From assembly GCF_020103725.1 (NCBI RefSeq), contig NZ_JAHXBG010000002.1, positions 310,001 through 374,000 on the forward strand: a stretch of DNA of 64,000 bases. The letters are read 5' to 3'. The notes beneath the pieces are model-generated. The model was not told the DNA's origin, did not search any database, and saw only the letters and a list, made by a program, of their open reading frames with translations. The translations under genes and the position numbers were made by a program. Shown one piece after another: positions 1-64,000 of the stretch; position 1 is the stretch's first letter; each line of letters opens with the position of its first letter. The stretch comes from Hyalangium gracile (GTDB taxonomy: Bacteria > Myxococcota > Myxococcia > Myxococcales > Myxococcaceae).

Positions 1-289
1 GGCGCCCGTGCACTACGCGGCGGCCAAGTCCGCGCTGCGCGGGTTCACGGAGGCTCTCGCGCGGGAGGTGGGGCGCTACTCCATCCAGGTGAACCTGCTG
101 GCGCCAGGGCTGATGGAGGCGGGACTGTCTCGCTCCCTGCCGCAGCACCGGCTGAATGAGTACCTCGGGCAGTGCTCGCTGGGGCGGCTCGGCACGGTGG
201 AGGAGCTCGCGCGCATGGCTGTCTTCCTCGTCTCGGACGAGAACACGTTCATGACGGGCGCGAAGGTCGTCGCCGACGGTGGGCTGTAG
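1..289 (+). CDS. SDR family oxidoreductase, 3' part (5' end outside window)
   Basis: The reading frame is already open at the left edge and ends at 289, so only the C-terminal part of a short-chain dehydrogenase/reductase is visible. The catalytic Tyr-x-x-x-Lys is intact (Tyr codon at 14, Lys codon at 26, reading YAAAK). It is followed by the usual helix (ALAREV) and the VNLLAPGLM segment that follows it in classical SDRs. The end (TGAKVVADGGL) is the typical SDR C-terminus near the nucleotide-binding side. These enzymes use NAD(P)H to reduce ketones, enones or acyl-ACP intermediates; the substrate cannot be told here. A class III aminotransferase starts 9 bases downstream in what looks like one operon. 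Confidence 0.9.
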   Translation, partial: APVHYAAAKSALRGFTEALAREVGRYSIQVNLLAPGLMEAGLSRSLPQHRLNEYLGQCSLGRLGTVEELARMAVFLVSDENTFMTGAKVVADGGL

Positions 290-298
290 GAGCATGGG

Positions 299-1606
299 AT
301 GACGTTCAGCGTCGAAGACATCCTGCGCAGGGGGTTCGAGGACTTCCGCGAGTTCGTCAACCCGCTCATTGCGCTGCGCGCGGAGGTGGCCGGAGAGCCC
401 ACGCGCGTCGTCCACGCACGAGAGGGCCGCCTGGAGGATGTCGAGGGCCACCTGATCGAGGACTTCCACGGGACGCAGGCCTTCGGGCACCGCAACCCCG
501 CGATCGCGGCGGCGGTGCGCCAGTTTCTGGAGACGGACTCGCCCTCGTGGTTCCCCTCACGCGTGAACCCGTACGCGGGGAGCCTGGCGCGGCGCCTGTG
601 CGAGCGCACCGGGTACTACTCCAACGCCTTCTTCGCGAGCTCCGGAAGCGAGGCGGTGGAGGCGGCCCTCAAGCTGGCCCGAGCGGTGACGCGCAGGCCG
701 CGGGTGCTGTCGCTCGAGCGGGCGTACCACGGCTGCACCATGGGGAGCTGCGGCCTGATGACACCCGGGACGTTCCGGGACCCGTTCGATCCGCACCTGC
801 CGGGCGTGGGTCCCCTGCCATTCGGAGACATCGACGCGCTGGCGAAGGCGCTGGAGCAGAAGGACGTGGCGGCCGTGGTGGTCGAGCCGATCCAGCTCGA
901 GGGCGGCGTGCGTCCCCTGCCCCCCGAGTACATCGACGCGCTCTGCGAGCTGACGCAGCGGCACGGCACGCTCCTCGTGGCCGACGAGGTCCAGACGGGA
1001 CTGGGGCGCACGGGCCGATTCCTCGCGAGCGAGCGCTGGCCGCGCCGACCCGAGTGCGTGTTGCTGGCGAAGCACCTCGGCGGCGGACTCCTGCCCATCT
1101 CGGCGATGCTCACCCGGCGCGAGCTGTTCGAGACGGCGTACGGGAAGAACTTCGAGACGGCCGAGGCGCACAACTGCACCTTCAGCGGGAGCGCCATGGT
1201 GTGTGTCGCCGCGCACGCCGCGCTGGATCTGCTGACAGACTCGCTCATCGAGCACGTGCGCGACGTGGGAGCGGGCTTCCACTCCGGGCTCACGGAGGCG
1301 CTCTCCTCGCTGCCCCTATTCGAAGAGGTGCGCGGGGCCGGGCTGGTGGCGGGCATCGTGCTGAAGCCCACCGAGCACCCGTGGCTGTCCTTCGAGCACT
1401 TCGGCATGGAAGATCTGGCCCACCGGCCGACGATAGGACTGCTCCTGTGCCACCGCTTGTACAAGCGCGGCTACTTCTGCTTCGTCTGCGGCCATGACTG
1501 GAGCGTGCTGAGGCTGCAGCCGCGCTTCACCATCGCGCCCGATGCGCTGGCCACCTTCACCCGGGTCGCCCGGGAGGAACTGGAGTTCCTGTGCAATCTC
1601 GACTGA
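299..1606 (+). CDS. PLP-dependent class III aminotransferase
   Basis: This 435-residue protein has the length and layout of class III (acetylornithine/omega) aminotransferases. The Asp that binds the pyridine nitrogen lies in VADEVQTGLGRTG (about D229), and the Schiff-base lysine is in LLAKHLGGG (about K258). The glycine-rich phosphate-binding segment SSGSEAVEAALKLAR is near residue 115. The start ATG has an AGGAG ribosome site 6 bases upstream. The gene follows an SDR by 9 bases and its end overlaps the next SDR-like gene by 16 bases, so the genes are translationally linked. It probably transfers an amino group to a keto or aldehyde intermediate made by the neighbouring reductase; the substrate is unknown. 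The setting resembles the tail of a secondary-metabolite cluster, which is inference. Confidence 0.93.
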   Translation: MTFSVEDILRRGFEDFREFVNPLIALRAEVAGEPTRVVHAREGRLEDVEGHLIEDFHGTQAFGHRNPAIAAAVRQFLETDSPSWFPSRVNPYAGSLARRLCERTGYYSNAFFASSGSEAVEAALKLARAVTRRPRVLSLERAYHGCTMGSCGLMTPGTFRDPFDPHLPGVGPLPFGDIDALAKALEQKDVAAVVVEPIQLEGGVRPLPPEYIDALCELTQRHGTLLVADEVQTGLGRTGRFLASERWPRRPECVLLAKHLGGGLLPISAMLTRRELFETAYGKNFETAEAHNCTFSGSAMVCVAAHAALDLLTDSLIEHVRDVGAGFHSGLTEALSSLPLFEEVRGAGLVAGIVLKPTEHPWLSFEHFGMEDLAHRPTIGLLLCHRLYKRGYFCFVCGHDWSVLRLQPRFTIAPDALATFTRVAREELEFLCNLD

Positions 1607-2316
1607 ATCCGCCTCGAGCGCTCGTCTTCGGAGGTACGGGAGCCGTGGGCTCGGAGGTGCTCCGAGGCTTGGCTCGCGCGAACGTCCCCACAGCCTTCAG
1701 CTGGCACCAGTCCAAGGAGCGGGCGCACGCCCTGGCCAGCGAGCTGTCGATGCGCCCGCTGCAGGTGGACCTCGCGGACGCCACGGCGACGCGCGGGGCA
1801 CTGCGAGCGCTGCGGGAGGAAGGTTTCGTGCCCAACCTCTTCATCCACTGCGCGGGGACGAACCCGAGCGCTTCGCTCGCGGATATCACGGATGAGAGCT
1901 GGCACAGGACGATGGCGGTGAACTGCCAGTCGGCGTTCATCGCCTGCCAGGAGCTGACTCCCGCCATGGCTCAGGCCGGCGAAGGGCACCTCGTGCTCGT
2001 GGGAGCACTGGACCGGACGCAGTCGGCGCCCTCGCCGGTGCACTTCGCGGCGTCCCAGGGGGCCCTGTCTGCCCTGGCAATGGCAGTTGCCAAAGAGCTG
2101 GGCCCGAAAGGAGTGCGCATCAACGTGGTGGCGCTGGGGCTGCTGGAGGGCGGCCTGTCACGACAGGTCGGCGAGAAGCTGGTGGCCGACTACAAGGGCT
2201 TCAGCGCACTGCGTCGGCTCGGCCGCCCCGAGGAGGCCGCGAAGGCCATCCTGTGGCTGGCGCTGGAGAACACGTACATGAATGGCAAGGTGCTGCCCGT
2301 GAACGGCGGCATCTGA
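1591..2316 (+). CDS. SDR-like protein lacking the catalytic triad
   Basis: The protein (241 residues) has the SDR fold: an N-terminal Rossmann glycine motif GGTGAVG, an Asp after beta-3 (VDLADA), and the C-terminal MNGKVLPVNGGI typical of the family. The catalytic positions are all changed. The Tyr-x-x-x-Lys motif reads FAASQ (Phe at about 152, Gln at about 156), and the Ser normally 13 residues earlier is Ala (VGALDR). Conventional SDR proton transfer is therefore not expected. It may bind a nucleotide or partner the active SDR encoded at the left edge. The GTG start sits inside the 3' end of the aminotransferase with GGAG 5 bases upstream. The start is supported by this site and the overlap. 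Confidence 0.88.
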   Translation: MQSRLNPPRALVFGGTGAVGSEVLRGLARANVPTAFSWHQSKERAHALASELSMRPLQVDLADATATRGALRALREEGFVPNLFIHCAGTNPSASLADITDESWHRTMAVNCQSAFIACQELTPAMAQAGEGHLVLVGALDRTQSAPSPVHFAASQGALSALAMAVAKELGPKGVRINVVALGLLEGGLSRQVGEKLVADYKGFSALRRLGRPEEAAKAILWLALENTYMNGKVLPVNGGI

Positions 2317-2343
2317 CAGACAAAACGGCTCGGAGAACCACGT

Positions 2344-2988
2344 ATGACCGCTGCAAACGAAGAACTCGCCAGGCCCGTCCTCATCGGTCGCTCGAGCTCC
2401 CACTTCACGCGCATCGCACGGATCTTCGCTGCGGAGCTGCGAGTCGACTACTCCTTCAAGGTGGTGCGCGATCTCATGTCCTCCAATCCGGAGGACTACG
2501 GTGGGAACCCCGGGCTTCGCATCCCGTCCTTGCAGACGCCCCAAGGCGTCTGGTTCGGTTCGCTCAACGTCTGTCGCGAACTCTGGCGGCGGTCGAGCCT
2601 CAAGCCCCGGGTGGTCTGGCCGGAGGACCTCGACCAACCGGTCCTGGCCAATGCGCAGGAGCTCGTTCTTCAGGCCATGGCCACGGAAGTGTCGCTGATC
2701 ATGTCCAAGGTAGGCGGCGCCAACGAAACCAGCGCTCACCAAGCCAAGATGCGGCAGGCCCTGCTCAACATGATGGCGTGGCTGGAGGAGAACACGAAGG
2801 CCGTGCTCGCCGCACTGCCGCCGCAGCGGGACCTGAGCTACCTGGAGGTCTCGCTCTACTGCCTCCTGATGCACCTACAGTTCCGCGAAGTCCTGCCGAC
2901 GGACGGCTATGCCGAGCTGACCAGGTTCTGCCAGCAGTTCGGAATGCGCCCTTCCGCCATCGAGACCACTTTCCGCTTCGACACGTAA
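2344..2988 (+). CDS. glutathione S-transferase-like protein
   Basis: The 214-residue protein has a thioredoxin-like N-terminal half followed by an all-helical C-terminal half, as in cytosolic GSTs. RIPSL at about residues 60-64 holds the cis-Pro typical of the glutathione-binding loop, and the following GVWFGSLNVCREL matches the strand-helix that in GSTs contacts the gamma-glutamyl group. The start has GGAG 8 bases upstream. As the last gene of the SDR/aminotransferase operon it may detoxify, isomerise or conjugate a pathway intermediate. Sequence similarity to named GST classes is weak by eye, so the family call is moderate. Confidence 0.7.
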   Translation: MTAANEELARPVLIGRSSSHFTRIARIFAAELRVDYSFKVVRDLMSSNPEDYGGNPGLRIPSLQTPQGVWFGSLNVCRELWRRSSLKPRVVWPEDLDQPVLANAQELVLQAMATEVSLIMSKVGGANETSAHQAKMRQALLNMMAWLEENTKAVLAALPPQRDLSYLEVSLYCLLMHLQFREVLPTDGYAELTRFCQQFGMRPSAIETTFRFDT

Positions 2989-3040
2989 GAGCCGAAGGGG
3001 ACATCAACTCACGATGCGCAGATCGGCATTGGCTAGCGTG

Positions 3041-3691
3041 TTAGCGCGATGCCACACCGCTTCGACCATGCGCGAGCAACACAGACTCCAGATGCCCCCA
3101 AGGCTTATCGCTCCGAGGGTTTGCGTCTCTCGGGTCGCGACGTGACAACGATCGGTAGATCAATGCCAGGAGCCTCAGGAGTGCATATCCGATCAGCACG
3201 CCTGTGACATTGAGTAGGAAATCGTTGATATCCGTAACCCGGTAGGCAAATCCATAGAGCACCGATATCGCAAGTTGGGTCAGCTCTATAGCGGCGGAAA
3301 AACAGGCTCCGGATCGTGCTATCGCGCGCCATCCCAGGACCGGCACGACAAACGGGTACAAGAAACCCCAAGGAATTCCCAGGACGAGATTGCCCCATCC
3401 TTGGACGCTCGTCAGATAGCGGAGAGACATGTCCCTGAATGGAACGAGCTTCACTCCGTCGAGCAATCGGGTCTGGCTGCGAAACGCCTCGATGTACGCC
3501 GAGTCAAAACGAAGCGGGAAGATCGTGTAACTGCTCACCATCAATAGATAGACCGCGAACATGGCGACCGCGATCAATCGGCCCACGGTGAGTCGGTGGC
3601 GAGTGCGCAGATACCACAACAGGATGACCACTCCGGGCAGCACCAGCGGAAGTATGGTCTCCAGGTCCACCATCACGATGCAGCACTCCAA
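3041..3691 (-). CDS. VanZ-like integral membrane protein
   Basis: About 216 residues with four to five hydrophobic segments. The signature is the VanZ-like region: an acidic residue and Gln in a membrane helix (IELTQL), then DINDFLLNVTGVLIGY, matching the conserved E-x-x-Q and D-x-x-x-N pattern of the VanZ family. VanZ confers low-level teicoplanin resistance in enterococci, but most relatives have no known function. An alternative start 18 bases downstream (MVDLE, 3673) fits the first membrane helix equally well. It stands alone on the minus strand, facing the plus-strand operon to its left. Confidence 0.8.
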   Translation of the reverse strand: MECCIVMVDLETILPLVLPGVVILLWYLRTRHRLTVGRLIAVAMFAVYLLMVSSYTIFPLRFDSAYIEAFRSQTRLLDGVKLVPFRDMSLRYLTSVQGWGNLVLGIPWGFLYPFVVPVLGWRAIARSGACFSAAIELTQLAISVLYGFAYRVTDINDFLLNVTGVLIGYALLRLLALIYRSLSRRDPRDANPRSDKPWGHLESVLLAHGRSGVASR

Positions 3692-3743
3692 GGTGGTGGC
3701 CAGTGGTTGAAGACAGCTTCCATTGCGAACGCGCGCTCCCGTA

Positions 3744-4169
3744 TCACTTCGTTGTCAGGGTTCCGTCCGATTGGATATCGCACCCGTCGTCCTCCACCTT
3801 CCAAGCAACCACAAAGAAGCTCGACTTGGAGACGGATTGACACGTCGTACTGAAGGAGACTTTCTCGCCGAGTTTCTTGGATGGGATGACGGCAAAGCTG
3901 CATAACGAATGATCCAGGATCCCATCCTCCCACACCTCGACGGTGACCGAGGACGGACCGGTGGCTCCCGGCGCGCATCGAGTCACCCAAAGCTGACCCG
4001 AAATTGTCAGGACGCCCCGATCCAGGCTGTGCACTACGCCATTCTTCTTTCCATGGACAAGCCGATGCTCCATCGTCAATGAGAACTTCGACCCATTGGC
4101 GAGAGCTGGCGTGGCAATCGCCATCAGCCCGATCATCGTGAGCGCAGTCGTTGAAAAGCTTGTGGGCAT
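3744..4169 (-). CDS. secreted protein of unknown function
   Basis: 141 residues beginning with a classical signal peptide: a short N-region, a hydrophobic core ending TPALA, and probable cleavage before NGSKF. The mature part is beta-rich with three cysteines and no recognised motif. The start has GGGAG 7 bases upstream. It lies between the VanZ-like and lipid-oxygenase-like genes, all on the minus strand, but gaps of 50 bases or less are the only sign of linkage. I do not recognise the family. Confidence 0.75.
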   Translation of the reverse strand: MPTSFSTTALTMIGLMAIATPALANGSKFSLTMEHRLVHGKKNGVVHSLDRGVLTISGQLWVTRCAPGATGPSSVTVEVWEDGILDHSLCSFAVIPSKKLGEKVSFSTTCQSVSKSSFFVVAWKVEDDGCDIQSDGTLTTK

Positions 4170-4204
4170 TCACATTCTCCCTGTCGAGAGATGTTGAGGG
4201 TAGC

Positions 4205-5425
4205 TCATGCTCGAGGAGGCCTCGCAATGCGAGGTGCTGCCTTGGACGAGAACACCGCAAGCGCCGCACCGCTGACGATAAAGCAGGCGGCCGTGGGCAC
4301 GAGCCACGCCGCCTCGTAGCGCGCAGTCGCCAGCAGTGTCAGCACCGAGGAGAGCCCCAGCCGCAGCAGCTCGAGCCGCACGGCCCACGGCTTTCCCTCG
4401 AACAGAGCCCCCATCGTCCCCGTGCCCCAGAGCACCAGGGCGACGATCACGGCCGCCCCGACGAGGCCCACTCCCCCTCCCAGCCACTGGAGCGCGCTAC
4501 CGATGACGGCCAGCAGCAGGAACTGCAGGACACCGTACGCGGCCAGCCACCCGGGCACGTCTTTTGGGGGACGCGCGGGGGATTCCGGCACCTCCACCTC
4601 TCCAGGAGCCCGCCATCCCGGCGGCTTCAACCACATCTTCGCCGCATCGCGCCATGAGGTCGCACGGCGCGTCCGGCGCACCAGCTCCACGAAGGGCTGG
4701 AACTGCGCCCAGAGCGGGTTCCAGCTCGCCAGCGCTCTCGGCGTTCCGTACGTCGGCTCGTGCGTCTCTCGCACGAACGTACCGAACAGCCGATCCCACA
4801 CGATCAACGTCGAGCCGAAGTTCCGGTCCACGTACTCCGGATCCTTCCCGTGGTGTAGCCGGTGGTACGAGGGCGTGTTGAACACCCAGCCCCAGACTCC
4901 CGTGCGGCGGATCAGCCGCGTGTGCATCATCGCCTCGTAGAGCGACAGGCACCCCACCGCCAGGAAGAACGCCTCCATCGGCACTCCCAGCAGCGGCAGC
5001 GGCCAGAAGAACAGCAGCGCGCTGATGTCCGACGTCCACGGCTGCCTCAGCGCCACCGAGATGTTCATCTCCTCGCTCTGGTGGTGCACTACGTGGATCG
5101 CCCACAGCGCCCCCACCGCGTGCGAGCCCCGGTGGAACCAGTAGTAGCAGAAGTCCACCCCCACGAACGCCAGCACCCATGGCACCGGCGAGCCCTCCTC
5201 CCACCGCACCACCCCGAACGTCCGCTGGAACCCGTCGTACAGCGCCAGCAGGAAGCCTCCCGTGAAGATGCCCAGCAACACCGACCCCATCCCGCACGAC
5301 AGGTTCGACAGCGTGTCCGGAAGCACGTACGCCCGCTTCCCCTGCCGCTTCGCCGCCCACGCCTCGATCCCCATCAGCAGGAAGAACACGGGGACCAGCA
5401 GCGCGTAGTAGTCGTTGGTATCCAC
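4205..5425 (-). CDS. sterol desaturase/fatty-acid hydroxylase superfamily membrane oxygenase (AGMO-like)
   Basis: The start chosen is GTG at 5425 because GGAGG lies 5 bases upstream and it leaves the preceding radical SAM stop at 5442 free; an upstream ATG at 5503 would overlap it. The protein (406 residues) is membrane-embedded. It has the histidine boxes of the di-iron fatty acid hydroxylase superfamily: HRGSH (about 94-98), HVVHH (about 110-114) and HRLHH (about 187-191). The context around the boxes (YYWFHRGSH, HHQSEEMNISVALRQ) resembles alkylglycerol monooxygenase, which cleaves ether lipids, more than sterol C4 oxidases. Three or four more membrane helices follow. It is directly downstream of a Tes-like radical SAM gene, suggesting joint work on membrane lipids (inference). 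Confidence 0.85.
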   Translation of the reverse strand: MDTNDYYALLVPVFFLLMGIEAWAAKRQGKRAYVLPDTLSNLSCGMGSVLLGIFTGGFLLALYDGFQRTFGVVRWEEGSPVPWVLAFVGVDFCYYWFHRGSHAVGALWAIHVVHHQSEEMNISVALRQPWTSDISALLFFWPLPLLGVPMEAFFLAVGCLSLYEAMMHTRLIRRTGVWGWVFNTPSYHRLHHGKDPEYVDRNFGSTLIVWDRLFGTFVRETHEPTYGTPRALASWNPLWAQFQPFVELVRRTRRATSWRDAAKMWLKPPGWRAPGEVEVPESPARPPKDVPGWLAAYGVLQFLLLAVIGSALQWLGGGVGLVGAAVIVALVLWGTGTMGALFEGKPWAVRLELLRLGLSSVLTLLATARYEAAWLVPTAACFIVSGAALAVFSSKAAPRIARPPRA

Positions 5426-5441
5426 CCTGTCCTCCCGTGAC

Positions 5442-6884
5442 TCAGAGCCGTCCGCGCCCCAGCGTAGCGATCGGCGCCGCCGGACGCTGGTTGAATCGCC
5501 CATCCCGGTTCCGATACAGCACGTTGTAGGCGCACGACGGGATGTTCGTTCCGTCCGGCTCGCGGATGCCCACCGGGCACTGCCGGATCCGATCCGTGTC
5601 GAACGTCTCCTCGTCCATGTGCGCGTGCAGGTAGATCGCCTTCGAGCTCCGCTCCGCCAACCTCAGCCGCTCCGCCTGCCCCACCCCCGGCGCCGTCATC
5701 CTCCCCACCAGCGCCTTGAGCACCGCCAGCACCTCATCCGCCTCCGCGCACGCCAGCTCCCCCGTCCACAGCCGGTTGATGATGTCCTGCAGCCGCTGCT
5801 CCATCTCCGGGCTCGGCTCCAGGTACAGCATCCCTCCCAGCATCGCTCGCAGATCCGCCCGCTCCATGAACCGCGGATATGGCAGCCAGCGCCCATCTCC
5901 CAGCTTCAGCAGGTACGTCACCTGGTAGCAGAGCGGATGCGCCGCCGGTGACGGCACGAAGTCGTCCACCCTCACCTGTCCCCCCGTCTGCCTCTCCAGA
6001 TCCACCAGCACGTCGTACGGCGTGTACCGCGCCTGCCGATCGAACCGCGCCCCGCCCTGCCCCGTGAACGTCATCGTGTGCAGCTCCACGCTGCGGATGA
6101 AGTCCTTCTCCAGCGCCAGCTTCACGAAGTCGCCCACCTCCGAGTCGTTGTAGCCCCGCGCCAGCACCGGCAGCAGCGTCGTGTCCACCCCGTGCTTCTC
6201 CAGCAGCTGGAGCACCTTCAGCTTCGACGCCAGCAGGCTCCCGCCCAGCATCTGCTTGTTCGGCTCCGGCTTGAACGAGTCGAACGAGAGGATGATCCGC
6301 GTGTCGATCCGCGCCAGCCGCTCCAGCAGCCACTCGTCCTTCAGGAACCGCAGCCCGTGCGTTGACAGCGTGATGCGGTGGATGCCCTCCTCCCGGCACA
6401 GCTCCACCAGCCGCTCGAAGGCCGGGTGCTGCGTGGGCTCGCCTCCCGTCAGGTTGATGATGCGCTTGTCCGGCGCCACCCGCCGCAGGTGCCCCAGGAT
6501 GGCTCGCAGCTCGTCCTCGGACATGTGGTACGCGCCCGCGTTCCGGTTGTGCGTGTAGCAGATGGGGCAGTCCAGGTTGCACGCCGACGAGATCGGCACG
6601 ATCGGCAGCTGCACCTGCTGCTCGTGCCTCGTGCACGGCCCACAGTCGTACGGACACCCCTGCGCCGCCTGCTTCAGCGCCACCGGCCGCTGCAGCGCTG
6701 GCGCCTCCTTCAGCAGCGACTCGTACCAGGCCGCGCTCGACGAGATGAGCACCTGAGCCGCGCCGTGCTCCGGGCAGCTCTTGCGCATCACCACCTGCCC
6801 GCTACTCCGCCAGAGCGTCGCCTCCACGCTGCGGAAACAGCGCGCGCACAGGCTCGTCGTCGTCCGCAGCAGCTCGTCCGCCAT
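5442..6884 (-). CDS. radical SAM enzyme of the Tes/MJ0619-like family
   Basis: The start at 6884 (MADELL) has GAGG upstream and begins just before the first conserved cysteine; 74 residues of extra upstream reading frame look non-coding. The 480-residue protein carries the radical SAM motif CNLDCPIC (C102, C106, C109). Before it is a CxxC...CPEHG region (C13, C16, C37) and CPYDCGPC (C77, C81, C84). A C-terminal cysteine pair lies in RQCPVG and PSCAYN. This cysteine layout matches the family containing archaeal tetraether lipid synthase, which joins lipid tails through carbon-carbon bonds, and related maturases. Substrate here is unknown. The adjacent ether-lipid-oxygenase-like gene (16 bases downstream) supports a lipid role. 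Confidence 0.88.
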   Translation of the reverse strand: MADELLRTTTSLCARCFRSVEATLWRSSGQVVMRKSCPEHGAAQVLISSSAAWYESLLKEAPALQRPVALKQAAQGCPYDCGPCTRHEQQVQLPIVPISSACNLDCPICYTHNRNAGAYHMSEDELRAILGHLRRVAPDKRIINLTGGEPTQHPAFERLVELCREEGIHRITLSTHGLRFLKDEWLLERLARIDTRIILSFDSFKPEPNKQMLGGSLLASKLKVLQLLEKHGVDTTLLPVLARGYNDSEVGDFVKLALEKDFIRSVELHTMTFTGQGGARFDRQARYTPYDVLVDLERQTGGQVRVDDFVPSPAAHPLCYQVTYLLKLGDGRWLPYPRFMERADLRAMLGGMLYLEPSPEMEQRLQDIINRLWTGELACAEADEVLAVLKALVGRMTAPGVGQAERLRLAERSSKAIYLHAHMDEETFDTDRIRQCPVGIREPDGTNIPSCAYNVLYRNRDGRFNQRPAAPIATLGRGRL

Positions 6885-7157
6885 GCCTCGAGTGTACTTC
6901 CGGCACTCCGGGTGCGGCGCCCTCATGGCGCCGTGCATCATTTCCGCTCGCGGGCTCCACCTGCGTTCGAAAGGACACCGCGCCCGCCTCCGCTCTGTGC
7001 GTGCCCGTACAGATTTCCTCGCACTTCCAGCCCTTGTATGCCTCGAAGGGAGCCCCCCACAACCCCTTGAATCCAGGCCCCTTTCAGTCCTTTCGGCTGA
7101 GCGCACAAAAATTCATCCCACACGCAACTTCATGCGCTCACCGGAGACAATAAGGAC
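6885..7157. other. divergent intergenic region
   Basis: This 273-base gap separates the minus-strand radical SAM gene from the plus-strand clostripain-like gene and must hold both promoters. I see no convincing -10/-35 pair, repeat or short coding frame. Confidence 0.4.
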
Positions 7158-8561
7158 ATGAAAGTCCTCAACGCTCCGACCTCGACTCCGCGCCCCGCTA
7201 CCTCTTCCGGTCCGAGCAGCAAGGCCCTCCCGCCCTCGCGCGGAAACGAGCTGGCGCCGCAGCGCTCCGTGGACGCGTTCGAGTCGAGCTCCCGAGGCAC
7301 CCAGAGCCGGCCGGCGATGCTGACCGGTGAGCAGCCCTCCCGAGCCCTTGCGACGCCGCAGCCCACGCCCGGCCCCACGCCGGCTGCCGCCACTGGCCCC
7401 ATCAGCCCCAAGGACATCCCGGCCGCGGAGTGGACGGTGTTCGTCCACCTCAACGCCGACAACAACCTCGAGTCCTTCGGCAAGGACGACATGAACGAGA
7501 TGGAGGCCGGCGGCGGATCCATCCAGGGCAAGCTGAACCTGATCGCCCTGGTGGACGGCGGCGCGATCAACTCCGACGGCTGGAACACCGGCGCGCGGCT
7601 CATGTACGTGGGCAAGGACCCGGAAAACTCCCGCAAGATCGTCTCTCGCGAGATCGAGATCGATCCGAAGTCGGAGCTGGGCAAGATGCTCGCCGCCGGC
7701 AAGGGCGAGCTCGACACGGGCAGCCCCGAGGTGCTCCGCGCCGCGCTCGACTACGTGCAGCGCAACACCGAGTCCAAGCACTACATGGTGGACCTGTGGG
7801 ACCACGGCAACGGCTGGCGCGGCGTCTCCTATGACGACAACCCCAGCAGCAGCCTGGACATGCACGAGCTTCAGAAGGCGCTCACCGGCCTGCCCCAGAA
7901 GGTGGACCTGCTCACCGCCGACGCGTGCCTGATGGCCACCGTCGAGGTGGCTGCCACGGCCAAGGCCATCGGCTCGGACTTCCTGGTGGGCAGCGAGGAG
8001 CTCGAGCCCGGCACCGGCTGGGACTACAAGGATCTGCTCGGCCGCATGGGCAAGCTGTTCCAGGGCTCCGGGAGCGTCAGCGCGGAGCAGATGGCCAAGG
8101 CCATCCAGGAGTCCTACGCCGCCGGGCCTCGCGACAACGTCACCATGTCCGTGACGAACCTGTCCAAGCTGGACGGGCTCAACAGCAAGCTGAACGACTT
8201 CAGCGACGCGCTCCTCCAGGCCGGCGGGCTGCAGAACGCCACCCTCCGCAGCGCGTACGACAAGGCGCTGCGCTTCGACGACGCGGACCAGATGGACCTG
8301 GGCGACTTCGCCAGGCGCATCTCCCAGGGCACGAAGGACGCCGCGCTGAAGAAGGCGGCGGACGCGCTCCTGTCCGAGCTCGCGGCGACGACCTCGGAGA
8401 AGGGCGCCAAGGGCGACCCGAAGTTCGCCGCGGCCACCGGCCTCTCCATCTACAGCCCGCGGGGCTCGGTGGACAGCGCGTACAAGAAGGAGGGCGCGGC
8501 CTGGCTGGACAGCCACTGGAACAACGTCATCAAGACGTACAGCGCCACGCCGCGCTCGTAG
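7158..8561 (+). CDS. clostripain-related cysteine peptidase (family C11)
   Basis: 467 residues. The first 90 or so are a low-complexity Pro/Ser/Ala-rich leader with no signal peptide. Then comes a clan CD caspase-like fold: TVFVHLNADNNLE (first strand), catalytic His in LWDHGNGW (H216) and catalytic Cys in TADACLMA (C257). The family cleaves after Arg or Lys, and many members self-process. The C-terminal end (TGLSIYSPRG) is typical of the family. There is no export signal, so the protein is either cytoplasmic or exported by a non-classical route. The target is unknown. Confidence 0.9.
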   Translation: MKVLNAPTSTPRPATSSGPSSKALPPSRGNELAPQRSVDAFESSSRGTQSRPAMLTGEQPSRALATPQPTPGPTPAAATGPISPKDIPAAEWTVFVHLNADNNLESFGKDDMNEMEAGGGSIQGKLNLIALVDGGAINSDGWNTGARLMYVGKDPENSRKIVSREIEIDPKSELGKMLAAGKGELDTGSPEVLRAALDYVQRNTESKHYMVDLWDHGNGWRGVSYDDNPSSSLDMHELQKALTGLPQKVDLLTADACLMATVEVAATAKAIGSDFLVGSEELEPGTGWDYKDLLGRMGKLFQGSGSVSAEQMAKAIQESYAAGPRDNVTMSVTNLSKLDGLNSKLNDFSDALLQAGGLQNATLRSAYDKALRFDDADQMDLGDFARRISQGTKDAALKKAADALLSELAATTSEKGAKGDPKFAAATGLSIYSPRGSVDSAYKKEGAAWLDSHWNNVIKTYSATPRS

Positions 8562-8578
8562 GCTACAGTCCCGGGCCC

Positions 8579-8923
8579 GTGGCCCTCCGAAAGAAGACGC
8601 CAGGCTCCCGTCCCGCGGCCAAGGCCGCTGCTCCGCAGGCCTTCCATGAGGCGGTGATGCGTGCCGTCCGAGCCATCCCCCGAGGCGAGGTGCGCTCCTA
8701 CTCCCAGGTGGCGCTCTACGCGGGACGCCCGGGCGCGGCACGCGGCGTGGGCCGAGAGCTCAAGACGCTGTCGAATCTTCAGGCGGTGCCGTGGTGGCGA
8801 GTCGTCCGCTCGGGCGGGACGCTGGCGCCTTTCGTGGCCCACGAGCAGGCCCGTCATCTCCGTCTGGAGGGCGTCGAAGTCCTGCAGCGCGGCGAGGTGT
8901 TCCGCGTCAAGGTGAAGCGCTGA
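8579..8923 (+). CDS. alkyltransferase-like (MGMT-fold) DNA-binding protein
   Basis: The GTG at 8579 begins 17 bases after the peptidase stop and gives a 114-residue protein. It matches the DNA-binding domain of O6-alkylguanine-DNA alkyltransferases: IPRGEVRSYSQVALYAGRP, then the arginine finger in ARGVGREL. The active-site PCHRV motif reads PWWRV, so the methyl-accepting Cys is Trp, as in alkyltransferase-like proteins, which carry PWHRV. Here even the His is replaced by Trp. Such proteins bind alkylated guanine and hand it to nucleotide excision repair. Without the Cys it cannot repair by itself. Confidence 0.85.
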   Translation: MALRKKTPGSRPAAKAAAPQAFHEAVMRAVRAIPRGEVRSYSQVALYAGRPGAARGVGRELKTLSNLQAVPWWRVVRSGGTLAPFVAHEQARHLRLEGVEVLQRGEVFRVKVKR

Positions 8924-8930
8924 GCAGGCC

Positions 8931-9677
8931 TCAGCCGAGCGGCACCGCGGCCGGCGTCGGAGGCAGCCTCGCGAGGAGCTGAAGCACCCGCTCCAGCGGA
9001 TCTCCGTCGGAGGCCTCCAGCCCGAGCGCCGCCGGGGTGGTCCGCACCTCCATCACCCGCTCCCTCAGCAGCGCCCGGCACTTCGTCACCGCCTCCTGGA
9101 GGATCTGCGCGGCCGCGACGCTCGTCACGGGCGCGCTGCCGGCCGCGACGCTGCGCGTGGAGAGGACTCCGGGGTCTCCTCGTCCCAGCTCGGGGACGAT
9201 CAGCAGCGCCCGGTCGGGGAGCTGCTGGCCCGACGCGAGAGCCTTCGTGCCGCCGAAGAGGTCCGCCTTCCCGGCGCTGCCCGGCTCGCCCCGGAGGCGG
9301 AGATCGACGATGCGGAGGACGTCCCTCGCCTGGATGAAGCGGCGCACCCGGTTGCGCTGCTCCAGGATGAACTGCCCTCCCTCGATCAGCAGCCGCTCGC
9401 CCTGGATCAGGGTGACCAGGGGCAGCTCCCGATCCCAGGCGATCGACTCTCGCCCACGCGCCGTGAGCACCCGCGCCAGCGACTCCGCCTCCTCGAGCGA
9501 GGAACGGGAGCCGATGATGCGAGGCAGCGCGCCCCCGAGCACATCCCGCGTCAGCTCGGGGCTCAGTCCCAGCAGCCGCGCCATCTCACGCGTGTCCGCC
9601 GCGGCGGCGGGCTCGGGCCGCATCGCGACGAGGAACCTGCCTCTCGGGGCCACCCCTCCCTTCCGCGTGCTCTCCAT
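8931..9677 (-). CDS. hypothetical protein
   Basis: 248 residues, cytoplasmic, rich in Leu, Arg and Ala. The first 80 residues form an alpha/beta unit (RFLVAMRP, then helix-rich MARLLGLSPELTRDVLGG, then AESLARVLTARG). This looks like a small sandwich domain of the kind that pairs adjacent residues by position. The rest is mixed alpha/beta with no motif I recognise. It runs convergent to the alkyltransferase-like gene with only 7 bases between stops. Function unknown. Confidence 0.7.
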   Translation of the reverse strand: MESTRKGGVAPRGRFLVAMRPEPAAAADTREMARLLGLSPELTRDVLGGALPRIIGSRSSLEEAESLARVLTARGRESIAWDRELPLVTLIQGERLLIEGGQFILEQRNRVRRFIQARDVLRIVDLRLRGEPGSAGKADLFGGTKALASGQQLPDRALLIVPELGRGDPGVLSTRSVAAGSAPVTSVAAAQILQEAVTKCRALLRERVMEVRTTPAALGLEASDGDPLERVLQLLARLPPTPAAVPLG

Positions 9678-9714
9678 CGGAAGCCTTCTCCTTCGACGGC
9701 CGCGCCGTGGCGGC

Positions 9715-10284
9715 TCAACCGTGGGCGGAGTCTACCGCGAGACTCCGGGAACGCGCCGTCAGGCGGCGCAGCGCCACATGGGACAGGCAGAAGCCGCCCA
9801 GCATGACCGCCGCGTTGAAGGCCCACGACAGCCAGACTCCGCCCATCACGTGGGCCAGCGGCCCCCACGCCTCGTGAGCGAGGTTCACGTTGAGCGCGGG
9901 ATCCGTCACCCACCGGCAGAGCACCACCCACGCCGAGAAGCAGAGCCAGGCGGGCAGCACCACGCCGCTCGGCCATCCCCTGCGCCGCACCTCGAGGGCC
10001 CCGAAGACCAGCGGCAGCACGTGGACGAGCACCGAGCTCGGCGTCGTGTCGCGGGTGGCCAGCACATCGAGCAGCCAGCCCACGGTGCCGAACCCCACGT
10101 GCAGGAGGAACCCCATGGCCACCAGCCGGTGCCACCCCGAGAGCAGCCCGAGCGCCATCACCACCGTGGCCACATGGCACAGCCACAGCATCTCCTGCAG
10201 GTGGGCGGCGTCCTTCGTGGCGGCATGCAGCGCGAACGCGCCCAGGAGCGCCACGCCCAGCAGGCGCGAGGGGAGCTCCTTCAT
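9715..10284 (-). CDS. integral membrane protein, unknown function
   Basis: 189 residues with about six hydrophobic helices and short loops. Its ATG overlaps the stop of the upstream membrane gene (ATGA at 10281-10284), so the two are translationally coupled and probably act together. I recognise no family. Histidines occur in or next to several helices (LCHVA, LLHVGFG, LAHVMGG), as in its upstream partner. Confidence 0.75.
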   Translation of the reverse strand: MKELPSRLLGVALLGAFALHAATKDAAHLQEMLWLCHVATVVMALGLLSGWHRLVAMGFLLHVGFGTVGWLLDVLATRDTTPSSVLVHVLPLVFGALEVRRRGWPSGVVLPAWLCFSAWVVLCRWVTDPALNVNLAHEAWGPLAHVMGGVWLSWAFNAAVMLGGFCLSHVALRRLTARSRSLAVDSAHG

Positions 10285-11387
10285 GGCGAGGGTTCCGCCA
10301 GGCCCAGCTCCCGACGCAGCACCGGATCGCGCCGGGGGTGCCAGATCTTCTGATCCAGGTAGTAGTGGTGCAGCGCCCCGCCCCAGTAGAGGGCCAGGAA
10401 GAACCGCCCCGCGTCCGAGTCATAGGGGAACAGCGCGAGCCCCGGCGAGGCCCCCCGGCAGGCGTTGACGACGAGGTACAGCAGCGACACCGCCACCAGA
10501 CAGCCGTACGCCAGCACGGGCGCCCGTCCCAGGCGAGCGGCGAGCGTAGCCTCTCCCCCCGCCGCGTACCTGCGCCGGTTGGTGGCGAAGACGATGCCCA
10601 GGTACTGCACGCCGTGCAGCGTGCCGCCGACGATTACCACCGCGAAGGAGAGCTGCTCACCGTTGGTGGGGTTCGGCACGAGGGGCTCGAAGGCACCCAC
10701 GAGGAAGTAGCTGAAGGCCGAGGTGCCCACCGCCACGAGCAGCGCATAGAGCCCCGGGCGCAGCGCCTCGCTCCGTCGCCAGCGCCGCGCGAGCAGGCCC
10801 GCGTAGCCCAGGATGACGGCGGCGGAGGTGGCCGCGAGCGCTCGCACCGCCCACTGCTCCTGGACGGACGGCTCGGGAGGCAACCCGAGCAGCGTGCGGT
10901 TCCCCGGGAAGACGAGCAGGTAGACGACGAACAGCAGCCACATCGTCCCGTGCAGGAAGGCCGAGTCCTGTGCACGCGCCCGAGGGCTGGCTCCGCCGAG
11001 GCGCTGGTAGATGGACATGATACCGAAGTGCTGGCGCACCGCATGGTGCACGGCCCAGAGGGCGGCAAACCCCAGGAACGCCTCGAACGGCGCCGGCGAG
11101 CCCAGCACCCGGCCCACCCCGAGCGCGATGAACCCCGGCAGCAGGAAGACGAGGCTGCCGAGCAGCAGCGGCGCTCGGGTGCGCCGCTCCTGGGGATCCA
11201 GGTAGGTCCTCACCCACGTGGCGGCGAAGTGTGGCCCATCCACCAGGCCCAGCCACACCCACCACAGCGGGACGACGAGCACCGGGGCCACGAGCACGAG
11301 CATCCCCGCCAGCACCGCGAGCAGCGCGGCGCCGAAGAAGAAGGCGCCGTCATAGCGGGCGCTCGCGATCCACCCCTGTCCGGTCAT
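10281..11387 (-). CDS. polytopic membrane protein with conserved intramembrane histidines
   Basis: The ATG at 11387 (MTGQGW) is preferred over an upstream start that would run back towards clpX. The 368-residue protein has roughly ten membrane helices. Histidines sit at helix positions: GPHFAATW, AVHHAVRQHFGIM, GTLHGVQYLG and ALHHYYLDQKIWH. Such patterns suggest metal or cofactor binding in the membrane, as in di-iron or retinoid-cleaving membrane oxygenases, but I cannot assign the family. The plus-strand gene at 48173-49171 has a faintly similar plan. It is coupled to the next membrane gene by an ATGA overlap. Confidence 0.78.
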   Translation of the reverse strand: MTGQGWIASARYDGAFFFGAALLAVLAGMLVLVAPVLVVPLWWVWLGLVDGPHFAATWVRTYLDPQERRTRAPLLLGSLVFLLPGFIALGVGRVLGSPAPFEAFLGFAALWAVHHAVRQHFGIMSIYQRLGGASPRARAQDSAFLHGTMWLLFVVYLLVFPGNRTLLGLPPEPSVQEQWAVRALAATSAAVILGYAGLLARRWRRSEALRPGLYALLVAVGTSAFSYFLVGAFEPLVPNPTNGEQLSFAVVIVGGTLHGVQYLGIVFATNRRRYAAGGEATLAARLGRAPVLAYGCLVAVSLLYLVVNACRGASPGLALFPYDSDAGRFFLALYWGGALHHYYLDQKIWHPRRDPVLRRELGLAEPSP

Positions 11388-11485
11388 GGCCAGAGAAGGA
11401 GTATAGCCCCGCCCCCGGAACACGAACGCCGCTCGATCCGAGGGGACCGAGCGGCGCCGGGTGCTTCCTTCGCGGAGAGAGCGGC

Positions 11486-12766
11486 CTAGGCCGTCTTCTT
11501 CTCCATCTTCTCCAGGGTGATCTGCGGAGGCTCGTGCTTGGTGATCACCTGCTCGGTGATCTTGCACTCCTTCACACCCTCGCGGAACGGGACGTCGTAC
11601 ATGATGTCCAGCATCGCGTCCTCGAGGATGGCCCGGAGGCCACGAGCGCCCGAGTTGCGGCGCATCGCCTCGCGAGCGATGGCCCGCAGGGACTCCTTGG
11701 TGAAGGTCAGCTTCACCTTCTCGATCTCGAAGAGCTTCTGGTACTGCTTGATCAGCGCGTTCTTCGGCTGAGTGAGGATCGTGACGAGATCGTCCTCCTT
11801 CAGATCGTTCAGCGTGGCCACCACCGGCAGACGGCCGATGAACTCGGGGATCATCCCGAACTTCATCAGGTCCTCCGGCTCGGCCAGGGCGAGCAGCTCA
11901 CCCACGCTGCGCTCCTCGCGGTGCGTGATCCGAGCCCCGAAGCCCAGGCCCTTCTCGCCCACGCGACGCTTGATGATGCCGTCGATGCCGTGGAACGCGC
12001 CGCCACAGATGAACAGGATGTTCGTCGTGTCGACCTGGACGTACTCCTGCTGGTTGTACTTCTTGCCACCGCGCGGAGTGACGTTGGCCCGGGTGCCCTC
12101 GATGATCTTGAGGAGCGCCTGCTGCACGCCCTCGCCGCCCACGTCGCGGGTGGCGCTCGGCGTGTCACCCTTGCGCGCGATCTTGTCGATCTCGTCGATA
12201 TAGACGATGCCGCGCGAGGCCTTCTCCACGTCGTAGTCGGCGTTGTGGAGCAGGTTCTGGATGATGTTCTCCACGTCCTCACCCACGTAGCCGGCCTCGG
12301 TGAGGCTGGTGGCATCCGCGATGGTGAACGGGACGTTGAGGAAGCGCGCCAGCGACTGCGCCAGCAGCGTCTTGCCGCTGCCCGTGGGGCCGATGAGCAG
12401 GATGTTGCTCTTGCTCAGTTCCACATCCTCCGTGCCCTGGGCCTTCACCCCGGGACGAGGCCGCGCCGTCGCCTTCTTCTGGTAGATGCGCTTGTAGTGG
12501 TTGTACACGGCCACGGCGAGGACCTTCTTCGCCATGTCCTGGCCGATCACGTAGTCGTCGAGGAACGCCTTGATCTCCGTCGGCGTCGGCAAGCTGACCT
12601 GCGGCTTGCCCTCCTCGCGCTCGTTCTCGTCCGCGATGATGTCGTTACACAGCTTGATGCACTCGTCGCAGATGTAGACGGTAGGGCCCGCGATCAGCTT
12701 GCGGACCTCCCTCTGCGACTTGCCGCAGAACGAACATGACAGGTTGACGTGGTGCTCCTTCTTCAC
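11486..12766 (-). CDS. clpX: ATP-dependent Clp protease ATP-binding subunit ClpX
   Basis: ClpX is the hexameric AAA+ unfoldase that feeds substrates to ClpP. The start is GTG at 12766, with GGAGG 6 bases upstream, giving 426 residues, the usual length. Visible elements in order are the N-terminal zinc-binding domain (CSFCGKS and ICDECIKLC), Walker A GPTGSGKT, pore loop GYVGEDVE, Walker [10 protein letters not shown], and the sensor region ending [10 protein letters not shown]. Between them a region with IPEFIGRLP is typical of ClpX. clpP and tig are not in the window on either side, so the gene is unlinked from its usual partner here. Confidence 0.98.
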
Positions 12767-12965
12767 TGCTCGCCTCCGAGTTCGCCGGACCCCGGTCACC
12801 CGGAGCCTACATCACCGCCACACACCCGCTCGACAGGCTGCCCACGTCTCGAACAGCCGTCCGCGACAAAATATAGGCCCCCGGCCGACGCGCAGGAAGT
12901 CCAACGACGACATCCTTGTGCCGGACCCACATCCCCGAGGTGGGTCAGCGTTCGATAACAGTCGC
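12767..12965 (-). promoter_or_regulatory. clpX upstream region
   Basis: The 199 bases upstream of clpX follow the stop of the gene at 12966 on the same strand. They contain the GGAGG ribosome site that fixes the GTG start (12773-12777). I see no clear promoter boxes or heat-shock inverted repeat. Confidence 0.35.
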
Positions 12966-13598
12966 TCAGGCGTTCGTCACGCTCGAGGCGAGCTCCTCGA
13001 CCTCCTCCGCCAGGGCGGAGGCCCGCTCGGCGATGGCGGAGGGCACCCGTCGGCAGCCTGAGAGCTCGCTGGCAAGCTTCCGGGCGGCCTGGGCCAGCCG
13101 GCGCAGCTGCAGGTTCTCCGGGGGCGGCTCCGGGGCCGGCCGGGGGAAGCGCTCGGTGAACTCCTTCTTCAGCTCGGTGGGGGGCTTCTCCGGGTTCCAG
13201 ATGCTGTCTCGCAGTGAACGGTACTCGGACGGGGACAGCTGCCCCCGGTCGGCCGCGTCCGCCAGGACCTCCACCACCTCGAAGGCGGGGGCCCGCTGGG
13301 GGAACTCCTCGTCCTTGAGGACTTCGGGGGCCTCGTGCTTGGCCAGGAAGCTGAACGAGCGCGTGAGCTTGAGCGCCGTCTGCTTGCGGATGTGGAGCTC
13401 CTTCAGACAGTAGGCCTCGAAGGACTCGTAGCCCCACTCCTCGTACTTGGCCTCGTCTCGCACCTGGACGAGCAGCTTGCCCAGCTCGGCCCAGGTGGAC
13501 TTGAAGCGCTTGGCGGAGAGGAGGACGGTGTGCCGGAAGGTGCCGGCGGGAATGGACTTCGCCTTGTTCTGGAGGTCGGCTTCGACAGCGGTGGCCAT
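12966..13598 (-). CDS. hypothetical protein with helix-turn-helix-like segment
   Basis: 210 residues, strongly helical and charged, cytoplasmic. Residues about 55-85 (GYESFEAYCLKELHIRK, then ALKLTRSFSFL) resemble the compact helix-turn-helix of bacterial and phage regulators in which a short helix is followed by a recognition helix. The C-terminal third (from about 150) is Pro/Glu-rich and then a likely coiled coil. Its place just upstream of clpX on the same strand suggests a regulator or adaptor, but the 199-base gap argues for separate transcription. I do not recognise the family. Confidence 0.7.
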   Translation of the reverse strand: MATAVEADLQNKAKSIPAGTFRHTVLLSAKRFKSTWAELGKLLVQVRDEAKYEEWGYESFEAYCLKELHIRKQTALKLTRSFSFLAKHEAPEVLKDEEFPQRAPAFEVVEVLADAADRGQLSPSEYRSLRDSIWNPEKPPTELKKEFTERFPRPAPEPPPENLQLRRLAQAARKLASELSGCRRVPSAIAERASALAEEVEELASSVTNA

Positions 13599-13648
13599 GG
13601 CGGCGCTGTATCGCTCAGCCGCCTGGCCCGGGCAACAAATCCTGGGGG

Positions 13649-14596
13649 CTAGCTCCTCTTACCCACAGTGAAGGCCAGGCCCACCGACGCACGCTCGCCC
13701 GCGTACGGCTTGAAGGGCCACTTCTGAAGCTCGGTCAGCAGACACTCGTACAGCGGGCCCTTCTTGAACTGCGGGTTGTCCACGTAGAGCTTGGTCACCT
13801 TGCCGTCGTTGCCGATGACGAACTCGATGGGGACCTTGGCGTACATGCCCGGCTGGCGCTCCGCCTCCTCCTTGAGGCAGCGGAAGAGCGTCTTCTGGTT
13901 GTTCTTCACCACCTTGTTGATGGCGCCCTGGTCGAACTCGGTGGCCATCTGCAGGCCGTCCGGCTCGGAGGAGACGCTGCCCGAGGGCTTCTTCTCCGTC
14001 TTGGCCGACGCCACCGCCGAGGCCGGCGTGGTGGGCGTCTTCGGCTTCGGCTCGGTGGAGGGAGGAGCCTTGTCCGGCGCCTTCGGCGTGGTGGTCGGGT
14101 AGGCGATCAGGTCCTCATCGTCTCGGCGCGCCTGGGCCAGGGCGATGGTGGGCAATTCCACGGAGATGCCCTCGTACTCGTCCTCCTCGGCGCCGGGCCC
14201 GTGCACCGCCGCCCAGCGGGCCACCTGCCACGCGGTGATGCCGAGCGCCACCGTGACGGCCGCGGCGATGGCTCCGAAGATCAGCCGCTTGCGGTTGGTG
14301 CGCTCCCGCTCGGCGCGCACCTCCGCGTCCACCCGGGCCTTCGTCTGCGCCCGCGCCACGTGGACCTGGAAGCCCTCCACGTCGCCAATGCGCACGAAGT
14401 CCCTCTCGCCCGGCGGGGCGATGAGGGTGTCCGCGGTCATCTCGCCCGTGTAGAGCTTCTCCACGAGCTGATGCCCACTCAAAGGTCCGAGGACGAGATC
14501 GCCCTGACGGAACAACCACTGCTGCTCGCCCAACTCCGAATCGAGCTCTTGTCCGGCCACCATGCAGGGCGAAGTATCCTTGGCCCTCATCCACAT
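13649..14596 (-). CDS. GYF-domain membrane protein with AgmX/PglI-type C-terminal domain
   Basis: The start is taken at ATG 14596 (ATGs at 14590 and 14563 are alternatives), giving about 315 residues. The N-terminus is a GYF-like domain (QQWLFRQGDLVLGPLSG, then LIAPPGERDFVRI). A basic linker and one membrane helix follow (LIFGAIAAAVTVALGI). A long Pro/Lys/Thr-rich periplasmic spacer comes next. The C-terminal TonB-like domain (INKVVKNNQKTLFRCLKEE through LQKWPFKPY) matches the AgmX/PglI family of myxobacterial motility and envelope proteins. In Myxococcus, AgmX (GltJ) belongs to the gliding machine. The shared order GYF-TM-linker-AgmX domain suggests a relative, but not necessarily the motility protein itself. 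truA is divergent from it. Confidence 0.82.
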   Translation of the reverse strand: MWMRAKDTSPCMVAGQELDSELGEQQWLFRQGDLVLGPLSGHQLVEKLYTGEMTADTLIAPPGERDFVRIGDVEGFQVHVARAQTKARVDAEVRAERERTNRKRLIFGAIAAAVTVALGITAWQVARWAAVHGPGAEEDEYEGISVELPTIALAQARRDDEDLIAYPTTTPKAPDKAPPSTEPKPKTPTTPASAVASAKTEKKPSGSVSSEPDGLQMATEFDQGAINKVVKNNQKTLFRCLKEEAERQPGMYAKVPIEFVIGNDGKVTKLYVDNPQFKKGPLYECLLTELQKWPFKPYAGERASVGLAFTVGKRS

Positions 14597-14631
14597 CGCA
14601 ACGCCCACCCCACCCCGAGCCCCCCTCCTTG

Positions 14632-15474
14632 ATGCGAATTCCCGTCGCCCTGTGGATCTGGTACCACGGCGGACCCTTCCGAGGGTTCCAGCGCCAGGCT
14701 CTCGGGCCGACCGTCCAGGAGAGCCTGGAGGCCGCCCTCCAGACGGCGGGCGTGCCCTCGACGGGGGTGATGCCGTGCGGGCGGACGGACCGGGGCGTCC
14801 ACGCTCGGATGCAGGTGGTGAGCTTCCGGATCGATCCCAGGGACACCCCCGAGGCACTCGCGACCCGCCTGCCTGCCCTGCTCCCGCCAGGTATCGGCAT
14901 GTGCGTGGCGCGGAGGCCCCACCCGTCCTTCCATGCGCAGTGGAGCGCGGAGGGCAAGACGTACCGGTACCGGGTGCAGCTGGGAGGCACGGTGGCGCCG
15001 GAGTGGCGACCGTACGTGATGGAGGCGCGAGCGGAGCCCCGCCTCGCGCCGCACGACATCGCCCCCGGAAGGCTGGAGGAGCTCTTGCGGATGGCGGTGG
15101 GCCAGCGGGACTTCGTGGCGTTCCACGAGAACTCCAGCCCGCGCAAGCTACGCACGCTGGAGTCCGTCGCCGTGAAGGAGCTGGGCGGGGGGTTGTTCGA
15201 AGTCATCCTCCGAGGCGACGCCTTCGCGCGCTACCAGGTGCGCTACCTGGTGGGCTCGGCGCTGCTCACCGCCGCGGGGGGACTTCCGGAGGAGCGCTGG
15301 CAGGCCGCGCTCGAGACGGGAGAGCGGATCACCGGGCTCAAGGCCGAAGCGGCGGGGCTGGTGCTCTGGGAGGTACGCTACCCGGCGAAGCTCGATCCGT
15401 TCACCCCCGCCGAGCGGGCCGCTCCCCCCGGACTCCCGGAGGGGCCACCCTTTCTCGGCGCGCCGGAGGGGTGA
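14632..15474 (+). CDS. truA: tRNA pseudouridine(38-40) synthase TruA
   Basis: TruA isomerises uridines 38-40 of the tRNA anticodon arm. The catalytic Asp is in CGRTDRGVHA (D53), preceded by the family start VALWIWYHGGPFRGFQ. The RYQVRYLVG segment near residue 200 is also conserved. The ATG at 14632 gives 280 residues, somewhat longer than the enterobacterial enzyme because of a Pro-rich C-terminal tail. A TTG at 14629 is an equally close start. It is divergent from the GYF/AgmX gene with only about 35 bases between starts. Confidence 0.96.
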   Translation: MRIPVALWIWYHGGPFRGFQRQALGPTVQESLEAALQTAGVPSTGVMPCGRTDRGVHARMQVVSFRIDPRDTPEALATRLPALLPPGIGMCVARRPHPSFHAQWSAEGKTYRYRVQLGGTVAPEWRPYVMEARAEPRLAPHDIAPGRLEELLRMAVGQRDFVAFHENSSPRKLRTLESVAVKELGGGLFEVILRGDAFARYQVRYLVGSALLTAAGGLPEERWQAALETGERITGLKAEAAGLVLWEVRYPAKLDPFTPAERAAPPGLPEGPPFLGAPEG

Positions 15475-15480
15475 GGCCCG

Positions 15481-15645
15481 TCAATCGACGAGCCGATCCT
15501 CGTACTTCACCAGCAGGTCCGAGATCGCCTCGCGCAGGTACTCGCTCTGCCGGATGCGCGTGCTGCGCGACAGCTCCTTGAGCGCGTCGAGCTTCTCGCG
15601 GGAGAGACGGAAGACCACTGAGGTGAGGCGGGGAGAAGTGTCCAA
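15481..15645 (-). CDS. ribbon-helix-helix DNA-binding protein (54 aa)
   Basis: A short frame from TTG at 15645 to TGA at 15481 encodes 54 residues. AGGAGG lies 8 bases before the TTG, an excellent ribosome site, which is why I trust this small gene. The protein is a single ribbon-helix-helix unit: beta strand TSVVFRL, helix SREKLDALKELSR, turn, then helix RQSEYLREAISDLLVKYE. Such proteins dimerise and act as transcriptional regulators or antitoxins. No toxin-like gene is next to it, so a stand-alone regulator is more likely. It is convergent with truA, with 6 bases between the stops. Confidence 0.85.
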   Translation of the reverse strand: MDTSPRLTSVVFRLSREKLDALKELSRSTRIRQSEYLREAISDLLVKYEDRLVD

Positions 15646-15705
15646 GTGCGAAACCTCCTACAGTTGCGCACACCATCTCACAGCACTTCGTGATCGCAAG
15701 AAAAG

Positions 15706-16212
15706 TCACCGTGATCCGATCGGGAAGCTCCACTGGAGGCCGATCGATGCCTCGGTGTCCACGCGCATTCCTGATCCGAACCCGAGCGACAGTCCGAGCC
15801 CCCCATATAAGGAGGTGCGATCCGTGAGCGTGCGGCGCAGGCCGAACCCTAAGCGAGGCCCCGCCCACGTCCCAGAAAACAGCCGGACGGCGGCGCCCAG
15901 ATCAAAGAAGCTCTGCCACTCGTCCAGGCCGAAGAAGCTGCGGAAGCCGCTGATCAGCACCCCTCCCCTGCCCGCCTCGCCCAGTCCGCCGCGAGCGAGG
16001 AGGAAGAGCTCGTCGCGATCGTCGCCCACGGTGAGGCTGCCGCCCACGTCGAGGAGCACGCCCGGGCCCGTCTCGGCGCGATCACCGCGGATGGCGTTGG
16101 TGTAGCCGAAGCCGGGGCCCACCAGCAGGCTCACCGCGCGGCGCTGCTCGTAGTCCTGGGCGCTGGCGAGCGCGGGGGCGGTGAGCAGCAGGATCAACAG
16201 CGAGGGCCGCAC
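15706..16212 (-). CDS. predicted outer-membrane beta-barrel protein
   Basis: 168 residues with a signal peptide (LLILLLTAPALASA, probable cleavage before QDYEQ). The mature chain alternates hydrophobic and polar residues in strands ending near aromatic residues and closes with QWSFPIGSR, as expected of a small barrel. No specific family recognised. It follows larE by 7 bases on the same strand and may be co-transcribed, although a functional link is not evident. Confidence 0.7.
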   Translation of the reverse strand: MRPSLLILLLTAPALASAQDYEQRRAVSLLVGPGFGYTNAIRGDRAETGPGVLLDVGGSLTVGDDRDELFLLARGGLGEAGRGGVLISGFRSFFGLDEWQSFFDLGAAVRLFSGTWAGPRLGFGLRRTLTDRTSLYGGLGLSLGFGSGMRVDTEASIGLQWSFPIGSR

Positions 16213-16219
16213 CGGGGGT

Positions 16220-17107
16220 TCAGCTCACCACGGGCAGCGCGAAGCCCTGCGTCTGCGCCTGCGGCTTCACGCCCGCCGCCTCGTTCATGCGGCCGGAGCG
16301 GAACGGCTCGAGGTCCAGCGCCACGAACTTGAAGCCAATAGCCTTCAGCGCGGTGTTGATGCGCTCGCGCACGTCCGGGGCCAGGAAGCGCTCATACTCC
16401 TCGGCGGCCAGCTCGATGCGCGCCACCTCCTGGTGGTAGCGCACGCGGAACTGGCGGAAGCCCAGCCGCCGCAGCTCGGACTCGGCGCTGGCGATCTGGA
16501 ACAGCCGCTCTCGCGTCACGGACGTGCCGTACGGGATGCGCGAGGCCAGGCACGCCATCTGCGGCTTGTCCCAGGTGGGCAGGCCCAGGTGGTGGCTCCA
16601 GGCGCGGATCTCGTCCTTGGTGAGCCCCGCCTGCGCCAGCGGCGACTGCACCTGGTGCTCCTTGGCGGCCTTGTGCCCGGGCCGGTGATCCTTGAAGTCG
16701 TCCGCGTTGAAGCCGTCCAGCACCACCGCGTAGCCCAGCTCCTTGCGGCGGGCCTCGCACAGATCGTACAGCTCCGTCTTGCAGAAGTAGCAGCGGTTGG
16801 TGGGGTTGGCGGCGTACTGGGGGTTGGCCAGCTCGTTGCTGGACACCACCTCGTGGCGAGCCCCCAGGCGGGCGGCCAGCTCGCGGGCCTCCTGCTCCTC
16901 CTCGGGCGCCACCGAGGCCGAGAGCGCCGTGATGGCCAGCGCTCGCTCGCCCAGCTCCTCCACGGCGATCTTCAGCACGAAGGTGGAGTCCACCCCGCCG
17001 GAGAAGGCCACCAGGGCCGTGCCATGGGCGCGAATGGCGGCGCGCATCGCCTCCAGCTTGGGGAGCGAGGCGTCACACAGGGCCTGGATCTTCTCGGGGC
17101 TCAACAT
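16220..17107 (-). CDS. larE: ATP-dependent sacrificial sulfur transferase LarE
   Basis: LarE activates a carboxylate of the nickel-pincer cofactor precursor with ATP and donates sulfur, in several species by sacrificing its own cysteine. The 295-residue protein has the PP-loop SGGVDS (36-41), NRCYFCKTELYD in the middle, and the MACLASRIPYG segment holding the cysteine expected to donate sulfur. larA, larB and larC are not in the window, so it may supply an unlinked lactate racemase-like system or a different sulfur insertion. Upstream on the same strand lies cysC, with a hairpin between them. Confidence 0.9.
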   Translation of the reverse strand: MLSPEKIQALCDASLPKLEAMRAAIRAHGTALVAFSGGVDSTFVLKIAVEELGERALAITALSASVAPEEEQEARELAARLGARHEVVSSNELANPQYAANPTNRCYFCKTELYDLCEARRKELGYAVVLDGFNADDFKDHRPGHKAAKEHQVQSPLAQAGLTKDEIRAWSHHLGLPTWDKPQMACLASRIPYGTSVTRERLFQIASAESELRRLGFRQFRVRYHQEVARIELAAEEYERFLAPDVRERINTALKAIGFKFVALDLEPFRSGRMNEAAGVKPQAQTQGFALPVVS

Positions 17108-17125
17108 GGCGCTGTCCTAAAGGAA

Positions 17126-17160
17126 AGGGCCCCCGATTGCACGCGCAACCCGGGGGCCCT
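17126..17160 (-). terminator. GC-rich hairpin between cysC and larE
   Basis: A perfect 10-base inverted repeat (17126-17135 pairing with 17151-17160) with a 15-base loop. Read on the minus strand, the hairpin follows the cysC stop and is followed by a weak T-rich stretch (TTCCTTT), then by larE 19 bases later. It could terminate cysC transcripts or attenuate expression of larE. Confidence 0.55.
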
Positions 17161-17204
17161 GAGTGCTGATGGACGCTCCCTCGTTCGACGAGGGGCGGCG
17201 GTGA

Positions 17205-17921
17205 CTACTTGCCGCGCTTGGCGCCCTTCTTCGGAGCCGCCGCGGGCTTGGCCACGCGAGCCGCGCGCGTCGCGGGGCGGGCCTTGGCGCCCTTGCCCGG
17301 CTTCTCCGGCTTGGCCTCGGGCTGCCGCGCCTTCTTCGGCAGCGGGTTGGCCTTCATCTTCTTGCCGGTGATGATCTTCAGCTCATCCGGCGTCACCAGG
17401 CCCAGGTCCAGCAGGGACTGGAAGATCTTCATCGCGCCGTCCTCGACACTCTCGGTGTCGGAGTGGATCGTCACCTCGGGCGAGGTGGGCGGCTCGTACG
17501 GCTCGGTGATGCCGATGAAGTTGGGGATCTCGCCGCTCAGGGCCTTCTTGTACTTGCCCGTCGTGTCGCGCTCGATCAGCTTCTCGGTGGGGCAGTCGAC
17601 GTAGACCTCCACGTACTTGCCGATGACGCGGCGGTTCTCCTCGCGCACCGTCTTGTAGGGGCTCACGCACGGCACGATCACCGCGACGTTGTTGCGCGTG
17701 AGCAGCTGGGCCACATAGCCCAGACGCCGCACGATGGTGGAGCGCTCCTCCTTGCTGTCGCCCAGCCCCTGCCAGAGCTCGTCGCCAATCTCACCTTCGT
17801 CGAGGATCTCCACATTGCGGCCGACCTGGCGCAGGCGTGCGGCGATGTAGGAGGCGTAGGTGCTCTTGCCGGTACCGTGCATGCCGGTCAGCCAGAGCGT
17901 GAATCCAGTCGTGCTGGGCAT
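17205..17921 (-). CDS. cysC: adenylylsulfate kinase-like protein with basic C-terminal tail
   Basis: APS kinase phosphorylates adenosine 5'-phosphosulfate to PAPS. The P-loop is GMHGTGKST (G13-T21), followed by DEGEIGDEL and VPCVSPYKTVREENR, matching CysC strands and the region around the phospho-acceptor. In standard CysC the second motif reads D-G-D-N-x-R, here D-E-G-E-I, so substrate details may differ. The kinase proper ends near residue 185. The last 50 residues are a Lys/Ala/Pro-rich tail (KKARQPEAKPEKPGKGAK) resembling histone H1-like tails common in high-GC bacteria. It sits beside the sulfur-carrier operon, which supports a sulfate assimilation or sulfonation role. Confidence 0.85.
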   Translation of the reverse strand: MPSTTGFTLWLTGMHGTGKSTYASYIAARLRQVGRNVEILDEGEIGDELWQGLGDSKEERSTIVRRLGYVAQLLTRNNVAVIVPCVSPYKTVREENRRVIGKYVEVYVDCPTEKLIERDTTGKYKKALSGEIPNFIGITEPYEPPTSPEVTIHSDTESVEDGAMKIFQSLLDLGLVTPDELKIITGKKMKANPLPKKARQPEAKPEKPGKGAKARPATRAARVAKPAAAPKKGAKRGK

Positions 17922-18095
17922 AAGGACGCTTACTCCCTGCGCTCGAAGCGGTTGGACGCTCCGTGTGTGCGCGGCAGATCAAAAGACGGGCGCGTTATAG
18001 ACGAAAACCCCAGCGCTTGACAATTGACACACACCTTTCCGCAGGTGGGGGAACCAACCGGCCAAGTGCCTGCTCTGACTGGGTTTTTGTCTGCC

Positions 18096-18557
18096 TTACG
18101 CCTGGAGCGGAACCGGACGGTCGAGAAATCCTCCCTCGAGCCATCGGAAGAGCCGTGCCTCGGCGGCTCGGCCGGCAACAATGGCAACCACAAGGTAGGA
18201 TATGCCCGGAAGAACAGGCAGGCCTTCAGGCGCTGCCTGGGCCCGGTCCTCGGCGGAGAAGTCCGCGATTCCATTCACGTGAGAGTGGAACACACACGCG
18301 ATCTGCTCCCCGCGAGCATCCGCCTCCTTATGGAGCGCCAGCCATTCCTGAGGCTCGAAGAGGTAGGCGGTGCGTGAGGTGCGAGGAAAACGCGCAGGAT
18401 CGGCCGCGTGGTATCGATCATATGCGTTGAGCAGGCTTCGCACGCGCCAGGGCCCGTTGGCGCCGGCTCGCAGGATCACGCCGCAGCCTTCCTGCGGGTA
18501 GGAGGCCTCCAGGTGTCGGATGATTTCCGACAAGTCTGAAGGCAAATCCCACCCCAT
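18096..18557 (-). CDS. JAMM/MPN-type metallopeptidase (Mec+-like)
   Basis: The start ATG at 18557 (MGWDLP) has AGGTAGGG just upstream, giving 153 residues. The zinc site is complete: E23 in PQEGCG, then HSH (H91, H93), seven residues, S101 and D104 (HSHVNGIADFSAED). Bacterial members of this family cleave after the C-terminal Gly-Gly of sulfur carriers. M. tuberculosis Mec+ releases cysteine from CysO-Cys. The gene ends a five-gene operon with an E1, a TusA-like protein and a GG-terminated carrier, starting 4 bases after the preceding stop. The expected substrate is the adduct on the carrier encoded at 19187-19459. Confidence 0.92.
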   Translation of the reverse strand: MGWDLPSDLSEIIRHLEASYPQEGCGVILRAGANGPWRVRSLLNAYDRYHAADPARFPRTSRTAYLFEPQEWLALHKEADARGEQIACVFHSHVNGIADFSAEDRAQAAPEGLPVLPGISYLVVAIVAGRAAEARLFRWLEGGFLDRPVPLQA

Positions 18558-18561
18558 TTCC

Positions 18562-19182
18562 CTACCTTGCCCCACGGCACTTCGCGCACAGATGGAGGTC
18601 CATCTCGAGCACCTGTCCGGGCGCCACCAGCCAGCGGCCTCCCAGCTCCGGGCCCATTCCGAGCCGGAGCCGCTGGAAGACGAGAGCCCCAAGCGCGCCG
18701 AGCGCCACGCCCAGCACCCCCATGGGCGGCGTCCCCAGGTTCCGAACGGTCTCTCCGAAGCACCACACACAGCCCTGGGGGCCGCGGAACACCACCGCGC
18801 CGCGCGTTCCATCGCCTCCGAGCGCCACCCAGGGAGCCTCACCGTTCCAGGCCGAGGGCAGCTCGGCGAGCCGACCTCCCTCACGCGGGGTGGCCGCGTC
18901 CGCGTTCACGTCCGGGAGCACGCGGGCGAGGACCTCGGAGACAGGCCGTCCGATGTCCTCTGGAGTGACCAGGAAGCCAGCGGAGGCGGGGCATACCGCC
19001 TCGTCCGAGGCCACCACGGGTGTTCCTCCGGCGGCGAGGTAGGCGGCGGCGGTGAGCGCGGCGGGCCCGTCGCCCTCGATCTTCGCCCCACCCTCCAGCA
19101 AGGCCTCCTGCCCTCGCCCACCGACGTCCTTCAGCAGGATCTGCCGCGAGTAGCGAAGGATCTGCTCTTCACGCAGGGCCAC
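18562..19182 (-). CDS. degenerate E1/ThiF-like protein
   Basis: The GTG at 19182 uses a GGAGG site inside the end of the carrier gene. The 206-residue protein begins exactly like MoeB/ThiF E1 enzymes (EEQILRYSRQILLKDVGGRGQ), and it retains two CxxC zinc knuckles (CVWC and CAKC near the C-terminus). However, the Rossmann GxGxxG loop is replaced by EGDGPAALTAAAYL, and the adenylation residues are not recognisable. It is therefore predicted to be an inactive E1-like scaffold, perhaps a heterodimer partner of the true E1 encoded at 19689-20420, as in eukaryotic split E1s. The latter lacks this N-terminal segment, so the two may complement each other (inference). Confidence 0.8.
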   Translation of the reverse strand: MALREEQILRYSRQILLKDVGGRGQEALLEGGAKIEGDGPAALTAAAYLAAGGTPVVASDEAVCPASAGFLVTPEDIGRPVSEVLARVLPDVNADAATPREGGRLAELPSAWNGEAPWVALGGDGTRGAVVFRGPQGCVWCFGETVRNLGTPPMGVLGVALGALGALVFQRLRLGMGPELGGRWLVAPGQVLEMDLHLCAKCRGAR

Positions 19183-19186
19183 GGGG

Positions 19187-19459
19187 CTAGCCTCCGGCCA
19201 TGGCGGGGATGAGGGTGAGGCGATCCGAGTCCTTCACCGGCGTGTCGAGCTCCTGCAGGAAGCGGATGTCCTCGTCGTTGAGGAAGACGTTCACGTAGCG
19301 GCGCACGGCGCCCTTGTCATCGAGCAGCTTCGGGCCGAGGCCGGGGAAGAGCTTCTCCAGTTCGCGCAGCACCTCGCCCACGGTGGCGCCGCGAGCGGTC
19401 ACCTGGTCCTGGTTGCGGGTAAAGCTCCGCAGGGTGGTGGGGATACGGACGTGGGCCAT
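19187..19459 (-). CDS. MoaD/ThiS/CysO-like ubiquitin-fold sulfur carrier
   Basis: 90 residues with the beta-grasp pattern and a C-terminal Gly-Gly (IPAMAGG, then stop), the hallmark of proteins adenylated and thiocarboxylated by an E1. Mid-protein features (TVGEVLRELEKLFPGL and YVNVFLNDEDIRFLQ) match the CysO/MoaD branch. The start has AAGG 7 bases upstream and sits 2 bases after the TusA-like stop. With an E1, a TusA-like donor and a JAMM peptidase in the same operon, it should carry sulfur for cysteine or another thio-product. cysM is not present. Confidence 0.93.
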   Translation of the reverse strand: MAHVRIPTTLRSFTRNQDQVTARGATVGEVLRELEKLFPGLGPKLLDDKGAVRRYVNVFLNDEDIRFLQELDTPVKDSDRLTLIPAMAGG

Positions 19460-19461
19460 GG

Positions 19462-19701
19462 TCACCTTCCATGCTTTCGGAGCAGCAGGCGGTGGGAGCC
19501 GTCCGGCCGCGCCTCCAGGGTCAACACCTCGTGCCCCTCCTCGCGAGCGCTGCGAGGGACGTTCTTGAGCGGCTCGTCGCCCTTGAGGAACACCTCGAGC
19601 ACCGCGCCATCCCCGAGAGACTCCAGCTTGAGCTTGGTGCGCACGTAGGTCATCGGGCAGACCTCGCGGGTGATGTCGAGGGTCGCCGTCACGTCGTGCA
19701 T
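19462..19701 (-). CDS. TusA/SirA-like sulfurtransferase
   Basis: The ATG at 19701 has GAGGAGG 7 bases upstream and gives 79 residues; 20 further residues upstream are inside the E1 gene. The TusA signature is LDITREVCPMTYVRTKLKLE with the persulfide-carrying Cys at 15 followed by Pro. The rest (GAVLEVFLKGDEPLKNVP) matches the family. TusA-type proteins pass persulfide sulfur between partners, which makes it the likely sulfur donor to the thiocarboxylated carrier encoded immediately downstream. Its start overlaps the E1 stop by 13 bases, implying coupled translation. Confidence 0.93.
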   Translation of the reverse strand: MHDVTATLDITREVCPMTYVRTKLKLESLGDGAVLEVFLKGDEPLKNVPRSAREEGHEVLTLEARPDGSHRLLLRKHGR

Positions 19702-20420
19702 CGCGCGGCCTCCTCGGGAGAGACGAGCCTGGGGACCCTGCCCGGGGCGCAGCTGGCGCAATCGGGAGACCGAGGCACGCGCACCTTCCGCCCCGAGAGC
19801 GTCGCGCCATCGATGACATGGAGCACGGCCTCGCCGCGAGGTGGCCCGAGCAGGCCCGAGAGCCGCTCCAGCGCGAGCATGGCCTGGAGCGCCCCCACGA
19901 AGCCCGCCACGGGGCCGAGCACTCCCGCCTGGGCGCAGGTGGGCACTGCGTCCGGCGGGGGCGGAGCCTCATAGAGACAGCGCAGGCACGGGCCCTCGGG
20001 ATCGATGCGCAGGGCCTGGCCCTGCATGCGCAGCACGCCGCCGTAGATGAGGGGGACCGCAGTCACCACGGCCACGTCGGACAGGAAGAACTTGGTGGCC
20101 GTGCCATCCGTGGCGTCGATGACGACGTCATGCGCTCGGAACAGGGCCTCGGCGTTGTCGACGTCCACGCGCTCGGTGATGGCCTCGGTGCTCAGGTCGG
20201 GGAAGGCGCGAGACAGGCCCGCCACGGCGGACTCGGCCTTGGGCCGGCCCACGTCCGAGGTGCGGTGCCAGAGCTGCCGGTGGAGGTTGGTGATGTCCAC
20301 CCGGTCCGGGTCGGCCAGGGTGAGGTGGCCCACTCCGGCGTGCGCCAGGGCCAGGGACGCCGGACAGCCGAGCCCTCCCGCGCCCACCACCAGCACTCGC
20401 GCCTCGGAAAGGCGGCTCAC
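19689..20420 (-). CDS. E1-like ThiF/MoeB adenylyltransferase
   Basis: The GTG at 20420 has AGGAGG 8 bases upstream and starts a 243-residue protein. It contains the nucleotide loop GAGGLGCP (G13-G18), then NLHRQLWHRTSDVG (Arg finger region), IDATDGTATKFFLSD and two zinc CxxC pairs (CLRC and CASC). These are the features of E1-like enzymes that adenylate the C-terminus of MoaD/ThiS-type carriers. The usual N-terminal 30 residues (YSRQ...G..GQ) are absent here and occur instead in the degenerate E1 at 18562-19182. It is the first gene of the sulfur-carrier operon. Confidence 0.93.
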   Translation of the reverse strand: MSRLSEARVLVVGAGGLGCPASLALAHAGVGHLTLADPDRVDITNLHRQLWHRTSDVGRPKAESAVAGLSRAFPDLSTEAITERVDVDNAEALFRAHDVVIDATDGTATKFFLSDVAVVTAVPLIYGGVLRMQGQALRIDPEGPCLRCLYEAPPPPDAVPTCAQAGVLGPVAGFVGALQAMLALERLSGLLGPPRGEAVLHVIDGATLSGRKVRVPRSPDCASCAPGRVPRLVSPEEAARCTT

Positions 20421-20552
20421 GTGACATTCCTCCTCTTCAGACGCTTCCCCGAGCGGGCCGAACGAATATCCTCCGGCGCCGTGTCGTCCCACCCTCGGTA
20501 GCACAGTTCCTCGCCGTACCGTGCAGCCCTCGGGGCTCACCTGCCAGGACAT
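20421..20552. promoter_or_regulatory. divergent promoter region
   Basis: 132 bases between the sulfur-carrier operon (minus) and a lipoprotein gene (plus), so both promoters must lie here. Apart from the AGGAGG site of the E1 gene I see no clear operator. Confidence 0.4.
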
Positions 20553-21188
20553 ATGAAAAAGCTGACCGGCGCGCTCGTCCTTTCGTTGTCCCTCCAGCTT
20601 CTGTCGGGCTGCCGCAGTGCCGGCGAGACCCGTGACGCGGAGGATGCTTCCACCCCCTCCAGCGTGCAGCCGACCCCCTCCTCCGACGACGCCAGGGAGG
20701 ACGCCCAGAAGGTCCTCCCCTCCAAGGATGACGCGGGGACCACCACGGGAGCAGGCCAGCCCTCGGCGGGCGTGGACCTCGGCGGGATGAAGGCGGACTC
20801 CGGCACCGGCTCGGGGATGGGCCTGGTGGCGGGCGGCTCGGGCGCGAGCTCGGACCCGGGCACCCAGGCGGGGAAGACCTCTGCGGAGGGCTCCACCTCG
20901 GCGACGCTCTCGGAGGCGGAGCGGCAGGCGCAGGAGAGCTGCCTGGACAAGTGGCTCAAGAGCAAGAAGCTCGACCGGTACGGCAGCGAGGAGGGCACCA
21001 TGTACATGGGAGGCACGCCCCTCTTCGACGAGCGCACTGGCGAGTCCCGCGACCGCCTGGACTTCGTCTACGCGCGTCACCCCGAGGCGAAGAAGGCCTG
21101 CGCCACCCCGAGCAAGAAGCCCGTCGCGCCGTCGGGTCCGGACACCTCGCCGGCCCCCAAGGAGACGACTCCCCAGAAGAAGAAGTAG
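20553..21188 (+). CDS. predicted lipoprotein
   Basis: 211 residues with a type II signal peptide and lipobox LLSGC (Cys at 20). The mature part is low-complexity (Ser, Thr, Gly, Ala, Asp) to about residue 125. A compact charged region follows (AERQAQESCLDKWLKSKKLDRYG, broken here by the quoting limit only in function, not sequence) and a Lys/Pro-rich tail. I do not recognise the family. It stands alone on the plus strand before the two-component system. Confidence 0.72.
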   Translation: MKKLTGALVLSLSLQLLSGCRSAGETRDAEDASTPSSVQPTPSSDDAREDAQKVLPSKDDAGTTTGAGQPSAGVDLGGMKADSGTGSGMGLVAGGSGASSDPGTQAGKTSAEGSTSATLSEAERQAQESCLDKWLKSKKLDRYGSEEGTMYMGGTPLFDERTGESRDRLDFVYARHPEAKKACATPSKKPVAPSGPDTSPAPKETTPQKKK

Positions 21189-21278
21189 GCGGGACCGGAG
21201 GTGCTCCCTCGGGCTCCGAGGGGGCATGCAGCGGCTCGGGATTCACGGAAACCCGGTTGCTCCCTTAAGCTGCCGGCC

Positions 21279-22565
21279 GTGACTGAGACCGACCTCGCCC
21301 ACGACGGGGAGAAACCGGCGAACGACCTGCGCGAACGGGTGCGCGCGGTGCTGCAGCGCCGCAAGCTCACGGACAGTGTGTCCGCGGAGCAGGCCGCCGC
21401 ATCCTGGGAGCAGGATCGCTTCGTGGCCCGGGCACGCGCGCTCTTCTACGCGCGCATGATGTTCCTCACGCTGGGCCTGCTGATCCTCGCGGTGCCCACC
21501 TGGTCGGGGTACTTCGGGCTGAACGGGCCGGTGGCCTTCGCCGGGTACTTCGCGATGCTGCTCTACAGCGTCGCCAACTTCCTGGTCATCGATCACCCGA
21601 AGGCCGGGCGCTGGGTGACGTACCTGACGCTCTGCCTGGACCTGATCACCGCCGTGGTGCTGATCGTGAAGCCGCAGGTGGGCGGAGGCCTCCAGAGCCC
21701 GCTGCTGGCCACGCAGCTGCTGTTCACCACGCTGTTCGCCATCCTCTACCCCAAGCCGCTGGCCATCCTTCCGCCGCTGCTGGCGCTGCCGGTGACGACG
21801 CGGCTGGACCTGCTGCTCAACCGCTCGGTGACGGCGATCGAGCTGCTGACGCTGCTGTGGTACTCGGCGCTCAACTTCATCATCGTCTACGTGCTGGTGT
21901 ACCTGAACGAGCGAGAGGCCGCCGCCCACCGCGAGGTGGTGGAGCTGCAGGGCGATCTCAAGGAGCTGGCCATCGTGGAGGAGCGCAACCGGATGGCGCG
22001 CGAGATCCATGACGGCCTGGGCGCCTCGCTCTCGTCGATGATCATCCAGTCGGAGTACATCCTGGGGCTGGCGAAGGACGGGCCGCTGCGAGACGAGATC
22101 GGCGAGCTGAAGGCGACGGCCGAGGAGTCCATCGACGAGCTGCGGCGCAACCTGCGGATGATGCGCGAGGACTTCGAGCTGACGCAGGGCCTGGAGGACT
22201 ACGTCAAGACGTTCCGGGACCGGACGCAGCTCGACATCCGCTTCGAGCGCTCGGGCGTTCCGCGCAAGCTGTCGCCGGACGCGCAGCTGGCCCTCTTCCG
22301 GATCCTCCAGGAGGGCCTGTCCAACGCCGCCAGGCACGCGCAGGCGCGGCAGGTGAACGTGAAGCTCGACTTTGGAGAGAACCGGGTGCACCTGACGGTG
22401 CGCGACGACGGCAAGGGCTTCGATCCCAAGAAGACGCCGCGCGGGCACTACGGACTGTTGAACATGCGTGAGCGAGCCTTGAAGCTGGGAGGCGAGATCA
22501 TCGTGGACTCGACGCCCGGCGCCGGAGCGCTGGTGTCCTTCTCCCTCCCCTGCAACCCCTCGTGA
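21279..22565 (+). CDS. NarL-type sensor histidine kinase
   Basis: The GTG at 21279 gives 428 residues; a GTG at 21201 is the only alternative and adds 26 residues without family resemblance. Five or six membrane helices lie between about residues 45 and 205. Then comes the HisKA_3 dimerisation box ERNRMAREIHDGLG with phospho-acceptor H244, and a C-terminal HATPase domain (EGLSNAARHAQA, DDGKGFD, GHYGLLNMRERA). No extracytoplasmic sensor domain is visible, so the signal is probably sensed in the membrane. Its stop overlaps the start of the response regulator (GTGA), giving coupled synthesis. Confidence 0.93.
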   Translation: MTETDLAHDGEKPANDLRERVRAVLQRRKLTDSVSAEQAAASWEQDRFVARARALFYARMMFLTLGLLILAVPTWSGYFGLNGPVAFAGYFAMLLYSVANFLVIDHPKAGRWVTYLTLCLDLITAVVLIVKPQVGGGLQSPLLATQLLFTTLFAILYPKPLAILPPLLALPVTTRLDLLLNRSVTAIELLTLLWYSALNFIIVYVLVYLNEREAAAHREVVELQGDLKELAIVEERNRMAREIHDGLGASLSSMIIQSEYILGLAKDGPLRDEIGELKATAEESIDELRRNLRMMREDFELTQGLEDYVKTFRDRTQLDIRFERSGVPRKLSPDAQLALFRILQEGLSNAARHAQARQVNVKLDFGENRVHLTVRDDGKGFDPKKTPRGHYGLLNMRERALKLGGEIIVDSTPGAGALVSFSLPCNPS

Positions 22566-23359
22566 CGACCGGAGCCCCCGTGGAAGCCCAGCAGACGACG
22601 CCCACCGCCCCCATCCGCGTCTTCGTGGTCGAGGACCAGACCAAGATCCTGAAGAACCAGCTGCGCCTGTTCGAGGGTCACCAGGAGATCGAGATCATCG
22701 GCACCGCGCTGTCGGGCGAGGCCGCGCTCGAGGAAGTGCCCAAGGTGATGCCGGACGTGCTGCTGCTGGACCTGGGGCTGCCGCGCATGAGCGGCATCGA
22801 CGTGACGCGAGCGGTGAAGGCCAGCTACCCGAAGGTGGAGATCCTCATCTTCACGATCTTCGACGAGGAGGACAAGGTCCTCGAGGCGGTGAAGGCGGGC
22901 GCCTCCGGCTACCTGCTCAAGGGCGCGCCGGTGGACAAGATCATCGAGGCCATCAAGGAAGTGCGCGCCGGCGGCACGGTGATCCAGCCGAACCTCGCGC
23001 GCCGGCTGCTGCGTCACTTCCGCGTGGATCCGGACAGCGCGCCCCTGCCCACCCAGCCCGCGCCCGCCACGCCCGAGGCCGCGCCGCTCCCCGAAGCGGA
23101 GGCCACGCCCGCGGCCGCGCCGGAGGCCTCCACCAGCTCCTCGTCGGACGAGCCGCCGATCAAGCCCCTGTCCGATCGCGAGCGGGAGATCCTTCAGCTC
23201 ATCGCCAAGGGCGTCTCCAACAGCGAGGCCGCGAAGCTGCTCAACCTGAGCAAGGCCACCATCCGCACGCACCTGGAGCACATCTACCGCAAGCTCGAGG
23301 TGACCAACCGCGTGGAGGCCGTCACCGAGGGCATCCGCAAGGGCCTCATCTCCGTGTAG
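22562..23359 (+). CDS. NarL/LuxR-type response regulator
   Basis: 265 residues. Receiver domain at 17-135 with acidic pair ED and phospho-acceptor D70 (LLLDLGLPRMSG), then Lys in GYLLKGAP. A long Ala/Pro/Glu linker of about 45 residues follows. The C-terminal LuxR helix-turn-helix (LSDREREILQLIAKGVSNSE) occupies about 205-265. The linker is longer than in typical NarL proteins. It is encoded with its histidine kinase, overlapping its stop by 4 bases. Targets are unknown. Confidence 0.95.
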   Translation: MTTGAPVEAQQTTPTAPIRVFVVEDQTKILKNQLRLFEGHQEIEIIGTALSGEAALEEVPKVMPDVLLLDLGLPRMSGIDVTRAVKASYPKVEILIFTIFDEEDKVLEAVKAGASGYLLKGAPVDKIIEAIKEVRAGGTVIQPNLARRLLRHFRVDPDSAPLPTQPAPATPEAAPLPEAEATPAAAPEASTSSSSDEPPIKPLSDREREILQLIAKGVSNSEAAKLLNLSKATIRTHLEHIYRKLEVTNRVEAVTEGIRKGLISV

Positions 23360-23367
23360 ATCCGTCA

Positions 23368-23395
23368 GACGGACGCCACCGCTTGCGTCGCCGTC
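23368..23395 (+). terminator. weak hairpin after the response regulator
   Basis: An imperfect inverted repeat (23368-23376 with 23385-23395, two-base bulge) lies 9 bases after the response regulator stop. No T-run follows, so it may reduce rather than stop transcription into the next gene. Confidence 0.3.
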
Positions 23396-23428
23396 TCCAG
23401 ACAATCTCAAAGAGTGGAAAAAACCGTC

Positions 23429-24172
23429 ATGGCCAAGCTGAACCAGATCATCGCCGTCGAGAAGGGCATCAAGAGCCGCTCGCACCAGGAGCTGAGCGAC
23501 GCTCACCACGCGCTGCAGAAGCCCGCACTTCTGGCGGGTATCGCGCGCACCTATCAACCCAAGGACGAAGAGGGTGAGAAGTTCCCCCCCGAGTCCACCC
23601 GCGTCCAGGTCCGCGCGGAGGAGCTGCTCAAGAAGACGCAGGAGATCCTCACCCGCCTCTTCGATGTCACCGCGACCAAGGACCTCACCAACTGCCGGGC
23701 CAAGGCGGACGTCGTCGTCGATGGGCGAGTCCTCCTGAAGAACGTGCCCGCGACGTACCTGCTCTTCCTCGAGAAGCAGCTGGTGGATCTGCACACCTTC
23801 GTGAAGAAGCTGCCGGAGCTGGACCCCAGCGAGATGTGGGTCCCGGACGCCGCCCAGGGACTCTGGGCCACCGAGCCGGTGCAGACCGCGAAGACGAAGA
23901 AGGTTCCCCGCAACCACATCAAGGCCGAGGCCACGGAGAAGCACCCCGCCCAGGTGGACGTGTACTACGAGGACATCGTGGTGGGGTACTGGAAGACCGT
24001 GAAGTTCTCGGGCGCCCTGCCGGCCGCGCGCATCCAGGACATGCTCGAGCGGGTGGAGAAGCTGCAGCAGGCCGTGAAGTTCGCCCGCGAGGAGGCCAAC
24101 AACACCGAGGTCGAAGAGATGAAGGCCGGAGATGTCGTGTTCGGCTACGTTTTCGGTGAGCGTCACCGCTGA
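23429..24172 (+). CDS. conserved uncharacterised protein upstream of tRNA-like RNA
   Basis: The ATG at 23429 (MAKLNQ) gives 247 residues; a GTG at 23414 adds five. The protein is cytoplasmic, rich in Lys, Glu and Ala. It starts with a helical part (IIAVEKGIKSRSHQELSDAH), has a conserved-looking core VTATKDLTNCRAKADVVVDG, then KTKKVPRNHIKAEATEKHP and a final amphipathic helix. It looks like a family shared widely among high-GC bacteria, but I know no function and cannot check this. What stands out is its position. Nine bases after its stop begins a stretch with two circularly permuted tRNA-like folds ended by a strong terminator, probably on the same transcript. An RNA-binding or RNA-repair role would fit, but that is inference only. 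Confidence 0.8.
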   Translation: MAKLNQIIAVEKGIKSRSHQELSDAHHALQKPALLAGIARTYQPKDEEGEKFPPESTRVQVRAEELLKKTQEILTRLFDVTATKDLTNCRAKADVVVDGRVLLKNVPATYLLFLEKQLVDLHTFVKKLPELDPSEMWVPDAAQGLWATEPVQTAKTKKVPRNHIKAEATEKHPAQVDVYYEDIVVGYWKTVKFSGALPAARIQDMLERVEKLQQAVKFAREEANNTEVEEMKAGDVVFGYVFGERHR

Positions 24173-24180
24173 CCGAAAGG

Positions 24181-24228
24181 TTTGGAGTGCAAGCTCAATC
24201 TGAAACTCAAACTGATGCGGAGCGGTCC
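24181..24228 (+). repeat. degenerate copy of tRNA-like 5' half
   Basis: Two short blocks of this stretch recur, in the same order, in the second tRNA-like module: AGCTCAATC at 24192-24200 (again at 24461-24469) and ACTCAAACT at 24205-24213 (again at 24483-24491). The spacing is 9 bases shorter here, and the second D-stem strand is missing. It may be a vestigial third 5' half. Confidence 0.55.
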
Positions 24229-24318
24229 CTTCTTCACTGAAGAGTGCAGGTTCGAGCCCTGCCCCCGCCACTCACCTCACGGCGGGGTAGCCCAACCAGG
24301 TAGAGGCAGGTGAAGAAG
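24229..24318 (+). ncRNA. circularly permuted tRNA-like module 1
   Basis: The two halves of a tRNA fold occur in reversed order. First comes one strand of an anticodon-type stem (24229-24237), then a T-arm with a 5-base-pair stem (24246-24250 with 24258-24262) and canonical loop TTCGAGC. The 3' acceptor strand CCCCGCC is at 24263-24269. After an 11-base linker comes the 5' acceptor strand GGCGGGG (24281-24287, perfect 7 pairs), the bases TA in tRNA positions 8-9, and a D-arm (GCC 24290-24292 with GGC 24305-24307, loop containing AGGTAGA). The other anticodon-stem strand is 24310-24318 (9 perfect pairs). No CCA end is encoded. It could be a permuted tRNA precursor or a tRNA mimic whose acceptor stem stays closed, like the tRNA-like part of bacterial Y RNAs. 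Confidence 0.8.
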
Positions 24319-24402
24319 CCCGTGAGGCACCCCACGTTCAGACTCTCACTCCAGACTCAGTATCCGCTGTCGCAGGCCTGATCGACTGTCCGCAGCCCCC
24401 AC

Positions 24403-24482
24403 CCTCGAGATGCCGGTGCAATTCCGGCCCGCCTCTTCCGAAGCACCCTCATGAGGCGGTAGCTCAATCGCAGAGCGCGAGG
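24403..24482 (+). ncRNA. circularly permuted tRNA-like module 2
   Basis: A second permuted tRNA fold with textbook dimensions. It starts with an anticodon-stem strand CCTCG (24403-24407) and a four-base variable loop AGAT. The T-arm is GCCGG/CCGGC (24412-24416 with 24424-24428), loop TGCAATT. The 3' acceptor strand is CCGCCTC (24429-24435). After a 17-base linker comes the 5' acceptor strand GAGGCGG (24453-24459), perfectly complementary. TA fills positions 8-9, the D-stem is GCTC/GAGC (24462-24465 with 24473-24476), one base follows at position 26, then CGAGG (24478-24482) pairs with the first strand. Stem lengths 7/4/5/5 and all junction spacings equal those of a tRNA. The ends lie where the anticodon loop would be. 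Confidence 0.85.
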
Positions 24483-24537
24483 ACTCAAACTCAGCAGCGG
24501 ACTTAAACGTGCAGGCCTCACCCAATGGCAGCACCCC

Positions 24538-24578
24538 GAGCCCGGCCAGGAGGATACCCTGGTCGGGCTCACTTTTTT
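24538..24578 (+). terminator. Rho-independent terminator of the tRNA-like transcript
   Basis: A 13-base-pair stem (24538-24550 with 24558-24570, one G-T pair) with a 7-base loop is followed by AC and six T residues. It ends a plus-strand transcript containing both tRNA-like modules, just before the convergent acetate kinase gene. Confidence 0.88.
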
Positions 24579-24585
24579 CCGAGCG

Positions 24586-26388
24586 CTACTGGACGCCGTC
24601 GAAGGTGGCCACGCTGTCGTTGGTGAGCCCCGAGGCGTTCGCCTCGTCGGTGTCCACGTGCATGTCCAGGGCGTACTGCTCGTTGACCCGGACGATCACG
24701 TCTCCGAAGACGGTCTCGCGCTCGCCCTCGACGCGGATGCGGATGACGCTCTTGTCCCCCACGCCGAAGCGGCGCGCGTCGTCCGGGTGCATGTGCACGT
24801 GGCGATGCGCCAGGATGACGCCATGGTCGATGGCCACCGTGCCCTTCGGGCCGCGCAGCGTCAGGCCGGGCGTGCCCTCGAGCTTGCCGGACTCACGCAG
24901 CGGCGGGTTCACTCCCAGGGTGATCGCGTCCGTGCGGGCCACCTCGACCTGGGTCTCCTTGCGCAGCGGGTTGATGATCGCCACGCGCTCGATCTCTCCC
25001 TTGGGCCCGACCAGGTCCACCGTCTCGCGGCACACGTACTGGCCGGGCTGTGACACCGGGCGGCGCTCGGTGAGCTCATAGCCCTCGCCGAAGAGCGCGG
25101 CGCAGTGCTCCTTGGACAGGTGCACGTGGCGCACGCTGACGCCTACCGGGATGGCATGGCCGGTGACGCGCTGCCGCGCCGCCGTGGGCCCCGCCGTCAC
25201 CCGCACGACCTCGCGGGCGATCATCCGCTCCTCGTCCGTGGCGACGACCAGCACCCGGGTCGGCGCGCGCGGAGAGGCGATGTCCACCACGCCGCCCGAG
25301 CCGCGCGCGTCGCAGTGCTGGTTCTTGTCGGCATCCACCACCACCCCCATGTAGACGAGGGCGTCACACACCGCCGAGCGCACCTTGACGCTGTTCTCGC
25401 CGATGCCGCCGGTGAAGACGATGGCGTCCGCTCCGCCCAGCACCGCCGCGTACGCGCCGATGTACTTGCGGATGCGGTGGACGAACACCTCGATGGCCAG
25501 GCGGGCGCGGGCGTTGCCTCCCGCGGCGGCCTGCTCCACGTCACGGAAGTCCGAGGAGACGCCAGAGATGCCGAGCAGGCCCGACTTCCGGTTCAGCGCC
25601 TCGTCGATGGCGTCCGGAGACAGCCCCTGCCGCCCGAGCACGATGGAGAGCGCCGGGTCCACATCGCCCGAGCGCGTGCCCATCACCAGCCCCTCGAGCG
25701 GCGTCATGCCCATCGAGGTGTCCACCGAGCGGCCGCCGTCGATGGCGCTCACCGACGCGCCGCCGCCCAGGTGGCAGGTGATGAGCTTCAGCCGGGAGAG
25801 GTCCGTCTTGAGGAACTCGGAGGCGCTGGCCGCCATGAACTGGTGGCTCGGGCCGTGGAAGCCGTACCGGCGCACGCCGCGCTCGAGGTACAGCTCATAC
25901 GGCACCGCGTAGAGGTAGGAGTGCGGCGGCAGCTCGCCGTGGAAGGCCGTGTCGAAGACCGCGACGTGGACGGCGTTCGGGAGCGCGGCCTGCGCCGCCT
26001 CGATGCCCGCCAGGTTGGCCGGGTTGTGGATGGGCGCGAACTGCGCGCACGTCGAGATGATCTCCTTCACCTCGGGGGTGATGACGCACGGGCGCACGAG
26101 CTTCTCGCCGCCGTGCACCACCCGGTGGCCCACCGCGCGCAGCTCGGAGAGATCCTTGAGCGCGCCGCCCGGGCTCGTCAGCCGGGCGAGCACCGCGTCG
26201 AGCCCCGCGCGCATCGTGGGCGCGGGGATCTCCGCCTCCGATCGGGTCGGGCCGACCCGCCACCTGTGGAGCGCATGAGGCGAGCCGACCCGCTCGACGA
26301 CGCCACCAGCGAGGATCTCCTCGGTGTCCATCTCATACAGCTGGTACTTGATAGAGGTGCTGCCGACGTTGATGACGAGGACTTTCAT
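24586..26388 (-). CDS. ackA: acetate kinase fused to PduL-type phosphotransacylase
   Basis: A 600-residue two-domain enzyme. Residues 1 to about 395 are acetate kinase: VLVINVGSTSIKYQL, HRVVHGGEK, FDTAFH, RRYGFHGPSHQF, CHLGGGASV and GIGENS. Residues about 405-600 are a PduL-type phosphate acyltransferase with its zinc-binding histidines in VSVRHVHLS and AHRHVHMHPDD. PduL converts acyl-CoA to acyl phosphate and acetate kinase then makes ATP and the free acid. The fusion would thus couple acetyl-CoA (or propionyl-CoA) to ATP in one polypeptide through acetyl phosphate. No Pta gene is adjacent. It converges with the tRNA-like transcript and its terminator. Confidence 0.95.
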   Translation of the reverse strand: MKVLVINVGSTSIKYQLYEMDTEEILAGGVVERVGSPHALHRWRVGPTRSEAEIPAPTMRAGLDAVLARLTSPGGALKDLSELRAVGHRVVHGGEKLVRPCVITPEVKEIISTCAQFAPIHNPANLAGIEAAQAALPNAVHVAVFDTAFHGELPPHSYLYAVPYELYLERGVRRYGFHGPSHQFMAASASEFLKTDLSRLKLITCHLGGGASVSAIDGGRSVDTSMGMTPLEGLVMGTRSGDVDPALSIVLGRQGLSPDAIDEALNRKSGLLGISGVSSDFRDVEQAAAGGNARARLAIEVFVHRIRKYIGAYAAVLGGADAIVFTGGIGENSVKVRSAVCDALVYMGVVVDADKNQHCDARGSGGVVDIASPRAPTRVLVVATDEERMIAREVVRVTAGPTAARQRVTGHAIPVGVSVRHVHLSKEHCAALFGEGYELTERRPVSQPGQYVCRETVDLVGPKGEIERVAIINPLRKETQVEVARTDAITLGVNPPLRESGKLEGTPGLTLRGPKGTVAIDHGVILAHRHVHMHPDDARRFGVGDKSVIRIRVEGERETVFGDVIVRVNEQYALDMHVDTDEANASGLTNDSVATFDGVQ

Positions 26389-26498
26389 GGCCCGCCCATA
26401 GTGCCGGGCCTCGCCTCGGGCGTCGAGAGAAGCTCACTGCTCCAGCAAGCGCACAGGCTCGCCGCCATTGGCGCGTCGCACCAGCCTCCGCCCCCGGA

Positions 26499-27023
26499 CT
26501 ACAGGTTGGCGAGCCGCGCCTGGGTCCGCTGAGCCCCCATGGCCCGCGCGTAGTCGAGCGCCGTGCGTCCCCCCTCATCCTGGCGCCCCGGCGCCGCGCC
26601 CCGAGCGAGCAGCAGCTCGAGCACCTCCAGCCGATCGAACATGGCCGCGAACATGAGGGCCGTCTTGCCATCCGGTCCCGCGCCGTCGACCTGGGCGCCG
26701 TGGTCCAGCAGCAGTTGCGCCGTCGCGACATCCCCCTTGAAGGCCACACCGGCCAGCGGCGTCTGCCCCCGGTCGTTGGTGCGCTCCGGATCGGCGCGGT
26801 GCGCCAGCAGGAGCCGCGTGGCCTCCACGTGTCCGAGGTAGCTCGTGAGCATCAACAGGGAGTCTCCTCGCTCGTTGCAGACGTTGACGGGGACGCCCAC
26901 CTCGAGGAGCCAGGCCAGGCGGTCCACCTCCCCTGCCCTCGCGCACCGGAAGGACTCCCGGGCCAGGGCCATCACTTCGGCGTCGATCTTCGTCGCGGGC
27001 GAATCCTGAGTCTGTGTCTTCAT
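26499..27023 (-). CDS. ankyrin-repeat protein linked to catalase
   Basis: 174 residues with four to five ankyrin repeats (GDSLLMLTSYLGHVEATRLL, GQTPLAGVAFKGDVATAQ, GKTALMFAAMFDRLEVLELL, GRTALDYARAM). No signal peptide. It begins 35 bases after the catalase stop on the same strand, so the two are probably one operon. In Pseudomonas aeruginosa an ankyrin protein (AnkB) encoded next to katB is needed for full catalase activity. A similar assistant role is likely but inferred from position. Confidence 0.9.
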   Translation of the reverse strand: MKTQTQDSPATKIDAEVMALARESFRCARAGEVDRLAWLLEVGVPVNVCNERGDSLLMLTSYLGHVEATRLLLAHRADPERTNDRGQTPLAGVAFKGDVATAQLLLDHGAQVDGAGPDGKTALMFAAMFDRLEVLELLLARGAAPGRQDEGGRTALDYARAMGAQRTQARLANL

Positions 27024-27058
27024 GGCAAGGTCCTCGGTTCGAGAGTGGAAGAAGGGAA

Positions 27059-28531
27059 TCAGCGAGACTGCCGGCGCTTGTGGACGGCCGTCGCGACGCG
27101 GGCGCCGTACTCCTCGTCGGCGTTGCGGAAGTGGGAGACGCAGCGAGCGATGATGTCCTCGCGGCTCACCTGCGAGAGGCTGCCCGCGATGTTCGCCACG
27201 AGCCGCTCGCGCTCCGCCTCGCTCATCACCCGGTACAGGGCGCCGGCCTGCACGAAGTCGTTGTCCTCGGCGTGGCGCACGGGGATGTAGGTACCGGAGA
27301 CGCCCGAGACGGAGACGCCCAGGCCCGAGCTCTCGTTCGTCTGCACGGGGCCGTCGAAGCTGTTCGGCTCGTAGTTGCGGCTCCGGCCTCCGTTGCCGTC
27401 GAAGCGCATGGCGCCGTCACGGCCGTAGTTGCGCGCGCCGCCCGGAACGCCCTTGGGCGAGTTCACCGGCAGGCGCGTCCCGTTGATGCCCAGCCGGTAG
27501 CGCTGCGCGTCTCCGTAAGCGAAGAGGCGCGCCTGCAGCATGCGGTCCGGCGAGGGGCCGATGCCCGGGACGAAGTTGGCGGGATCCATCGCCGCCTGCT
27601 CCACCTCGGCGAAGTAGTTGTCCGGAGCCCGGTCCAGCACCATCCGACCCACCTCGATGAGCGGGTAGTCCTTGTAGGGCCACACCTTGGTGAGATCGAA
27701 CGGGTTGAAGCGGTAGTTCTGCGCGTCGGCCTCGGGCATCACCTGCACCTTGAGCGTCCACGAGGGGAACTCGCCGCGCTGGATCGCCCCGTACAGGTCC
27801 CGCTGGTGGTACTGCGGATCGCGTCCGCCGATCGCCTCGGCCTCCTCGGAGGTGAGGTTGCGGATGCCCTGGTGGGTCTTGAAGTGGAACTTCACCCAGA
27901 AGCGCTCACCCGCCGCGTTCACCCACTGGAAGGTGTGCGAGCCGAACCCGTCCATATGACGCAGCGTGGCGGGGATGCCCCGGTCTCCGAAGAGCCAGGT
28001 GAACTGGTGCGTGGCCTCGGGCGAGTACGAGAAGAAGTCCCAGACGTTGTCGGGCTCCTGGCAGTTGGTGAAAGGGTCGTACTTCTGCGAGTGGATGAAG
28101 TCCGGGAACTTGATGCCGTCACGCAGGAAGAAGATGGGCGTGCTGTTGCCCACCACGTCCCAGTTGCCGTCCTCGGTGTAGAAGCGGACCGCGAAGCCGC
28201 GTGGATCCCTCGCGGTGTCGGGCGCGCCCCGGGAGCCGGCCACGGTGGAGAAGCGCACGAAGACCTCGGTGCGCTTGCCCTCCTGGCTGAAGAGCTTCAT
28301 GCGCGTCCAGCGCGCCACGTCCGGGTTCGTCACCTCGAAGTGGCCGTAGGCGCCAGAGCCCACCGCGTGCACCACGCGCTCGGGGATGCGCTCCCGGTTG
28401 AAGCGAGCCAGCTTCTCGATGAGGTGGTGGTCCTGCAACAGCACCGGCCCCGTGGGGCCGGCCGTCTGCGAGTGCTGGTTGTCGGCGACGGGTGCGCCGG
28501 CTTCGGTGGTGAGATGGGAACGCGTGGTCAA
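27059..28531 (-). CDS. monofunctional haem catalase (small-subunit type)
   Basis: Decomposes hydrogen peroxide. The TTG at 28531 with GAGGAG 8 bases upstream gives 490 residues, the size of clade 3 catalases; the frame is open further upstream but without family similarity. Distal His is in [10 protein letters not shown] (H55), distal Asn in DVVGNSTP (about N129), and the haem-ligating Tyr is in [14 protein letters not shown]. There is no signal peptide, so it is cytoplasmic. The upstream region holds an OxyR-like motif. Next to it an ankyrin gene follows, and a divergent di-haem peroxidase operon shares the regulatory region. Confidence 0.96.
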
Positions 28532-28612
28532 GCGGCCTGCTCCTCGTGGGTGGGTGACGCCACGAAAAGTAGAGAGGGCGCGCTGATTTGCCCAAGACAT
28601 CGTTCCGATGAC

Positions 28613-28635
28613 GCTGATAGCACGCGACTATCAGC
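28613..28635. promoter_or_regulatory. OxyR-like operator between catalase and peroxidase operons
   Basis: A perfect 8-base inverted repeat (GCTGATAG 28613-28620, CTATCAGC 28628-28635, 7-base spacer) contains ATAG-N7-CTAT, the core of the OxyR binding motif. A third partial quarter-site (CGAT for CTAT, 28606-28609) has the right spacing. It lies in the 156-base gap between the divergent catalase and cytochrome c peroxidase genes. Confidence 0.65.
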
Positions 28636-28687
28636 ACCCCTCCACGGAATAAATCGCGCGAAGGGAGTTCATTTTCATGAGGTGACC

Positions 28688-29941
<1,254 letters not shown>

Positions 29942-29942
29942 C

Positions 29943-31064
29943 ATGCGCAAAGGCGTGAAGAGCATCGAGACGAAGCACTACGAAGAGCGCGACTCCTTCT
30001 TCGACGGGCTGCGGCGCATGGACCGCCGGGGCTTCATGCGGCTGGCGGGCCTGTCCGCCGGCATCGCCGCCGCCAAGGGGCTGGTGACGCCGCAGAGCTT
30101 CCAGCTCATCAGCGTCGCGGAGGCGGCCCCGAGCGCCAGGCCGAAGTTCTCCTTCGCGTACATCTCGGACTCGCACCTGTACAAGAAGGAGCTCAACGAC
30201 CGGTTCGTGCGCTCGCTGGTGCGCGCGGTGGATGATGTCAACCGCCTGGATCCCCAGCCGGACTTCGTCCTCTACGGCGGCGACCTGGCGCAGCTCGGCC
30301 AGAAGGAGGAGCTGGATCTCGGCAAGCAGATCCTCAAGAGCCTCAAGGCGCCGGTGAAGATGATGGTCGGGGAGCACGACTGGTTCCTCGACATGGGCGA
30401 GCACTGGCGCGCGCTGTTCGGCGAGCCGCAGTACTCGTTCGATCACAAGGGCGTCCACTTCGTCACGCTGATGAGCGTGAACGAGAAGGACTTCTGGACC
30501 GCGCGTGGCATGACGCCCATGGAGCGCATGCAGACGGTGGCCGGCCTGGACAACGGCCTCCAGTCGCGCTTCGAGGTCGGCCAGCCCGGCCGCGAGTGGC
30601 TCAAGGCGGACCTGGCCAAGGTGGACAAGAACACGCCCATCGTCGTGTTCAGCCACTCGCCGCTCTACAAGTACTACAAGCCGTGGAACTTCTGGACGGA
30701 CGACGCCGACGACGTCCAGGCGCTGCTCAAGCCGTTCAAGAACGTCACGGTCATCCACGGCCACACGCACCAGATGCTCTCGAACCAGATCGGGAACATC
30801 TCCTTCCACGGCATGCTGTCCACGGCGTGGCCCTGGCCCTACGCGCCCGAGGGGCTGCCGTCGCTCACCGTCCCGATGAACCGCCCGGACCCGTTCAGCA
30901 ACTTCGACGGCTGCGGCGACGGCCGCATGGACGTGCTCGAGGGCGGGCTCGTCGACAAGCTCTACAACCTGTGGGACCGCGATCCCGTCACCGTGAAGGC
31001 CACGTACCTGGCCAGCAACGGCAAGCAGGATCGTCCGCCCTCTTCTCGGCTCCCCCCCTACTAG
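29943..31064 (+). CDS. Tat-exported calcineurin-like metallophosphoesterase
   Basis: Begins 1 base after the peroxidase stop and encodes 373 residues. A twin-arginine signal (MDRRGFMRLAG, R28-R29) precedes a hydrophobic stretch, so a folded protein is exported. Metallophosphoesterase motifs occur in order: SDSHL, GGDLAQ, GEHD (where GNHD is usual), FSHSPL and GHTHQ. The exchange of Asn for Glu in GNHD may alter metal binding. The C-terminus is Pro/Ser-rich. Membership in a peroxide/cytochrome operon is unusual for a phosphoesterase; the substrate is unknown. Confidence 0.9.
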   Translation: MRKGVKSIETKHYEERDSFFDGLRRMDRRGFMRLAGLSAGIAAAKGLVTPQSFQLISVAEAAPSARPKFSFAYISDSHLYKKELNDRFVRSLVRAVDDVNRLDPQPDFVLYGGDLAQLGQKEELDLGKQILKSLKAPVKMMVGEHDWFLDMGEHWRALFGEPQYSFDHKGVHFVTLMSVNEKDFWTARGMTPMERMQTVAGLDNGLQSRFEVGQPGREWLKADLAKVDKNTPIVVFSHSPLYKYYKPWNFWTDDADDVQALLKPFKNVTVIHGHTHQMLSNQIGNISFHGMLSTAWPWPYAPEGLPSLTVPMNRPDPFSNFDGCGDGRMDVLEGGLVDKLYNLWDRDPVTVKATYLASNGKQDRPPSSRLPPY

Positions 31065-31076
31065 GACCTGGCGATC

Positions 31077-31853
31077 ATGCACGTGCGAAAGACTCTCAGC
31101 CTCGCGGCGCTCGGACTCGGGATCGGCTTCGGTGGCCTCTCCACCTGGCAGACGGCCTTCGCCGAGACCCCCGCCCAACCCAAGCACAACGTCCCCCGCT
31201 CGAAGGACGGCGACGTCGTCATCGCCCTGTGTGACGGCGAGACGACTCTCGAGGTGGACGGCGTCAAGGATCCCTCCGCCATCTCCCGCAAGCAGGCCCA
31301 GGACATCTCCGACCAGCTGATGCTGCAGTGGCGCAAGAAGAACCCGGACGCCAACTGGGATCCCCCGGGCCAGCTCGTCGCCCAGGCCAACCCGCCCACG
31401 CCTCCCGCCGCGGCCAACGCCCCGGTGAAGAAGGAGGGCGTGACGGCCTCCTCGAACCCCGACCAGGCGGCCCGCCGCGCTGCTTCCAACACCCAGGACG
31501 GCCACACCTACGGCGCCTTCAGCGCCCGCGACGAGGCCATCTGGAAGGAGTCCACCGAGCAGGCCGTGCGCGAGGGACACAAGGTGTTCCACGACGCCAA
31601 GACGCTCGGCAGCACCGTGGCCATCTCCTGCGACATGTGCCACCCGGACGCCTCGAACACGCACCCGGAGACGTACCCGAAGTACCAGGTGCAACTGGGC
31701 CGTGTCGCCCTGCTCCGCGATATGATCAACTGGTGCATCGAGAACCCGGTGCGCGGCAAGCCGCTGGCCGAGGACGATCCGCGGATGAAGCAGATGGAGG
31801 CCTACATCATGGCCCAGCGCAAGGGCGTGAAGATGGAGTACGGCAAGCACTGA
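31077..31853 (+). CDS. periplasmic mono-haem cytochrome c
   Basis: 258 residues with a signal peptide (KTLSLAALGLGIGFGGL, cleavage near AFAETP). One haem-c site CDMCH lies at C185-H189. The C-terminal part (LGRVALLRDMINWCIENPVRG, then MKQMEAYIMAQRKG) resembles the SoxA/TsdA-like cytochromes, where a nearby Cys can serve as second ligand (here NWCIEN). The N-terminal half is Pro/Ala-rich and less conserved. It starts 12 bases after the phosphoesterase stop and may pass electrons to the di-haem peroxidase (inference). Confidence 0.88.
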   Translation: MHVRKTLSLAALGLGIGFGGLSTWQTAFAETPAQPKHNVPRSKDGDVVIALCDGETTLEVDGVKDPSAISRKQAQDISDQLMLQWRKKNPDANWDPPGQLVAQANPPTPPAAANAPVKKEGVTASSNPDQAARRAASNTQDGHTYGAFSARDEAIWKESTEQAVREGHKVFHDAKTLGSTVAISCDMCHPDASNTHPETYPKYQVQLGRVALLRDMINWCIENPVRGKPLAEDDPRMKQMEAYIMAQRKGVKMEYGKH

Positions 31854-31874
31854 GGAGGCACGCGACACCTCTGC

Positions 31875-32435
31875 ATGTGGAGACGACGGCCCCAGCCCAC
31901 GCGGGATCCCGCGTTCGATCGTGAAGCGCTCGGCCACCTGGCCGCGCTCCATGACACGGCCTTGCGTCTGTGCGGTGACGCGGCGGAGGCGCAGGACCTC
32001 ACGCACGACACGTACGTGAGGGCGCTCAACGCCGCGGACCGCTTCGAGCCGGGCACCTCGCTCAAGGCGTGGCTGCTGACCATCCTGCACAACCTCTTCC
32101 GCACGCGGCTGAGGGACAAGGGCCGCCACGCCGAGCTCGAGCTGGACGATGGGTCGGCGGAGGTGGCTGTTGCGCCCACTGGCGAGGAGGTGTGGCACGC
32201 CGTCACGAGCGCTCAGCTCGACTCGGCGATGGAATTGTTGCCACCGAAACTCCGCGAGGCGGTGGTGCTGCGCGATCTCCAGGGTCTGTCGTACAAGGAG
32301 ATCTCGCAGGTGCTCGACCTGCCTGTCGGAACCGTGATGTCACGCCTCCACCGGGGCCGGGAGGCGCTGAAGGCGAGCCTGGTGCCTCTGATGCAGGGCG
32401 AGAGCGTCCCGGCGCACAAGCGAGATGTGAGATGA
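31875..32435 (+). CDS. ECF-type RNA polymerase sigma factor
   Basis: 186 residues with sigma region 2 (DAAEAQDLTHDTYVRAL, SLKAWLLTILHNLF) and region 4 (LPPKLREAVVLRDLQGLSYKE, then GTVMSRLHRGREAL). The gene follows the cytochrome c by 21 bases and overlaps the anti-sigma gene by four (ATGA), so it belongs to the redox operon. It probably directs transcription of this and related stress genes when released from the haem-motif anti-sigma factor. Confidence 0.95.
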   Translation: MWRRRPQPTRDPAFDREALGHLAALHDTALRLCGDAAEAQDLTHDTYVRALNAADRFEPGTSLKAWLLTILHNLFRTRLRDKGRHAELELDDGSAEVAVAPTGEEVWHAVTSAQLDSAMELLPPKLREAVVLRDLQGLSYKEISQVLDLPVGTVMSRLHRGREALKASLVPLMQGESVPAHKRDVR

Positions 32436-33247
32436 CGGTGTCCTGTGACAGCGTGCGGAACTGGCTGTCGGCCTGGATCGACGGCGAGCGCACCCCGCTC
32501 TCGTCGGAGGATTTCGAGCGCCACCTCGCGGAGTGCGCGGACTGCGACAAGGCGGCGCGCACGCTGCGTGGGTTCCTCCGCACGGTGGCCTCCGCCTACG
32601 TGCCCGCGGCGGTCCCCAGCTCCCTGGAGGCCTCCGTCCGCGGCGTGGCCCGGCGGCGCTCGGCCCTGAGGCGGTTCGCTCCGGTGATCGCGGCCATGAG
32701 TGCCGCCGCGGCCGTGGCGCTGGTGGTCTTCACCCTGCTCCGCCCGGCGCCGGTGCAGGCGGCCTCGCTGGCGGAGGCGGCGGCCTGGGCGCACGAGGGC
32801 CTGGCCTCCGGTGTCCTCCCGCTGGACGTGGAGGGCGGCAACGCGACCGAGCTGTCCCGGTGGCTCACGGAGCGCGTGGGCTTCCAGGTGGTGCTCCCGA
32901 AGCTGGAGGACTCGACGCTCGAGTTCCACGGCGGCCGGCTGGTACCGCTGGAGGGTGCCTACGCCGCCGTCGTGAGCTTCGAGCGCAACGGAGAGCCGGT
33001 GAGCCTGGGCATCGCGCCCCGGCACGCGGAGGGCAACCTGGCGGACGCTCCGCGCACGGAGCTGTTCCGGAACATGAAGTTCTCCACGCGCACCGTCCGC
33101 GGCCTGAGCGTCATCAGCTGGAGCGAGGGCTCGCTGAGCTACGCGCTGGTGTCTCGCGTCCCGGCCACCGGGCGCGCTTCCTGCGCGGTGTGCCACGGGG
33201 CGAAGTCGGGCCTCAAGAGCGTGGACGAGTTCCACGGGATGCGGTGA
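32432..33247 (+). CDS. transmembrane anti-sigma factor with C-terminal haem-c motif
   Basis: 271 residues. The N-terminal zinc-finger anti-sigma domain has a putzif-type pattern (HLAECADCDKAART). One membrane helix (FAPVIAAMSAAAAVALVVFTLL) puts the C-terminal half in the periplasm. That half ends with CAVCHG (C251-H255), a canonical c-type haem attachment site, and a further His in EFHGMR that could be the second ligand. I know no characterised anti-sigma factor with covalent haem; the arrangement suggests direct sensing of peroxide, redox state or a gas ligand. Its upstream partners are the cognate sigma factor, cytochrome c and peroxidase. Confidence 0.9.
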   Translation: MTVSCDSVRNWLSAWIDGERTPLSSEDFERHLAECADCDKAARTLRGFLRTVASAYVPAAVPSSLEASVRGVARRRSALRRFAPVIAAMSAAAAVALVVFTLLRPAPVQAASLAEAAAWAHEGLASGVLPLDVEGGNATELSRWLTERVGFQVVLPKLEDSTLEFHGGRLVPLEGAYAAVVSFERNGEPVSLGIAPRHAEGNLADAPRTELFRNMKFSTRTVRGLSVISWSEGSLSYALVSRVPATGRASCAVCHGAKSGLKSVDEFHGMR

Positions 33248-33268
33248 GCCTGGGCACGCAGCCCAGGC
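33248..33268. terminator. hairpin between convergent genes
   Basis: A perfect 7-base inverted repeat (33248-33254 with 33262-33268, 7-base loop) begins directly after the anti-sigma stop and ends before the stop of the convergent patatin gene at 33277. It could serve transcripts from both sides. No T-run is present. Confidence 0.5.
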
Positions 33269-33276
33269 CCGCGGCC

Positions 33277-36200
33277 TCAGTCGTCCGGCAGCTCGATCCG
33301 CGATGAGGTGACGTACCGAGTGCGCTCCCGCGCCGTGAGCTCCTTGCGTCCAGGCAGCGCCTCCACGCAGCCCGCCAGCGTCTCGAAGTCGACGGGGTGC
33401 AGGCGCAGCTTCGCATCACGGCCCATGGCCGCCACCCACTTCCCGTCCTCGGTGAAGGCTCCCCAGAGGAGCCGGGTGGTCTCGGAGTCCAGCACGGCCG
33501 ACGTCACCCACTCCTCGCCCGCGGGCCGCCAGAGGTGCGCGCGGCCCACGTCATCCGCGGAGAACAGCGTCGTGCCATCGGAGCTCCAGGAGAGGTGATC
33601 GATGGGATGGCGCCGATGCTGCCCGCTGGCGATGAGATCGTCCCCATTGGTGTCCCAGAGCGCCACCGCGCCGCTCTCGTCGCCCGTGGCGAGCAGCGCC
33701 CCGGTCGGATTCCACGCGAGGTGCTTGATCGGATACCAGTGCTGAAGGGTCAGCACCGGCCCTCCCTCGGAGGGCCCGTCGGCGCCCACGCTGTAGAGCC
33801 GGACGCGTGAGTCGTTGCACGCGACGGCGAGCACGTCCCCTCGCGGGTTCCACGCGAGGTTCCACGTCCCGTCCGACTCCTCGCCTCCCAGGAAGGTCTG
33901 CCCGTCCTCCTGCTCGGGATTCCACAACATCACCGAGCCGCCCCACGCCACCCAGCGGCCCAGCGCCAGGCGCTTGCCGGAGGGATGCCACGCGATCTGG
34001 GTGGGCAGCAGCCCATGCGGCATGTGCTCCGCGATGAGCTTCCAGGTCTTCGCATCCCAGATGGACAGGCGGCCCTCTTCCCGCAGCGCCACGCGGGAGC
34101 CGTCCGGGCTCCAGTGGACGTAGACGTTCTCGAACCAGCCTTCCTCCCACTTCTTCGGGAGCGGCTCGCCCGGGCTCCAGGGCCTCAGCTCCCAGCGCTT
34201 GCTCGAAGGGTTCCGCACAGGGAGCGCGGCCTGCCGCAGCTGGGGATGGAAGACGCCCCAGATGAGGCGCCCCTCCGCGGGCAGCGGCAGCTTCACGCCC
34301 TGCGCCGGCCAGTGGAAGTCTTCCGGGCTCTTGCCGTGAGGCTTCCGGGCGGTGAACTCCTTCCAGGAGCACCGCACGGGCCCTCCCTCCGTGGGAGCCC
34401 ACACGCGCGTGCTCCCGTCGACGCTGGCGGTGGCGACGTGCTTCCCATCCGGGCTCCAGCCCGCCTGGAGGATGAGGCCGGAGTGTCCCCCGAGCCACGC
34501 GAGCTGCCGGCTGCTGGCGATGTCCCAGACGCAGGCCGCATCCCCGCCCCAGGTCAGCGCCAGCTCCGGCTGCTTCGGGTTGGGAAGGATCTGCTGCATC
34601 GCCCCCTCTCCCTCCACGCGAAGCACCGTCATCAACCGCCCCAAGGCGTCCCAGACGTGCAGCTCGCCCCGGTCGGGCAGCGTGCCCAGCAGCTGGCCGT
34701 TCCGGGTCCACGCCACCTGGCCAACGCCCAGCCCGTGCGTCTCGAGCACGAGCGGCTCGGAGCCCGCGCCCGGGCGGAGGATGCGCGCCCCCTGCGTCCC
34801 ACCCACCAGCAGCGCGCTCGCGTCCGGGCTCCAGGCGAGCACCCTCGCCCCTGGGAACGGGAAGCTTTGGAGCTTCTCCAGGCCCGCCTTGCCGACCTTC
34901 CAGACGTGGACCTCGTCACGGCCCACCGTGGCGAAGCGCAGTCCCGCAGGCTCCGGCGCCCAGGCCGCCTTCTCGACGTGGCCGACCCCTTCGAGCCCCG
35001 CCGCCATCCCATACTGGGACGCCTTCTTCCCCAAGGGGAACGCCGCCGCGGAGCGGTTCTCCTCCGGGCCATACGTATGGCCGGCCGCGAGCAGATGCGC
35101 GCCCGTCGGAGAGAACGCGAGCCCCCACTGATCCCACGTCCCCACGCTCCCGTGGTTCCGCGGGGTGAGCCCTTCGGGCGAGGTCTCCCAGAGGATGAGG
35201 CCGGAGTCGCTCCCGCTGCTGGCCAGCAGGCGCCCATCCGGGGACCACGCCAGGTGGCTGACCTGGGGATCGCTCCCTCCGGGATGGGCATCGACGGTGC
35301 AGAGCGGCTCCTGCCGCGTCACGTCGTACAGCACCAGCGAGCCGTCCTTGTACCCCACCGCGATGCGCTGGCCCTCCAGGCTCCAGGCGAGCGCCGTCGC
35401 GGCGACCTTGGAGTCGAAGCGGCGCACCAGCAGGCCCCGGTGATCGAGCACCGCTCTCAGGAGCCGATCCGTCTCGCTGGAGCGATCGAGCCGCGCGATC
35501 TCCAGCGCGAGCAGCCGCAGAAGCTCGGGATCGCCCTTGCCTCGCAGGCGCTCGAGCTCCAGCTGCAGCCGGCGGACCTGGGCATCCACCAGGGCCTTGC
35601 GCAGCACATCCTTGCGCTCGCGCAGGGCGTTATCGAGCCAGATGGCATACGCCGCCTCCACCTCCGCGGTCTCCACCTGCTCCAGCGACACGCGGCTGGC
35701 GGCGCCCTTGAACCCCTCCATGACCCTGCCCGCGGAGGTCAGCGTGGAGGACTGGGGCACACCCGCGGCGATGAGGTGCTCGAGGGCGAGCCGGGCCCGC
35801 GCCTGCGCCTCCTCCCGCGTTCCCGCCGTGGCGACGACCTGGAACGAGGTGATGTCCTTGCGCTGCTGGAGGAAGTCCACGAGCTCGGCGAGCACGGTGC
35901 GCTGGCACAGGGGCTCGATCCCGGTCTCCGTGAAGAACACCAGCTCGTTCAGGTCGACGCGGCGCTGCTCCTCGCGCCACTGCACGAGCGAGACGGGGTT
36001 GTTCAGGCGCGAGCGCCACAGCGCCCGCACCTCGAGCAGGGCCTGGCCGAGCTCGAGGCTGTCCTCGGCCTCGTCGACGATCTCGCGAGCCCGGTCGAGG
36101 CCGAACATGGTGGCGGAGTTGTACTTGGGGCTGTAGACGACCACCTGATCCGCCTGGGAGATCTGGGACTCGCCAGCCGCGCGGCCGATCAGCGTGAGCA

Positions 36201-38505
36201 TCCGGAAGGAGTCCTCCACGCGCAGCCGAGGATCCACCTGGTTCCAGAAGGAGCGCATCAGCGGGAAGCGCGAGAAGCGGCGACCGCGAGGCCTCAGCCG
36301 GGGGATCGGGTTGGAGGCGATGAGCAGGTCCGCGCCCTCGGCCCGGAGGACGTTCACCGGCACGTTGGCCACGAAGCCGCCGTCCAGCAGGCGCCGGTTG
36401 CCCAGGAGCGTGGGGCCCATGACGGGCGGGAAGGAGCCGCTGGCGCGGATGCCATAGCCGATGGTGCCCTGGCGCACGTCCCACTCCACGCCCGCATCCG
36501 AGTCCACCACGACGGGGAACAGGGGCACCTCGAGCTGGTCCAGCTTCACCGGGCCGAGGATGGCATCCAGCCACCACTGGACGCCCAGGCTCGACACGAC
36601 GGCGAGCGGGAAGGCGGCGGCCACCAGGGGCCAGTAGGTCTGCATCAGCTCCAGCCCTCGGGTGCCGGCGGCGCTGTAGAAGGCGCCCACCACCGTGCCG
36701 AAGCTGGAGCCGGACACCATGTCCACGGGGATGCGCTGCGAGGGGTCCACCTGCGTGCCGTGCTCGCCCTTCGTGATGGAGCCCTCGAGCATCCGCGCCA
36801 GCAGGGCCAGGTGCACGTAGCCGAAGGCGCCTCCACCGCCGAGCGCCAGGCCGATGCGGCGGTCGGTGACGGCCCGCGCCCAGCGATCGAACGTCTCGCG
36901 CAGCTCCGGCTGCTCGTCCGACAGCTCGCCCATGGGGCCCACGCCCTCGTTCCAGTCGGCTGGGAAGCGGACGCGGGCGGTGCCCATGGGCCAGGTGGGC
37001 CGCTGCTCGACGGGCCGCATCAGCTGGCCCAGGTGGCTGCGCATGGCCCTGGCCATCTCTCGCGCGCTCGCGGCGACCTGCCGGGCCGCCTTCACCCGCT
37101 CCGCGATGGAGCGTCGGCGCGTCACCTCGCGAAGAGACGTCCCGAGCCCCACGGGAACCTCGGGAGAGAGGATGCCCGTCGGGACGAGCTGCACCCGATC
37201 CGGCAGGGTGTTGGTGGGGGGAAAGCCCTCGGGTGCGCTGGCCAGGTACACCAGCTTGAGCGGCTCGTCGGGCCAGGGGGCCAGCTCCTGGGCGAGGATG
37301 TCGAGCACCTGCCTGCGCTCCGACGCCGGGAGCTCCGACACATCCACCAGCGTCACGTTGGTGCTCCCGGCGAGCCTGTCTCCCGCCCGTCTCCAGGCGA
37401 AGGCCTCGGGCCGCGGCAGCAGCCGTGAGCCCTGGGACTCGCCAGGGGACACCAGCGGACGGGAGAGCTCGGCCACCCAGCCATTCACGGTCCCCGTGGG
37501 CCGCCGGAAGCTCGGAGGCTCCCGGAGATCCACCTCCCTCTTCGTGACGCGAAGCACGAGCACGTGCTCCTGGAGGTGCACGGCGAGCCGCTCCGCGAGG
37601 CGCTCGCCCAGCAGCCGCAGCGCGAGCGGCTCCCGGCTGTCGAGCACGAGGATCTGGTGGGCCGCTGGCGGCGCCGGTGGCGGTGACAGCTCGGGGTTGC
37701 CCCGGTAGACGGAGCGTCGGAAGTCCGGATCCTTCTGGAGGAGCTGCCGGAAGTGCGTGCCGTCGATGCGGACGACGACGGTGCGCGAGCCCTTCCTGTC
37801 CAGCACCGCATCGCCCGCCATGGGCTTGCCCAGCAGGTAGTGCTTGTGCCCGATGGCCGCGGAGCCTCGCAGCACCGCGAGGCACTCTCCGGAGCGCAGG
37901 ATCTGGCAGGTGCCCGAGAGCAGCAGGTAGAAGTCGGTGGGCACCCTGCCCCGCTGCATCAGCGTCTGGGCGTCCCCGTCCACGACGGAGGCGCTCTCGA
38001 CGAGCCGGAAGAGGAACTGCCCGGGGACGTTCGCGAACCGAGGCTCCTCTCCCAGCGCGAGGACGATGTCCTCCGCCAGCAGCCCGGCCCGGTGCACCCG
38101 GCCCAGCCACTCCAGGAGGGGCCGCGGCACCTTGCCGAAGTCCCGCTCGCGCAGCTCGAGGAATTGCGTGGGAGCCACCACGAGCGCCGCGGAGCTTCCC
38201 GCCGGAGCGCGGGGATCGAGCCACCTGGCCACGGCCTCCAGGCCGTGAACACTGCCCATGCCGAGGTCCTGCGCGTTCCCGGGCAGCAGCCGCCCCTGCC
38301 GCCGCACCTGCACGAGGCCCGAGACGAGGAAGCGCACCGCGGGCGCGCGGGTCTCCAGCGCGGTGCCCGCCTCGACGTCGGACGGCACCAGCCGCTCCGC
38401 GAGCGCCTGGAGCGCGGCCTCGCTGCCCTGCTCCCGAAGAAAGCCCGCCAGCGCCGGCGCGGCCTTGAGGACATCCACCTTCCCCGCCACATCGAACAGC
38501 GACAT
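33277..38505 (-). CDS. giant NTE-like patatin phospholipase with cNMP-binding and WD40 domains
   Basis: 1742 residues without a signal peptide. Residues about 20-270 hold two cyclic-nucleotide-binding-like domains (TDFYLLLSGTCQILRSG). Residues about 545-790 are a patatin/neuropathy-target-esterase domain: oxyanion GGGGAFG, nucleophile GSSFG (Ser near 600) and catalytic Asp in LLDGGFVANVP (near 707). Around 855-935 is an OmpA-like or related alpha/beta domain (VFFTETGIEPL). From about 1025 to the end is a long WD40 array of roughly a dozen repeats (LAWSPDGRLLASSGSD). NTE-type enzymes hydrolyse lysophospholipids. Linking such an enzyme to cNMP domains and a propeller suggests a regulated, scaffolded lipase. 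The gene is monocistronic, divergent from a small lipoprotein. Confidence 0.93.
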   Translation of the reverse strand: MSLFDVAGKVDVLKAAPALAGFLREQGSEAALQALAERLVPSDVEAGTALETRAPAVRFLVSGLVQVRRQGRLLPGNAQDLGMGSVHGLEAVARWLDPRAPAGSSAALVVAPTQFLELRERDFGKVPRPLLEWLGRVHRAGLLAEDIVLALGEEPRFANVPGQFLFRLVESASVVDGDAQTLMQRGRVPTDFYLLLSGTCQILRSGECLAVLRGSAAIGHKHYLLGKPMAGDAVLDRKGSRTVVVRIDGTHFRQLLQKDPDFRRSVYRGNPELSPPPAPPAAHQILVLDSREPLALRLLGERLAERLAVHLQEHVLVLRVTKREVDLREPPSFRRPTGTVNGWVAELSRPLVSPGESQGSRLLPRPEAFAWRRAGDRLAGSTNVTLVDVSELPASERRQVLDILAQELAPWPDEPLKLVYLASAPEGFPPTNTLPDRVQLVPTGILSPEVPVGLGTSLREVTRRRSIAERVKAARQVAASAREMARAMRSHLGQLMRPVEQRPTWPMGTARVRFPADWNEGVGPMGELSDEQPELRETFDRWARAVTDRRIGLALGGGGAFGYVHLALLARMLEGSITKGEHGTQVDPSQRIPVDMVSGSSFGTVVGAFYSAAGTRGLELMQTYWPLVAAAFPLAVVSSLGVQWWLDAILGPVKLDQLEVPLFPVVVDSDAGVEWDVRQGTIGYGIRASGSFPPVMGPTLLGNRRLLDGGFVANVPVNVLRAEGADLLIASNPIPRLRPRGRRFSRFPLMRSFWNQVDPRLRVEDSFRMLTLIGRAAGESQISQADQVVVYSPKYNSATMFGLDRAREIVDEAEDSLELGQALLEVRALWRSRLNNPVSLVQWREEQRRVDLNELVFFTETGIEPLCQRTVLAELVDFLQQRKDITSFQVVATAGTREEAQARARLALEHLIAAGVPQSSTLTSAGRVMEGFKGAASRVSLEQVETAEVEAAYAIWLDNALRERKDVLRKALVDAQVRRLQLELERLRGKGDPELLRLLALEIARLDRSSETDRLLRAVLDHRGLLVRRFDSKVAATALAWSLEGQRIAVGYKDGSLVLYDVTRQEPLCTVDAHPGGSDPQVSHLAWSPDGRLLASSGSDSGLILWETSPEGLTPRNHGSVGTWDQWGLAFSPTGAHLLAAGHTYGPEENRSAAAFPLGKKASQYGMAAGLEGVGHVEKAAWAPEPAGLRFATVGRDEVHVWKVGKAGLEKLQSFPFPGARVLAWSPDASALLVGGTQGARILRPGAGSEPLVLETHGLGVGQVAWTRNGQLLGTLPDRGELHVWDALGRLMTVLRVEGEGAMQQILPNPKQPELALTWGGDAACVWDIASSRQLAWLGGHSGLILQAGWSPDGKHVATASVDGSTRVWAPTEGGPVRCSWKEFTARKPHGKSPEDFHWPAQGVKLPLPAEGRLIWGVFHPQLRQAALPVRNPSSKRWELRPWSPGEPLPKKWEEGWFENVYVHWSPDGSRVALREEGRLSIWDAKTWKLIAEHMPHGLLPTQIAWHPSGKRLALGRWVAWGGSVMLWNPEQEDGQTFLGGEESDGTWNLAWNPRGDVLAVACNDSRVRLYSVGADGPSEGGPVLTLQHWYPIKHLAWNPTGALLATGDESGAVALWDTNGDDLIASGQHRRHPIDHLSWSSDGTTLFSADDVGRAHLWRPAGEEWVTSAVLDSETTRLLWGAFTEDGKWVAAMGRDAKLRLHPVDFETLAGCVEALPGRKELTARERTRYVTSSRIELPDD

Positions 38506-38565
38506 CTCACGCCTCCGTGAATGAGGAAGCGCAGTAAAGCAGGTTTTTCCGGTAGGATGCCCGCC

Positions 38566-39060
38566 ATGACCCGCCAGACACCCGTGCTCCTGGGATGCGC
38601 CGCACTGCTCACCTTGAGCGCCTGCGCTTCGACCCGATCGGCACAGCCAGACGAGACCCCTGCCCCCGCTCCCCAGCCCGCCCCGGAGGCTCCCGCCACG
38701 CCCGGCACCCAGCCCGTGGCGACACCGGGCGCCACGCTCCAGGTGACCGGAGCGGTGCGCTACCGCGAGCGGATCGCCCTGTCGCCCGAGGCCGTCGTGC
38801 AGGTCGAGGTGGTGGAGCTGATGCCCGACGGCACCGCGGGCACCGTGCTCGGAGAGCAGACCCTGCGCAACGCCGGGCAGGTCCCCATCGCCTTCTCGGT
38901 GGCCATCCCCCAGGAGCGGATCCGCCCCGAGGCCACCTACGGCGTGCGCGCCCGCATCACGGATGCGGGGCGCAGCTTCTCCACGCCCGCGCCCGTCCCG
39001 GCCATCACCCAGGGCAGCGTGAGCAGCGACGTGCAGGTCCTCCTGCGCGTGGGCGGCTGA
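38566..39060 (+). CDS. YbaY-like lipoprotein
   Basis: The ATG at 38566 has TAGGA 8 bases upstream (an ATG at 38557 is possible), giving 164 residues. Type II signal peptide with lipobox LSAC, then a Pro/Ala/Thr-rich spacer and one beta-sandwich domain (VTGAVRYRERIALSPEAVV, IPFAFSVAIP-like region, VRARITDAGRSF). The domain matches YbaY/YscW-type lipoproteins, often linked to outer-membrane assembly and found widely in Gram-negative bacteria. It is divergent from the patatin gene and converges with the PARG-like gene. Confidence 0.85.
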   Translation: MTRQTPVLLGCAALLTLSACASTRSAQPDETPAPAPQPAPEAPATPGTQPVATPGATLQVTGAVRYRERIALSPEAVVQVEVVELMPDGTAGTVLGEQTLRNAGQVPIAFSVAIPQERIRPEATYGVRARITDAGRSFSTPAPVPAITQGSVSSDVQVLLRVGG

Positions 39061-39085
39061 GCCGAGCGCGTCACCTCGAGAAGGC

Positions 39086-39913
39086 TCAGGCGGCGGGCGA
39101 GCCGAAGCGCGCTCGGAAGGTCCGCAGGTTGGGCCCGTCGCCAGCGCGCTCGTAGACGGCGAACACCACCCGGTCGAAGGCTCCGGGCAGCGCGCTCAGC
39201 GCCGCGGCGAAGGCGTCGGCCGCGTCCGTGGGATCGTTGCCGAACGCGCCGCAGCCCCACGCTCCGAGCACGAGGGTACGGTGGCCCCGCTCCGCGGCGA
39301 CCCGCAGCACCTTGAGCGCCCGGGAATGCAGCACCTCTCGGATGCGAGGCCGAAGGCCGGGCTCCCTGCGGAGGAGCTGGCCCGCGTTCGGCGCTGGAGC
39401 GGTGACGATGGAGACGTGGAAGGGTCGCTCCAGAAACCGCAGCTTCTCATCCCGGAAGAAGGGCACGCGCGGCGAGTAGATGAGGTGATCCGTATACAGG
39501 AGCGACCGCTCCTCCCGGTTCACCGTGTAGTAGTCCGGCTGGGTGATGAGGCAGGTGTAGAGCGCCGAGCACCGAGCGAGATCCTCCTCCTGGGCCTTCG
39601 CTCCGCGGAGGAAGCCGCCCCCTGGGTTGCGCGCGGAGGCGAAGTTGAGCGCGAGCACGTCCTCCACGCCCTCCTTCTCGATGAGCCTGCGGCTCGCATG
39701 TCCCGTCTTCTCGGAGGTCACCTCGACGCGCAAGGCACTCCCCGTGGAAGCAGGGGGCGCCAGCCGCTCGAAGTCCGAAGGCCGGTAGAGGACGGTGCCT
39801 GACACCGCGTGCTCCACCGACTCCTTCAGGGAGACCGTCCGCCCCGAGGGGGCCACGTACTCTCCCTGTTCCACGATGCGTACCGTCTCCTGCGCGACTC
39901 CCGCCATCGACAT
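39086..39913 (-). CDS. TIGR02452-type poly(ADP-ribose) glycohydrolase-like protein
   Basis: The start ATG 39913 has AAGGGA about 8 bases upstream (275 residues). The microbial PARG signature is clear: NFASARNPGGGFLRGA followed by QEEDL, i.e. GGG...QEE with the two acidic residues that hydrolyse the ADP-ribose linkage. LYTDHLIYSPRVPFFR and LGAWGCGAFGNDP also match the macrodomain-like PARG fold. It probably removes ADP-ribose from proteins or nucleic acids. No ADP-ribosyltransferase gene is adjacent, so the substrate is unclear; housekeeping turnover or defence against an exogenous transferase are both possible. Confidence 0.93.
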   Translation of the reverse strand: MSMAGVAQETVRIVEQGEYVAPSGRTVSLKESVEHAVSGTVLYRPSDFERLAPPASTGSALRVEVTSEKTGHASRRLIEKEGVEDVLALNFASARNPGGGFLRGAKAQEEDLARCSALYTCLITQPDYYTVNREERSLLYTDHLIYSPRVPFFRDEKLRFLERPFHVSIVTAPAPNAGQLLRREPGLRPRIREVLHSRALKVLRVAAERGHRTLVLGAWGCGAFGNDPTDAADAFAAALSALPGAFDRVVFAVYERAGDGPNLRTFRARFGSPAA

Positions 39914-40007
39914 GACTGCGTCCCTTCTGGATGACACCCCGCGAGCACGTCCCGCGAGGGCTTGGTGTCACCTCAACACGAAGGTTCGCATCCGCCCCTG
40001 ACGGCAA

Positions 40008-40039
40008 CGGGGAGGCAGCCAGCGCATGCCGCCTCCCCG
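40008..40039 (-). terminator. GC hairpin after glycosidase gene
   Basis: An inverted repeat of 9 bases (40008-40016 with 40031-40039, 14-base loop) lies just past the stop of the minus-strand glycosidase gene. No T-run follows on the minus strand. Confidence 0.45.
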
Positions 40040-40050
40040 TCCGCTCCGAG

Positions 40051-41832
40051 CTACTGGTTGCAGCAGAGCAGCGCGTTGGGCTGGCCAGCCGGCGTGCGGC
40101 TCACACCGGCCACGTAGCGGCCCACGCCGCACTCACCCTTGGTGCCCGCGGCGTCCCAGTTGCCGGAGTCATCCGTCTCCCGGTTGTCCGCGCTCCCGAA
40201 GGCGACCGTAGTGCAGGACGTCGCCGACACGGTGGCCGGGCAGCAGAGGATGTGGCTGAACTTGTTGTCCGTCGTCTGCGCCACGCCCGCGACGTACTCG
40301 GTGGGCGAGCACTCGGCCAGGTAGTTGCCGGGATCCCAGTCGCCAGGCTTGGTGGGCGTCGCCCCGCGATCGCTGCCATTGAGCACCGTGCGGATGGTGC
40401 ACAGCGGGAAGGTCGGCGTGGGGTGCTTGTAGCGGCCCGAGTCGAGCGGATCCTTGTAGCAGATGCCCATGCGCGCCCAGCCGTTGGCCACGGACTTGGA
40501 CAGGCCCATGATGCGCTCGCCGGGGGCGCACTCGCCCTTGTAGTAGCCGTAGGCCCAGTCACCCGCGGACGTGGAGCGCAGGGTGTCGCCGGTCTCGAAG
40601 GGCACGTTGAAGTAGTCGCCCTTCACCCAGCAGGCCTCGGGGTTGGTGCTGCCCATGCCGCCCGCCATGCTGCGGAACTTGTTCCAGGCCGCCGTCTTCA
40701 CCAGGTACTTCTCCGTGGTGGAGTCCCACACGGAGCGCAGGCCGAAGCCCTCGACGGCGTCGTCCCGGTAGTCATACCAGATGGCGTTGGGGGTGACGTT
40801 GCTTTGCACGAGCGCATCCCCCGCGGCCGCCATGGCCGCCGCGAGTTGCAGGTACGGCGGGCTGCCGGTGGGCAGGCTGTTGACCAGCGTGCAGTTGTCC
40901 ACGCCCGTGCAGGAGTTGCCCGAGACGACCTGGAAGCCGAACTCGGTGGCGAACAGCTTCGAGCCCGTGGTGCCCGTGGCGGTGTTCACCCGGTTGGCCA
41001 CGGTGACCAGCCCGTTCTTCACGCTGTTCTTCCAGCCGGTGAAGCACGTGGTGTAGCCCGCGTTGATGCAGTTCACATCCATGTTGGCCGGGTTGTACGG
41101 ATGGATGCCGAAGAAGTCGAACGGCCGGCTCCCCGGGAAGCCCGTGAAGGCCGCCGACGTGAAGAACGGCGTCCAGAACGGCTCGGTGGTGTACGTGTTC
41201 AGCACGCCGCCGCTGATGAGCAGCTCCGCGCGCCCGTTGCCCGTCTTCCAGTTCCACGCCTGGCGCTGCAGCCACGCGAACGCGTTGGGCGCCACGCGGA
41301 AGCGGCTCACCCCATCCGGGCAGAGGTTCTCGGTGACGTTCGGCTCGTTGCCGATCTCGTACGCGTCCGCCGCCGCCGTGCCCGTGAAGATGGTGGTCGC
41401 CAGCTCATTGAGGTGCGTCACGTAGCCGCTGGTGAACGCGTCGATCTCCGCCTGGGTCGTCCCGCCGCAGTAGCGCGCCGGCACCACCACCACCACCTTG
41501 ATGTTCTTGGCGTGCGCCTTCTGCACGATGCGCCGGTAGGTGTCCGCGTCCACCCCGGGCACGTCCGCCTCGATGCGGATCCACTTCGCCCCGAGGTTGC
41601 TGAACTCGCAGATCGCCTGCTCGGAGAAGTTGCTCAGCGGCTGGTCGCCGGAGACGTAGAAGTTGCCGGTGGCAATGCCCAGGGACACCCCCGTCAGGGC
41701 ACCCTGCTCGGAGGTGCCCCACTCCCCGTCCTCGCCCAAGTCCTCCTGCACGGGCCCACACGCCCCCAGGACGGCGGCCGCGACCACCGAGGCCTGCCAC
41801 CATTTTCTCGTCCTGCTGAACTCTGTCTTCAC
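40051..41832 (-). CDS. glycoside hydrolase-like lipoprotein with Cys-rich repeats
   Basis: 593 residues. Lipobox VLGAC (Cys at 25) after a basic N-terminus. Residues about 45-390 form a TIM-barrel clan GH-A-like domain: ARYCGGT, the acid/base Glu in YEIGNEPN and the probable nucleophile in FATEFGFQ, plus FDFFGIHPYNP. The C-terminal 200 residues are three cysteine-rich repeats of about 65 residues (GECAPGERIMGLSKS, AECSPTEYVAGVAQTTDN, GECGVGRYVAGVSRTPAG). These are presumably secreted carbohydrate- or surface-binding modules. The glycan is unknown. It has its own upstream region with no visible regulator. Confidence 0.86.
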   Translation of the reverse strand: MKTEFSRTRKWWQASVVAAAVLGACGPVQEDLGEDGEWGTSEQGALTGVSLGIATGNFYVSGDQPLSNFSEQAICEFSNLGAKWIRIEADVPGVDADTYRRIVQKAHAKNIKVVVVVPARYCGGTTQAEIDAFTSGYVTHLNELATTIFTGTAAADAYEIGNEPNVTENLCPDGVSRFRVAPNAFAWLQRQAWNWKTGNGRAELLISGGVLNTYTTEPFWTPFFTSAAFTGFPGSRPFDFFGIHPYNPANMDVNCINAGYTTCFTGWKNSVKNGLVTVANRVNTATGTTGSKLFATEFGFQVVSGNSCTGVDNCTLVNSLPTGSPPYLQLAAAMAAAGDALVQSNVTPNAIWYDYRDDAVEGFGLRSVWDSTTEKYLVKTAAWNKFRSMAGGMGSTNPEACWVKGDYFNVPFETGDTLRSTSAGDWAYGYYKGECAPGERIMGLSKSVANGWARMGICYKDPLDSGRYKHPTPTFPLCTIRTVLNGSDRGATPTKPGDWDPGNYLAECSPTEYVAGVAQTTDNKFSHILCCPATVSATSCTTVAFGSADNRETDDSGNWDAAGTKGECGVGRYVAGVSRTPAGQPNALLCCNQ

Positions 41833-42133
41833 TCTGCGCTCCTTGGCTCCGGGTGGAGCCTTTACGGGGGAAGGGACGGTCGGCTCACGGGGTGTGAGGG
41901 CCGCTGCCCTGGATCGCGTGCCTCCGATACCTCAGGCCGTTGTTCCCCTTGGGAAAGGAAGATGCCTGACGCAGCCCTGGCACAGCGGCACCATGGTATT
42001 CAGCAAAGCGAGACACCACAAGACCAAATCCGGGAATTTCCAGGAAGTCCACGTAAATACAGGGTTTGCGTGTTATCGCTGATGACGCGGCTTCGCGCCC
42101 CCCTCTCGGGGACAGGGCTGGGTACGCGCTGAC
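41833..42133. other. intergenic region upstream of glycosidase gene
   Basis: A 301-base gap between the glycosidase start (minus) and the stop of the marR-type gene (minus). It contains a small hairpin (GGCTCC...GGAGCC near 41843-41858) and an AT-rich patch around 42040-42075. I see no gene here; a promoter for the glycosidase gene is expected. Confidence 0.4.
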
Positions 42134-42628
42134 TCAGCGAGGAGGCCGTACACGGCGGGCGCGCACGGCCTCGGCGCCTCCCAGCGAGTCGAGCACCCGG
42201 GCCAGCAGCTTGCGAGCGTCCTCGATGGCCTTGCGCCCATGGCTGCGCTCGAAGCGCCTCTCCAGCTCGGCCCGCACCGCCCGCCCCTGCTCCACCGCCG
42301 CCAGGCCACGCGCCGACAGCTTCACCCGCCGCACGCGCGCGTCTGGCGAGGGGGTGTCCTCGATGAAGCCCAGCTGCTCCAGCTCCGCCACCGTCTTCGA
42401 GGCTGCCTGCTGTGTCACCTCGAGCAGCGTGGCCAGCTCGCTGACGGAGCGCGCGCCTGCGAGCAGGTGCTGGAAGACGAAGCCGTGCGAGTGGCGCAGG
42501 CCCGTGAAGCCCGCGGCATGCAGCTCCTCGAGCGTCAGCTCGTTCACTCGCATCCCCACGAAGAGGGCCAGGTAGCCCAGATCCAACGCCTCCAGCCTCA
42601 CGGCCGAGCCTTCCGTCTCACGTGCCAT
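42134..42628 (-). CDS. MarR-family transcriptional regulator
   Basis: The ATG at 42628 with AGAGG 7 bases upstream gives 164 residues. The winged helix is clear (SVSELATLLEVTQQAASKTVAELEQL, then a basic wing DARVRRVKLSARG), within an all-helical dimer scaffold as in MarR proteins. No other domain is present, so it probably responds to a small ligand. It is divergent from a SnoaL-like gene, and the 69 bases between contain a near-perfect palindrome, so it likely represses both. Confidence 0.93.
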   Translation of the reverse strand: MARETEGSAVRLEALDLGYLALFVGMRVNELTLEELHAAGFTGLRHSHGFVFQHLLAGARSVSELATLLEVTQQAASKTVAELEQLGFIEDTPSPDARVRRVKLSARGLAAVEQGRAVRAELERRFERSHGRKAIEDARKLLARVLDSLGGAEAVRARRVRPPR

Positions 42629-42645
42629 GCCCGAACCTCTTGCAT

Positions 42646-42676
42646 GCACAACCACGGTTGTGCAACCTTGGTTGTG
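42646..42676. promoter_or_regulatory. palindromic MarR operator
   Basis: An 18-base perfect palindrome GCACAACC-AC-GGTTGTGC (42646-42663) is followed by an overlapping second one (CAACC-TT-GGTTG, 42663-42674), giving three GGTTGTG/CACAACC-type half-sites. It sits midway between the divergent marR and SnoaL-like starts. Confidence 0.75.
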
Positions 42677-42697
42677 TATCAACCCGAGGAGGACGCC

Positions 42698-43096
42698 ATG
42701 AGTTCGCCGAACGTCGAGACCGCGCTGCGCTTCGTGAAGGCCGTGGAGCAGGGAGCCACGGGCAGCACCCTGATGGAGTTCTGCCACCCGGATGTCTCCC
42801 AGCACGAGTACCCCAACCGGCTCTTCCCGAACGGGGCCCATCGGGACGCCCAGGCGCTGCGCGCGTCCTCGGAGCGCGGGCAGCAGGTGCTCTCCTCGCA
42901 GCGCTACGAGGTCCGCAACGCCGTGGCCGCGGGGGACCATGTGGCGCTCGAGATCGACTGGACGGGCACGCTCGCCATCGCCCTGGGAAACAAGCCGGCG
43001 GGCAGCACGCTGCACGCGATGATCGGCCAGTTCATCACCTTCCGAGACGGCCGCATCGCGTCGATCCGCAACTACGACTGCTACGATCCGTTCTGA
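42698..43096 (+). CDS. SnoaL-like/NTF2-fold protein
   Basis: 132 residues, ATG preceded by GAGGAGG 6 bases upstream. The NTF2-like cone fold is indicated by the pattern ALRFVKAVEQGATGSTLMEF, then HPDVSQHEYPN and the final GQFITFRDGRIASIRNYDCYDPF, typical of SnoaL-like isomerases and hydrolases. No catalytic residues can be assigned beyond His and Asp candidates in the N-terminal half. Divergent from and presumably regulated by the adjacent MarR protein. Confidence 0.88.
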   Translation: MSSPNVETALRFVKAVEQGATGSTLMEFCHPDVSQHEYPNRLFPNGAHRDAQALRASSERGQQVLSSQRYEVRNAVAAGDHVALEIDWTGTLAIALGNKPAGSTLHAMIGQFITFRDGRIASIRNYDCYDPF

Positions 43097-43312
43097 GGGC
43101 TCCGGCCGCGAGGCCCGCTCCGCGTTGTACTCGAGTCGGAGACGTCCGTCCGCCAGAATACAATCGCGCCGAAATGTTCCGCTCTGAGTGTCCGCCGCAT
43201 TTCCATCTCCTTACAATGCGAGGCACGGAGGGGGGGCCGTACAGGTGGCGCCATTCCATACCACCGCCTCTGGGACATCGAGAGACCTACACCTCCTCCC
43301 TGGAGCGGAGCC

Positions 43313-45022
43313 ATGAGCACGTTGCATGAGCCGGTACTGCCCGCGAACGAGCGCCTGTGGCAGGCACTGAGCGGGGTCCAGACAGCCTTCCTCCAAGAAC
43401 AGCCAGCGCCGCGGCTCCTCGATCCGCTGCTGTCGGCGCTGCTGGAGCTGACCGGCAGCCAGAGCGGCTTCATCGCCGAGGTGGTGCGCGGTCCCCAGGG
43501 GAAGGCGTCGGTGCAGCCTCTCACGCTGACGAACCTGCACTGGGCGTCGGGTCCGCGGGAGCTGTACACGGGCGAGGCCTCTCGGGGCCTGAGGTTCTCC
43601 GCGCTTCAGAGCCTCGTTGGCGCCGTGCTGCTGACCGGTCAGCCCGTGGTGTCCAACCACCGGCTCACGGAGGAGGCGCCGGGAGGCCCCTCGGAGGAGC
43701 CCTGGGCGCTGCGCTCCTTCGTGGGCCTGCCCATCCACGCGGGCCAGGAGCTGGTGGGCATGGTGGGGCTGGCCAACCGCCCGGGGGGCTATGACGACGC
43801 CGTGCGCGCCTTCCTCCAGCCGTGCCTGGCCACGTGCGGCGTGCTGCTGGTGGGGCTGCGCTGCGAGCGACGCAGGCGCCACGCCGAGGAGGATCAGCTG
43901 CTCTCCGAGGCGGGCTTCCGCAACCTCATGGAGCATGCTCCGGACGCCATCGTCATCCATCGCGAGGGCAGCGTGATCTTCGCCAACCCGGCGGCCGTCA
44001 CGCTGCTGGGCCTCGCCAGCCCGCTGGAGCTGCTGGGCCGGCCGGTGACGGAGTGCGTCCAGCCGGGAGAGGAGGCGCTGCTCACCGAGCTGTCCACCTC
44101 CCCTGCCCCGAGAGAGGTCCGGCTGCGGCACCGCCAGGGTCGGCCGGCGGTGGGCGAGCTGGTGACGGTCTCCCTGCTGTTCGAGGGAGCGCCCGCCGTC
44201 GCGTGCATCGTCCGGGATCTCAGCGAGCGGCGGCAGGTGCACGAGCGACTGCTCACGACGGAGCGGCTGGTGTCGCTGGGCACGCTGACGGCGGGGATGG
44301 CGCACGAGATCAACAACCCGCTGGCCTACATGCTCAGCAACCTCAACTACCTGAACGACGAGCTGCATGCCCTCGTCGAGACCGGGGAGTTCCTCACGGG
44401 CGAGCGCGCCCGGGAGCTCCTGGAGGCGCTGGAGGAGACGCTCAACGGGAGCCGCCGGGTGCGGGACATCGTGCGCAACCTGCGGCTCTTCTCGCGCAGC
44501 ACGCCGGACCAGCAGGGCCTGGTGGATCTCTCGGCCCTGCTCGACTCGTGCGTGAACATGGCGTGGGGAGACATCAAGCACCGCGCGCGGGTGGTGAAGG
44601 ACTACGCGCCGGTGCCCCCGCTCTACGGGAACGAGTCCCAGCTGGCGCAGGTGTTCCTCCACCTGATCCTCAACGCCGTGCAGGCGCTGCCGCCCCAGGG
44701 CGGAGAGTCGGGAGAGATCCGCCTCTCCACCCGGCACGAGGAGGGGGTGCTGATGGTGTCGGTGCACGACACCGGGGAGGGCATCCCGGAAGAGGAGCTG
44801 GATCGGCTGTTCGATCCGTTCTTCACCACGAGGTCCCCGCGCCAGGGCACGGGGCTGGGCCTGTCCATCTGCCACGACATTGTCAAGACGCTGCGAGGCC
44901 ACATCACGGTGGAGAGCCACCCGGGCCGCGGGAGCACCTTCCGGGTCTTCCTGCCGACCAACGTCCTCACCCAGCGCCCCACTCCTCCGGAGCCTCCAGC
45001 GCGCCATGCCGCCACGGGCTGA
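43313..45022 (+). CDS. GAF-PAS sensor histidine kinase
   Basis: 569 residues, no membrane helix, so cytoplasmic. GAF-like domain at about 35-190 (GSQSGFIAEVV, SFVGLPIHAGQELVGMVGL). PAS at about 205-310 (FRNLMEHAPDAIVIHREG). HisKA with phospho-acceptor H331 in GMAHEINNPLAY. HATPase domain from about 440 (NAVQALP, DTGEGIPEEELDRLFDPFFT, GTGLGLSI). No response regulator is adjacent, so it is an orphan kinase. The unusual start region has GGAGCGGAGCC before the ATG. Confidence 0.95.
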   Translation: MSTLHEPVLPANERLWQALSGVQTAFLQEQPAPRLLDPLLSALLELTGSQSGFIAEVVRGPQGKASVQPLTLTNLHWASGPRELYTGEASRGLRFSALQSLVGAVLLTGQPVVSNHRLTEEAPGGPSEEPWALRSFVGLPIHAGQELVGMVGLANRPGGYDDAVRAFLQPCLATCGVLLVGLRCERRRRHAEEDQLLSEAGFRNLMEHAPDAIVIHREGSVIFANPAAVTLLGLASPLELLGRPVTECVQPGEEALLTELSTSPAPREVRLRHRQGRPAVGELVTVSLLFEGAPAVACIVRDLSERRQVHERLLTTERLVSLGTLTAGMAHEINNPLAYMLSNLNYLNDELHALVETGEFLTGERARELLEALEETLNGSRRVRDIVRNLRLFSRSTPDQQGLVDLSALLDSCVNMAWGDIKHRARVVKDYAPVPPLYGNESQLAQVFLHLILNAVQALPPQGGESGEIRLSTRHEEGVLMVSVHDTGEGIPEEELDRLFDPFFTTRSPRQGTGLGLSICHDIVKTLRGHITVESHPGRGSTFRVFLPTNVLTQRPTPPEPPARHAATG

Positions 45023-45061
45023 GCCCGAGCCGGAGCGCTGGGGCAGCCCGCCGGGGAACCG

Positions 45062-46576
45062 TCAGGGCAGCCGATCGTAGTCGAGCTCGGCGCCCACCGC
45101 GCCGGGGAGGAGCTCGACCTCGCGCTGCCGCATGTGATGGACGAGGGCCGGGAAGAGCTCCAGCAGGTTGTCGGAGCGCACCACGGGCGGCAGCTCGCGC
45201 TCCTCGGAGAGCAGGGCCGCCACGCTGCCCAGCCGATCCATCGCGCCGTGGCTGCCTCCCGTACCCACGCCGTTGAGGCTGGCGATGGGCGCCTGGTAGC
45301 CCACGGACATGAACGGGTGGCGATAGGACACGATGATGTCCGAGGGGTACTGCACGCTGATGGGCTCGAAGGCGGTGCGGGCCCGGAAGAAGAAGTCCGG
45401 GTAGGTGCGATCGACCGTCAGCGAGAAGAGCGCGTCGTCGCCGAAGAGGCCGTAGGGCGCCCCCTCGTTGAAGGTGACGGGGATGTCGAGCGCCGCCCAG
45501 TCCAGGTTGCTCGGCAGCACGTAGGAGTCCGTGGCGACGTCATAGCCGAAGCGCGCCACGAGGTTGCCCTCGCGCCAGACGCTCACCCAGTCCAGGCCCT
45601 GCGGAAACTCGGGCCCCGGCACCTCGCCGCGCGCGAAGACGAGATCGGCCGCCGAGCACGTGGAGGCCCGGCGCGCCACCTCGGCCACCCAGTGCGGGCG
45701 GGCGTGGATGGCCACGTAGGTGACGCGGGTGTGGAGGATGGCGATCGCGGCGGGGCCCTCCTCCTTGTCCGCGTCCTCCATGGACTCCACGGTGACGACG
45801 CCCGCGTCCTCGAGCTGATCGCGGAAGTCCACCACCGTCTCCTCCGGCTTGGGGATGCCGTCGATGCCATGGTCGCCGAAGAAGGTGAAGATGAAGGTGC
45901 GCTCGGGGTGATCGCGCTTGAACTTCTCGATGCGCTCGCTCAGGGCGACGAGCACCTCGACCATGTCATCCTCGGAGCGGATGTGGCCGATGACGTCCGT
46001 CTCCAGCAGGTAGGCGGTGAAGGTGTCCTGGACCTGGCTGCGGCCGGCCAGGGCGGCGAAGACGTTGTCGACGCCCTTGTAGTAGCCGTAGACGGGGCGA
46101 TCGTAGCTCCAGAGCGCGTCCAGGTAGGCGCTCGCGTGGTAGTCGAACGCCCGGTAGTACGCGGGCGTCTGGGCATAGGTCGGCAGCGTGAAGGGCAGCT
46201 CCTCCAGCGGCGGGACGAGGTGCACCAGCAGCCCGCCCAGGGCCTTGTTGTAGACCTTGTCCTTCACCGGATCGTAGTGGCCGAACTCGTACCCGGCGAA
46301 GCGCTGGGTGTGGAAGATGCGCGTCCAGCTGGAGTCGCTGGTGGCGGGGAACATGGCGACGAAGCGCGAGAGGTTCGCGTGGGGGAAGGCGCCCCGCTCG
46401 CGCGCGCGCACGACGGCGCTGTGGGAGAGCCCATCCATGCCCAGGTACACGCGCACCACGGGGTTGAGCGACGGCTCTCCCCGAGCGGGGATGCTGTTCA
46501 TCATCGCGTAGTGCTCCCAGTCACACGCGGACATGGAGAGCACCAGCAGGCAGAGCGCGAAGCGGGAGCGCCTCAC
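45062..46576 (-). CDS. alkaline phosphatase/nucleotide pyrophosphatase-like lipoprotein
   Basis: 504 residues with a lipobox SMSAC (Cys 18). The alkaline-phosphatase superfamily core is visible: metal ligand LGMDGLSHSA, probable nucleophile Ser/Thr in FPATSDSSW, DVIGHIRSED, FGDHGIDG and GGSHGAMDR near the end. Such enzymes hydrolyse phosphodiesters or phosphomonoesters outside the inner membrane. It is translationally coupled (ATGA) to an upstream outer-membrane-like protein gene and the two probably act together on surface or extracellular material. Confidence 0.88.
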   Translation of the reverse strand: MRRSRFALCLLVLSMSACDWEHYAMMNSIPARGEPSLNPVVRVYLGMDGLSHSAVVRARERGAFPHANLSRFVAMFPATSDSSWTRIFHTQRFAGYEFGHYDPVKDKVYNKALGGLLVHLVPPLEELPFTLPTYAQTPAYYRAFDYHASAYLDALWSYDRPVYGYYKGVDNVFAALAGRSQVQDTFTAYLLETDVIGHIRSEDDMVEVLVALSERIEKFKRDHPERTFIFTFFGDHGIDGIPKPEETVVDFRDQLEDAGVVTVESMEDADKEEGPAAIAILHTRVTYVAIHARPHWVAEVARRASTCSAADLVFARGEVPGPEFPQGLDWVSVWREGNLVARFGYDVATDSYVLPSNLDWAALDIPVTFNEGAPYGLFGDDALFSLTVDRTYPDFFFRARTAFEPISVQYPSDIIVSYRHPFMSVGYQAPIASLNGVGTGGSHGAMDRLGSVAALLSEERELPPVVRSDNLLELFPALVHHMRQREVELLPGAVGAELDYDRLP

Positions 46577-47361
46577 AGGTAGATCCCCAGGGCGAGCAGC
46601 GGGCTGGTCTGCCGGCCATCCTCGAAGAAGCGATAGAAGTAGCCGACCTGCGCCTCGAACCAGCCCCGCCGGTAGCAGTAGGAAGCGCCGAGCATGTTGA
46701 AGTCATGGTCCCAGAAGCCCACCTCGCTAGCGTGGGCGCGGACGGAGTGGTGCTTGAAGGCCAGGAACTCGGCGACCAGGTTGGTGCCAACCACCAGGCG
46801 ATTGCGGTAGGGCCCATTGTCGAACATGCCCATGACCGTGGCGGTGCCGTGGAGGTAGAGCCAGGGGAAGACCTGGTACGAGGCCGTGGTCCCCACGGGC
46901 ACCACGGTGAGGAGGATGTCCCGGGTGTCCAGGCGGGAGATGTAGTTGCTCGAGGTGAAGGCCTCCCCCGACCCGGGCAGGAAGACGAGCACCTCCGCAT
47001 GGGCGGCCACCGCGAGCCGCTCGGTGGCCAGCAGGCGCAGCTTCGCGTGGATGTTGGGCGCGCGGAAGACGAAGGACAGCGGATGGACGCCGAGCTGCGC
47101 CACGCCGAAGAGGCCGAACTCCGCGTTGCTGGTGCCCAGATACAGGCCCTTGTGGGGCAGCACCCGGCCGGTGTTCTCCCAGAGGGGGTAGAGCGAGGTG
47201 AGGATGGGGGGCTGCTCCTCGGCGGGCGCGGCGGATGCGCTGGCCGGAGTCGCGGCCTCGGGAGTCTGTGGAGAAGGAGGCTCCGCCCGGGAGACGCCCG
47301 TGGAGAGGAGAAGGCCCAGGATGACCAGGGATGGGTGCACGCGACGGGACGGGTTCTTCAC
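46573..47361 (-). CDS. outer-membrane protein coupled to phosphatase
   Basis: The GTG at 47361 (VKNPSRR) places the signal peptide (PSLVILGLLLSTGVSRA) at the N-terminus and gives 262 residues. After a Pro/Ala-rich linker the chain is strand-rich with aromatic residues (LTSLYPLWENTGRVLPHKG, GVHPLSFVFRAPN), suggestive of a beta-barrel. Its stop overlaps the start of the phosphatase gene. A partner exporting, anchoring or sensing is possible; no family recognised. Confidence 0.78.
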   Translation of the reverse strand: MKNPSRRVHPSLVILGLLLSTGVSRAEPPSPQTPEAATPASASAAPAEEQPPILTSLYPLWENTGRVLPHKGLYLGTSNAEFGLFGVAQLGVHPLSFVFRAPNIHAKLRLLATERLAVAAHAEVLVFLPGSGEAFTSSNYISRLDTRDILLTVVPVGTTASYQVFPWLYLHGTATVMGMFDNGPYRNRLVVGTNLVAEFLAFKHHSVRAHASEVGFWDHDFNMLGASYCYRRGWFEAQVGYFYRFFEDGRQTSPLLALGIYL

Positions 47362-47397
47362 GGCGTCGCATACAAGCGTGCGCTTTTCTCGAAGGCA

Positions 47398-47805
47398 ATG
47401 ACGGAGCGCGTCGACCCACACGGTGGCACGGCCACTGCCATGCGGGCCACGGCTCCCCTGCCCTTCATGGGCGGGAACCCAGGCCAGCAATTGATTAGTG
47501 TCTCCTTCGTGATCGGCCCATCACCGAAGACCTGTGTCGCCTGCGGGCGCCACCTTGCCGCGAGCGAGGTGTACTACCGCTTCACCCTCACCCTGCAAGG
47601 CGAGCAGGACATGCTGGACGGTCCCGGGCGAGGGAGCACCGTCGAGCTCGCCGCGATCATGAAGCAGCTCGAAGAGGGGCCGGAGGATGCGCGCGAGTTG
47701 GAGGAGCAGGTCCACTGGGAGCGCACGGGGGTCATCTGCAGTGCGTGCCGCTCCGTGGTGGTGCGCTCGCTCGAGCGACCGCCGGGGGAAGCCGGGCCGC
47801 ACTGA
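47398..47805 (+). CDS. small CxxC zinc-ribbon-like protein
   Basis: About 135 residues from ATG 47398; later ATGs near 47440 and 47467 are possible starts, so the N-terminus is uncertain. Two CxxC pairs (TCVACGRH and ICSACRS) about 65 residues apart suggest a zinc ribbon. The middle is acidic and helical. It starts 36 bases from the divergent outer-membrane gene. No known family. Confidence 0.7.
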   Translation: MTERVDPHGGTATAMRATAPLPFMGGNPGQQLISVSFVIGPSPKTCVACGRHLAASEVYYRFTLTLQGEQDMLDGPGRGSTVELAAIMKQLEEGPEDARELEEQVHWERTGVICSACRSVVVRSLERPPGEAGPH

Positions 47806-47840
47806 GCCATCACGAACCGTTGGGTGTAGGCTCCCTTCTC

Positions 47841-48176
47841 ATGAAGCGACTCCTGCTGACCGCCACGCTCGTCCTGTCCTCGGTTGCCTGGGCCGACGTC
47901 CCTCCCGCCGATACGGCCGGATGCTCGGGGAAACAGGAGAGCGCGAGCTGCCAGACCGATGCCTCCAAGGACGGCACCTGCCAGACGTCGAAGTGCTGGC
48001 GGAACGACTACAGCAACGGCCCTCCGCCGAAGTCCGTGGAGTACGACTGCCTCAAGTGTGTGGTCTCGCCTCCAGGCGCCAAGAGCGGCGGCTGCGCGGC
48101 GGCTCCGGGGGCGCCTCTCGCCCTGGCCGCGCTCCTGGCCGGGTGGTGGACTCGCAACCCGCGTCGGCGCGCATGA
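47841..48176 (+). CDS. secreted Cys-rich protein with MYXO-CTERM-like tail
   Basis: 111 residues: a signal peptide (RLLLTATLVLSSVAWA), eight cysteines in a compact mature region, and a C-terminal GGCAAAPGAPLALAALLAGWW helix followed by RNPRRR. This end has the layout of the MYXO-CTERM surface-sorting signal of myxobacteria (Cys, short hydrophobic helix, Arg cluster). The protein is expected at the cell surface. Its stop overlaps the next start by 4 bases (ATGA). Confidence 0.82.
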   Translation: MKRLLLTATLVLSSVAWADVPPADTAGCSGKQESASCQTDASKDGTCQTSKCWRNDYSNGPPPKSVEYDCLKCVVSPPGAKSGGCAAAPGAPLALAALLAGWWTRNPRRRA

Positions 48177-49171
48177 GCGCGGTGGAGACACTCCTCGCGC
48201 CCGCGGATGCGCTGCGCGCGAGGCTGTATCGACTCCTCGCCCCGTGGGCCGGGCCTCTCTTCGCGGACCGGGAGCGCCGCGTGGCATGGCTCGGAGTGGT
48301 GTACGTGGCCCTGGCGTTCCTGGTCACCCTCACCGCGCCGCTCTGGAGCCTGGCGCTCGGTCCGCTGTTATTGGGCGTGCCCCACCTGGTCTCGGACGTG
48401 CGGTACCTCGTCGTGCGCCCGGGGCTGCACCGCAGGAGGCTCCTCGCCGGGCTGTGCGCGGTGCCCCTGCTGGCGATCGGTCTCGGCGCGGGACCTGCGT
48501 TCGGCCTGCTCGCGATGCTGGTCGCCATCCTGGGAGCGCGAGGCTCGTGGCTGCGCAAGGGGCCGATGCTCGTGGGCTGGGCGGTGCTCAGTGGAGTGGC
48601 CCTCGGCTTCGGGGCGGGCTTCCAGCTGGCCTTCGCCCACCTGCACAACGTGATCGCCGTGGCGCTCTGGTGGTGGGCCTGGAGAGCCCGGCATGGGCGG
48701 GCGTGGGCCGTGCCGCTGCTGGCCTTTCTCGGGACGGTGGCGCTGCTGCTGGGAGCCGCGGAGCCGGTGCTGACGGCGCTGGGAGCCTGGACGGCGCCCG
48801 GGACAGGCTCCTCCTTCACGGAGCACGCGCAGGTCCTGGCGCCGGGAAGCGGGCCTGTGCTGGCACTGCGGCTGGTGCTGGCGTTCGCGTTCCTGCAGTC
48901 GGTCCATTACGGCGTGTGGCTGCGGCTGGTTCCAGAGGATGACCGGACCCGCGCGGCACCCAGGCCCTGGCGAGCTTCGTGGCGAGCCCTGGAGACGGAC
49001 TTCGGCGTGGTGCCGCTGGTGCTGTTCACGACGCTGGCGCTCGGGATCGCGGCGTGGGGAGCGGTGGATCTCGCGCAAGCCCGCATGGGCTATTTGCGGC
49101 TGGCGGGGTTCCACGGCTACCTCGAGCTTGCGGTCGGAGCGCTCTGGCTCATCGAGGGGCGGCGGGTGTGA
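48173..49171 (+). CDS. polytopic membrane protein with intramembrane histidines
   Basis: 332 residues and about nine membrane helices. Conserved-looking His positions fall near or in helices: LGVPHLVSDVRYL, AFAHLHNVIA, QSVHYGVWL and AGFHGYLEL. The plan is reminiscent of the protein at 10281-11387 (GPHFAATWVRTYL and GTLHGVQYLG). I cannot assign a family. Translationally coupled at both ends (ATGA upstream, GTGA downstream), so part of a three-gene unit with the MYXO-CTERM protein and a small membrane protein. Confidence 0.8.
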   Translation: MSAVETLLAPADALRARLYRLLAPWAGPLFADRERRVAWLGVVYVALAFLVTLTAPLWSLALGPLLLGVPHLVSDVRYLVVRPGLHRRRLLAGLCAVPLLAIGLGAGPAFGLLAMLVAILGARGSWLRKGPMLVGWAVLSGVALGFGAGFQLAFAHLHNVIAVALWWWAWRARHGRAWAVPLLAFLGTVALLLGAAEPVLTALGAWTAPGTGSSFTEHAQVLAPGSGPVLALRLVLAFAFLQSVHYGVWLRLVPEDDRTRAAPRPWRASWRALETDFGVVPLVLFTTLALGIAAWGAVDLAQARMGYLRLAGFHGYLELAVGALWLIEGRRV

Positions 49172-49488
49172 AGGCCTGGCTGATTGCCTTCGCCTTCACG
49201 CAGGTGGTCGAGGTGCCCATCTACCTGCGGGCCGGCGCTGGCTGGCGAGCGGCCATCCTCGCCAGCACCTTCACGCATCCGGTGGTGTGGTTCGGGTTCC
49301 CGGCACTGCGCGTGCTGGGCCTGGGCTACTGGGGGACGGTGCTCCTGGTGGAGTGCTTCGCGATCGGCGCCGAGGCCCTCTGGCTCACCACGCGCGGCGT
49401 GCGGCGCGCACTCCTGTGGAGCCTGGTGGCCAACGGCGCGAGCGTCGCCCTGGGCCTGCTGTCACGAGCGGTCCTCGGCTGGCCCTGA
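49168..49488 (+). CDS. small integral membrane protein
   Basis: The GTG at 49168 overlaps the preceding stop (GTGA). 106 residues with three to four helices (AWLIAFAFTQVVEVPIYL, FGFPALRVLGLGYWGT, LLWSLVANGASVALGLL). Likely a partner of the upstream polytopic protein. Unknown family. Confidence 0.75.
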   Translation: MKAWLIAFAFTQVVEVPIYLRAGAGWRAAILASTFTHPVVWFGFPALRVLGLGYWGTVLLVECFAIGAEALWLTTRGVRRALLWSLVANGASVALGLLSRAVLGWP

Positions 49489-49496
49489 ACCGGTAC

Positions 49497-49525
49497 CGAA
49501 CTGGTATGACAAGCAGACCAGTTCG
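49497..49525. repeat. inverted repeat before ECF sigma operon
   Basis: A perfect 9-base inverted repeat (CGAACTGGT 49497-49505, ACCAGTTCG 49517-49525, 11-base loop) lies after the membrane-protein operon and about 200 bases before the sigma gene. GGACA-GAT-TGTCC follows at 49525-49537. Terminator and operator functions are both possible. Confidence 0.5.
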
Positions 49526-49728
49526 GACAGATTGTCCGCGGAGAGGGGGGCCGCTCGGTCCCCTGCCCTGCCAACCGGCCCCCGAGCGAAGGCCGCCCCG
49601 GCGCGAAGTGGGCGACACACGCTCGCCTCCTCCGTGGAATTCGTGACAAGTCCGTGCTACCGAGCGCCCGTGACCGCGAAAGATTCTGTGTCCCCTTCTT
49701 GCCCACCCGCGTGTCCAAGCAGGAAGAG

Positions 49729-50241
49729 ATGAGCCAGGGGCTGAGCGCCGCGGAGCTCGAGGAGCTCTACGACCGGTACGCCCCTGGCATGTACCGGAGG
49801 GCCCTGGGCATGCTCCAGCGGGAAGCGGACGCGTGGGATGCCGTCCAGGAGACGTTCATCCGCATCATCCAGAACGCCCCGGCGTTCCGGCGAGAAGCCC
49901 GGCCGATGACCTACATCTACCGGGTGACGACCAACGTCTGCCTCAACATGCTGCGCTCCCGGAGCCTGCGGGACGTCTCCGAGCAGGACGAAGGCCCCGA
50001 GCCCGAGGTGGACGCGCTCGCGCCCTCCGAGTGCCGCGACTTCCTGCTCAAGCTCTCGAGGGATCTCGACGAGCGCAGCCTCACCGTGGCGGCCCTCTAC
50101 TACGTCGACGGGCTCTCCCAGGAGGAGATCGCCCAGGTGCTGGGGCTCTCCCGGAAGACGATCGTCCGAGAGGTGAAGCACATCACCACCCTGGCGCAGA
50201 CCATCGGCGAGCCGCGCCGGCTGAAGGGAGCCTTGGAATGA
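49729..50241 (+). CDS. ECF-type RNA polymerase sigma factor
   Basis: The ATG at 49729 has AGGAAG 5 bases before it, giving 170 residues; a GTG at 49711 adds six. Region 2 (YDRYAPGMYRRALGML, WDAVQETFIRIIQN) and region 4 (LYYVDGLSQEEIAQVLGLSRK) are clear. The next gene starts inside the stop (ATGA) and looks like its anti-sigma factor. Confidence 0.94.
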   Translation: MSQGLSAAELEELYDRYAPGMYRRALGMLQREADAWDAVQETFIRIIQNAPAFRREARPMTYIYRVTTNVCLNMLRSRSLRDVSEQDEGPEPEVDALAPSECRDFLLKLSRDLDERSLTVAALYYVDGLSQEEIAQVLGLSRKTIVREVKHITTLAQTIGEPRRLKGALE

Positions 50242-50933
50242 GCGACCACCTTTCGGCGCTCGCCCTGGATGAGGTGGCCGTCGGGGGCCCTCGCCCGCCG
50301 CACCTGGAGTCCTGTGTCGCCTGCCAGGGTCGCCTGGAGCGCCTGCGGACGCATGCCGACGCCACCCGTGCGGACCCACGCTTCCTCCGGGTCCGCAACC
50401 AGGTGCGCTCTGAGCAGGCCCGGACCAAGGAGTCGCGGGCTCCTCGCTGGCGCCTCGGCTGGGTGGTCGTACCGGCCCTGGCCGCGGCCGTGGCCGTGCT
50501 GGTGGTCCGGCGTCCCACCGGCGAGCCGTGGACGATCGGTGACGGCCCGCCCGGAGTCCGGGTGAAGGGCCAGCCCGCGGTGGAGCTGATCCGGCTGGCC
50601 GATGGAGCGGTGAACCCCGTCCTGAGCGAGGGCGATCAGGTCGAGCTGAAGCTCCGGGGCGGTGGCCACCGGTTCGCGCTCGTCGTCTCGGTGGACGGCA
50701 GCGGCCAGCCCGAGCAGCTCTGGCCCGGCTCGGGCAATACGAGCGGAGCGCTGAGCGAGGCCCAGACGACACCGCGCTTCCAGGTCACCGAGGGTGACTT
50801 CGTGGTGCACGCCTTCTACTCGGACCGGCCGCTCGGGCTGGACGAGGTCCGCGGCTGGCTCCCGGCACCGAAGCAGCTTCCCGCCGGGGTGACACACACC
50901 TCGGTATCCCTGAAGGTGGGGACACGGAGATGA
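50238..50933 (+). CDS. probable anti-sigma factor
   Basis: 231 residues. The N-terminal part has an anti-sigma-like cluster HLESCVACQGRLERL (His and two Cys). One membrane helix follows (WRLGWVVVPALAAAVAVLVV), then a periplasmic beta-rich domain (PAVELIRLADGAVNPVLSEGD, VVSVDGSGQPEQLW). Coupled by ATGA to both the upstream sigma gene and the downstream caspase-like gene. The ligand sensed is unknown. Confidence 0.82.
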   Translation: MSDHLSALALDEVAVGGPRPPHLESCVACQGRLERLRTHADATRADPRFLRVRNQVRSEQARTKESRAPRWRLGWVVVPALAAAVAVLVVRRPTGEPWTIGDGPPGVRVKGQPAVELIRLADGAVNPVLSEGDQVELKLRGGGHRFALVVSVDGSGQPEQLWPGSGNTSGALSEAQTTPRFQVTEGDFVVHAFYSDRPLGLDEVRGWLPAPKQLPAGVTHTSVSLKVGTRR

Positions 50934-52450
50934 TCGGGCCCCTCCTGCTGGCGCTCCTGGCGGCCAGCCCGCCACCCGACGCCTCCCCTCGAAGGTTCGC
51001 CATCGCCGTCGGCGCCAACCAGGGGATCGGTCGCGACACGCCGCTGCGGTACGCGGAGCGGGATGCCCGCTCGGTGCTGAGCGTGCTGGGCGAGGCCGGC
51101 GGAGTGCGGCCGGGAGACAGCCTGCTCCTGCTCGGGATCACCGCCAACGAGCTCCTCGCCGAGCTCGCGCGCTTTGGCGAGCGCCTCCGGACTCAGGCAC
51201 GCCCGGGCGACCAGCTCTTCGTCTACGTCTCGAGCCACGCGGAGGCGGACGCGCTGCACCTGTCCGGAACACGCCTGCCCATGCGCGAGGTGGTCCGGTT
51301 CGTGGAGCAGGCCCCCGTGGGCGTCGCGCTGCTGGTGGTGGACTCGTGCCAGTCCGGGCAGGCGGCGCGGCTCAAGGGGCTCAAGCCGCTCCCGGACATC
51401 CGCATGAGCGTGGAGCAGCCGCAGATCGCTGGCCGCGTCATCATCACCGCGTCCGCCGCGGACGAGTCCGCCCAGGAGTCGGATGCGCTCGCGGGCTCCA
51501 TCTTCACCCACCACCTGGTCGCGGCGCTTCGCGGGGCGGCGGACCTGTCGGGCGATGGCCGCATCACCCTGGCCGAGGCCTACGCCTACTCCTACGCGCG
51601 GACCATCGAGTCCTCGCTCCTGTCTCACGCGGGCGTGCAGCACCCCCACTTCCGCTTCGATCTCCAGGGACAGGGAGAGCTCGTCCTCACCTCCCCCGCC
51701 ACGGCCTCCTCGCTGCTGACGCTCGCCATCCCCGAGCCGGGAGACTGGACGGTGACCACGCCGTCCGGAGAGCCCTTCCTGGGACTGGTGCGCAAGGGCG
51801 AGGGCGTGGCGACGCTGGCCCTGCCCGCGGGCAACTACCTGCTGACGACCCGCAAGGAGCGCAGCGCCCTGACAGCGCGGGTGCAGGTGCCGCCCGCGGG
51901 CCGCGTCGAGGTGACGCGGGACCAGCTCGTGCCGAGCCGGCTGGTGTCCCACTCGCTCAAGGGCTCCTCCTCCGAGCGGTGGATGCTGCACCTGGGGCCC
52001 TCCTTCGGCCGTCCCCTCGTCCCTACCTTCGGGCCGATGGTGGGAGGCATCACCCAGCTCCAGTACGCCTGGCTGGGTGACACGGTGAATGTGGCCACGG
52101 CCGCGCTGGGCCTGAAGCACGGACGGCACGAGCAGGATGCACTCCAGCAGAACGACTTCGAGCTGCGGCTGGGCGTGGGCCGACTGATGAGCCCCCCGGA
52201 CGGCCTCCAGCTTCAGCTCACCGCGGAGCTGGGAGGCTTCCTCGCCCGGCAGTGGGAGCCGGAAACCGGGAACGCCAGCCTCGGGTTCCAGCCGTATGCC
52301 GGGCTCGGCAGCGGCGTGTGGGTGCCACTCGTGGGCCCGCTCCAGTTGACCTTCCTGGGCAATGCCGGCGCCGCCTGGGTCCGGACGCTGTCCGGGAGGA
52401 ACCTCGCCTGGACCTACGGAGGAAGCGTGGGAATGGGGCTGGTGCGATGA
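50930..52450 (+). CDS. caspase-like peptidase with C-terminal beta-barrel-like domain
   Basis: 506 residues with a signal peptide. Residues about 20-240 form a C14/metacaspase-type fold: RRFAIAVGANQG, catalytic His in YVSSHAEAD (H103) and catalytic Cys in VVDSCQSG (C140). A linker domain (240-330) is beta-rich. The last 170 residues show alternating strands ending in aromatic residues (GVGRLMSPPDGLQLQLTAEL, VWVPLVGPLQLTFLGNAGAAW), like an outer-membrane barrel. A secreted caspase-like enzyme joined to a barrel suggests a cell-surface protease, regulated by the upstream sigma/anti-sigma pair. ATGA overlaps link all four genes. Confidence 0.88.
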   Translation: MIGPLLLALLAASPPPDASPRRFAIAVGANQGIGRDTPLRYAERDARSVLSVLGEAGGVRPGDSLLLLGITANELLAELARFGERLRTQARPGDQLFVYVSSHAEADALHLSGTRLPMREVVRFVEQAPVGVALLVVDSCQSGQAARLKGLKPLPDIRMSVEQPQIAGRVIITASAADESAQESDALAGSIFTHHLVAALRGAADLSGDGRITLAEAYAYSYARTIESSLLSHAGVQHPHFRFDLQGQGELVLTSPATASSLLTLAIPEPGDWTVTTPSGEPFLGLVRKGEGVATLALPAGNYLLTTRKERSALTARVQVPPAGRVEVTRDQLVPSRLVSHSLKGSSSERWMLHLGPSFGRPLVPTFGPMVGGITQLQYAWLGDTVNVATAALGLKHGRHEQDALQQNDFELRLGVGRLMSPPDGLQLQLTAELGGFLARQWEPETGNASLGFQPYAGLGSGVWVPLVGPLQLTFLGNAGAAWVRTLSGRNLAWTYGGSVGMGLVR

Positions 52451-54234
52451 ATCGGCCCCAGCCTCCAATGACCCGCCGCCGCGCCCCGCTCCTCATGGGA
52501 GCCCTGTTGTTGCTCGCGTGCGAGCCGCTTCGGGTGGATCCCCCTGAGCCGCCCCCGCCGCCGCCTTCTGAACTCACCATCACTCTGGACACGACCGATG
52601 CGGCCTTCTGCCCGGCGGGTCGGAAAGTGACGCTCTCCGCCACCGTGACGGGAGCGACACCGGACGAGGTCTCCCTCTACGCAGACACGCTCCCGGTCAA
52701 GACGCTCTCGGCGCCATACAGCTACACCCTGAACTGCGACACCTACCAGGAAGGGAGGTTCTCCTTCTGGATGAAGGCCACCCTCGGCGACCAGTCCTTC
52801 GTGAGCCTCTCCAGAACCGTGACCGTGGACCGGACTCCCCCACAGATCAACAACCTGAATCCACAGACGCGCTTCCCTTCCATGAACGAGCCGCTGGAGT
52901 TCGTCTTCTCGGAGGCCATGGATCCGAAGTCGCTCCAGGGCGCCCCCATCCGAGTGCTCGACGAGAACGGCACACCGGTCCCCAGCCAGGTGAGCCTGTC
53001 GCAGGACGGACTCCACCTCCGGCTCATCCCGAACGCACCACTGGCGCTCCCGAAGACCCTGACGCCCGAGCTGCCCCCCTTGATGCTCACCGATCGGGCC
53101 GGCAATCCGCTCCCCGCCAACGCCTGGATCCCGCAGAGCGTCACCTACTGGCCCTTCACTCGCGCGGGCGCTGCCCTCAGCGGGGAGATGATTGAAGAGG
53201 CGGACTTCGCCCTCGACCACTGGAAGACCCGTCGTGTCCTGACCTGGACCGAGACCCACGCGTGGAGGGATCAGCCGCGGCTCGTGGTCGCGCGTTGGAC
53301 GGAGGCGGGCTGGAAGGAGCTTCCAACGCCGCGGCAGGAGGACGAGGACAGCAAAGCCCCTTTCTCGCCCAGGGTCGCCATGGACAGGACCGGCCGGATC
53401 GTCCTCGCCTGGGCTGAAGGGGCGCCGGACGCTTTCGTCTACGTGAAGCGCTACGACGGAACGAGCTGGCAATCCCTGGGCACTCCGAGTTCCGTGAAGG
53501 GAGGAGAAGTGTCGGGGCTCGTCATGACGCTCGAGTCCGACGGAGATCCGGTCCTCGCCTGGGCGGACCAGAACGATACCATCAACGTGGCTCGCTGGGA
53601 GCACACCGGCTGGAACACCTTGGGAGGGCCGTTCGAGGCCAACCCGGGGCCAGGCACCCCCGCGCGGTTCCCGGCGATCGCCGCTGAAGCCGACCAGGTG
53701 ATGGTGGCCTGGTCCGAGATTCCGATCGGGCAGGACCAGCCGCATGTCATTGTCTGGGAATACCTGAACCACGGCTGGGCCCCGGTGGGAATCCCGCTCC
53801 TGGTAGACGCTACGTCGGGTTGCTCCGCGACGGGGATTGCTCTCGTGCTGAAGAACAGCCTGCCCCTCGTGGCCTGGACCGAGGAGCCAGAGAAGTCCCT
53901 GCGCTCCGCCATCTACTTCTCGCGCATGGAACCCAGCATCGGATGGACCCCGCCGGAGGCTGTGCTGAAACCGACGGAGGGCTATTCCGCGAGCGCACCC
54001 AGGCTCGTGCTGGGCACGGATGAAGCTCCCTGGGTCGCCTGGCAGCGCCAGGACGGGCCGTCCATCTCCGAGCACATCCTCTATCGAAAGAGAAGCGAGA
54101 GCGGCTGGGGACCCGAGCAGGTCGCCATCGGAGGCGGCCTCGTCAACTTCCAGTTGGACGCGCAGGACATCCCCTGGGTCGCCGTGAGGAGGCGCGTGCC
54201 TCCAGAGGGATTGATGCTGACGCGCCCACAGTGA
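52447..54234 (+). CDS. lipoprotein with Ig-like domain and propeller-like repeats
   Basis: 595 residues. Lipobox LLLLAC after a short basic start, then a Pro-rich stretch. Residues about 130-240 form an Ig-like domain of the type found in secreted Big_5 proteins (FPSMNEPLEFVFSEAMDPKS). From about 260 to the end are four to six repeats of roughly 60-65 residues with W- and LAW-rich motifs (VLAWAEGAPDAFVYV, PVLAWADQNDTINVARWE, MVAWSEIPIGQDQPH), probably a beta-propeller. Last gene of the sigma/caspase operon. No enzymatic signature is seen. Confidence 0.85.
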   Translation: MNRPQPPMTRRRAPLLMGALLLLACEPLRVDPPEPPPPPPSELTITLDTTDAAFCPAGRKVTLSATVTGATPDEVSLYADTLPVKTLSAPYSYTLNCDTYQEGRFSFWMKATLGDQSFVSLSRTVTVDRTPPQINNLNPQTRFPSMNEPLEFVFSEAMDPKSLQGAPIRVLDENGTPVPSQVSLSQDGLHLRLIPNAPLALPKTLTPELPPLMLTDRAGNPLPANAWIPQSVTYWPFTRAGAALSGEMIEEADFALDHWKTRRVLTWTETHAWRDQPRLVVARWTEAGWKELPTPRQEDEDSKAPFSPRVAMDRTGRIVLAWAEGAPDAFVYVKRYDGTSWQSLGTPSSVKGGEVSGLVMTLESDGDPVLAWADQNDTINVARWEHTGWNTLGGPFEANPGPGTPARFPAIAAEADQVMVAWSEIPIGQDQPHVIVWEYLNHGWAPVGIPLLVDATSGCSATGIALVLKNSLPLVAWTEEPEKSLRSAIYFSRMEPSIGWTPPEAVLKPTEGYSASAPRLVLGTDEAPWVAWQRQDGPSISEHILYRKRSESGWGPEQVAIGGGLVNFQLDAQDIPWVAVRRRVPPEGLMLTRPQ

Positions 54235-54312
54235 GCTTGCCGTCCCACTCCCGGGTAAGCTCCCATGGCATGACTCCAGCGGGGTCCCACGGAGAAAGGC
54301 AGGGAGAGGGTT

Positions 54313-56091
54313 ATGAAGGAGCTCGTGGTCGGCATCGGCAACAGCGTGCACGACGGCGCCATCGCGCTCTGCACGAACGAGGGGGTGTTCGCCGAAGCCT
54401 TCGAGCGGCACATGCAGGTGAAGCGAGCGCTCGGCTGCAATGGCCTGTTCTCGTCGTGGCGACCGCTCCGAGCGGCCTTGAACCGCGTCGGCATCAGCCC
54501 CGCCTCCCTTCAGCGCGCCTCGATCCGGACCACCTGGAACTACAACGACGAGGACTTCGCCGCCATGCGTCGCCCGATAGCGCATGAGGGCTCCGACGAT
54601 GGCTACCTGGCGATGATCACCAGCACCTCCGCCTGGGACTCCGCGATCGCGGTGCAGCTCGGCTGGCTCCTGCGGGGCGAGTTCCCTCATGTCCACCCGT
54701 CACTCGGGGAGGTGCTGCCCTCCGGACCAGGCTCGCTGCTGCGCTTCGCCGTGCCTCGCACCGCGCCGGTCGAGATCGACCGGAGCTCCGTGCCGCATCA
54801 CCTGGCGCACGCCGCCCACGCGGTCTACACCTCGCCGTTCGACCGCTGCGTGGCGCTCGTCATCGACGGCGCGGACGAGCGCACGAGCATCGACGTGTTC
54901 TCGTTCGCCGACGACACCTTCCGGCCCATCTCGTCGACGGGCTCCGAGCACAGCCTCGGCCACCTCTACGGCGTCGTCACCCAGCAGTGTGGCTTCCAGT
55001 ACTGGGAAGGCGAGGAGTGGAAGGTGATGGGCATGGCGGCGCACGGAGAGCGTGTGCCGGAGCTGTACCGGTTCTTCCATGATCGCACCCACGTGGACGG
55101 GCTCCAGGTGAAGCTCTCCCTGGGCATGTCGTGGCTCGACGAGCTGCTCGCGCTGCTTCGTCCCGGGAGCGGCAAGACGGGCGTGCTCCAGGCGGCGAAC
55201 CTGGCGCGCTCGTTCCAGGACTACTTCGCCGACACCGTCGTGGCGCTCGTGAAGAACGTGCATGCCCTGGGGATCTCCGACAACCTGGCCTACGCTGGCG
55301 GCTGCGCCCTCAACTCGGCGGCGAACGGACGCATCGTGCGCGAGACGGGGTTCCGCCGGCTCCACGTGCCCAGCGCCCCGGCCGACGACGGCAACGCGCT
55401 CGGCGCCGCGCTGTACGAGCGCCATTCGGTGCGGCGCATCCCTCGGACGCCGACGATTGCCTCACCCTACCTGGGCAGCACGATCGATCTCGAGGAGCTG
55501 GAGCGCGCGCTGTCGTTCGCGACGTTCGACGCCGTCCGCATCGACGACGAGCAGGAGCTGTGCGACCGCACGGCCGCCGCCCTCGCGCGAGGCGAGATCG
55601 TCGGCTGGGTGCAGGGGCGTGCCGAGTTCGGGCCGCGTGCCCTCGGGAACCGATCGATCCTGGCCGACCCCCGGCGCGGCGACATGCGCGACATCATCAA
55701 CGAGCGGGTGAAGTTCCGCGAGCAGTACCGTCCGCTCGCGCCGGCGATCCTGCACGAGCACGGCGAGCGGTTCTTCCAGGGCTACGAGGAGAGCCCGTAC
55801 ATGGAGCGGGCGCTCCCCTTCCGCGACGAGGTGAAGGCGCTGGTCCCCGCGGTGGTGCACCTGGACGGCACCGGGCGGCTGCAGTCCGTCACGAGGGAGC
55901 GCAACGCCCTCTTCCACGGGCTGCTCAGCGCGTTCGAGCGCCAGACGGGCATTCCGATGCTCGTCAACACCTCCTACAACGTCATGGGCAAGCCGATCTC
56001 CCACAGCGCGAACGATGTGTTGACGGTCTTCGCCACGACGGGCCTCCACCTCCTCGTCGTGGGGCCTTGGATGATCCGCAAGCGCTCCTGA
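54313..56091 (+). CDS. NodU/CmcH-type carbamoyltransferase
   Basis: 592 residues of the family that transfers carbamoyl from carbamoyl phosphate to hydroxyl groups of sugars or antibiotics (NodU, CmcH, TobZ). The N-terminal YrdC/Kae1-like half has the metal-binding histidines in VPHHLAHAAHA, and the GCALNSAANG and GRAEFGPRALGNRSI motifs follow. The C-terminal half with PAILHEHGERFF and FNTSYN-like NTSYNVMGKP matches the second domain. No biosynthetic cluster is adjacent, so the carbamoylated product is unknown. Confidence 0.95.
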   Translation: MKELVVGIGNSVHDGAIALCTNEGVFAEAFERHMQVKRALGCNGLFSSWRPLRAALNRVGISPASLQRASIRTTWNYNDEDFAAMRRPIAHEGSDDGYLAMITSTSAWDSAIAVQLGWLLRGEFPHVHPSLGEVLPSGPGSLLRFAVPRTAPVEIDRSSVPHHLAHAAHAVYTSPFDRCVALVIDGADERTSIDVFSFADDTFRPISSTGSEHSLGHLYGVVTQQCGFQYWEGEEWKVMGMAAHGERVPELYRFFHDRTHVDGLQVKLSLGMSWLDELLALLRPGSGKTGVLQAANLARSFQDYFADTVVALVKNVHALGISDNLAYAGGCALNSAANGRIVRETGFRRLHVPSAPADDGNALGAALYERHSVRRIPRTPTIASPYLGSTIDLEELERALSFATFDAVRIDDEQELCDRTAAALARGEIVGWVQGRAEFGPRALGNRSILADPRRGDMRDIINERVKFREQYRPLAPAILHEHGERFFQGYEESPYMERALPFRDEVKALVPAVVHLDGTGRLQSVTRERNALFHGLLSAFERQTGIPMLVNTSYNVMGKPISHSANDVLTVFATTGLHLLVVGPWMIRKRS

Positions 56092-56202
56092 CACCGCGAC
56101 GACTGCGTGGACCGGTCCCTCCCTGCGGCTGCCTCGGCCGGTACATCTCGCGTGGGCCTCGTGATGGGCGCCAACGCGGTGATGATGGGCTCGGTTCCCA
56201 GC

Positions 56203-58491
56203 TCAGGGCGTATACAACTCCGCCGTCGTGGTCTCGCCAATGCCCACCCCCGCGGCGAGCACCTTGCCGTTGGGCAGCAGCGTCGCCGTGTGCCACGCGC
56301 GAGCAGAGGCCATGGTGTCCGTCGAACTCCACGTGCCGGCGACCGGGTCGTAAACCTCCGCCGTCGCCAGCCCGATGGTGCTGTTACTGCCTCCCGCGAT
56401 GAGCACCTTGCCGTCGGGCAGGAGTGTCGCGGTGTGAGCAAGGCGGCGTTGGGTCATGAGGCCCGCCGCGCTCCACGTCCCGAAGGCCGGGTCATACACC
56501 TCCGCGGTCATGAGGGCGTCGTCGCTGACTCCGCCGGTGATGAGCACCCTGCCGTCGGGCAGTCGTGTCGCCCGATGGTAGGCGCGAGGTTCGCTCATGG
56601 CGCCTGTCGTGCTCCAGGTACCCGAGGATGGATCATAGAGCTCCGCTGTCGCGAGATCGCCCGTCCCGTTGCGCCCTCCCGTGACGAGCACCTTGCCGTC
56701 GAGCAGGAGCGTCTCCGTGTGCACGGAGCGCTGCTGGGCCATGGCGCCCGTCATGCTCCAGGTGCCCGAGGACGGGTCGTAGAGCTCCGCCGTCGCGAGG
56801 TCGCCAGTTCCGCTGGATCCCCCGACGACGAGCACCCTGCCGTCGGGCAGCAGTGTCGCCGTGTGCATGTAGTGAGGTGAAGCCATGGCACCAGTCATGC
56901 TCCAGATACTGGTCGCCGGGTCGTACACCTCCGCGCTCGCAAGGAAGTTGCCGCCAGATCCCCCCGCGACGAGCACCCTGCCGTCAGGCAGCAGTGTCGC
57001 CGTGTGACTTTCACGACTGGAGTTCAGGGAACCTGTCGCGGACCAGGTGTCGGTCGCCGGGTCGTACAACTCCGCGGTCCCGAGCAGGTTGAACCCCATT
57101 CCTCCCGCGGCGAGCACCCTTCCGTTGGGCAGGAGCGTCGCCGTGTGCAGCCAACGACCCGAGACCATGGGGCCCGTCGTCGTCCAACCCGTGAAGGAAC
57201 ACGCCGGAAGCCCCATCACCTCGAAGCCTCGCGTGGCAGTGAGGCCGAAGAGATTCGTGACGGTGACGGTCACGACAGGGGGCGTGCCGGCGATGGCGCA
57301 GGACGGGGCCCTCCAGGTGATGCGGCTGTGCGTGGAGTCGCCGGTCGGCGTGCCCAACGTGCCGGCAGTGGTCTCCCAGGAGAAGGTGAGCGCGGAGCCC
57401 TGCGGGTCGCTGGCGGCCATCTCGTAGGTGAGCACATCGCCTGGATTGGCGGTGTCCGAGGAGCGGTAGGTGCGGAGGATGACGGGCGCGAGGTGCTGGA
57501 CGGGGGGCGTGTTGCTGACACACAGGGCGACAGTGCCCGTGTTGTGCCCTCCGTGCCCGTCGGACACGGAGATGCTCAGCCGGCAGTTGTTGCAGGCCTC
57601 GGCCGGCGCGAGCGAGGGCGTGAATTGAGCGATGCTGGAACTTGCGTTGCTCCAGGTGCCTGCGCACGAGGCGCTCCAGGAGTAGGAGAGGCCGTCCCCG
57701 TCTGAATCCGAAGCCGTGACGGACACCGACGTCGGCTGCCCGACGACGAGCTGCGTGGGCGAGGCCACGAGCAAGGTCACTTCAGGGGTGCTGTTGAAGG
57801 AGATGGACAGCTCGGCCTCACCCTCGCTCTCGGGCAGAACATTGACGACCAGCAGGGCGCTGGAGGCCAGGCCACGTGAATCCGTCACCGTGAGTGTCAG
57901 CGTTTGAATCCCGGTGGAGGCCGGCGCCGTCCACGAGGTGAAGCGCCCGGAGGTCGAGGAGAAGGTGCCCGCGGTGGCGCTCCACGCGTAGCCAAGCGTG
58001 TCATCGGGGTTCGGGTCATGCGCGGAGGCGTGGAGGGAGACGGTGCCACCGGCCGCCACGGTGCTGGGGGAGGCTGTGACGAAGTCGATGATTGGCGCTT
58101 CGTTCTCGAAGGGCGGAGGTGGGTTGATTTGCTGGAGGGTGATGGCGACGAGGGTCGTCTGGTTGGCGAAGATGGAGACGCCGGAGGCGGAGCCCAAGAA
58201 GATCAGGGTGCCGGAAGCGTCATAGGCCCGAGCGGCGAAAGCTCGGTCGGTGCCGGCGGGGATGTTGCCGATGGTGCCGCCCCACACGCCATTCGTGGCA
58301 GCGAGGTCAACCCACACGGAAGGAATGTCCGGTCCACCCGAGGCGACCGCGACGCGGGCGATGGTGGATGAGAGAGATTGTGGCACCGATACGGCGAACC
58401 GCGCCGTCCCCGTGTCCCCGGACGTGGCTCCACAACCCGCGAACAGCGCCGCCGCGAGCGTCAGCACCAGCTGAATGCCTGCTCTTTTCAT
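56203..58491 (-). CDS. kelch-repeat lipoprotein with Ig/PKD-like domains
   Basis: The ATG at 58491 with GAGGGGG 6 bases upstream gives 762 residues, lipobox FAGC (Cys about 21). Two to four Ig/PKD-like domains (VTVTNLFGLTATRGFEVMG, LTLTVTDSRGLASS) follow. The last 340 residues are six to seven kelch motifs of about 48 residues (LLPDGRVLVVGG, TAELYDPSSGTWSMTG) with nearly identical adjacent copies, forming a beta-propeller. Such proteins are common on myxobacterial surfaces. A binding function is likely; no enzyme motif is present. Confidence 0.9.
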   Translation of the reverse strand: MKRAGIQLVLTLAAALFAGCGATSGDTGTARFAVSVPQSLSSTIARVAVASGGPDIPSVWVDLAATNGVWGGTIGNIPAGTDRAFAARAYDASGTLIFLGSASGVSIFANQTTLVAITLQQINPPPPFENEAPIIDFVTASPSTVAAGGTVSLHASAHDPNPDDTLGYAWSATAGTFSSTSGRFTSWTAPASTGIQTLTLTVTDSRGLASSALLVVNVLPESEGEAELSISFNSTPEVTLLVASPTQLVVGQPTSVSVTASDSDGDGLSYSWSASCAGTWSNASSSIAQFTPSLAPAEACNNCRLSISVSDGHGGHNTGTVALCVSNTPPVQHLAPVILRTYRSSDTANPGDVLTYEMAASDPQGSALTFSWETTAGTLGTPTGDSTHSRITWRAPSCAIAGTPPVVTVTVTNLFGLTATRGFEVMGLPACSFTGWTTTGPMVSGRWLHTATLLPNGRVLAAGGMGFNLLGTAELYDPATDTWSATGSLNSSRESHTATLLPDGRVLVAGGSGGNFLASAEVYDPATSIWSMTGAMASPHYMHTATLLPDGRVLVVGGSSGTGDLATAELYDPSSGTWSMTGAMAQQRSVHTETLLLDGKVLVTGGRNGTGDLATAELYDPSSGTWSTTGAMSEPRAYHRATRLPDGRVLITGGVSDDALMTAEVYDPAFGTWSAAGLMTQRRLAHTATLLPDGKVLIAGGSNSTIGLATAEVYDPVAGTWSSTDTMASARAWHTATLLPNGKVLAAGVGIGETTTAELYTP
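56260..57190 (-). repeat. tandem kelch-coding repeats of about 144 bases
   Basis: The kelch-coding part consists of tandem units of about 144 bases (48 codons) with high identity between neighbours (for example the units centred near 56640 and 56780). This is a substrate for copy-number change by recombination. Confidence 0.8.
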
Positions 58492-58881
58492 GAATGTCCC
58501 CCTCTTGCCGCGAGTGTGAGCCTCGCGAAGCAGTCGCAGCGCATGAGAGAACTTCGAGCAGGGCGCGAGAACGTCCCACCGGCGAGTGCCCTTCCTGCTG
58601 GCGATGAAGACGATCATCCAGGATGGCAGGCATCACCGTCCATGACCCGGGCAGGCGGCTCGCCGTCATCTACTGGACCGCGCCCGCCTCCTCCGCGCCT
58701 GTTCTCACGTGAGATGTCGCGCTCTGGGTTGACTCTTGCGCCGGGGTTTCCGAGCTCCCAGGGCGTCCGTCGAAGGTCATGGAGCCTCCCCGCAGGGCGG
58801 TTGTTGGGTCGGACGGAGCCCTCCACCTTGTGCCGGAAAATGCATGCCTGGGGTGCACCCAGCCATGTGGAGGAACCGGCC
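58492..58881. other. divergent intergenic region
   Basis: A 390-base gap between the minus-strand kelch gene and the plus-strand EEP gene. A frame of 29 codons from 58622 is open but has no convincing ribosome site. I see no gene; the region must hold two promoters. Confidence 0.4.
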
Positions 58882-59871
58882 ATGGGAGATCGAGTACGCA
58901 TCGCCACGTTCAACCTGGAGAACTTCGACGAGAAGCCCGGGTCGAAGCCCCCGCTTGCCGAGCGTATCGCGTTGATGCGCCCCCAGTTGCTGCGGGTGGA
59001 CGCTGACATCCTGTGCCTCCAGGAGGTGCACGGGCAGATGGTGGACGGGCACCTGGAGCTGCGTGCCCTGGAGCGCCTCCTCCATGACACGCGGTACGCC
59101 GGCTACCACCAGGTCTCCACCCACGTCCCTGGGGGCACTGGGCCGATGACGCAGCGCAACCTCGTCATCCTCTCGCGCTTCGAGATCCTCGAATACGCGC
59201 AACACCTCAATGATCTGGTGCCCGCCCCGCTCTACCGGATGGTGACGGCTGACCCTCCGGAGCAGAACGCGGCGGAGATCCGCTGGGAGCGCCCCCTGCT
59301 GCACGCCCGGGTGCGGCTGCCGGGTGGGGCCTCGCTCCACATCATCAACCTGCACCTCAAGTCACGCATCCCCACGGACATCCCCAACCAGAAGGTGAAC
59401 GACTTCACCTGGAAGAGCGCCTCGGCGTGGGCGGAGGGGGCCTTCATCTCCATGATGAGGCGGGTGGGGCAAGCCCTGGAGGCGCGCCGCCTCGTGGACC
59501 AACTCTTCGACGCGGACGAGAGCGCCCTCATCGCCGTCTGCGGCGACCTCAACGCGGACTCCGACGAGGTGCCCGTCGAGGCGCTACGCGGGGACGTGGA
59601 GAACACGAGCAACCCCAAGCTGGTCAGGCGCGTGCTCGTCTCGTGCGAGCGCAGCGTCCCCGAGCCCGCTCGCTACTCGCTGCTGCACCGGGGCAAAGGC
59701 CAGATGTTCGACCACATCCTCGCTTCGCGCGCGCTGCTTGCGGCCTACCAGCACACGGAGATCCACAACGAGTTGCTGCACGACGAGTCCATTGCCTTCG
59801 CCACCGACGAGCTGTACCCCGAGTCGGACCACTCACCCGTCATCGCTGAGTTCCAGATGATGGGCGCATAG
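58882..59871 (+). CDS. endonuclease/exonuclease/phosphatase family protein
   Basis: The ATG at 58882 (MGDRVR) has GGAGG 8 bases upstream and gives 329 residues. EEP signature residues are visible: RIATFNLENFDE with N11 and E13, LQEVHG, INLHLKS, CGDLNADSDE and PESDHSPV near the end, supplying the metal ligands and general base. No signal peptide. The family hydrolyses DNA, RNA, lipids or sugar phosphates; the substrate cannot be told. Confidence 0.9.
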   Translation: MGDRVRIATFNLENFDEKPGSKPPLAERIALMRPQLLRVDADILCLQEVHGQMVDGHLELRALERLLHDTRYAGYHQVSTHVPGGTGPMTQRNLVILSRFEILEYAQHLNDLVPAPLYRMVTADPPEQNAAEIRWERPLLHARVRLPGGASLHIINLHLKSRIPTDIPNQKVNDFTWKSASAWAEGAFISMMRRVGQALEARRLVDQLFDADESALIAVCGDLNADSDEVPVEALRGDVENTSNPKLVRRVLVSCERSVPEPARYSLLHRGKGQMFDHILASRALLAAYQHTEIHNELLHDESIAFATDELYPESDHSPVIAEFQMMGA

Positions 59872-59920
59872 GCGGGGGCCTGTTTCGAGTGGGCTTGCCC
59901 CGGTTTGGTGGACACGGGGG

Positions 59921-60796
59921 TTATGCTGCCAACTTAGCAGGTAGGGCGGTCCGCTCATACTCCCAAGGACTCAAGTAGCCCAGGCCCGAGTGCCGCCGGC
60001 GTCGGTTGTAGAAGACCTCGATGTACTCGAAGAGCGCCGAGCGGGCTTGGTGCCGGGTGGTGAAGTCGGTGAGGTAGACCGGCTCCATCTTCAGGGTGCT
60101 GAAGAAGCTCTCCACGACGGCGTTGTCCCAGCAGTTGCCCTTCCTGGACATGCTGCACTGGATGCCTCGGCAAGCCAGTGCCTGCCGGTACTCGGCGCTG
60201 GCATACTGGCTACCGCGATCGGAGTGGTGGATGAGCCCTTGGGGCGGCTGTCGCCCCTCCAGAGCCATCTCGAGGGCTCCGAGCACCAGCTGGGTGTCGA
60301 TGTGCTCGCTCATGGACCAGCCGACCACCCTGCGTGAGAACAAGTCGAGCACCACGGCCAGGTACAGCCAGCCTTCGCCCGTCCACACGTAGGTGATGTC
60401 CGTGGCCCAGGTGCTGTTGGGCTGGTCGGGGGAGAAGTCGCGCTCCAGCACGTTGGGAGCCACCGGGTTTTCGTGGTTGGAATCGGGGGTGCGCACCGCG
60501 CGACGCTTCCTGCGGGCCGCCAGCTGCTGCTTCTTCATCAGCCGAGCCACCCGCTTGCGGCTCACCTTGCGGCCCCGGGCTCGCATCTCCGCATGCACCC
60601 GGGGGCTGCCGTAGGTGCCTCGGCTCTCCTGGTGCACCTTCGCCACCTCCTCGGCCAGCTGCTGGTCCTCCTGCTGGCGTGCGGACTCCGGGCGCTGTTT
60701 CCAGGCGTAGAAACCCGAACGGGACACTCCCAGCTGCTCGCACATGAACTCGATGGGGAAGTGGGCCTTCTGCGCGTCGATGAACTCGAACCTCAC
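59921..60796 (-). CDS. IS3-family transposase OrfB (DDE)
   Basis: OrfB carries the integrase-type core with catalytic residues in WATDITYV (Asp), HHSDRGSQY (Asp) and AVVESFFSTLK (Glu), and the IS3-typical helix-turn-helix region with RHSGLGYLSPWEYE at its end. It can start at GTG 60796, but it is normally made as an OrfAB fusion by -1 frameshifting at an A7G run in the end of orfA (60826-60832 on this strand), and the orfB frame is open back to that site. Confidence 0.93.
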   Translation of the reverse strand: MRFEFIDAQKAHFPIEFMCEQLGVSRSGFYAWKQRPESARQQEDQQLAEEVAKVHQESRGTYGSPRVHAEMRARGRKVSRKRVARLMKKQQLAARRKRRAVRTPDSNHENPVAPNVLERDFSPDQPNSTWATDITYVWTGEGWLYLAVVLDLFSRRVVGWSMSEHIDTQLVLGALEMALEGRQPPQGLIHHSDRGSQYASAEYRQALACRGIQCSMSRKGNCWDNAVVESFFSTLKMEPVYLTDFTTRHQARSALFEYIEVFYNRRRRHSGLGYLSPWEYERTALPAKLAA

Positions 60797-61089
60797 TTCG
60801 AGTCCTTCGCGAAGAAGGCCGCTGCTTTTTTTAGGAAGTCGCGCTCCATTAGCAGCTGCCGGTTCTCTCGCCGCAGCTGCACCAACTCCTCCCGCTCGGC
60901 CTGGCTGAGCGCTCCGGGGGCTGCCTTGCCCTCGGCTGCCTCAGCCTGATTCACCCAGTTCCTCAGCGCCGACTCGGTCAAGTCCAGGTCCTTGGCCACC
61001 TGGGGCAATGACTTCGTCCCCTCACGCACCAGCCGGACTGCCTCCGCCCTGAACTCCGGCGTGAAACTCCGTCTCTTCCTTCGTTCCAT
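60793..61089 (-). CDS. IS3-family OrfA (DNA-binding)
   Basis: The ATG at 61089 with GAGGA upstream gives 98 residues (a GTG at 61113 is also in frame). Helix-turn-helix (RSFTPEFRAEAVRLVREGTK, then SLPQVAKDLDLTESALRNW) and a C-terminal leucine-zipper-like coiled coil (ELVQLRRENRQLLMERDFL). The 3' end holds the slippery A7G where ribosomes shift into orfB. Confidence 0.92.
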   Translation of the reverse strand: MERRKRRSFTPEFRAEAVRLVREGTKSLPQVAKDLDLTESALRNWVNQAEAAEGKAAPGALSQAEREELVQLRRENRQLLMERDFLKKAAAFFAKDSK

Positions 61090-61145
61090 GGACACATCCT
61101 CTCGTCTTTCCACTCATCAGGGGTGTCCACAAAATCGGGGCAGGC

Positions 61146-61442
61146 TCACTTCGAGTCCTTCGCGAAGAAGGCCGCCGCTTTTTTTAGGAAGTCACGCTCC
61201 ATCAGCAACTGCCGGTTCTCTCGCCGCAGCTGCAGCAACTCCTCCCTCTCGGCCTGGCTGAGCGCTCCGGGGGCTGCCTTGCCCTCAGCCACGTCAGCCT
61301 GCTTCACCCACAGCCTCAGGGCCGACTCGGTCAGGTCCAGATCCTTGGCCACCTGGGGCAGTGACTTCGTCCCCTCTCTCACCAGCCGGATTGCCTCCGC
61401 CCTGAACTCGGGCGTGAAGCTCCGTCTCTTCCTTCGTTCCAT
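61146..61442 (-). CDS. duplicate IS3 OrfA
   Basis: 98 residues, differing from the first orfA at only a few positions (RLWVKQADVAEG for RNWVNQAEAAEG). Its TGA stop falls on the last bases of the neighbouring IS terminal repeat. Without orfB it cannot be a transposase but could inhibit transposition. Confidence 0.85.
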   Translation of the reverse strand: MERRKRRSFTPEFRAEAIRLVREGTKSLPQVAKDLDLTESALRLWVKQADVAEGKAAPGALSQAEREELLQLRRENRQLLMERDFLKKAAAFFAKDSK

Positions 61443-61502
61443 GGGACACATCCTCTCGTGTTTCGACTCATCAGGGGTGTCCACAAAATCGGGGCAGGCT
61501 CA
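61149..61502 (-). mobile_element. orfA-only relic of a second IS3 copy
   Basis: This block repeats the right end of the first IS (same 26-base terminal repeat at 61477-61502) and a complete orfA, but orfB is missing. The junction with the intact IS occurs within the shared bases CTCACTTCGAG, suggesting deletion or recombination at short homology rather than a simple second insertion. Confidence 0.85.
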
Positions 61503-61844
61503 CGTTCGGCCAGGCCGCGAAGGCAACTGTAGGGCGATCGCGGTCGGCGCGGGCCGCACGCCGGATCCCGACTGGATGAAGGGGCGCTCCGGGGGATGGG
61601 AGAACGAGATGCTCGTCGCGTACCTGTTGCCCACGGGCCAGGTCGCGGCCTACAGCGTACCGCTCGTTGGGGGCGCGTTTCTCTGGGGGGTAAGGTCTAC
61701 CGCTGAGCCGCGGTCGAGAAAGCGTCTCGCAGTCAAGTCGTGACGAAGCTAACGGCCCGGTGGGGCTTCCTGAGCTGGTCTGCGGTGCCCCTGCGCGCGC
61801 GCAGAACCTGCTAGCGTTCGCCCAATTCAGGAGGTCACCCACCT
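61503..61844 (+). pseudogene. gene remnant right of the IS relic
   Basis: The frame through 61503-61743 ends in a plausible C-terminus (PDPDWMKGRSGGWENEMLVA, GQVAAYSVPLVGGAF) but has no start here; it may be the end of a gene cut by the IS. The following 100 bases up to the DUF2381-type gene contain a GC-rich repeat (GCGCGCGC) and its ribosome site. No other feature is visible. Confidence 0.5.
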
Positions 61845-62705
61845 TTGAGCCAACCTGCTAGATTGGCCCTTGTGCTCGCGGTCTTGTGGGGAGCTGCGGC
61901 ACGGGGAGAGACGCCTTTGAGCGGTCGTGCGAAGCGAGAGCGGCCCGTCGCGGTCGTCGGCAACCCCGACGAGCCCCTGCCCGAGATCCGCGTCGCCCCG
62001 GATTCGCTCACGCTCCTATGGTTTCCCGCCGACATCCAGCCGACGACGCTGACGGTCGACGAGTCGCGGATCCGGGTGCTGGACACGGGCAAGCGCTCGA
62101 TCATCGTCCAAGCTGCCGCCGACTTCCGGGCCGACGAGCGGCACGAGATCGCGGTCTTCTTCGCTGACGGGCAGGCGCCCGCTCGGGCGGCGTTCGTGCT
62201 CGTGATGGACCCGGCCGAAGTCGACTCGCGGATCGACGTGCAGCGCCCCGAGCCGCCGACCGGCCCCTGTCCGGCCGACGTGCAGCGCGCCGACCCCCGG
62301 CCCGAAGACTTCGTCTTGCTCGGCTACGTGAGCGACCGGGGCGTTCAGACCACCGTCATCGGGAAGGCGATCGACAGCGAGCAGGGTTTCTCTTCTGACC
62401 CGGGTGTTTCTTATCGCGGGAACGGGTGGGTGCTTGCCGACTTGTGGATCCTCAACCTGCCCGGTCGGCCCCCGTGGACACCGCGCGACGTGGTGCTGAG
62501 AGGCAAGGGGGGCACCGTCCTGCACGGGCGCGTCGTGACGAATGCGCAAGGCGCGGTTGCTCCCGGGGACACAGTGCGCGTGCTCGGCGTCTTCAAGGAA
62601 CCGCCCGCGAGTGCTGGGCTTGTCGTCGCCCTGGAAGTGCTCGGGGATGACGGTCGCAGCTTCGTGATTCCGCGTGTGACGCTTCCGATGGAGGGCAAGC
62701 AATGA
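61845..62705 (+). CDS. DUF2381-type secreted protein
   Basis: A TTG start preceded by AGGAGG at 10 bases gives 286 residues. Signal peptide (ALVLAVLWGAAARG), then a beta-rich mature part (IRVAPDSLTLLWFPADIQPT; IIVQAAADFRADERHEIAVFF; AFVLVMDPAEVDSRIDV). The pattern matches the DUF2381 paralogous family of myxobacteria, often encoded next to a Ser/Thr kinase, as here (ATGA overlap). Function unknown; a secreted ligand or sensor partner for the kinase is a guess. Confidence 0.85.
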   Translation: MSQPARLALVLAVLWGAAARGETPLSGRAKRERPVAVVGNPDEPLPEIRVAPDSLTLLWFPADIQPTTLTVDESRIRVLDTGKRSIIVQAAADFRADERHEIAVFFADGQAPARAAFVLVMDPAEVDSRIDVQRPEPPTGPCPADVQRADPRPEDFVLLGYVSDRGVQTTVIGKAIDSEQGFSSDPGVSYRGNGWVLADLWILNLPGRPPWTPRDVVLRGKGGTVLHGRVVTNAQGAVAPGDTVRVLGVFKEPPASAGLVVALEVLGDDGRSFVIPRVTLPMEGKQ

Positions 62706-64000
62706 CCGCACCTCTGATCAGGCTGCCGTCAGGCGCCGTTATCGACGGCTGGCGCGTCTTAAAGGAACTCGGCAGCGGTGGTTTTGCGGTCGTCTACCAC
62801 GTACAGAAGAATGGGCAGGATCGCGCGCTCAAGGTGGCGCTGCACCGTGACGCAAGCGGGGACGACAAACAGACCCATGCCCGCGTGATGCGTGAGCTGA
62901 CGGTTCTCCTCATGCTGGATCATCCGAACATCATCCGGCATCGCGGCTACGGGTACGCCGAAAGCGGGAACGTTTATCTCGCGCTCGACTACGTCGACGG
63001 TTGGACGCTCGCCGAGTGGAAAGAGCGAAAGCACCCTACTTTTCACGAAGTCCTGCGCGTCTTCGTGAAGATCGCCGACGCGCTCGTCTACATGCACAGC
63101 CGGGGCATCCTTCACCGAGACTTGAAGCTCGTGAACGTGCTGATCCGGAAGAGTGACGGCGAGCCGATCATTATCGACTTTAGCTGTGCGACCTACACGC
63201 AAGCGGCAGACCTAACCGATAGCGGGCACCTTCCCCCGGGAACCGATCGGTTCCGAGCACCCGAGCAATTCAAGTTCCTGCGCGAGCACAAAGAAGAGCA
63301 CCGGGGGCGCTATGCCTTCCAGGTCGCCGACGAGATTTTCGCGGTCGGAGCGATGCTCTACGAGCTGCTAACGGATCCCCGACCGACGGAAGCGCGCACG
63401 CGCGAGTCGCTCAATAACCCGGCCGCGATGCCTCCACCTGCCCGGGGGCTCAATCCGCGCGTTCCTGAACCGCTCAGCGACCTAGCCGAAAGCATCCTTT
63501 CGCGCGACCCCAAGCGGCGACCCGTCGACACCGAAGCGCTTCGGCGCGAGATCGCCGAGCTGCTCGCGGATCCGGGGGCTGATTACCAAGCGCCCGCGCA
63601 TGTCCCGTCAGAGCAGCGTCAACCCGAGATGCTCGACGGTGCTGCGCCTGCCGAGCTGCACGCTCGACGTCGGAAGGGATGGAGGATCGCGGCGGGCGCG
63701 GTGGGTGCTGTCGTGCTCGCCGCTGTCGCAGCTCTCTGGATGCTTCCCGGTGCGCCGACGCTTCCAGCCGCCGCCCCCTCGCTGCCGCCCGTCACGCCTG
63801 CCCCTGATATGTCACCCGCCCCCGCGCCTGTCGCAGGGACAGGTCCGGCACTCGCCCCCGAACAAAAGGAAGGTGACCTCTTGAAGACACAGCCCACCGA
63901 ACCCACGAAGCAAGCACGCAGCTCGCGCGAGCGCGGGCAGAAGACCTCGCCAAGCGCGGAAGTGTGCAAGGGGCTGTCGCTTGCCGCTGCCGTCGCTCTC
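62702..64000 (+). CDS. Ser/Thr protein kinase, 3' end outside window
   Basis: The frame from the ATG at 62702 is open to the right edge (433 codons), so the C-terminus is missing. Kinase domain residues: GSGGFAVVY (24-32), Lys in RALKVAL (K44), HRDLKLVN (D140) and metal-binding Asp in IIIDFS (D159). The usual DFG reads DFS, which may affect activation-loop movement. A membrane helix (IAAGAVGAVVLAAVAALWML) follows near residue 330, then a Pro/Ala-rich extracytoplasmic part. Translationally coupled to the DUF2381-type gene. Likely a transmembrane signalling kinase. Confidence 0.92.
   Translation, partial: MTAPLIRLPSGAVIDGWRVLKELGSGGFAVVYHVQKNGQDRALKVALHRDASGDDKQTHARVMRELTVLLMLDHPNIIRHRGYGYAESGNVYLALDYVDGWTLAEWKERKHPTFHEVLRVFVKIADALVYMHSRGILHRDLKLVNVLIRKSDGEPIIIDFSCATYTQAADLTDSGHLPPGTDRFRAPEQFKFLREHKEEHRGRYAFQVADEIFAVGAMLYELLTDPRPTEARTRESLNNPAAMPPPARGLNPRVPEPLSDLAESILSRDPKRRPVDTEALRREIAELLADPGADYQAPAHVPSEQRQPEMLDGAAPAELHARRRKGWRIAAGAVGAVVLAAVAALWMLPGAPTLPAAAPSLPPVTPAPDMSPAPAPVAGTGPALAPEQKEGDLLKTQPTEPTKQARSSRERGQKTSPSAEVCKGLSLAAAVAL

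Follow-up and report, generated by a model that had tools for sequence, protein, structure and literature searches.

A myxobacterial anti-sigma factor with a conserved C-terminal tail that may attach haem c

For many ECF systems it is not settled how the transmembrane anti-sigma factor detects its signal in the periplasm. A 64,000-nucleotide stretch of the Hyalangium gracile genome (contig NZ_JAHXBG010000002.1, positions 310,001 to 374,000; hereafter the window) raises the question of whether such a protein could carry its own sensor in the form of covalently bound haem c. The gene concerned lies on the plus strand at 32432–33247. Its ORF translation, Pfam matches and an alignment of its orthologues describe a transmembrane anti-sigma factor of 271 residues with a C-terminal haem-c tail. 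If the tail works as a sensor, the redox state of a periplasmic haem would be handed straight to RNA polymerase by one protein. Covalent haem would also give a signal readable by spectroscopy and removable by a single residue change, and the expected output of that signal is one operon with one promoter. In a few myxobacteria, the cell may read envelope redox or peroxide conditions directly via a haem tail.

The anti-sigma protein and its haem motif

The N-terminal end of the protein is that of a zinc-binding anti-sigma factor. A zf-HC2 domain (PF13490) covers residues 5–38 (32444–32545, plus strand; E 1.1e-9, 38.6 bits against a cut-off of 22.2), and its motif H31-x3-C35-x2-C38 has H31, C35 and C38 invariant in four orthologues. 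The gene overlaps the plus-strand ECF sigma factor gene at 31875–32435 (regions 2 and 4; PF04542 and PF08281) by 4 nt (ATGA), an overlap that the first-pass annotation had already claimed. A domain above the curated cut-off, the HxxxCxxC spacing and an ECF-paired gene together assign the predicted protein to the zf-HC2 anti-sigma factors. The RsrA-type (mycothiol) model TIGR03988 reached 22.2 bits against the 62.5 required, over residues 4–70 only. A Pfam scan of the whole protein at E up to 1 returned zf-HC2 only, with no DUF3365/Cache and no FecR match.

Hydropathy predicts one transmembrane stretch at about residues 81–108, with an arginine-rich segment (R74–R81) on its N side. Because this segment lies N-terminal of the transmembrane stretch, the C-terminus is read as periplasmic; hydropathy and the positive-inside reading thus predict a cytoplasmic zinc domain and a periplasmic haem motif. 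The earlier placement of CAVCHG at C251–H255, separate from the zinc motif at residues 5–38, proved exact on translation: C251-A-V-C254-H255, followed by G256, is encoded at 33182–33196 on the plus strand. The protein has five cysteines (C5, C35, C38, C251 and C254), and only C251 and C254 fall in the periplasmic domain. An AlphaFold model from three sequences was poor (mean pLDDT 42).

Haem loading demands little of the substrate. System I needs little beyond CXXCH, and 12-residue CXXCH peptides were haemylated (PMC3601427); short CXXCH peptides are also substrates of the bacterial System II synthase, which requires both thiols and the histidine (PMC8112865). The host genome encodes CcmE (E 4.4e-23), a single marker gene for the System I pathway. 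The two features expected of a c-type haem site are therefore predicted here, namely a periplasm-exposed CXXCH and, as judged by CcmE, cytochrome c maturation in the host. We consider it very probable that the tail carries covalent haem.

Conservation and possible origin of the tail

The tail is confined to a small group of orthologues. A family search of 96 genomes, in which up to 26 first-look candidates per genome were scored, gave five matches at E 1e-20: four orthologues, each in its own genome (4/96), and a CXXCH-less homologue in G017. Within the searched genomes, the orthologue set numbers four including the window protein, three of them close. The other members are 83 and 81% (both same genus; genomes G006 and G002) and 55% (another genus; G173) identical to the window protein. 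CXXCH is present in all four and absent from the 46 other distinct readable homologues among 54 homologous loci read, a count that leaves out one misread (L131) and one short (L133) locus and takes L089/L022 as one place and L138/L008 as another. The host genome itself offers a similar comparison: one of the 28 zf-HC2 ORFs listed has CXXCH, the window anti-sigma ORF, and the other 27 are without it (150 of 333 first-look candidates scored, long ORFs covered to about 530 residues).

The rest of the protein is widely shared. A profile of the four orthologues matched at least 158 of 195 Myxococcota genomes (up to 13 first-look candidates per genome scored); among the matches listed, only the four orthologues run past residue 247 through the tail. 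The broad myxobacterial homologues align over about residues 4–243 of the window protein, and many CXXCH-less ones have a VSDLDExDIxxLL-like end, probably a helix, in place of the haem-c tail. Several single-sequence alignments extend beyond residue 247, to 249–260; the reading of these took in L014, L018 and L021, all without CXXCH, and left out G057:C88, G052 and G053. The window protein thus shares with RsiW-like and broad myxobacterial zf-HC2 anti-sigma factors the N-terminal zinc domain, single transmembrane helix, periplasmic C-terminal domain and ECF-overlapping gene, and differs from them in its haem-c tail. Coverage beyond Myxococcota comprised near-exact tail patterns and one plasmid search, which would miss independently evolved haem anti-sigma factors. 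The patterns, scanned in genome contigs, matched 97 stretches, of which two were relatives. The plasmid protein search gave 13 records; two were read, both Skermanella proteins, and neither has CXXCH.

Within the orthologues, the tail is the best conserved part of its surroundings. Residues 244–271 (PATGRASCAVCHGAKSGLKSVDEFHGMR; 33161–33244, plus strand) contain 21 invariant columns of 28, against 18 in the best non-overlapping 28-column block and a mean of 12 (hypergeometric P 0.0024). The consensus common to the window protein and the three other orthologues is GRASCAVCHGxxSGLxxV[D/E]EFHGxR. A CXXCH arose in 96 of 300,000 shuffles of residues 104–271; judged by such counts, the motif is not chance. 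In three same-genus pairs, pN/pS was 0.04–0.09 in the tail and 0.29–0.32 in residues 105–240, uncorrected values from small counts (1–2 non-synonymous against 7–8 synonymous differences in the tail). Against the other-genus orthologue the values, again uncorrected and from small counts, were 0.29–0.35 and 0.48–0.63, respectively. The first-pass annotation had proposed a haem-c attachment site on the anti-sigma factor, and the conservation, low pN/pS and host CcmE support it well: the tail reads as a real, selected attachment site.

A second haem ligand may lie in the same tail. H268 (33233–33235, plus strand) is invariant in 4/4 orthologues and, in an MtrC/MtrF-like cytochrome, corresponds in the alignment to the His that follows the final CXXCH read; besides H255 and H268, only H121 is an invariant periplasmic His. 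H268 is probably the distal ligand, with H121 as the alternative candidate.

Where might the tail have come from? Searched alone against Pfam at E up to 10, it matched only MtrC/MtrF domain II/IV, at profile positions 153–175 of 176 and below significance (E 0.05 and 0.06 for two orthologues). The anti-sigma protein scores 13.6 bits against the 30 required for PF22113 (MtrC/MtrF), through the tail only, and NCBIfam gave RoxB at E 0.04–0.06 on the tail. In a separate 45-residue search of 59 genomes, the first match after the three same-genus orthologues was an MtrC/MtrF-like protein from a related genome (E 0.02), with 8 CXXCH in the 536 residues read and a PF22113 match at E 1.9e-31. The tail aligns with CASCHGVKGAHSVDKVH at the end of this 8-CXXCH stretch, CHGAKSGLKSVDEFH lying opposite CHGVKG-AHSVDKVH. 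Third in the same search was a near-identical MtrC/MtrF-like stretch in a same-genus genome (E 0.07). Two other stretches score comparably: in G023 a 33-residue ORF with CAVCHS (E 0.06), and in G024 an ORF that has CXXCH twice (E 0.09).

These weak matches, none significant alone, together suggest a captured haem segment and H268 as the likely second ligand. The tail resembles the last haem segment of the MtrC/MtrF multihaem cytochromes, at scores below the significance cut-offs, and unlike them the window protein has one CXXCH only, on an anti-sigma factor. Tentatively, and as something possible rather than probable, we propose that the last haem module of a multihaem cytochrome, CXXCH with its downstream His, was acquired by the anti-sigma factor and replaced the C-terminal end usual in such proteins, turning it into a redox or peroxide sensor made of one protein. 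The operon's own peroxidase was also considered as the donor and set aside: its second haem loop (SPLFSDQKFHNIG) is a weaker match, with a shuffle fraction of 0.03 against 0.004 and 0.0007 for the multihaem comparison, the last two values being optimistic because that comparison was picked from the match list.

The operon, its cassette and its promoter

The anti-sigma gene ends a five-gene operon on the plus strand, in the order CCP, Tat metallophosphoesterase, cytochrome c, ECF sigma factor and anti-sigma factor. CCP (28688–29941) is a MauG/MbnH-like di-haem peroxidase family protein by Pfam, with a signal peptide and two CXXCH (CATCH and CNSCH); with the ORF given from 28661, Pfam CCP_MauG matches at E 1.5e-58, and TIGR03791 and TIGR04039 fall below cut-off. 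It is followed by a metallophosphoesterase (29943–31064; Pfam Metallophos, E 4.9e-16) whose sequence reads as having a Tat-like signal (DRRGFM). The cytochrome c gene (31077–31853) encodes a SoxA/TsdA cytochrome c domain (PF21342, E 7.7e-11) with CDMCH. The first-pass annotation was right about the peroxidase, the cytochrome c and the terminal position of the anti-sigma gene, and left out the metallophosphoesterase between the first two.

The first three genes travel well beyond the regulatory pair. Phosphoesterase matches at E 1e-40 or better occur in 58 of 193 Myxococcota genomes, and at a looser E of 1e-5 it also matches plasmids, with 110 records that include Methylocystis and rhizobia. 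We compared 20 genome stretches and three plasmid records (23 in all) with the window genes by BLAST. All three cassette genes (CCP, phosphoesterase and cytochrome) were matched in 19 of the 23. The others were L078, L079 and the Sinorhizobium record, where CCP was unmatched, and the M. bryophila record, where both CCP and the cytochrome were. Besides the window, ECF and anti-sigma matches were found in three of the 23 stretches, from the same genomes as the orthologues (G006, G002 and G173), and 16 have matches to all three cassette genes without an ECF/anti-sigma match. BLAST found no ECF match in any of the 20 phosphoesterase stretches without the anti-sigma gene. An operon of the same make-up whose anti-sigma homologue has no CXXCH had been named as evidence against the haem proposal; none was found, and all four operons with the ECF/anti-sigma pair have the motif. 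By sequence comparison, the pair is a lineage-specific add-on behind a wider envelope redox cassette, and the haem tail accompanies it in each of the four instances identified.

Other arrangements of the cassette were seen along the way. A rough look at the gene after the cytochrome in 18 pair-less stretches found none common to them. In G017, a large gene judged from its sequence to be PAS-type and sensor-kinase-like, without CXXCH, directly follows the cassette (L067:5973-9845). The host genome has a second CCP-metallophosphoesterase-cytochrome cassette without ECF/anti-sigma on contig C17 (L072), and the cassette phosphoesterase also recurs on alphaproteobacterial plasmids.

The operon with the pair has a predicted promoter of its own. 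The sequence GGAATAA-N11-GGAGTTC lies at 28646–28670 on the plus strand, 17 nt before the CCP start codon, and in an alignment of all four loci with the pair, the window's included, CACGGAATAA-N11-GGAGTTC is shared within otherwise diverged sequence. We take its GGAAT and GTTC, 16 nt apart, to be the −35 and −10 elements typical of ECF promoters. The exact pattern occurs once per genome in the four that have the pair and is absent from six that lack it (reversed control, 0/10). With up to 2 mismatches, 0.09 matches would be expected in the window. In 16 pair-less cassettes that contain CCP, the closest site within 900 nt around the CCP start differs from the pattern at 4–6 of 14 positions. Since the pattern was derived from the same four loci, what carries weight is that it is unique within genomes of 9.6–13.6 Mb and absent from pair-less cassettes. 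The simplest reading is that the promoter is the putative target of the operon's own ECF sigma factor, giving a sigma circuit that serves this operon alone and amplifies itself. A wider regulon was sought and rejected: allowing one mismatch added 2 sites in the four genomes and 6 in the reversed control, and because such sites are at background we claim no further target.

Sensing mechanism, alternatives and precedent

The operon context makes direct redox or peroxide sensing by the anti-sigma factor plausible. The proposed sequence of events is as follows: (i) the N-terminal zinc domain would hold the ECF sigma factor at the inner membrane, on a protein that spans the membrane once and whose periplasmic domain ends in the haem-c tail; (ii) Ccm would attach haem at C251 and C254, with H255 as the proximal ligand and probably H268 (or H121) as the distal one; (iii) haem oxidation or ligand state would shift through peroxide or through electron exchange with the operon's peroxidase and cytochrome; (iv) the altered periplasmic domain would free the sigma factor, which would fire the single GGAATAA-N11-GGAGTTC promoter and so raise the levels of peroxidase, phosphoesterase and cytochrome along with that of its regulator. 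We lean towards this account, in which a redox or peroxide change at the haem, perhaps via CCP and the cytochrome, releases the sigma factor and raises the operon; the direction of the response is inferred along with the signal.

Other uses of the tail can be envisaged. It could report the state of cytochrome c maturation (haem supply, Ccm or thiol reduction), as a minimal CXXCH tail would befit and as the three further CXXCH of the operon (two in CCP, one in the cytochrome) might call for; haem attachment competes with oxidation of the apocytochrome (PMC3420020). Holo and apo tails would then differ in stability or protease sensitivity, and the operon would be either expressed only when its haem sites can be filled or raised when maturation fails. 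Conservation beyond CXXCH (SGL, and EFHG with H268) suggests a formed haem site rather than a bare substrate, and we judge such a role, its means and its output all to be unlikely. The same breadth of conservation bears on a switch without haem, in which C251 and C254 would form a redox disulfide. They are the only cysteines of the periplasmic domain, but invariance extends to H255, G256 and much of the tail, which a CXXC switch would not need, and the host has a Ccm marker gene. This is the least probable of the readings considered.

If haem is bound, its signal could be a gas. By analogy, signalling-fused haem-c Cache domains behave as NO, not oxygen, sensors (PMC12889525), and the tail could bind NO (or CO or O2), perhaps displacing the distal His. 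However, the operon's five genes include no nitrogen-oxide gene, and an invariant candidate distal His speaks, if not strongly, against an open site, which makes gas sensing improbable. Equally doubtful is a tail that acts as a haem-carrying electron relay or docking element, with the sigma factor controlled by cytochrome or peroxidase contact rather than by haem state. The partner genes do sit in the same operon, yet they also occur without the anti-sigma factor in 16 of the 23 stretches.

The closest precedent for direct sensing through an acquired haem site comes from outside the sigma factors. In sCache_heme (DUF3365/Tll0287; GSU0582), an extracytoplasmic sensor seemingly captured a cytochrome-derived CXXCH fragment, which its authors describe as the first example, to their knowledge, of recruitment at the fragment level (PMC12889525). 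That fragment is an insertion between strands; the window protein instead has a C-terminal tail and an anti-sigma output, and 'anti-sigma' and 'sigma factor' are absent from the main text of the paper. HasI/HasS, a haem-responsive cell-surface signalling system, also pairs an ECF sigma factor with an anti-sigma factor in a haem context, with HasS signalled by the receptor HasR with the haemophore HasA (PMC11442138). The window protein differs from the FecR/HasS type: it has no FecR match, and there is no receptor gene among the operon's five. A term search of an ECF stress-response review (PMC8103513) found neither 'heme' nor 'cytochrome', and no haem-c anti-sigma factor appeared in the titles and abstract openings of the open-licence literature among the matches listed. 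If our reading is true, a sensor would have captured haem at the fragment level for a second time, independently, and, within the searches made, for the first time in a sigma/anti-sigma system. It would extend to a new regulator class the recent idea that sensors arise by acquiring a short cytochrome fragment.

The window holds further genes around the operon. A catalase gene (27059–28600) lies divergent from it, and between catalase and CCP, at 28613–28635, is a perfect inverted repeat, GCTGATAG-N7-CTATCAGC. The repeat includes ATAG-N7-CTAT, which occurs nowhere else in the window (0.03 expected) and looks like an OxyR site for the divergent catalase. A catalase beside the operon might suggest a peroxide regulon; we rejected this because the arrangement is not conserved, with no catalase match in the 2–3 kb that precede CCP at the three other loci with the pair. 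Three minus-strand ORFs complete these observations: a 600-residue acetate kinase fused to a phosphate propanoyltransferase of PduL type (24586–26388), a 1742-residue protein with a patatin-like phospholipase domain (residues 553–720) and WD40 repeats in its C-terminal half (33277–38505), and an ORF with a microbial-type PARG catalytic domain (39086–39937).
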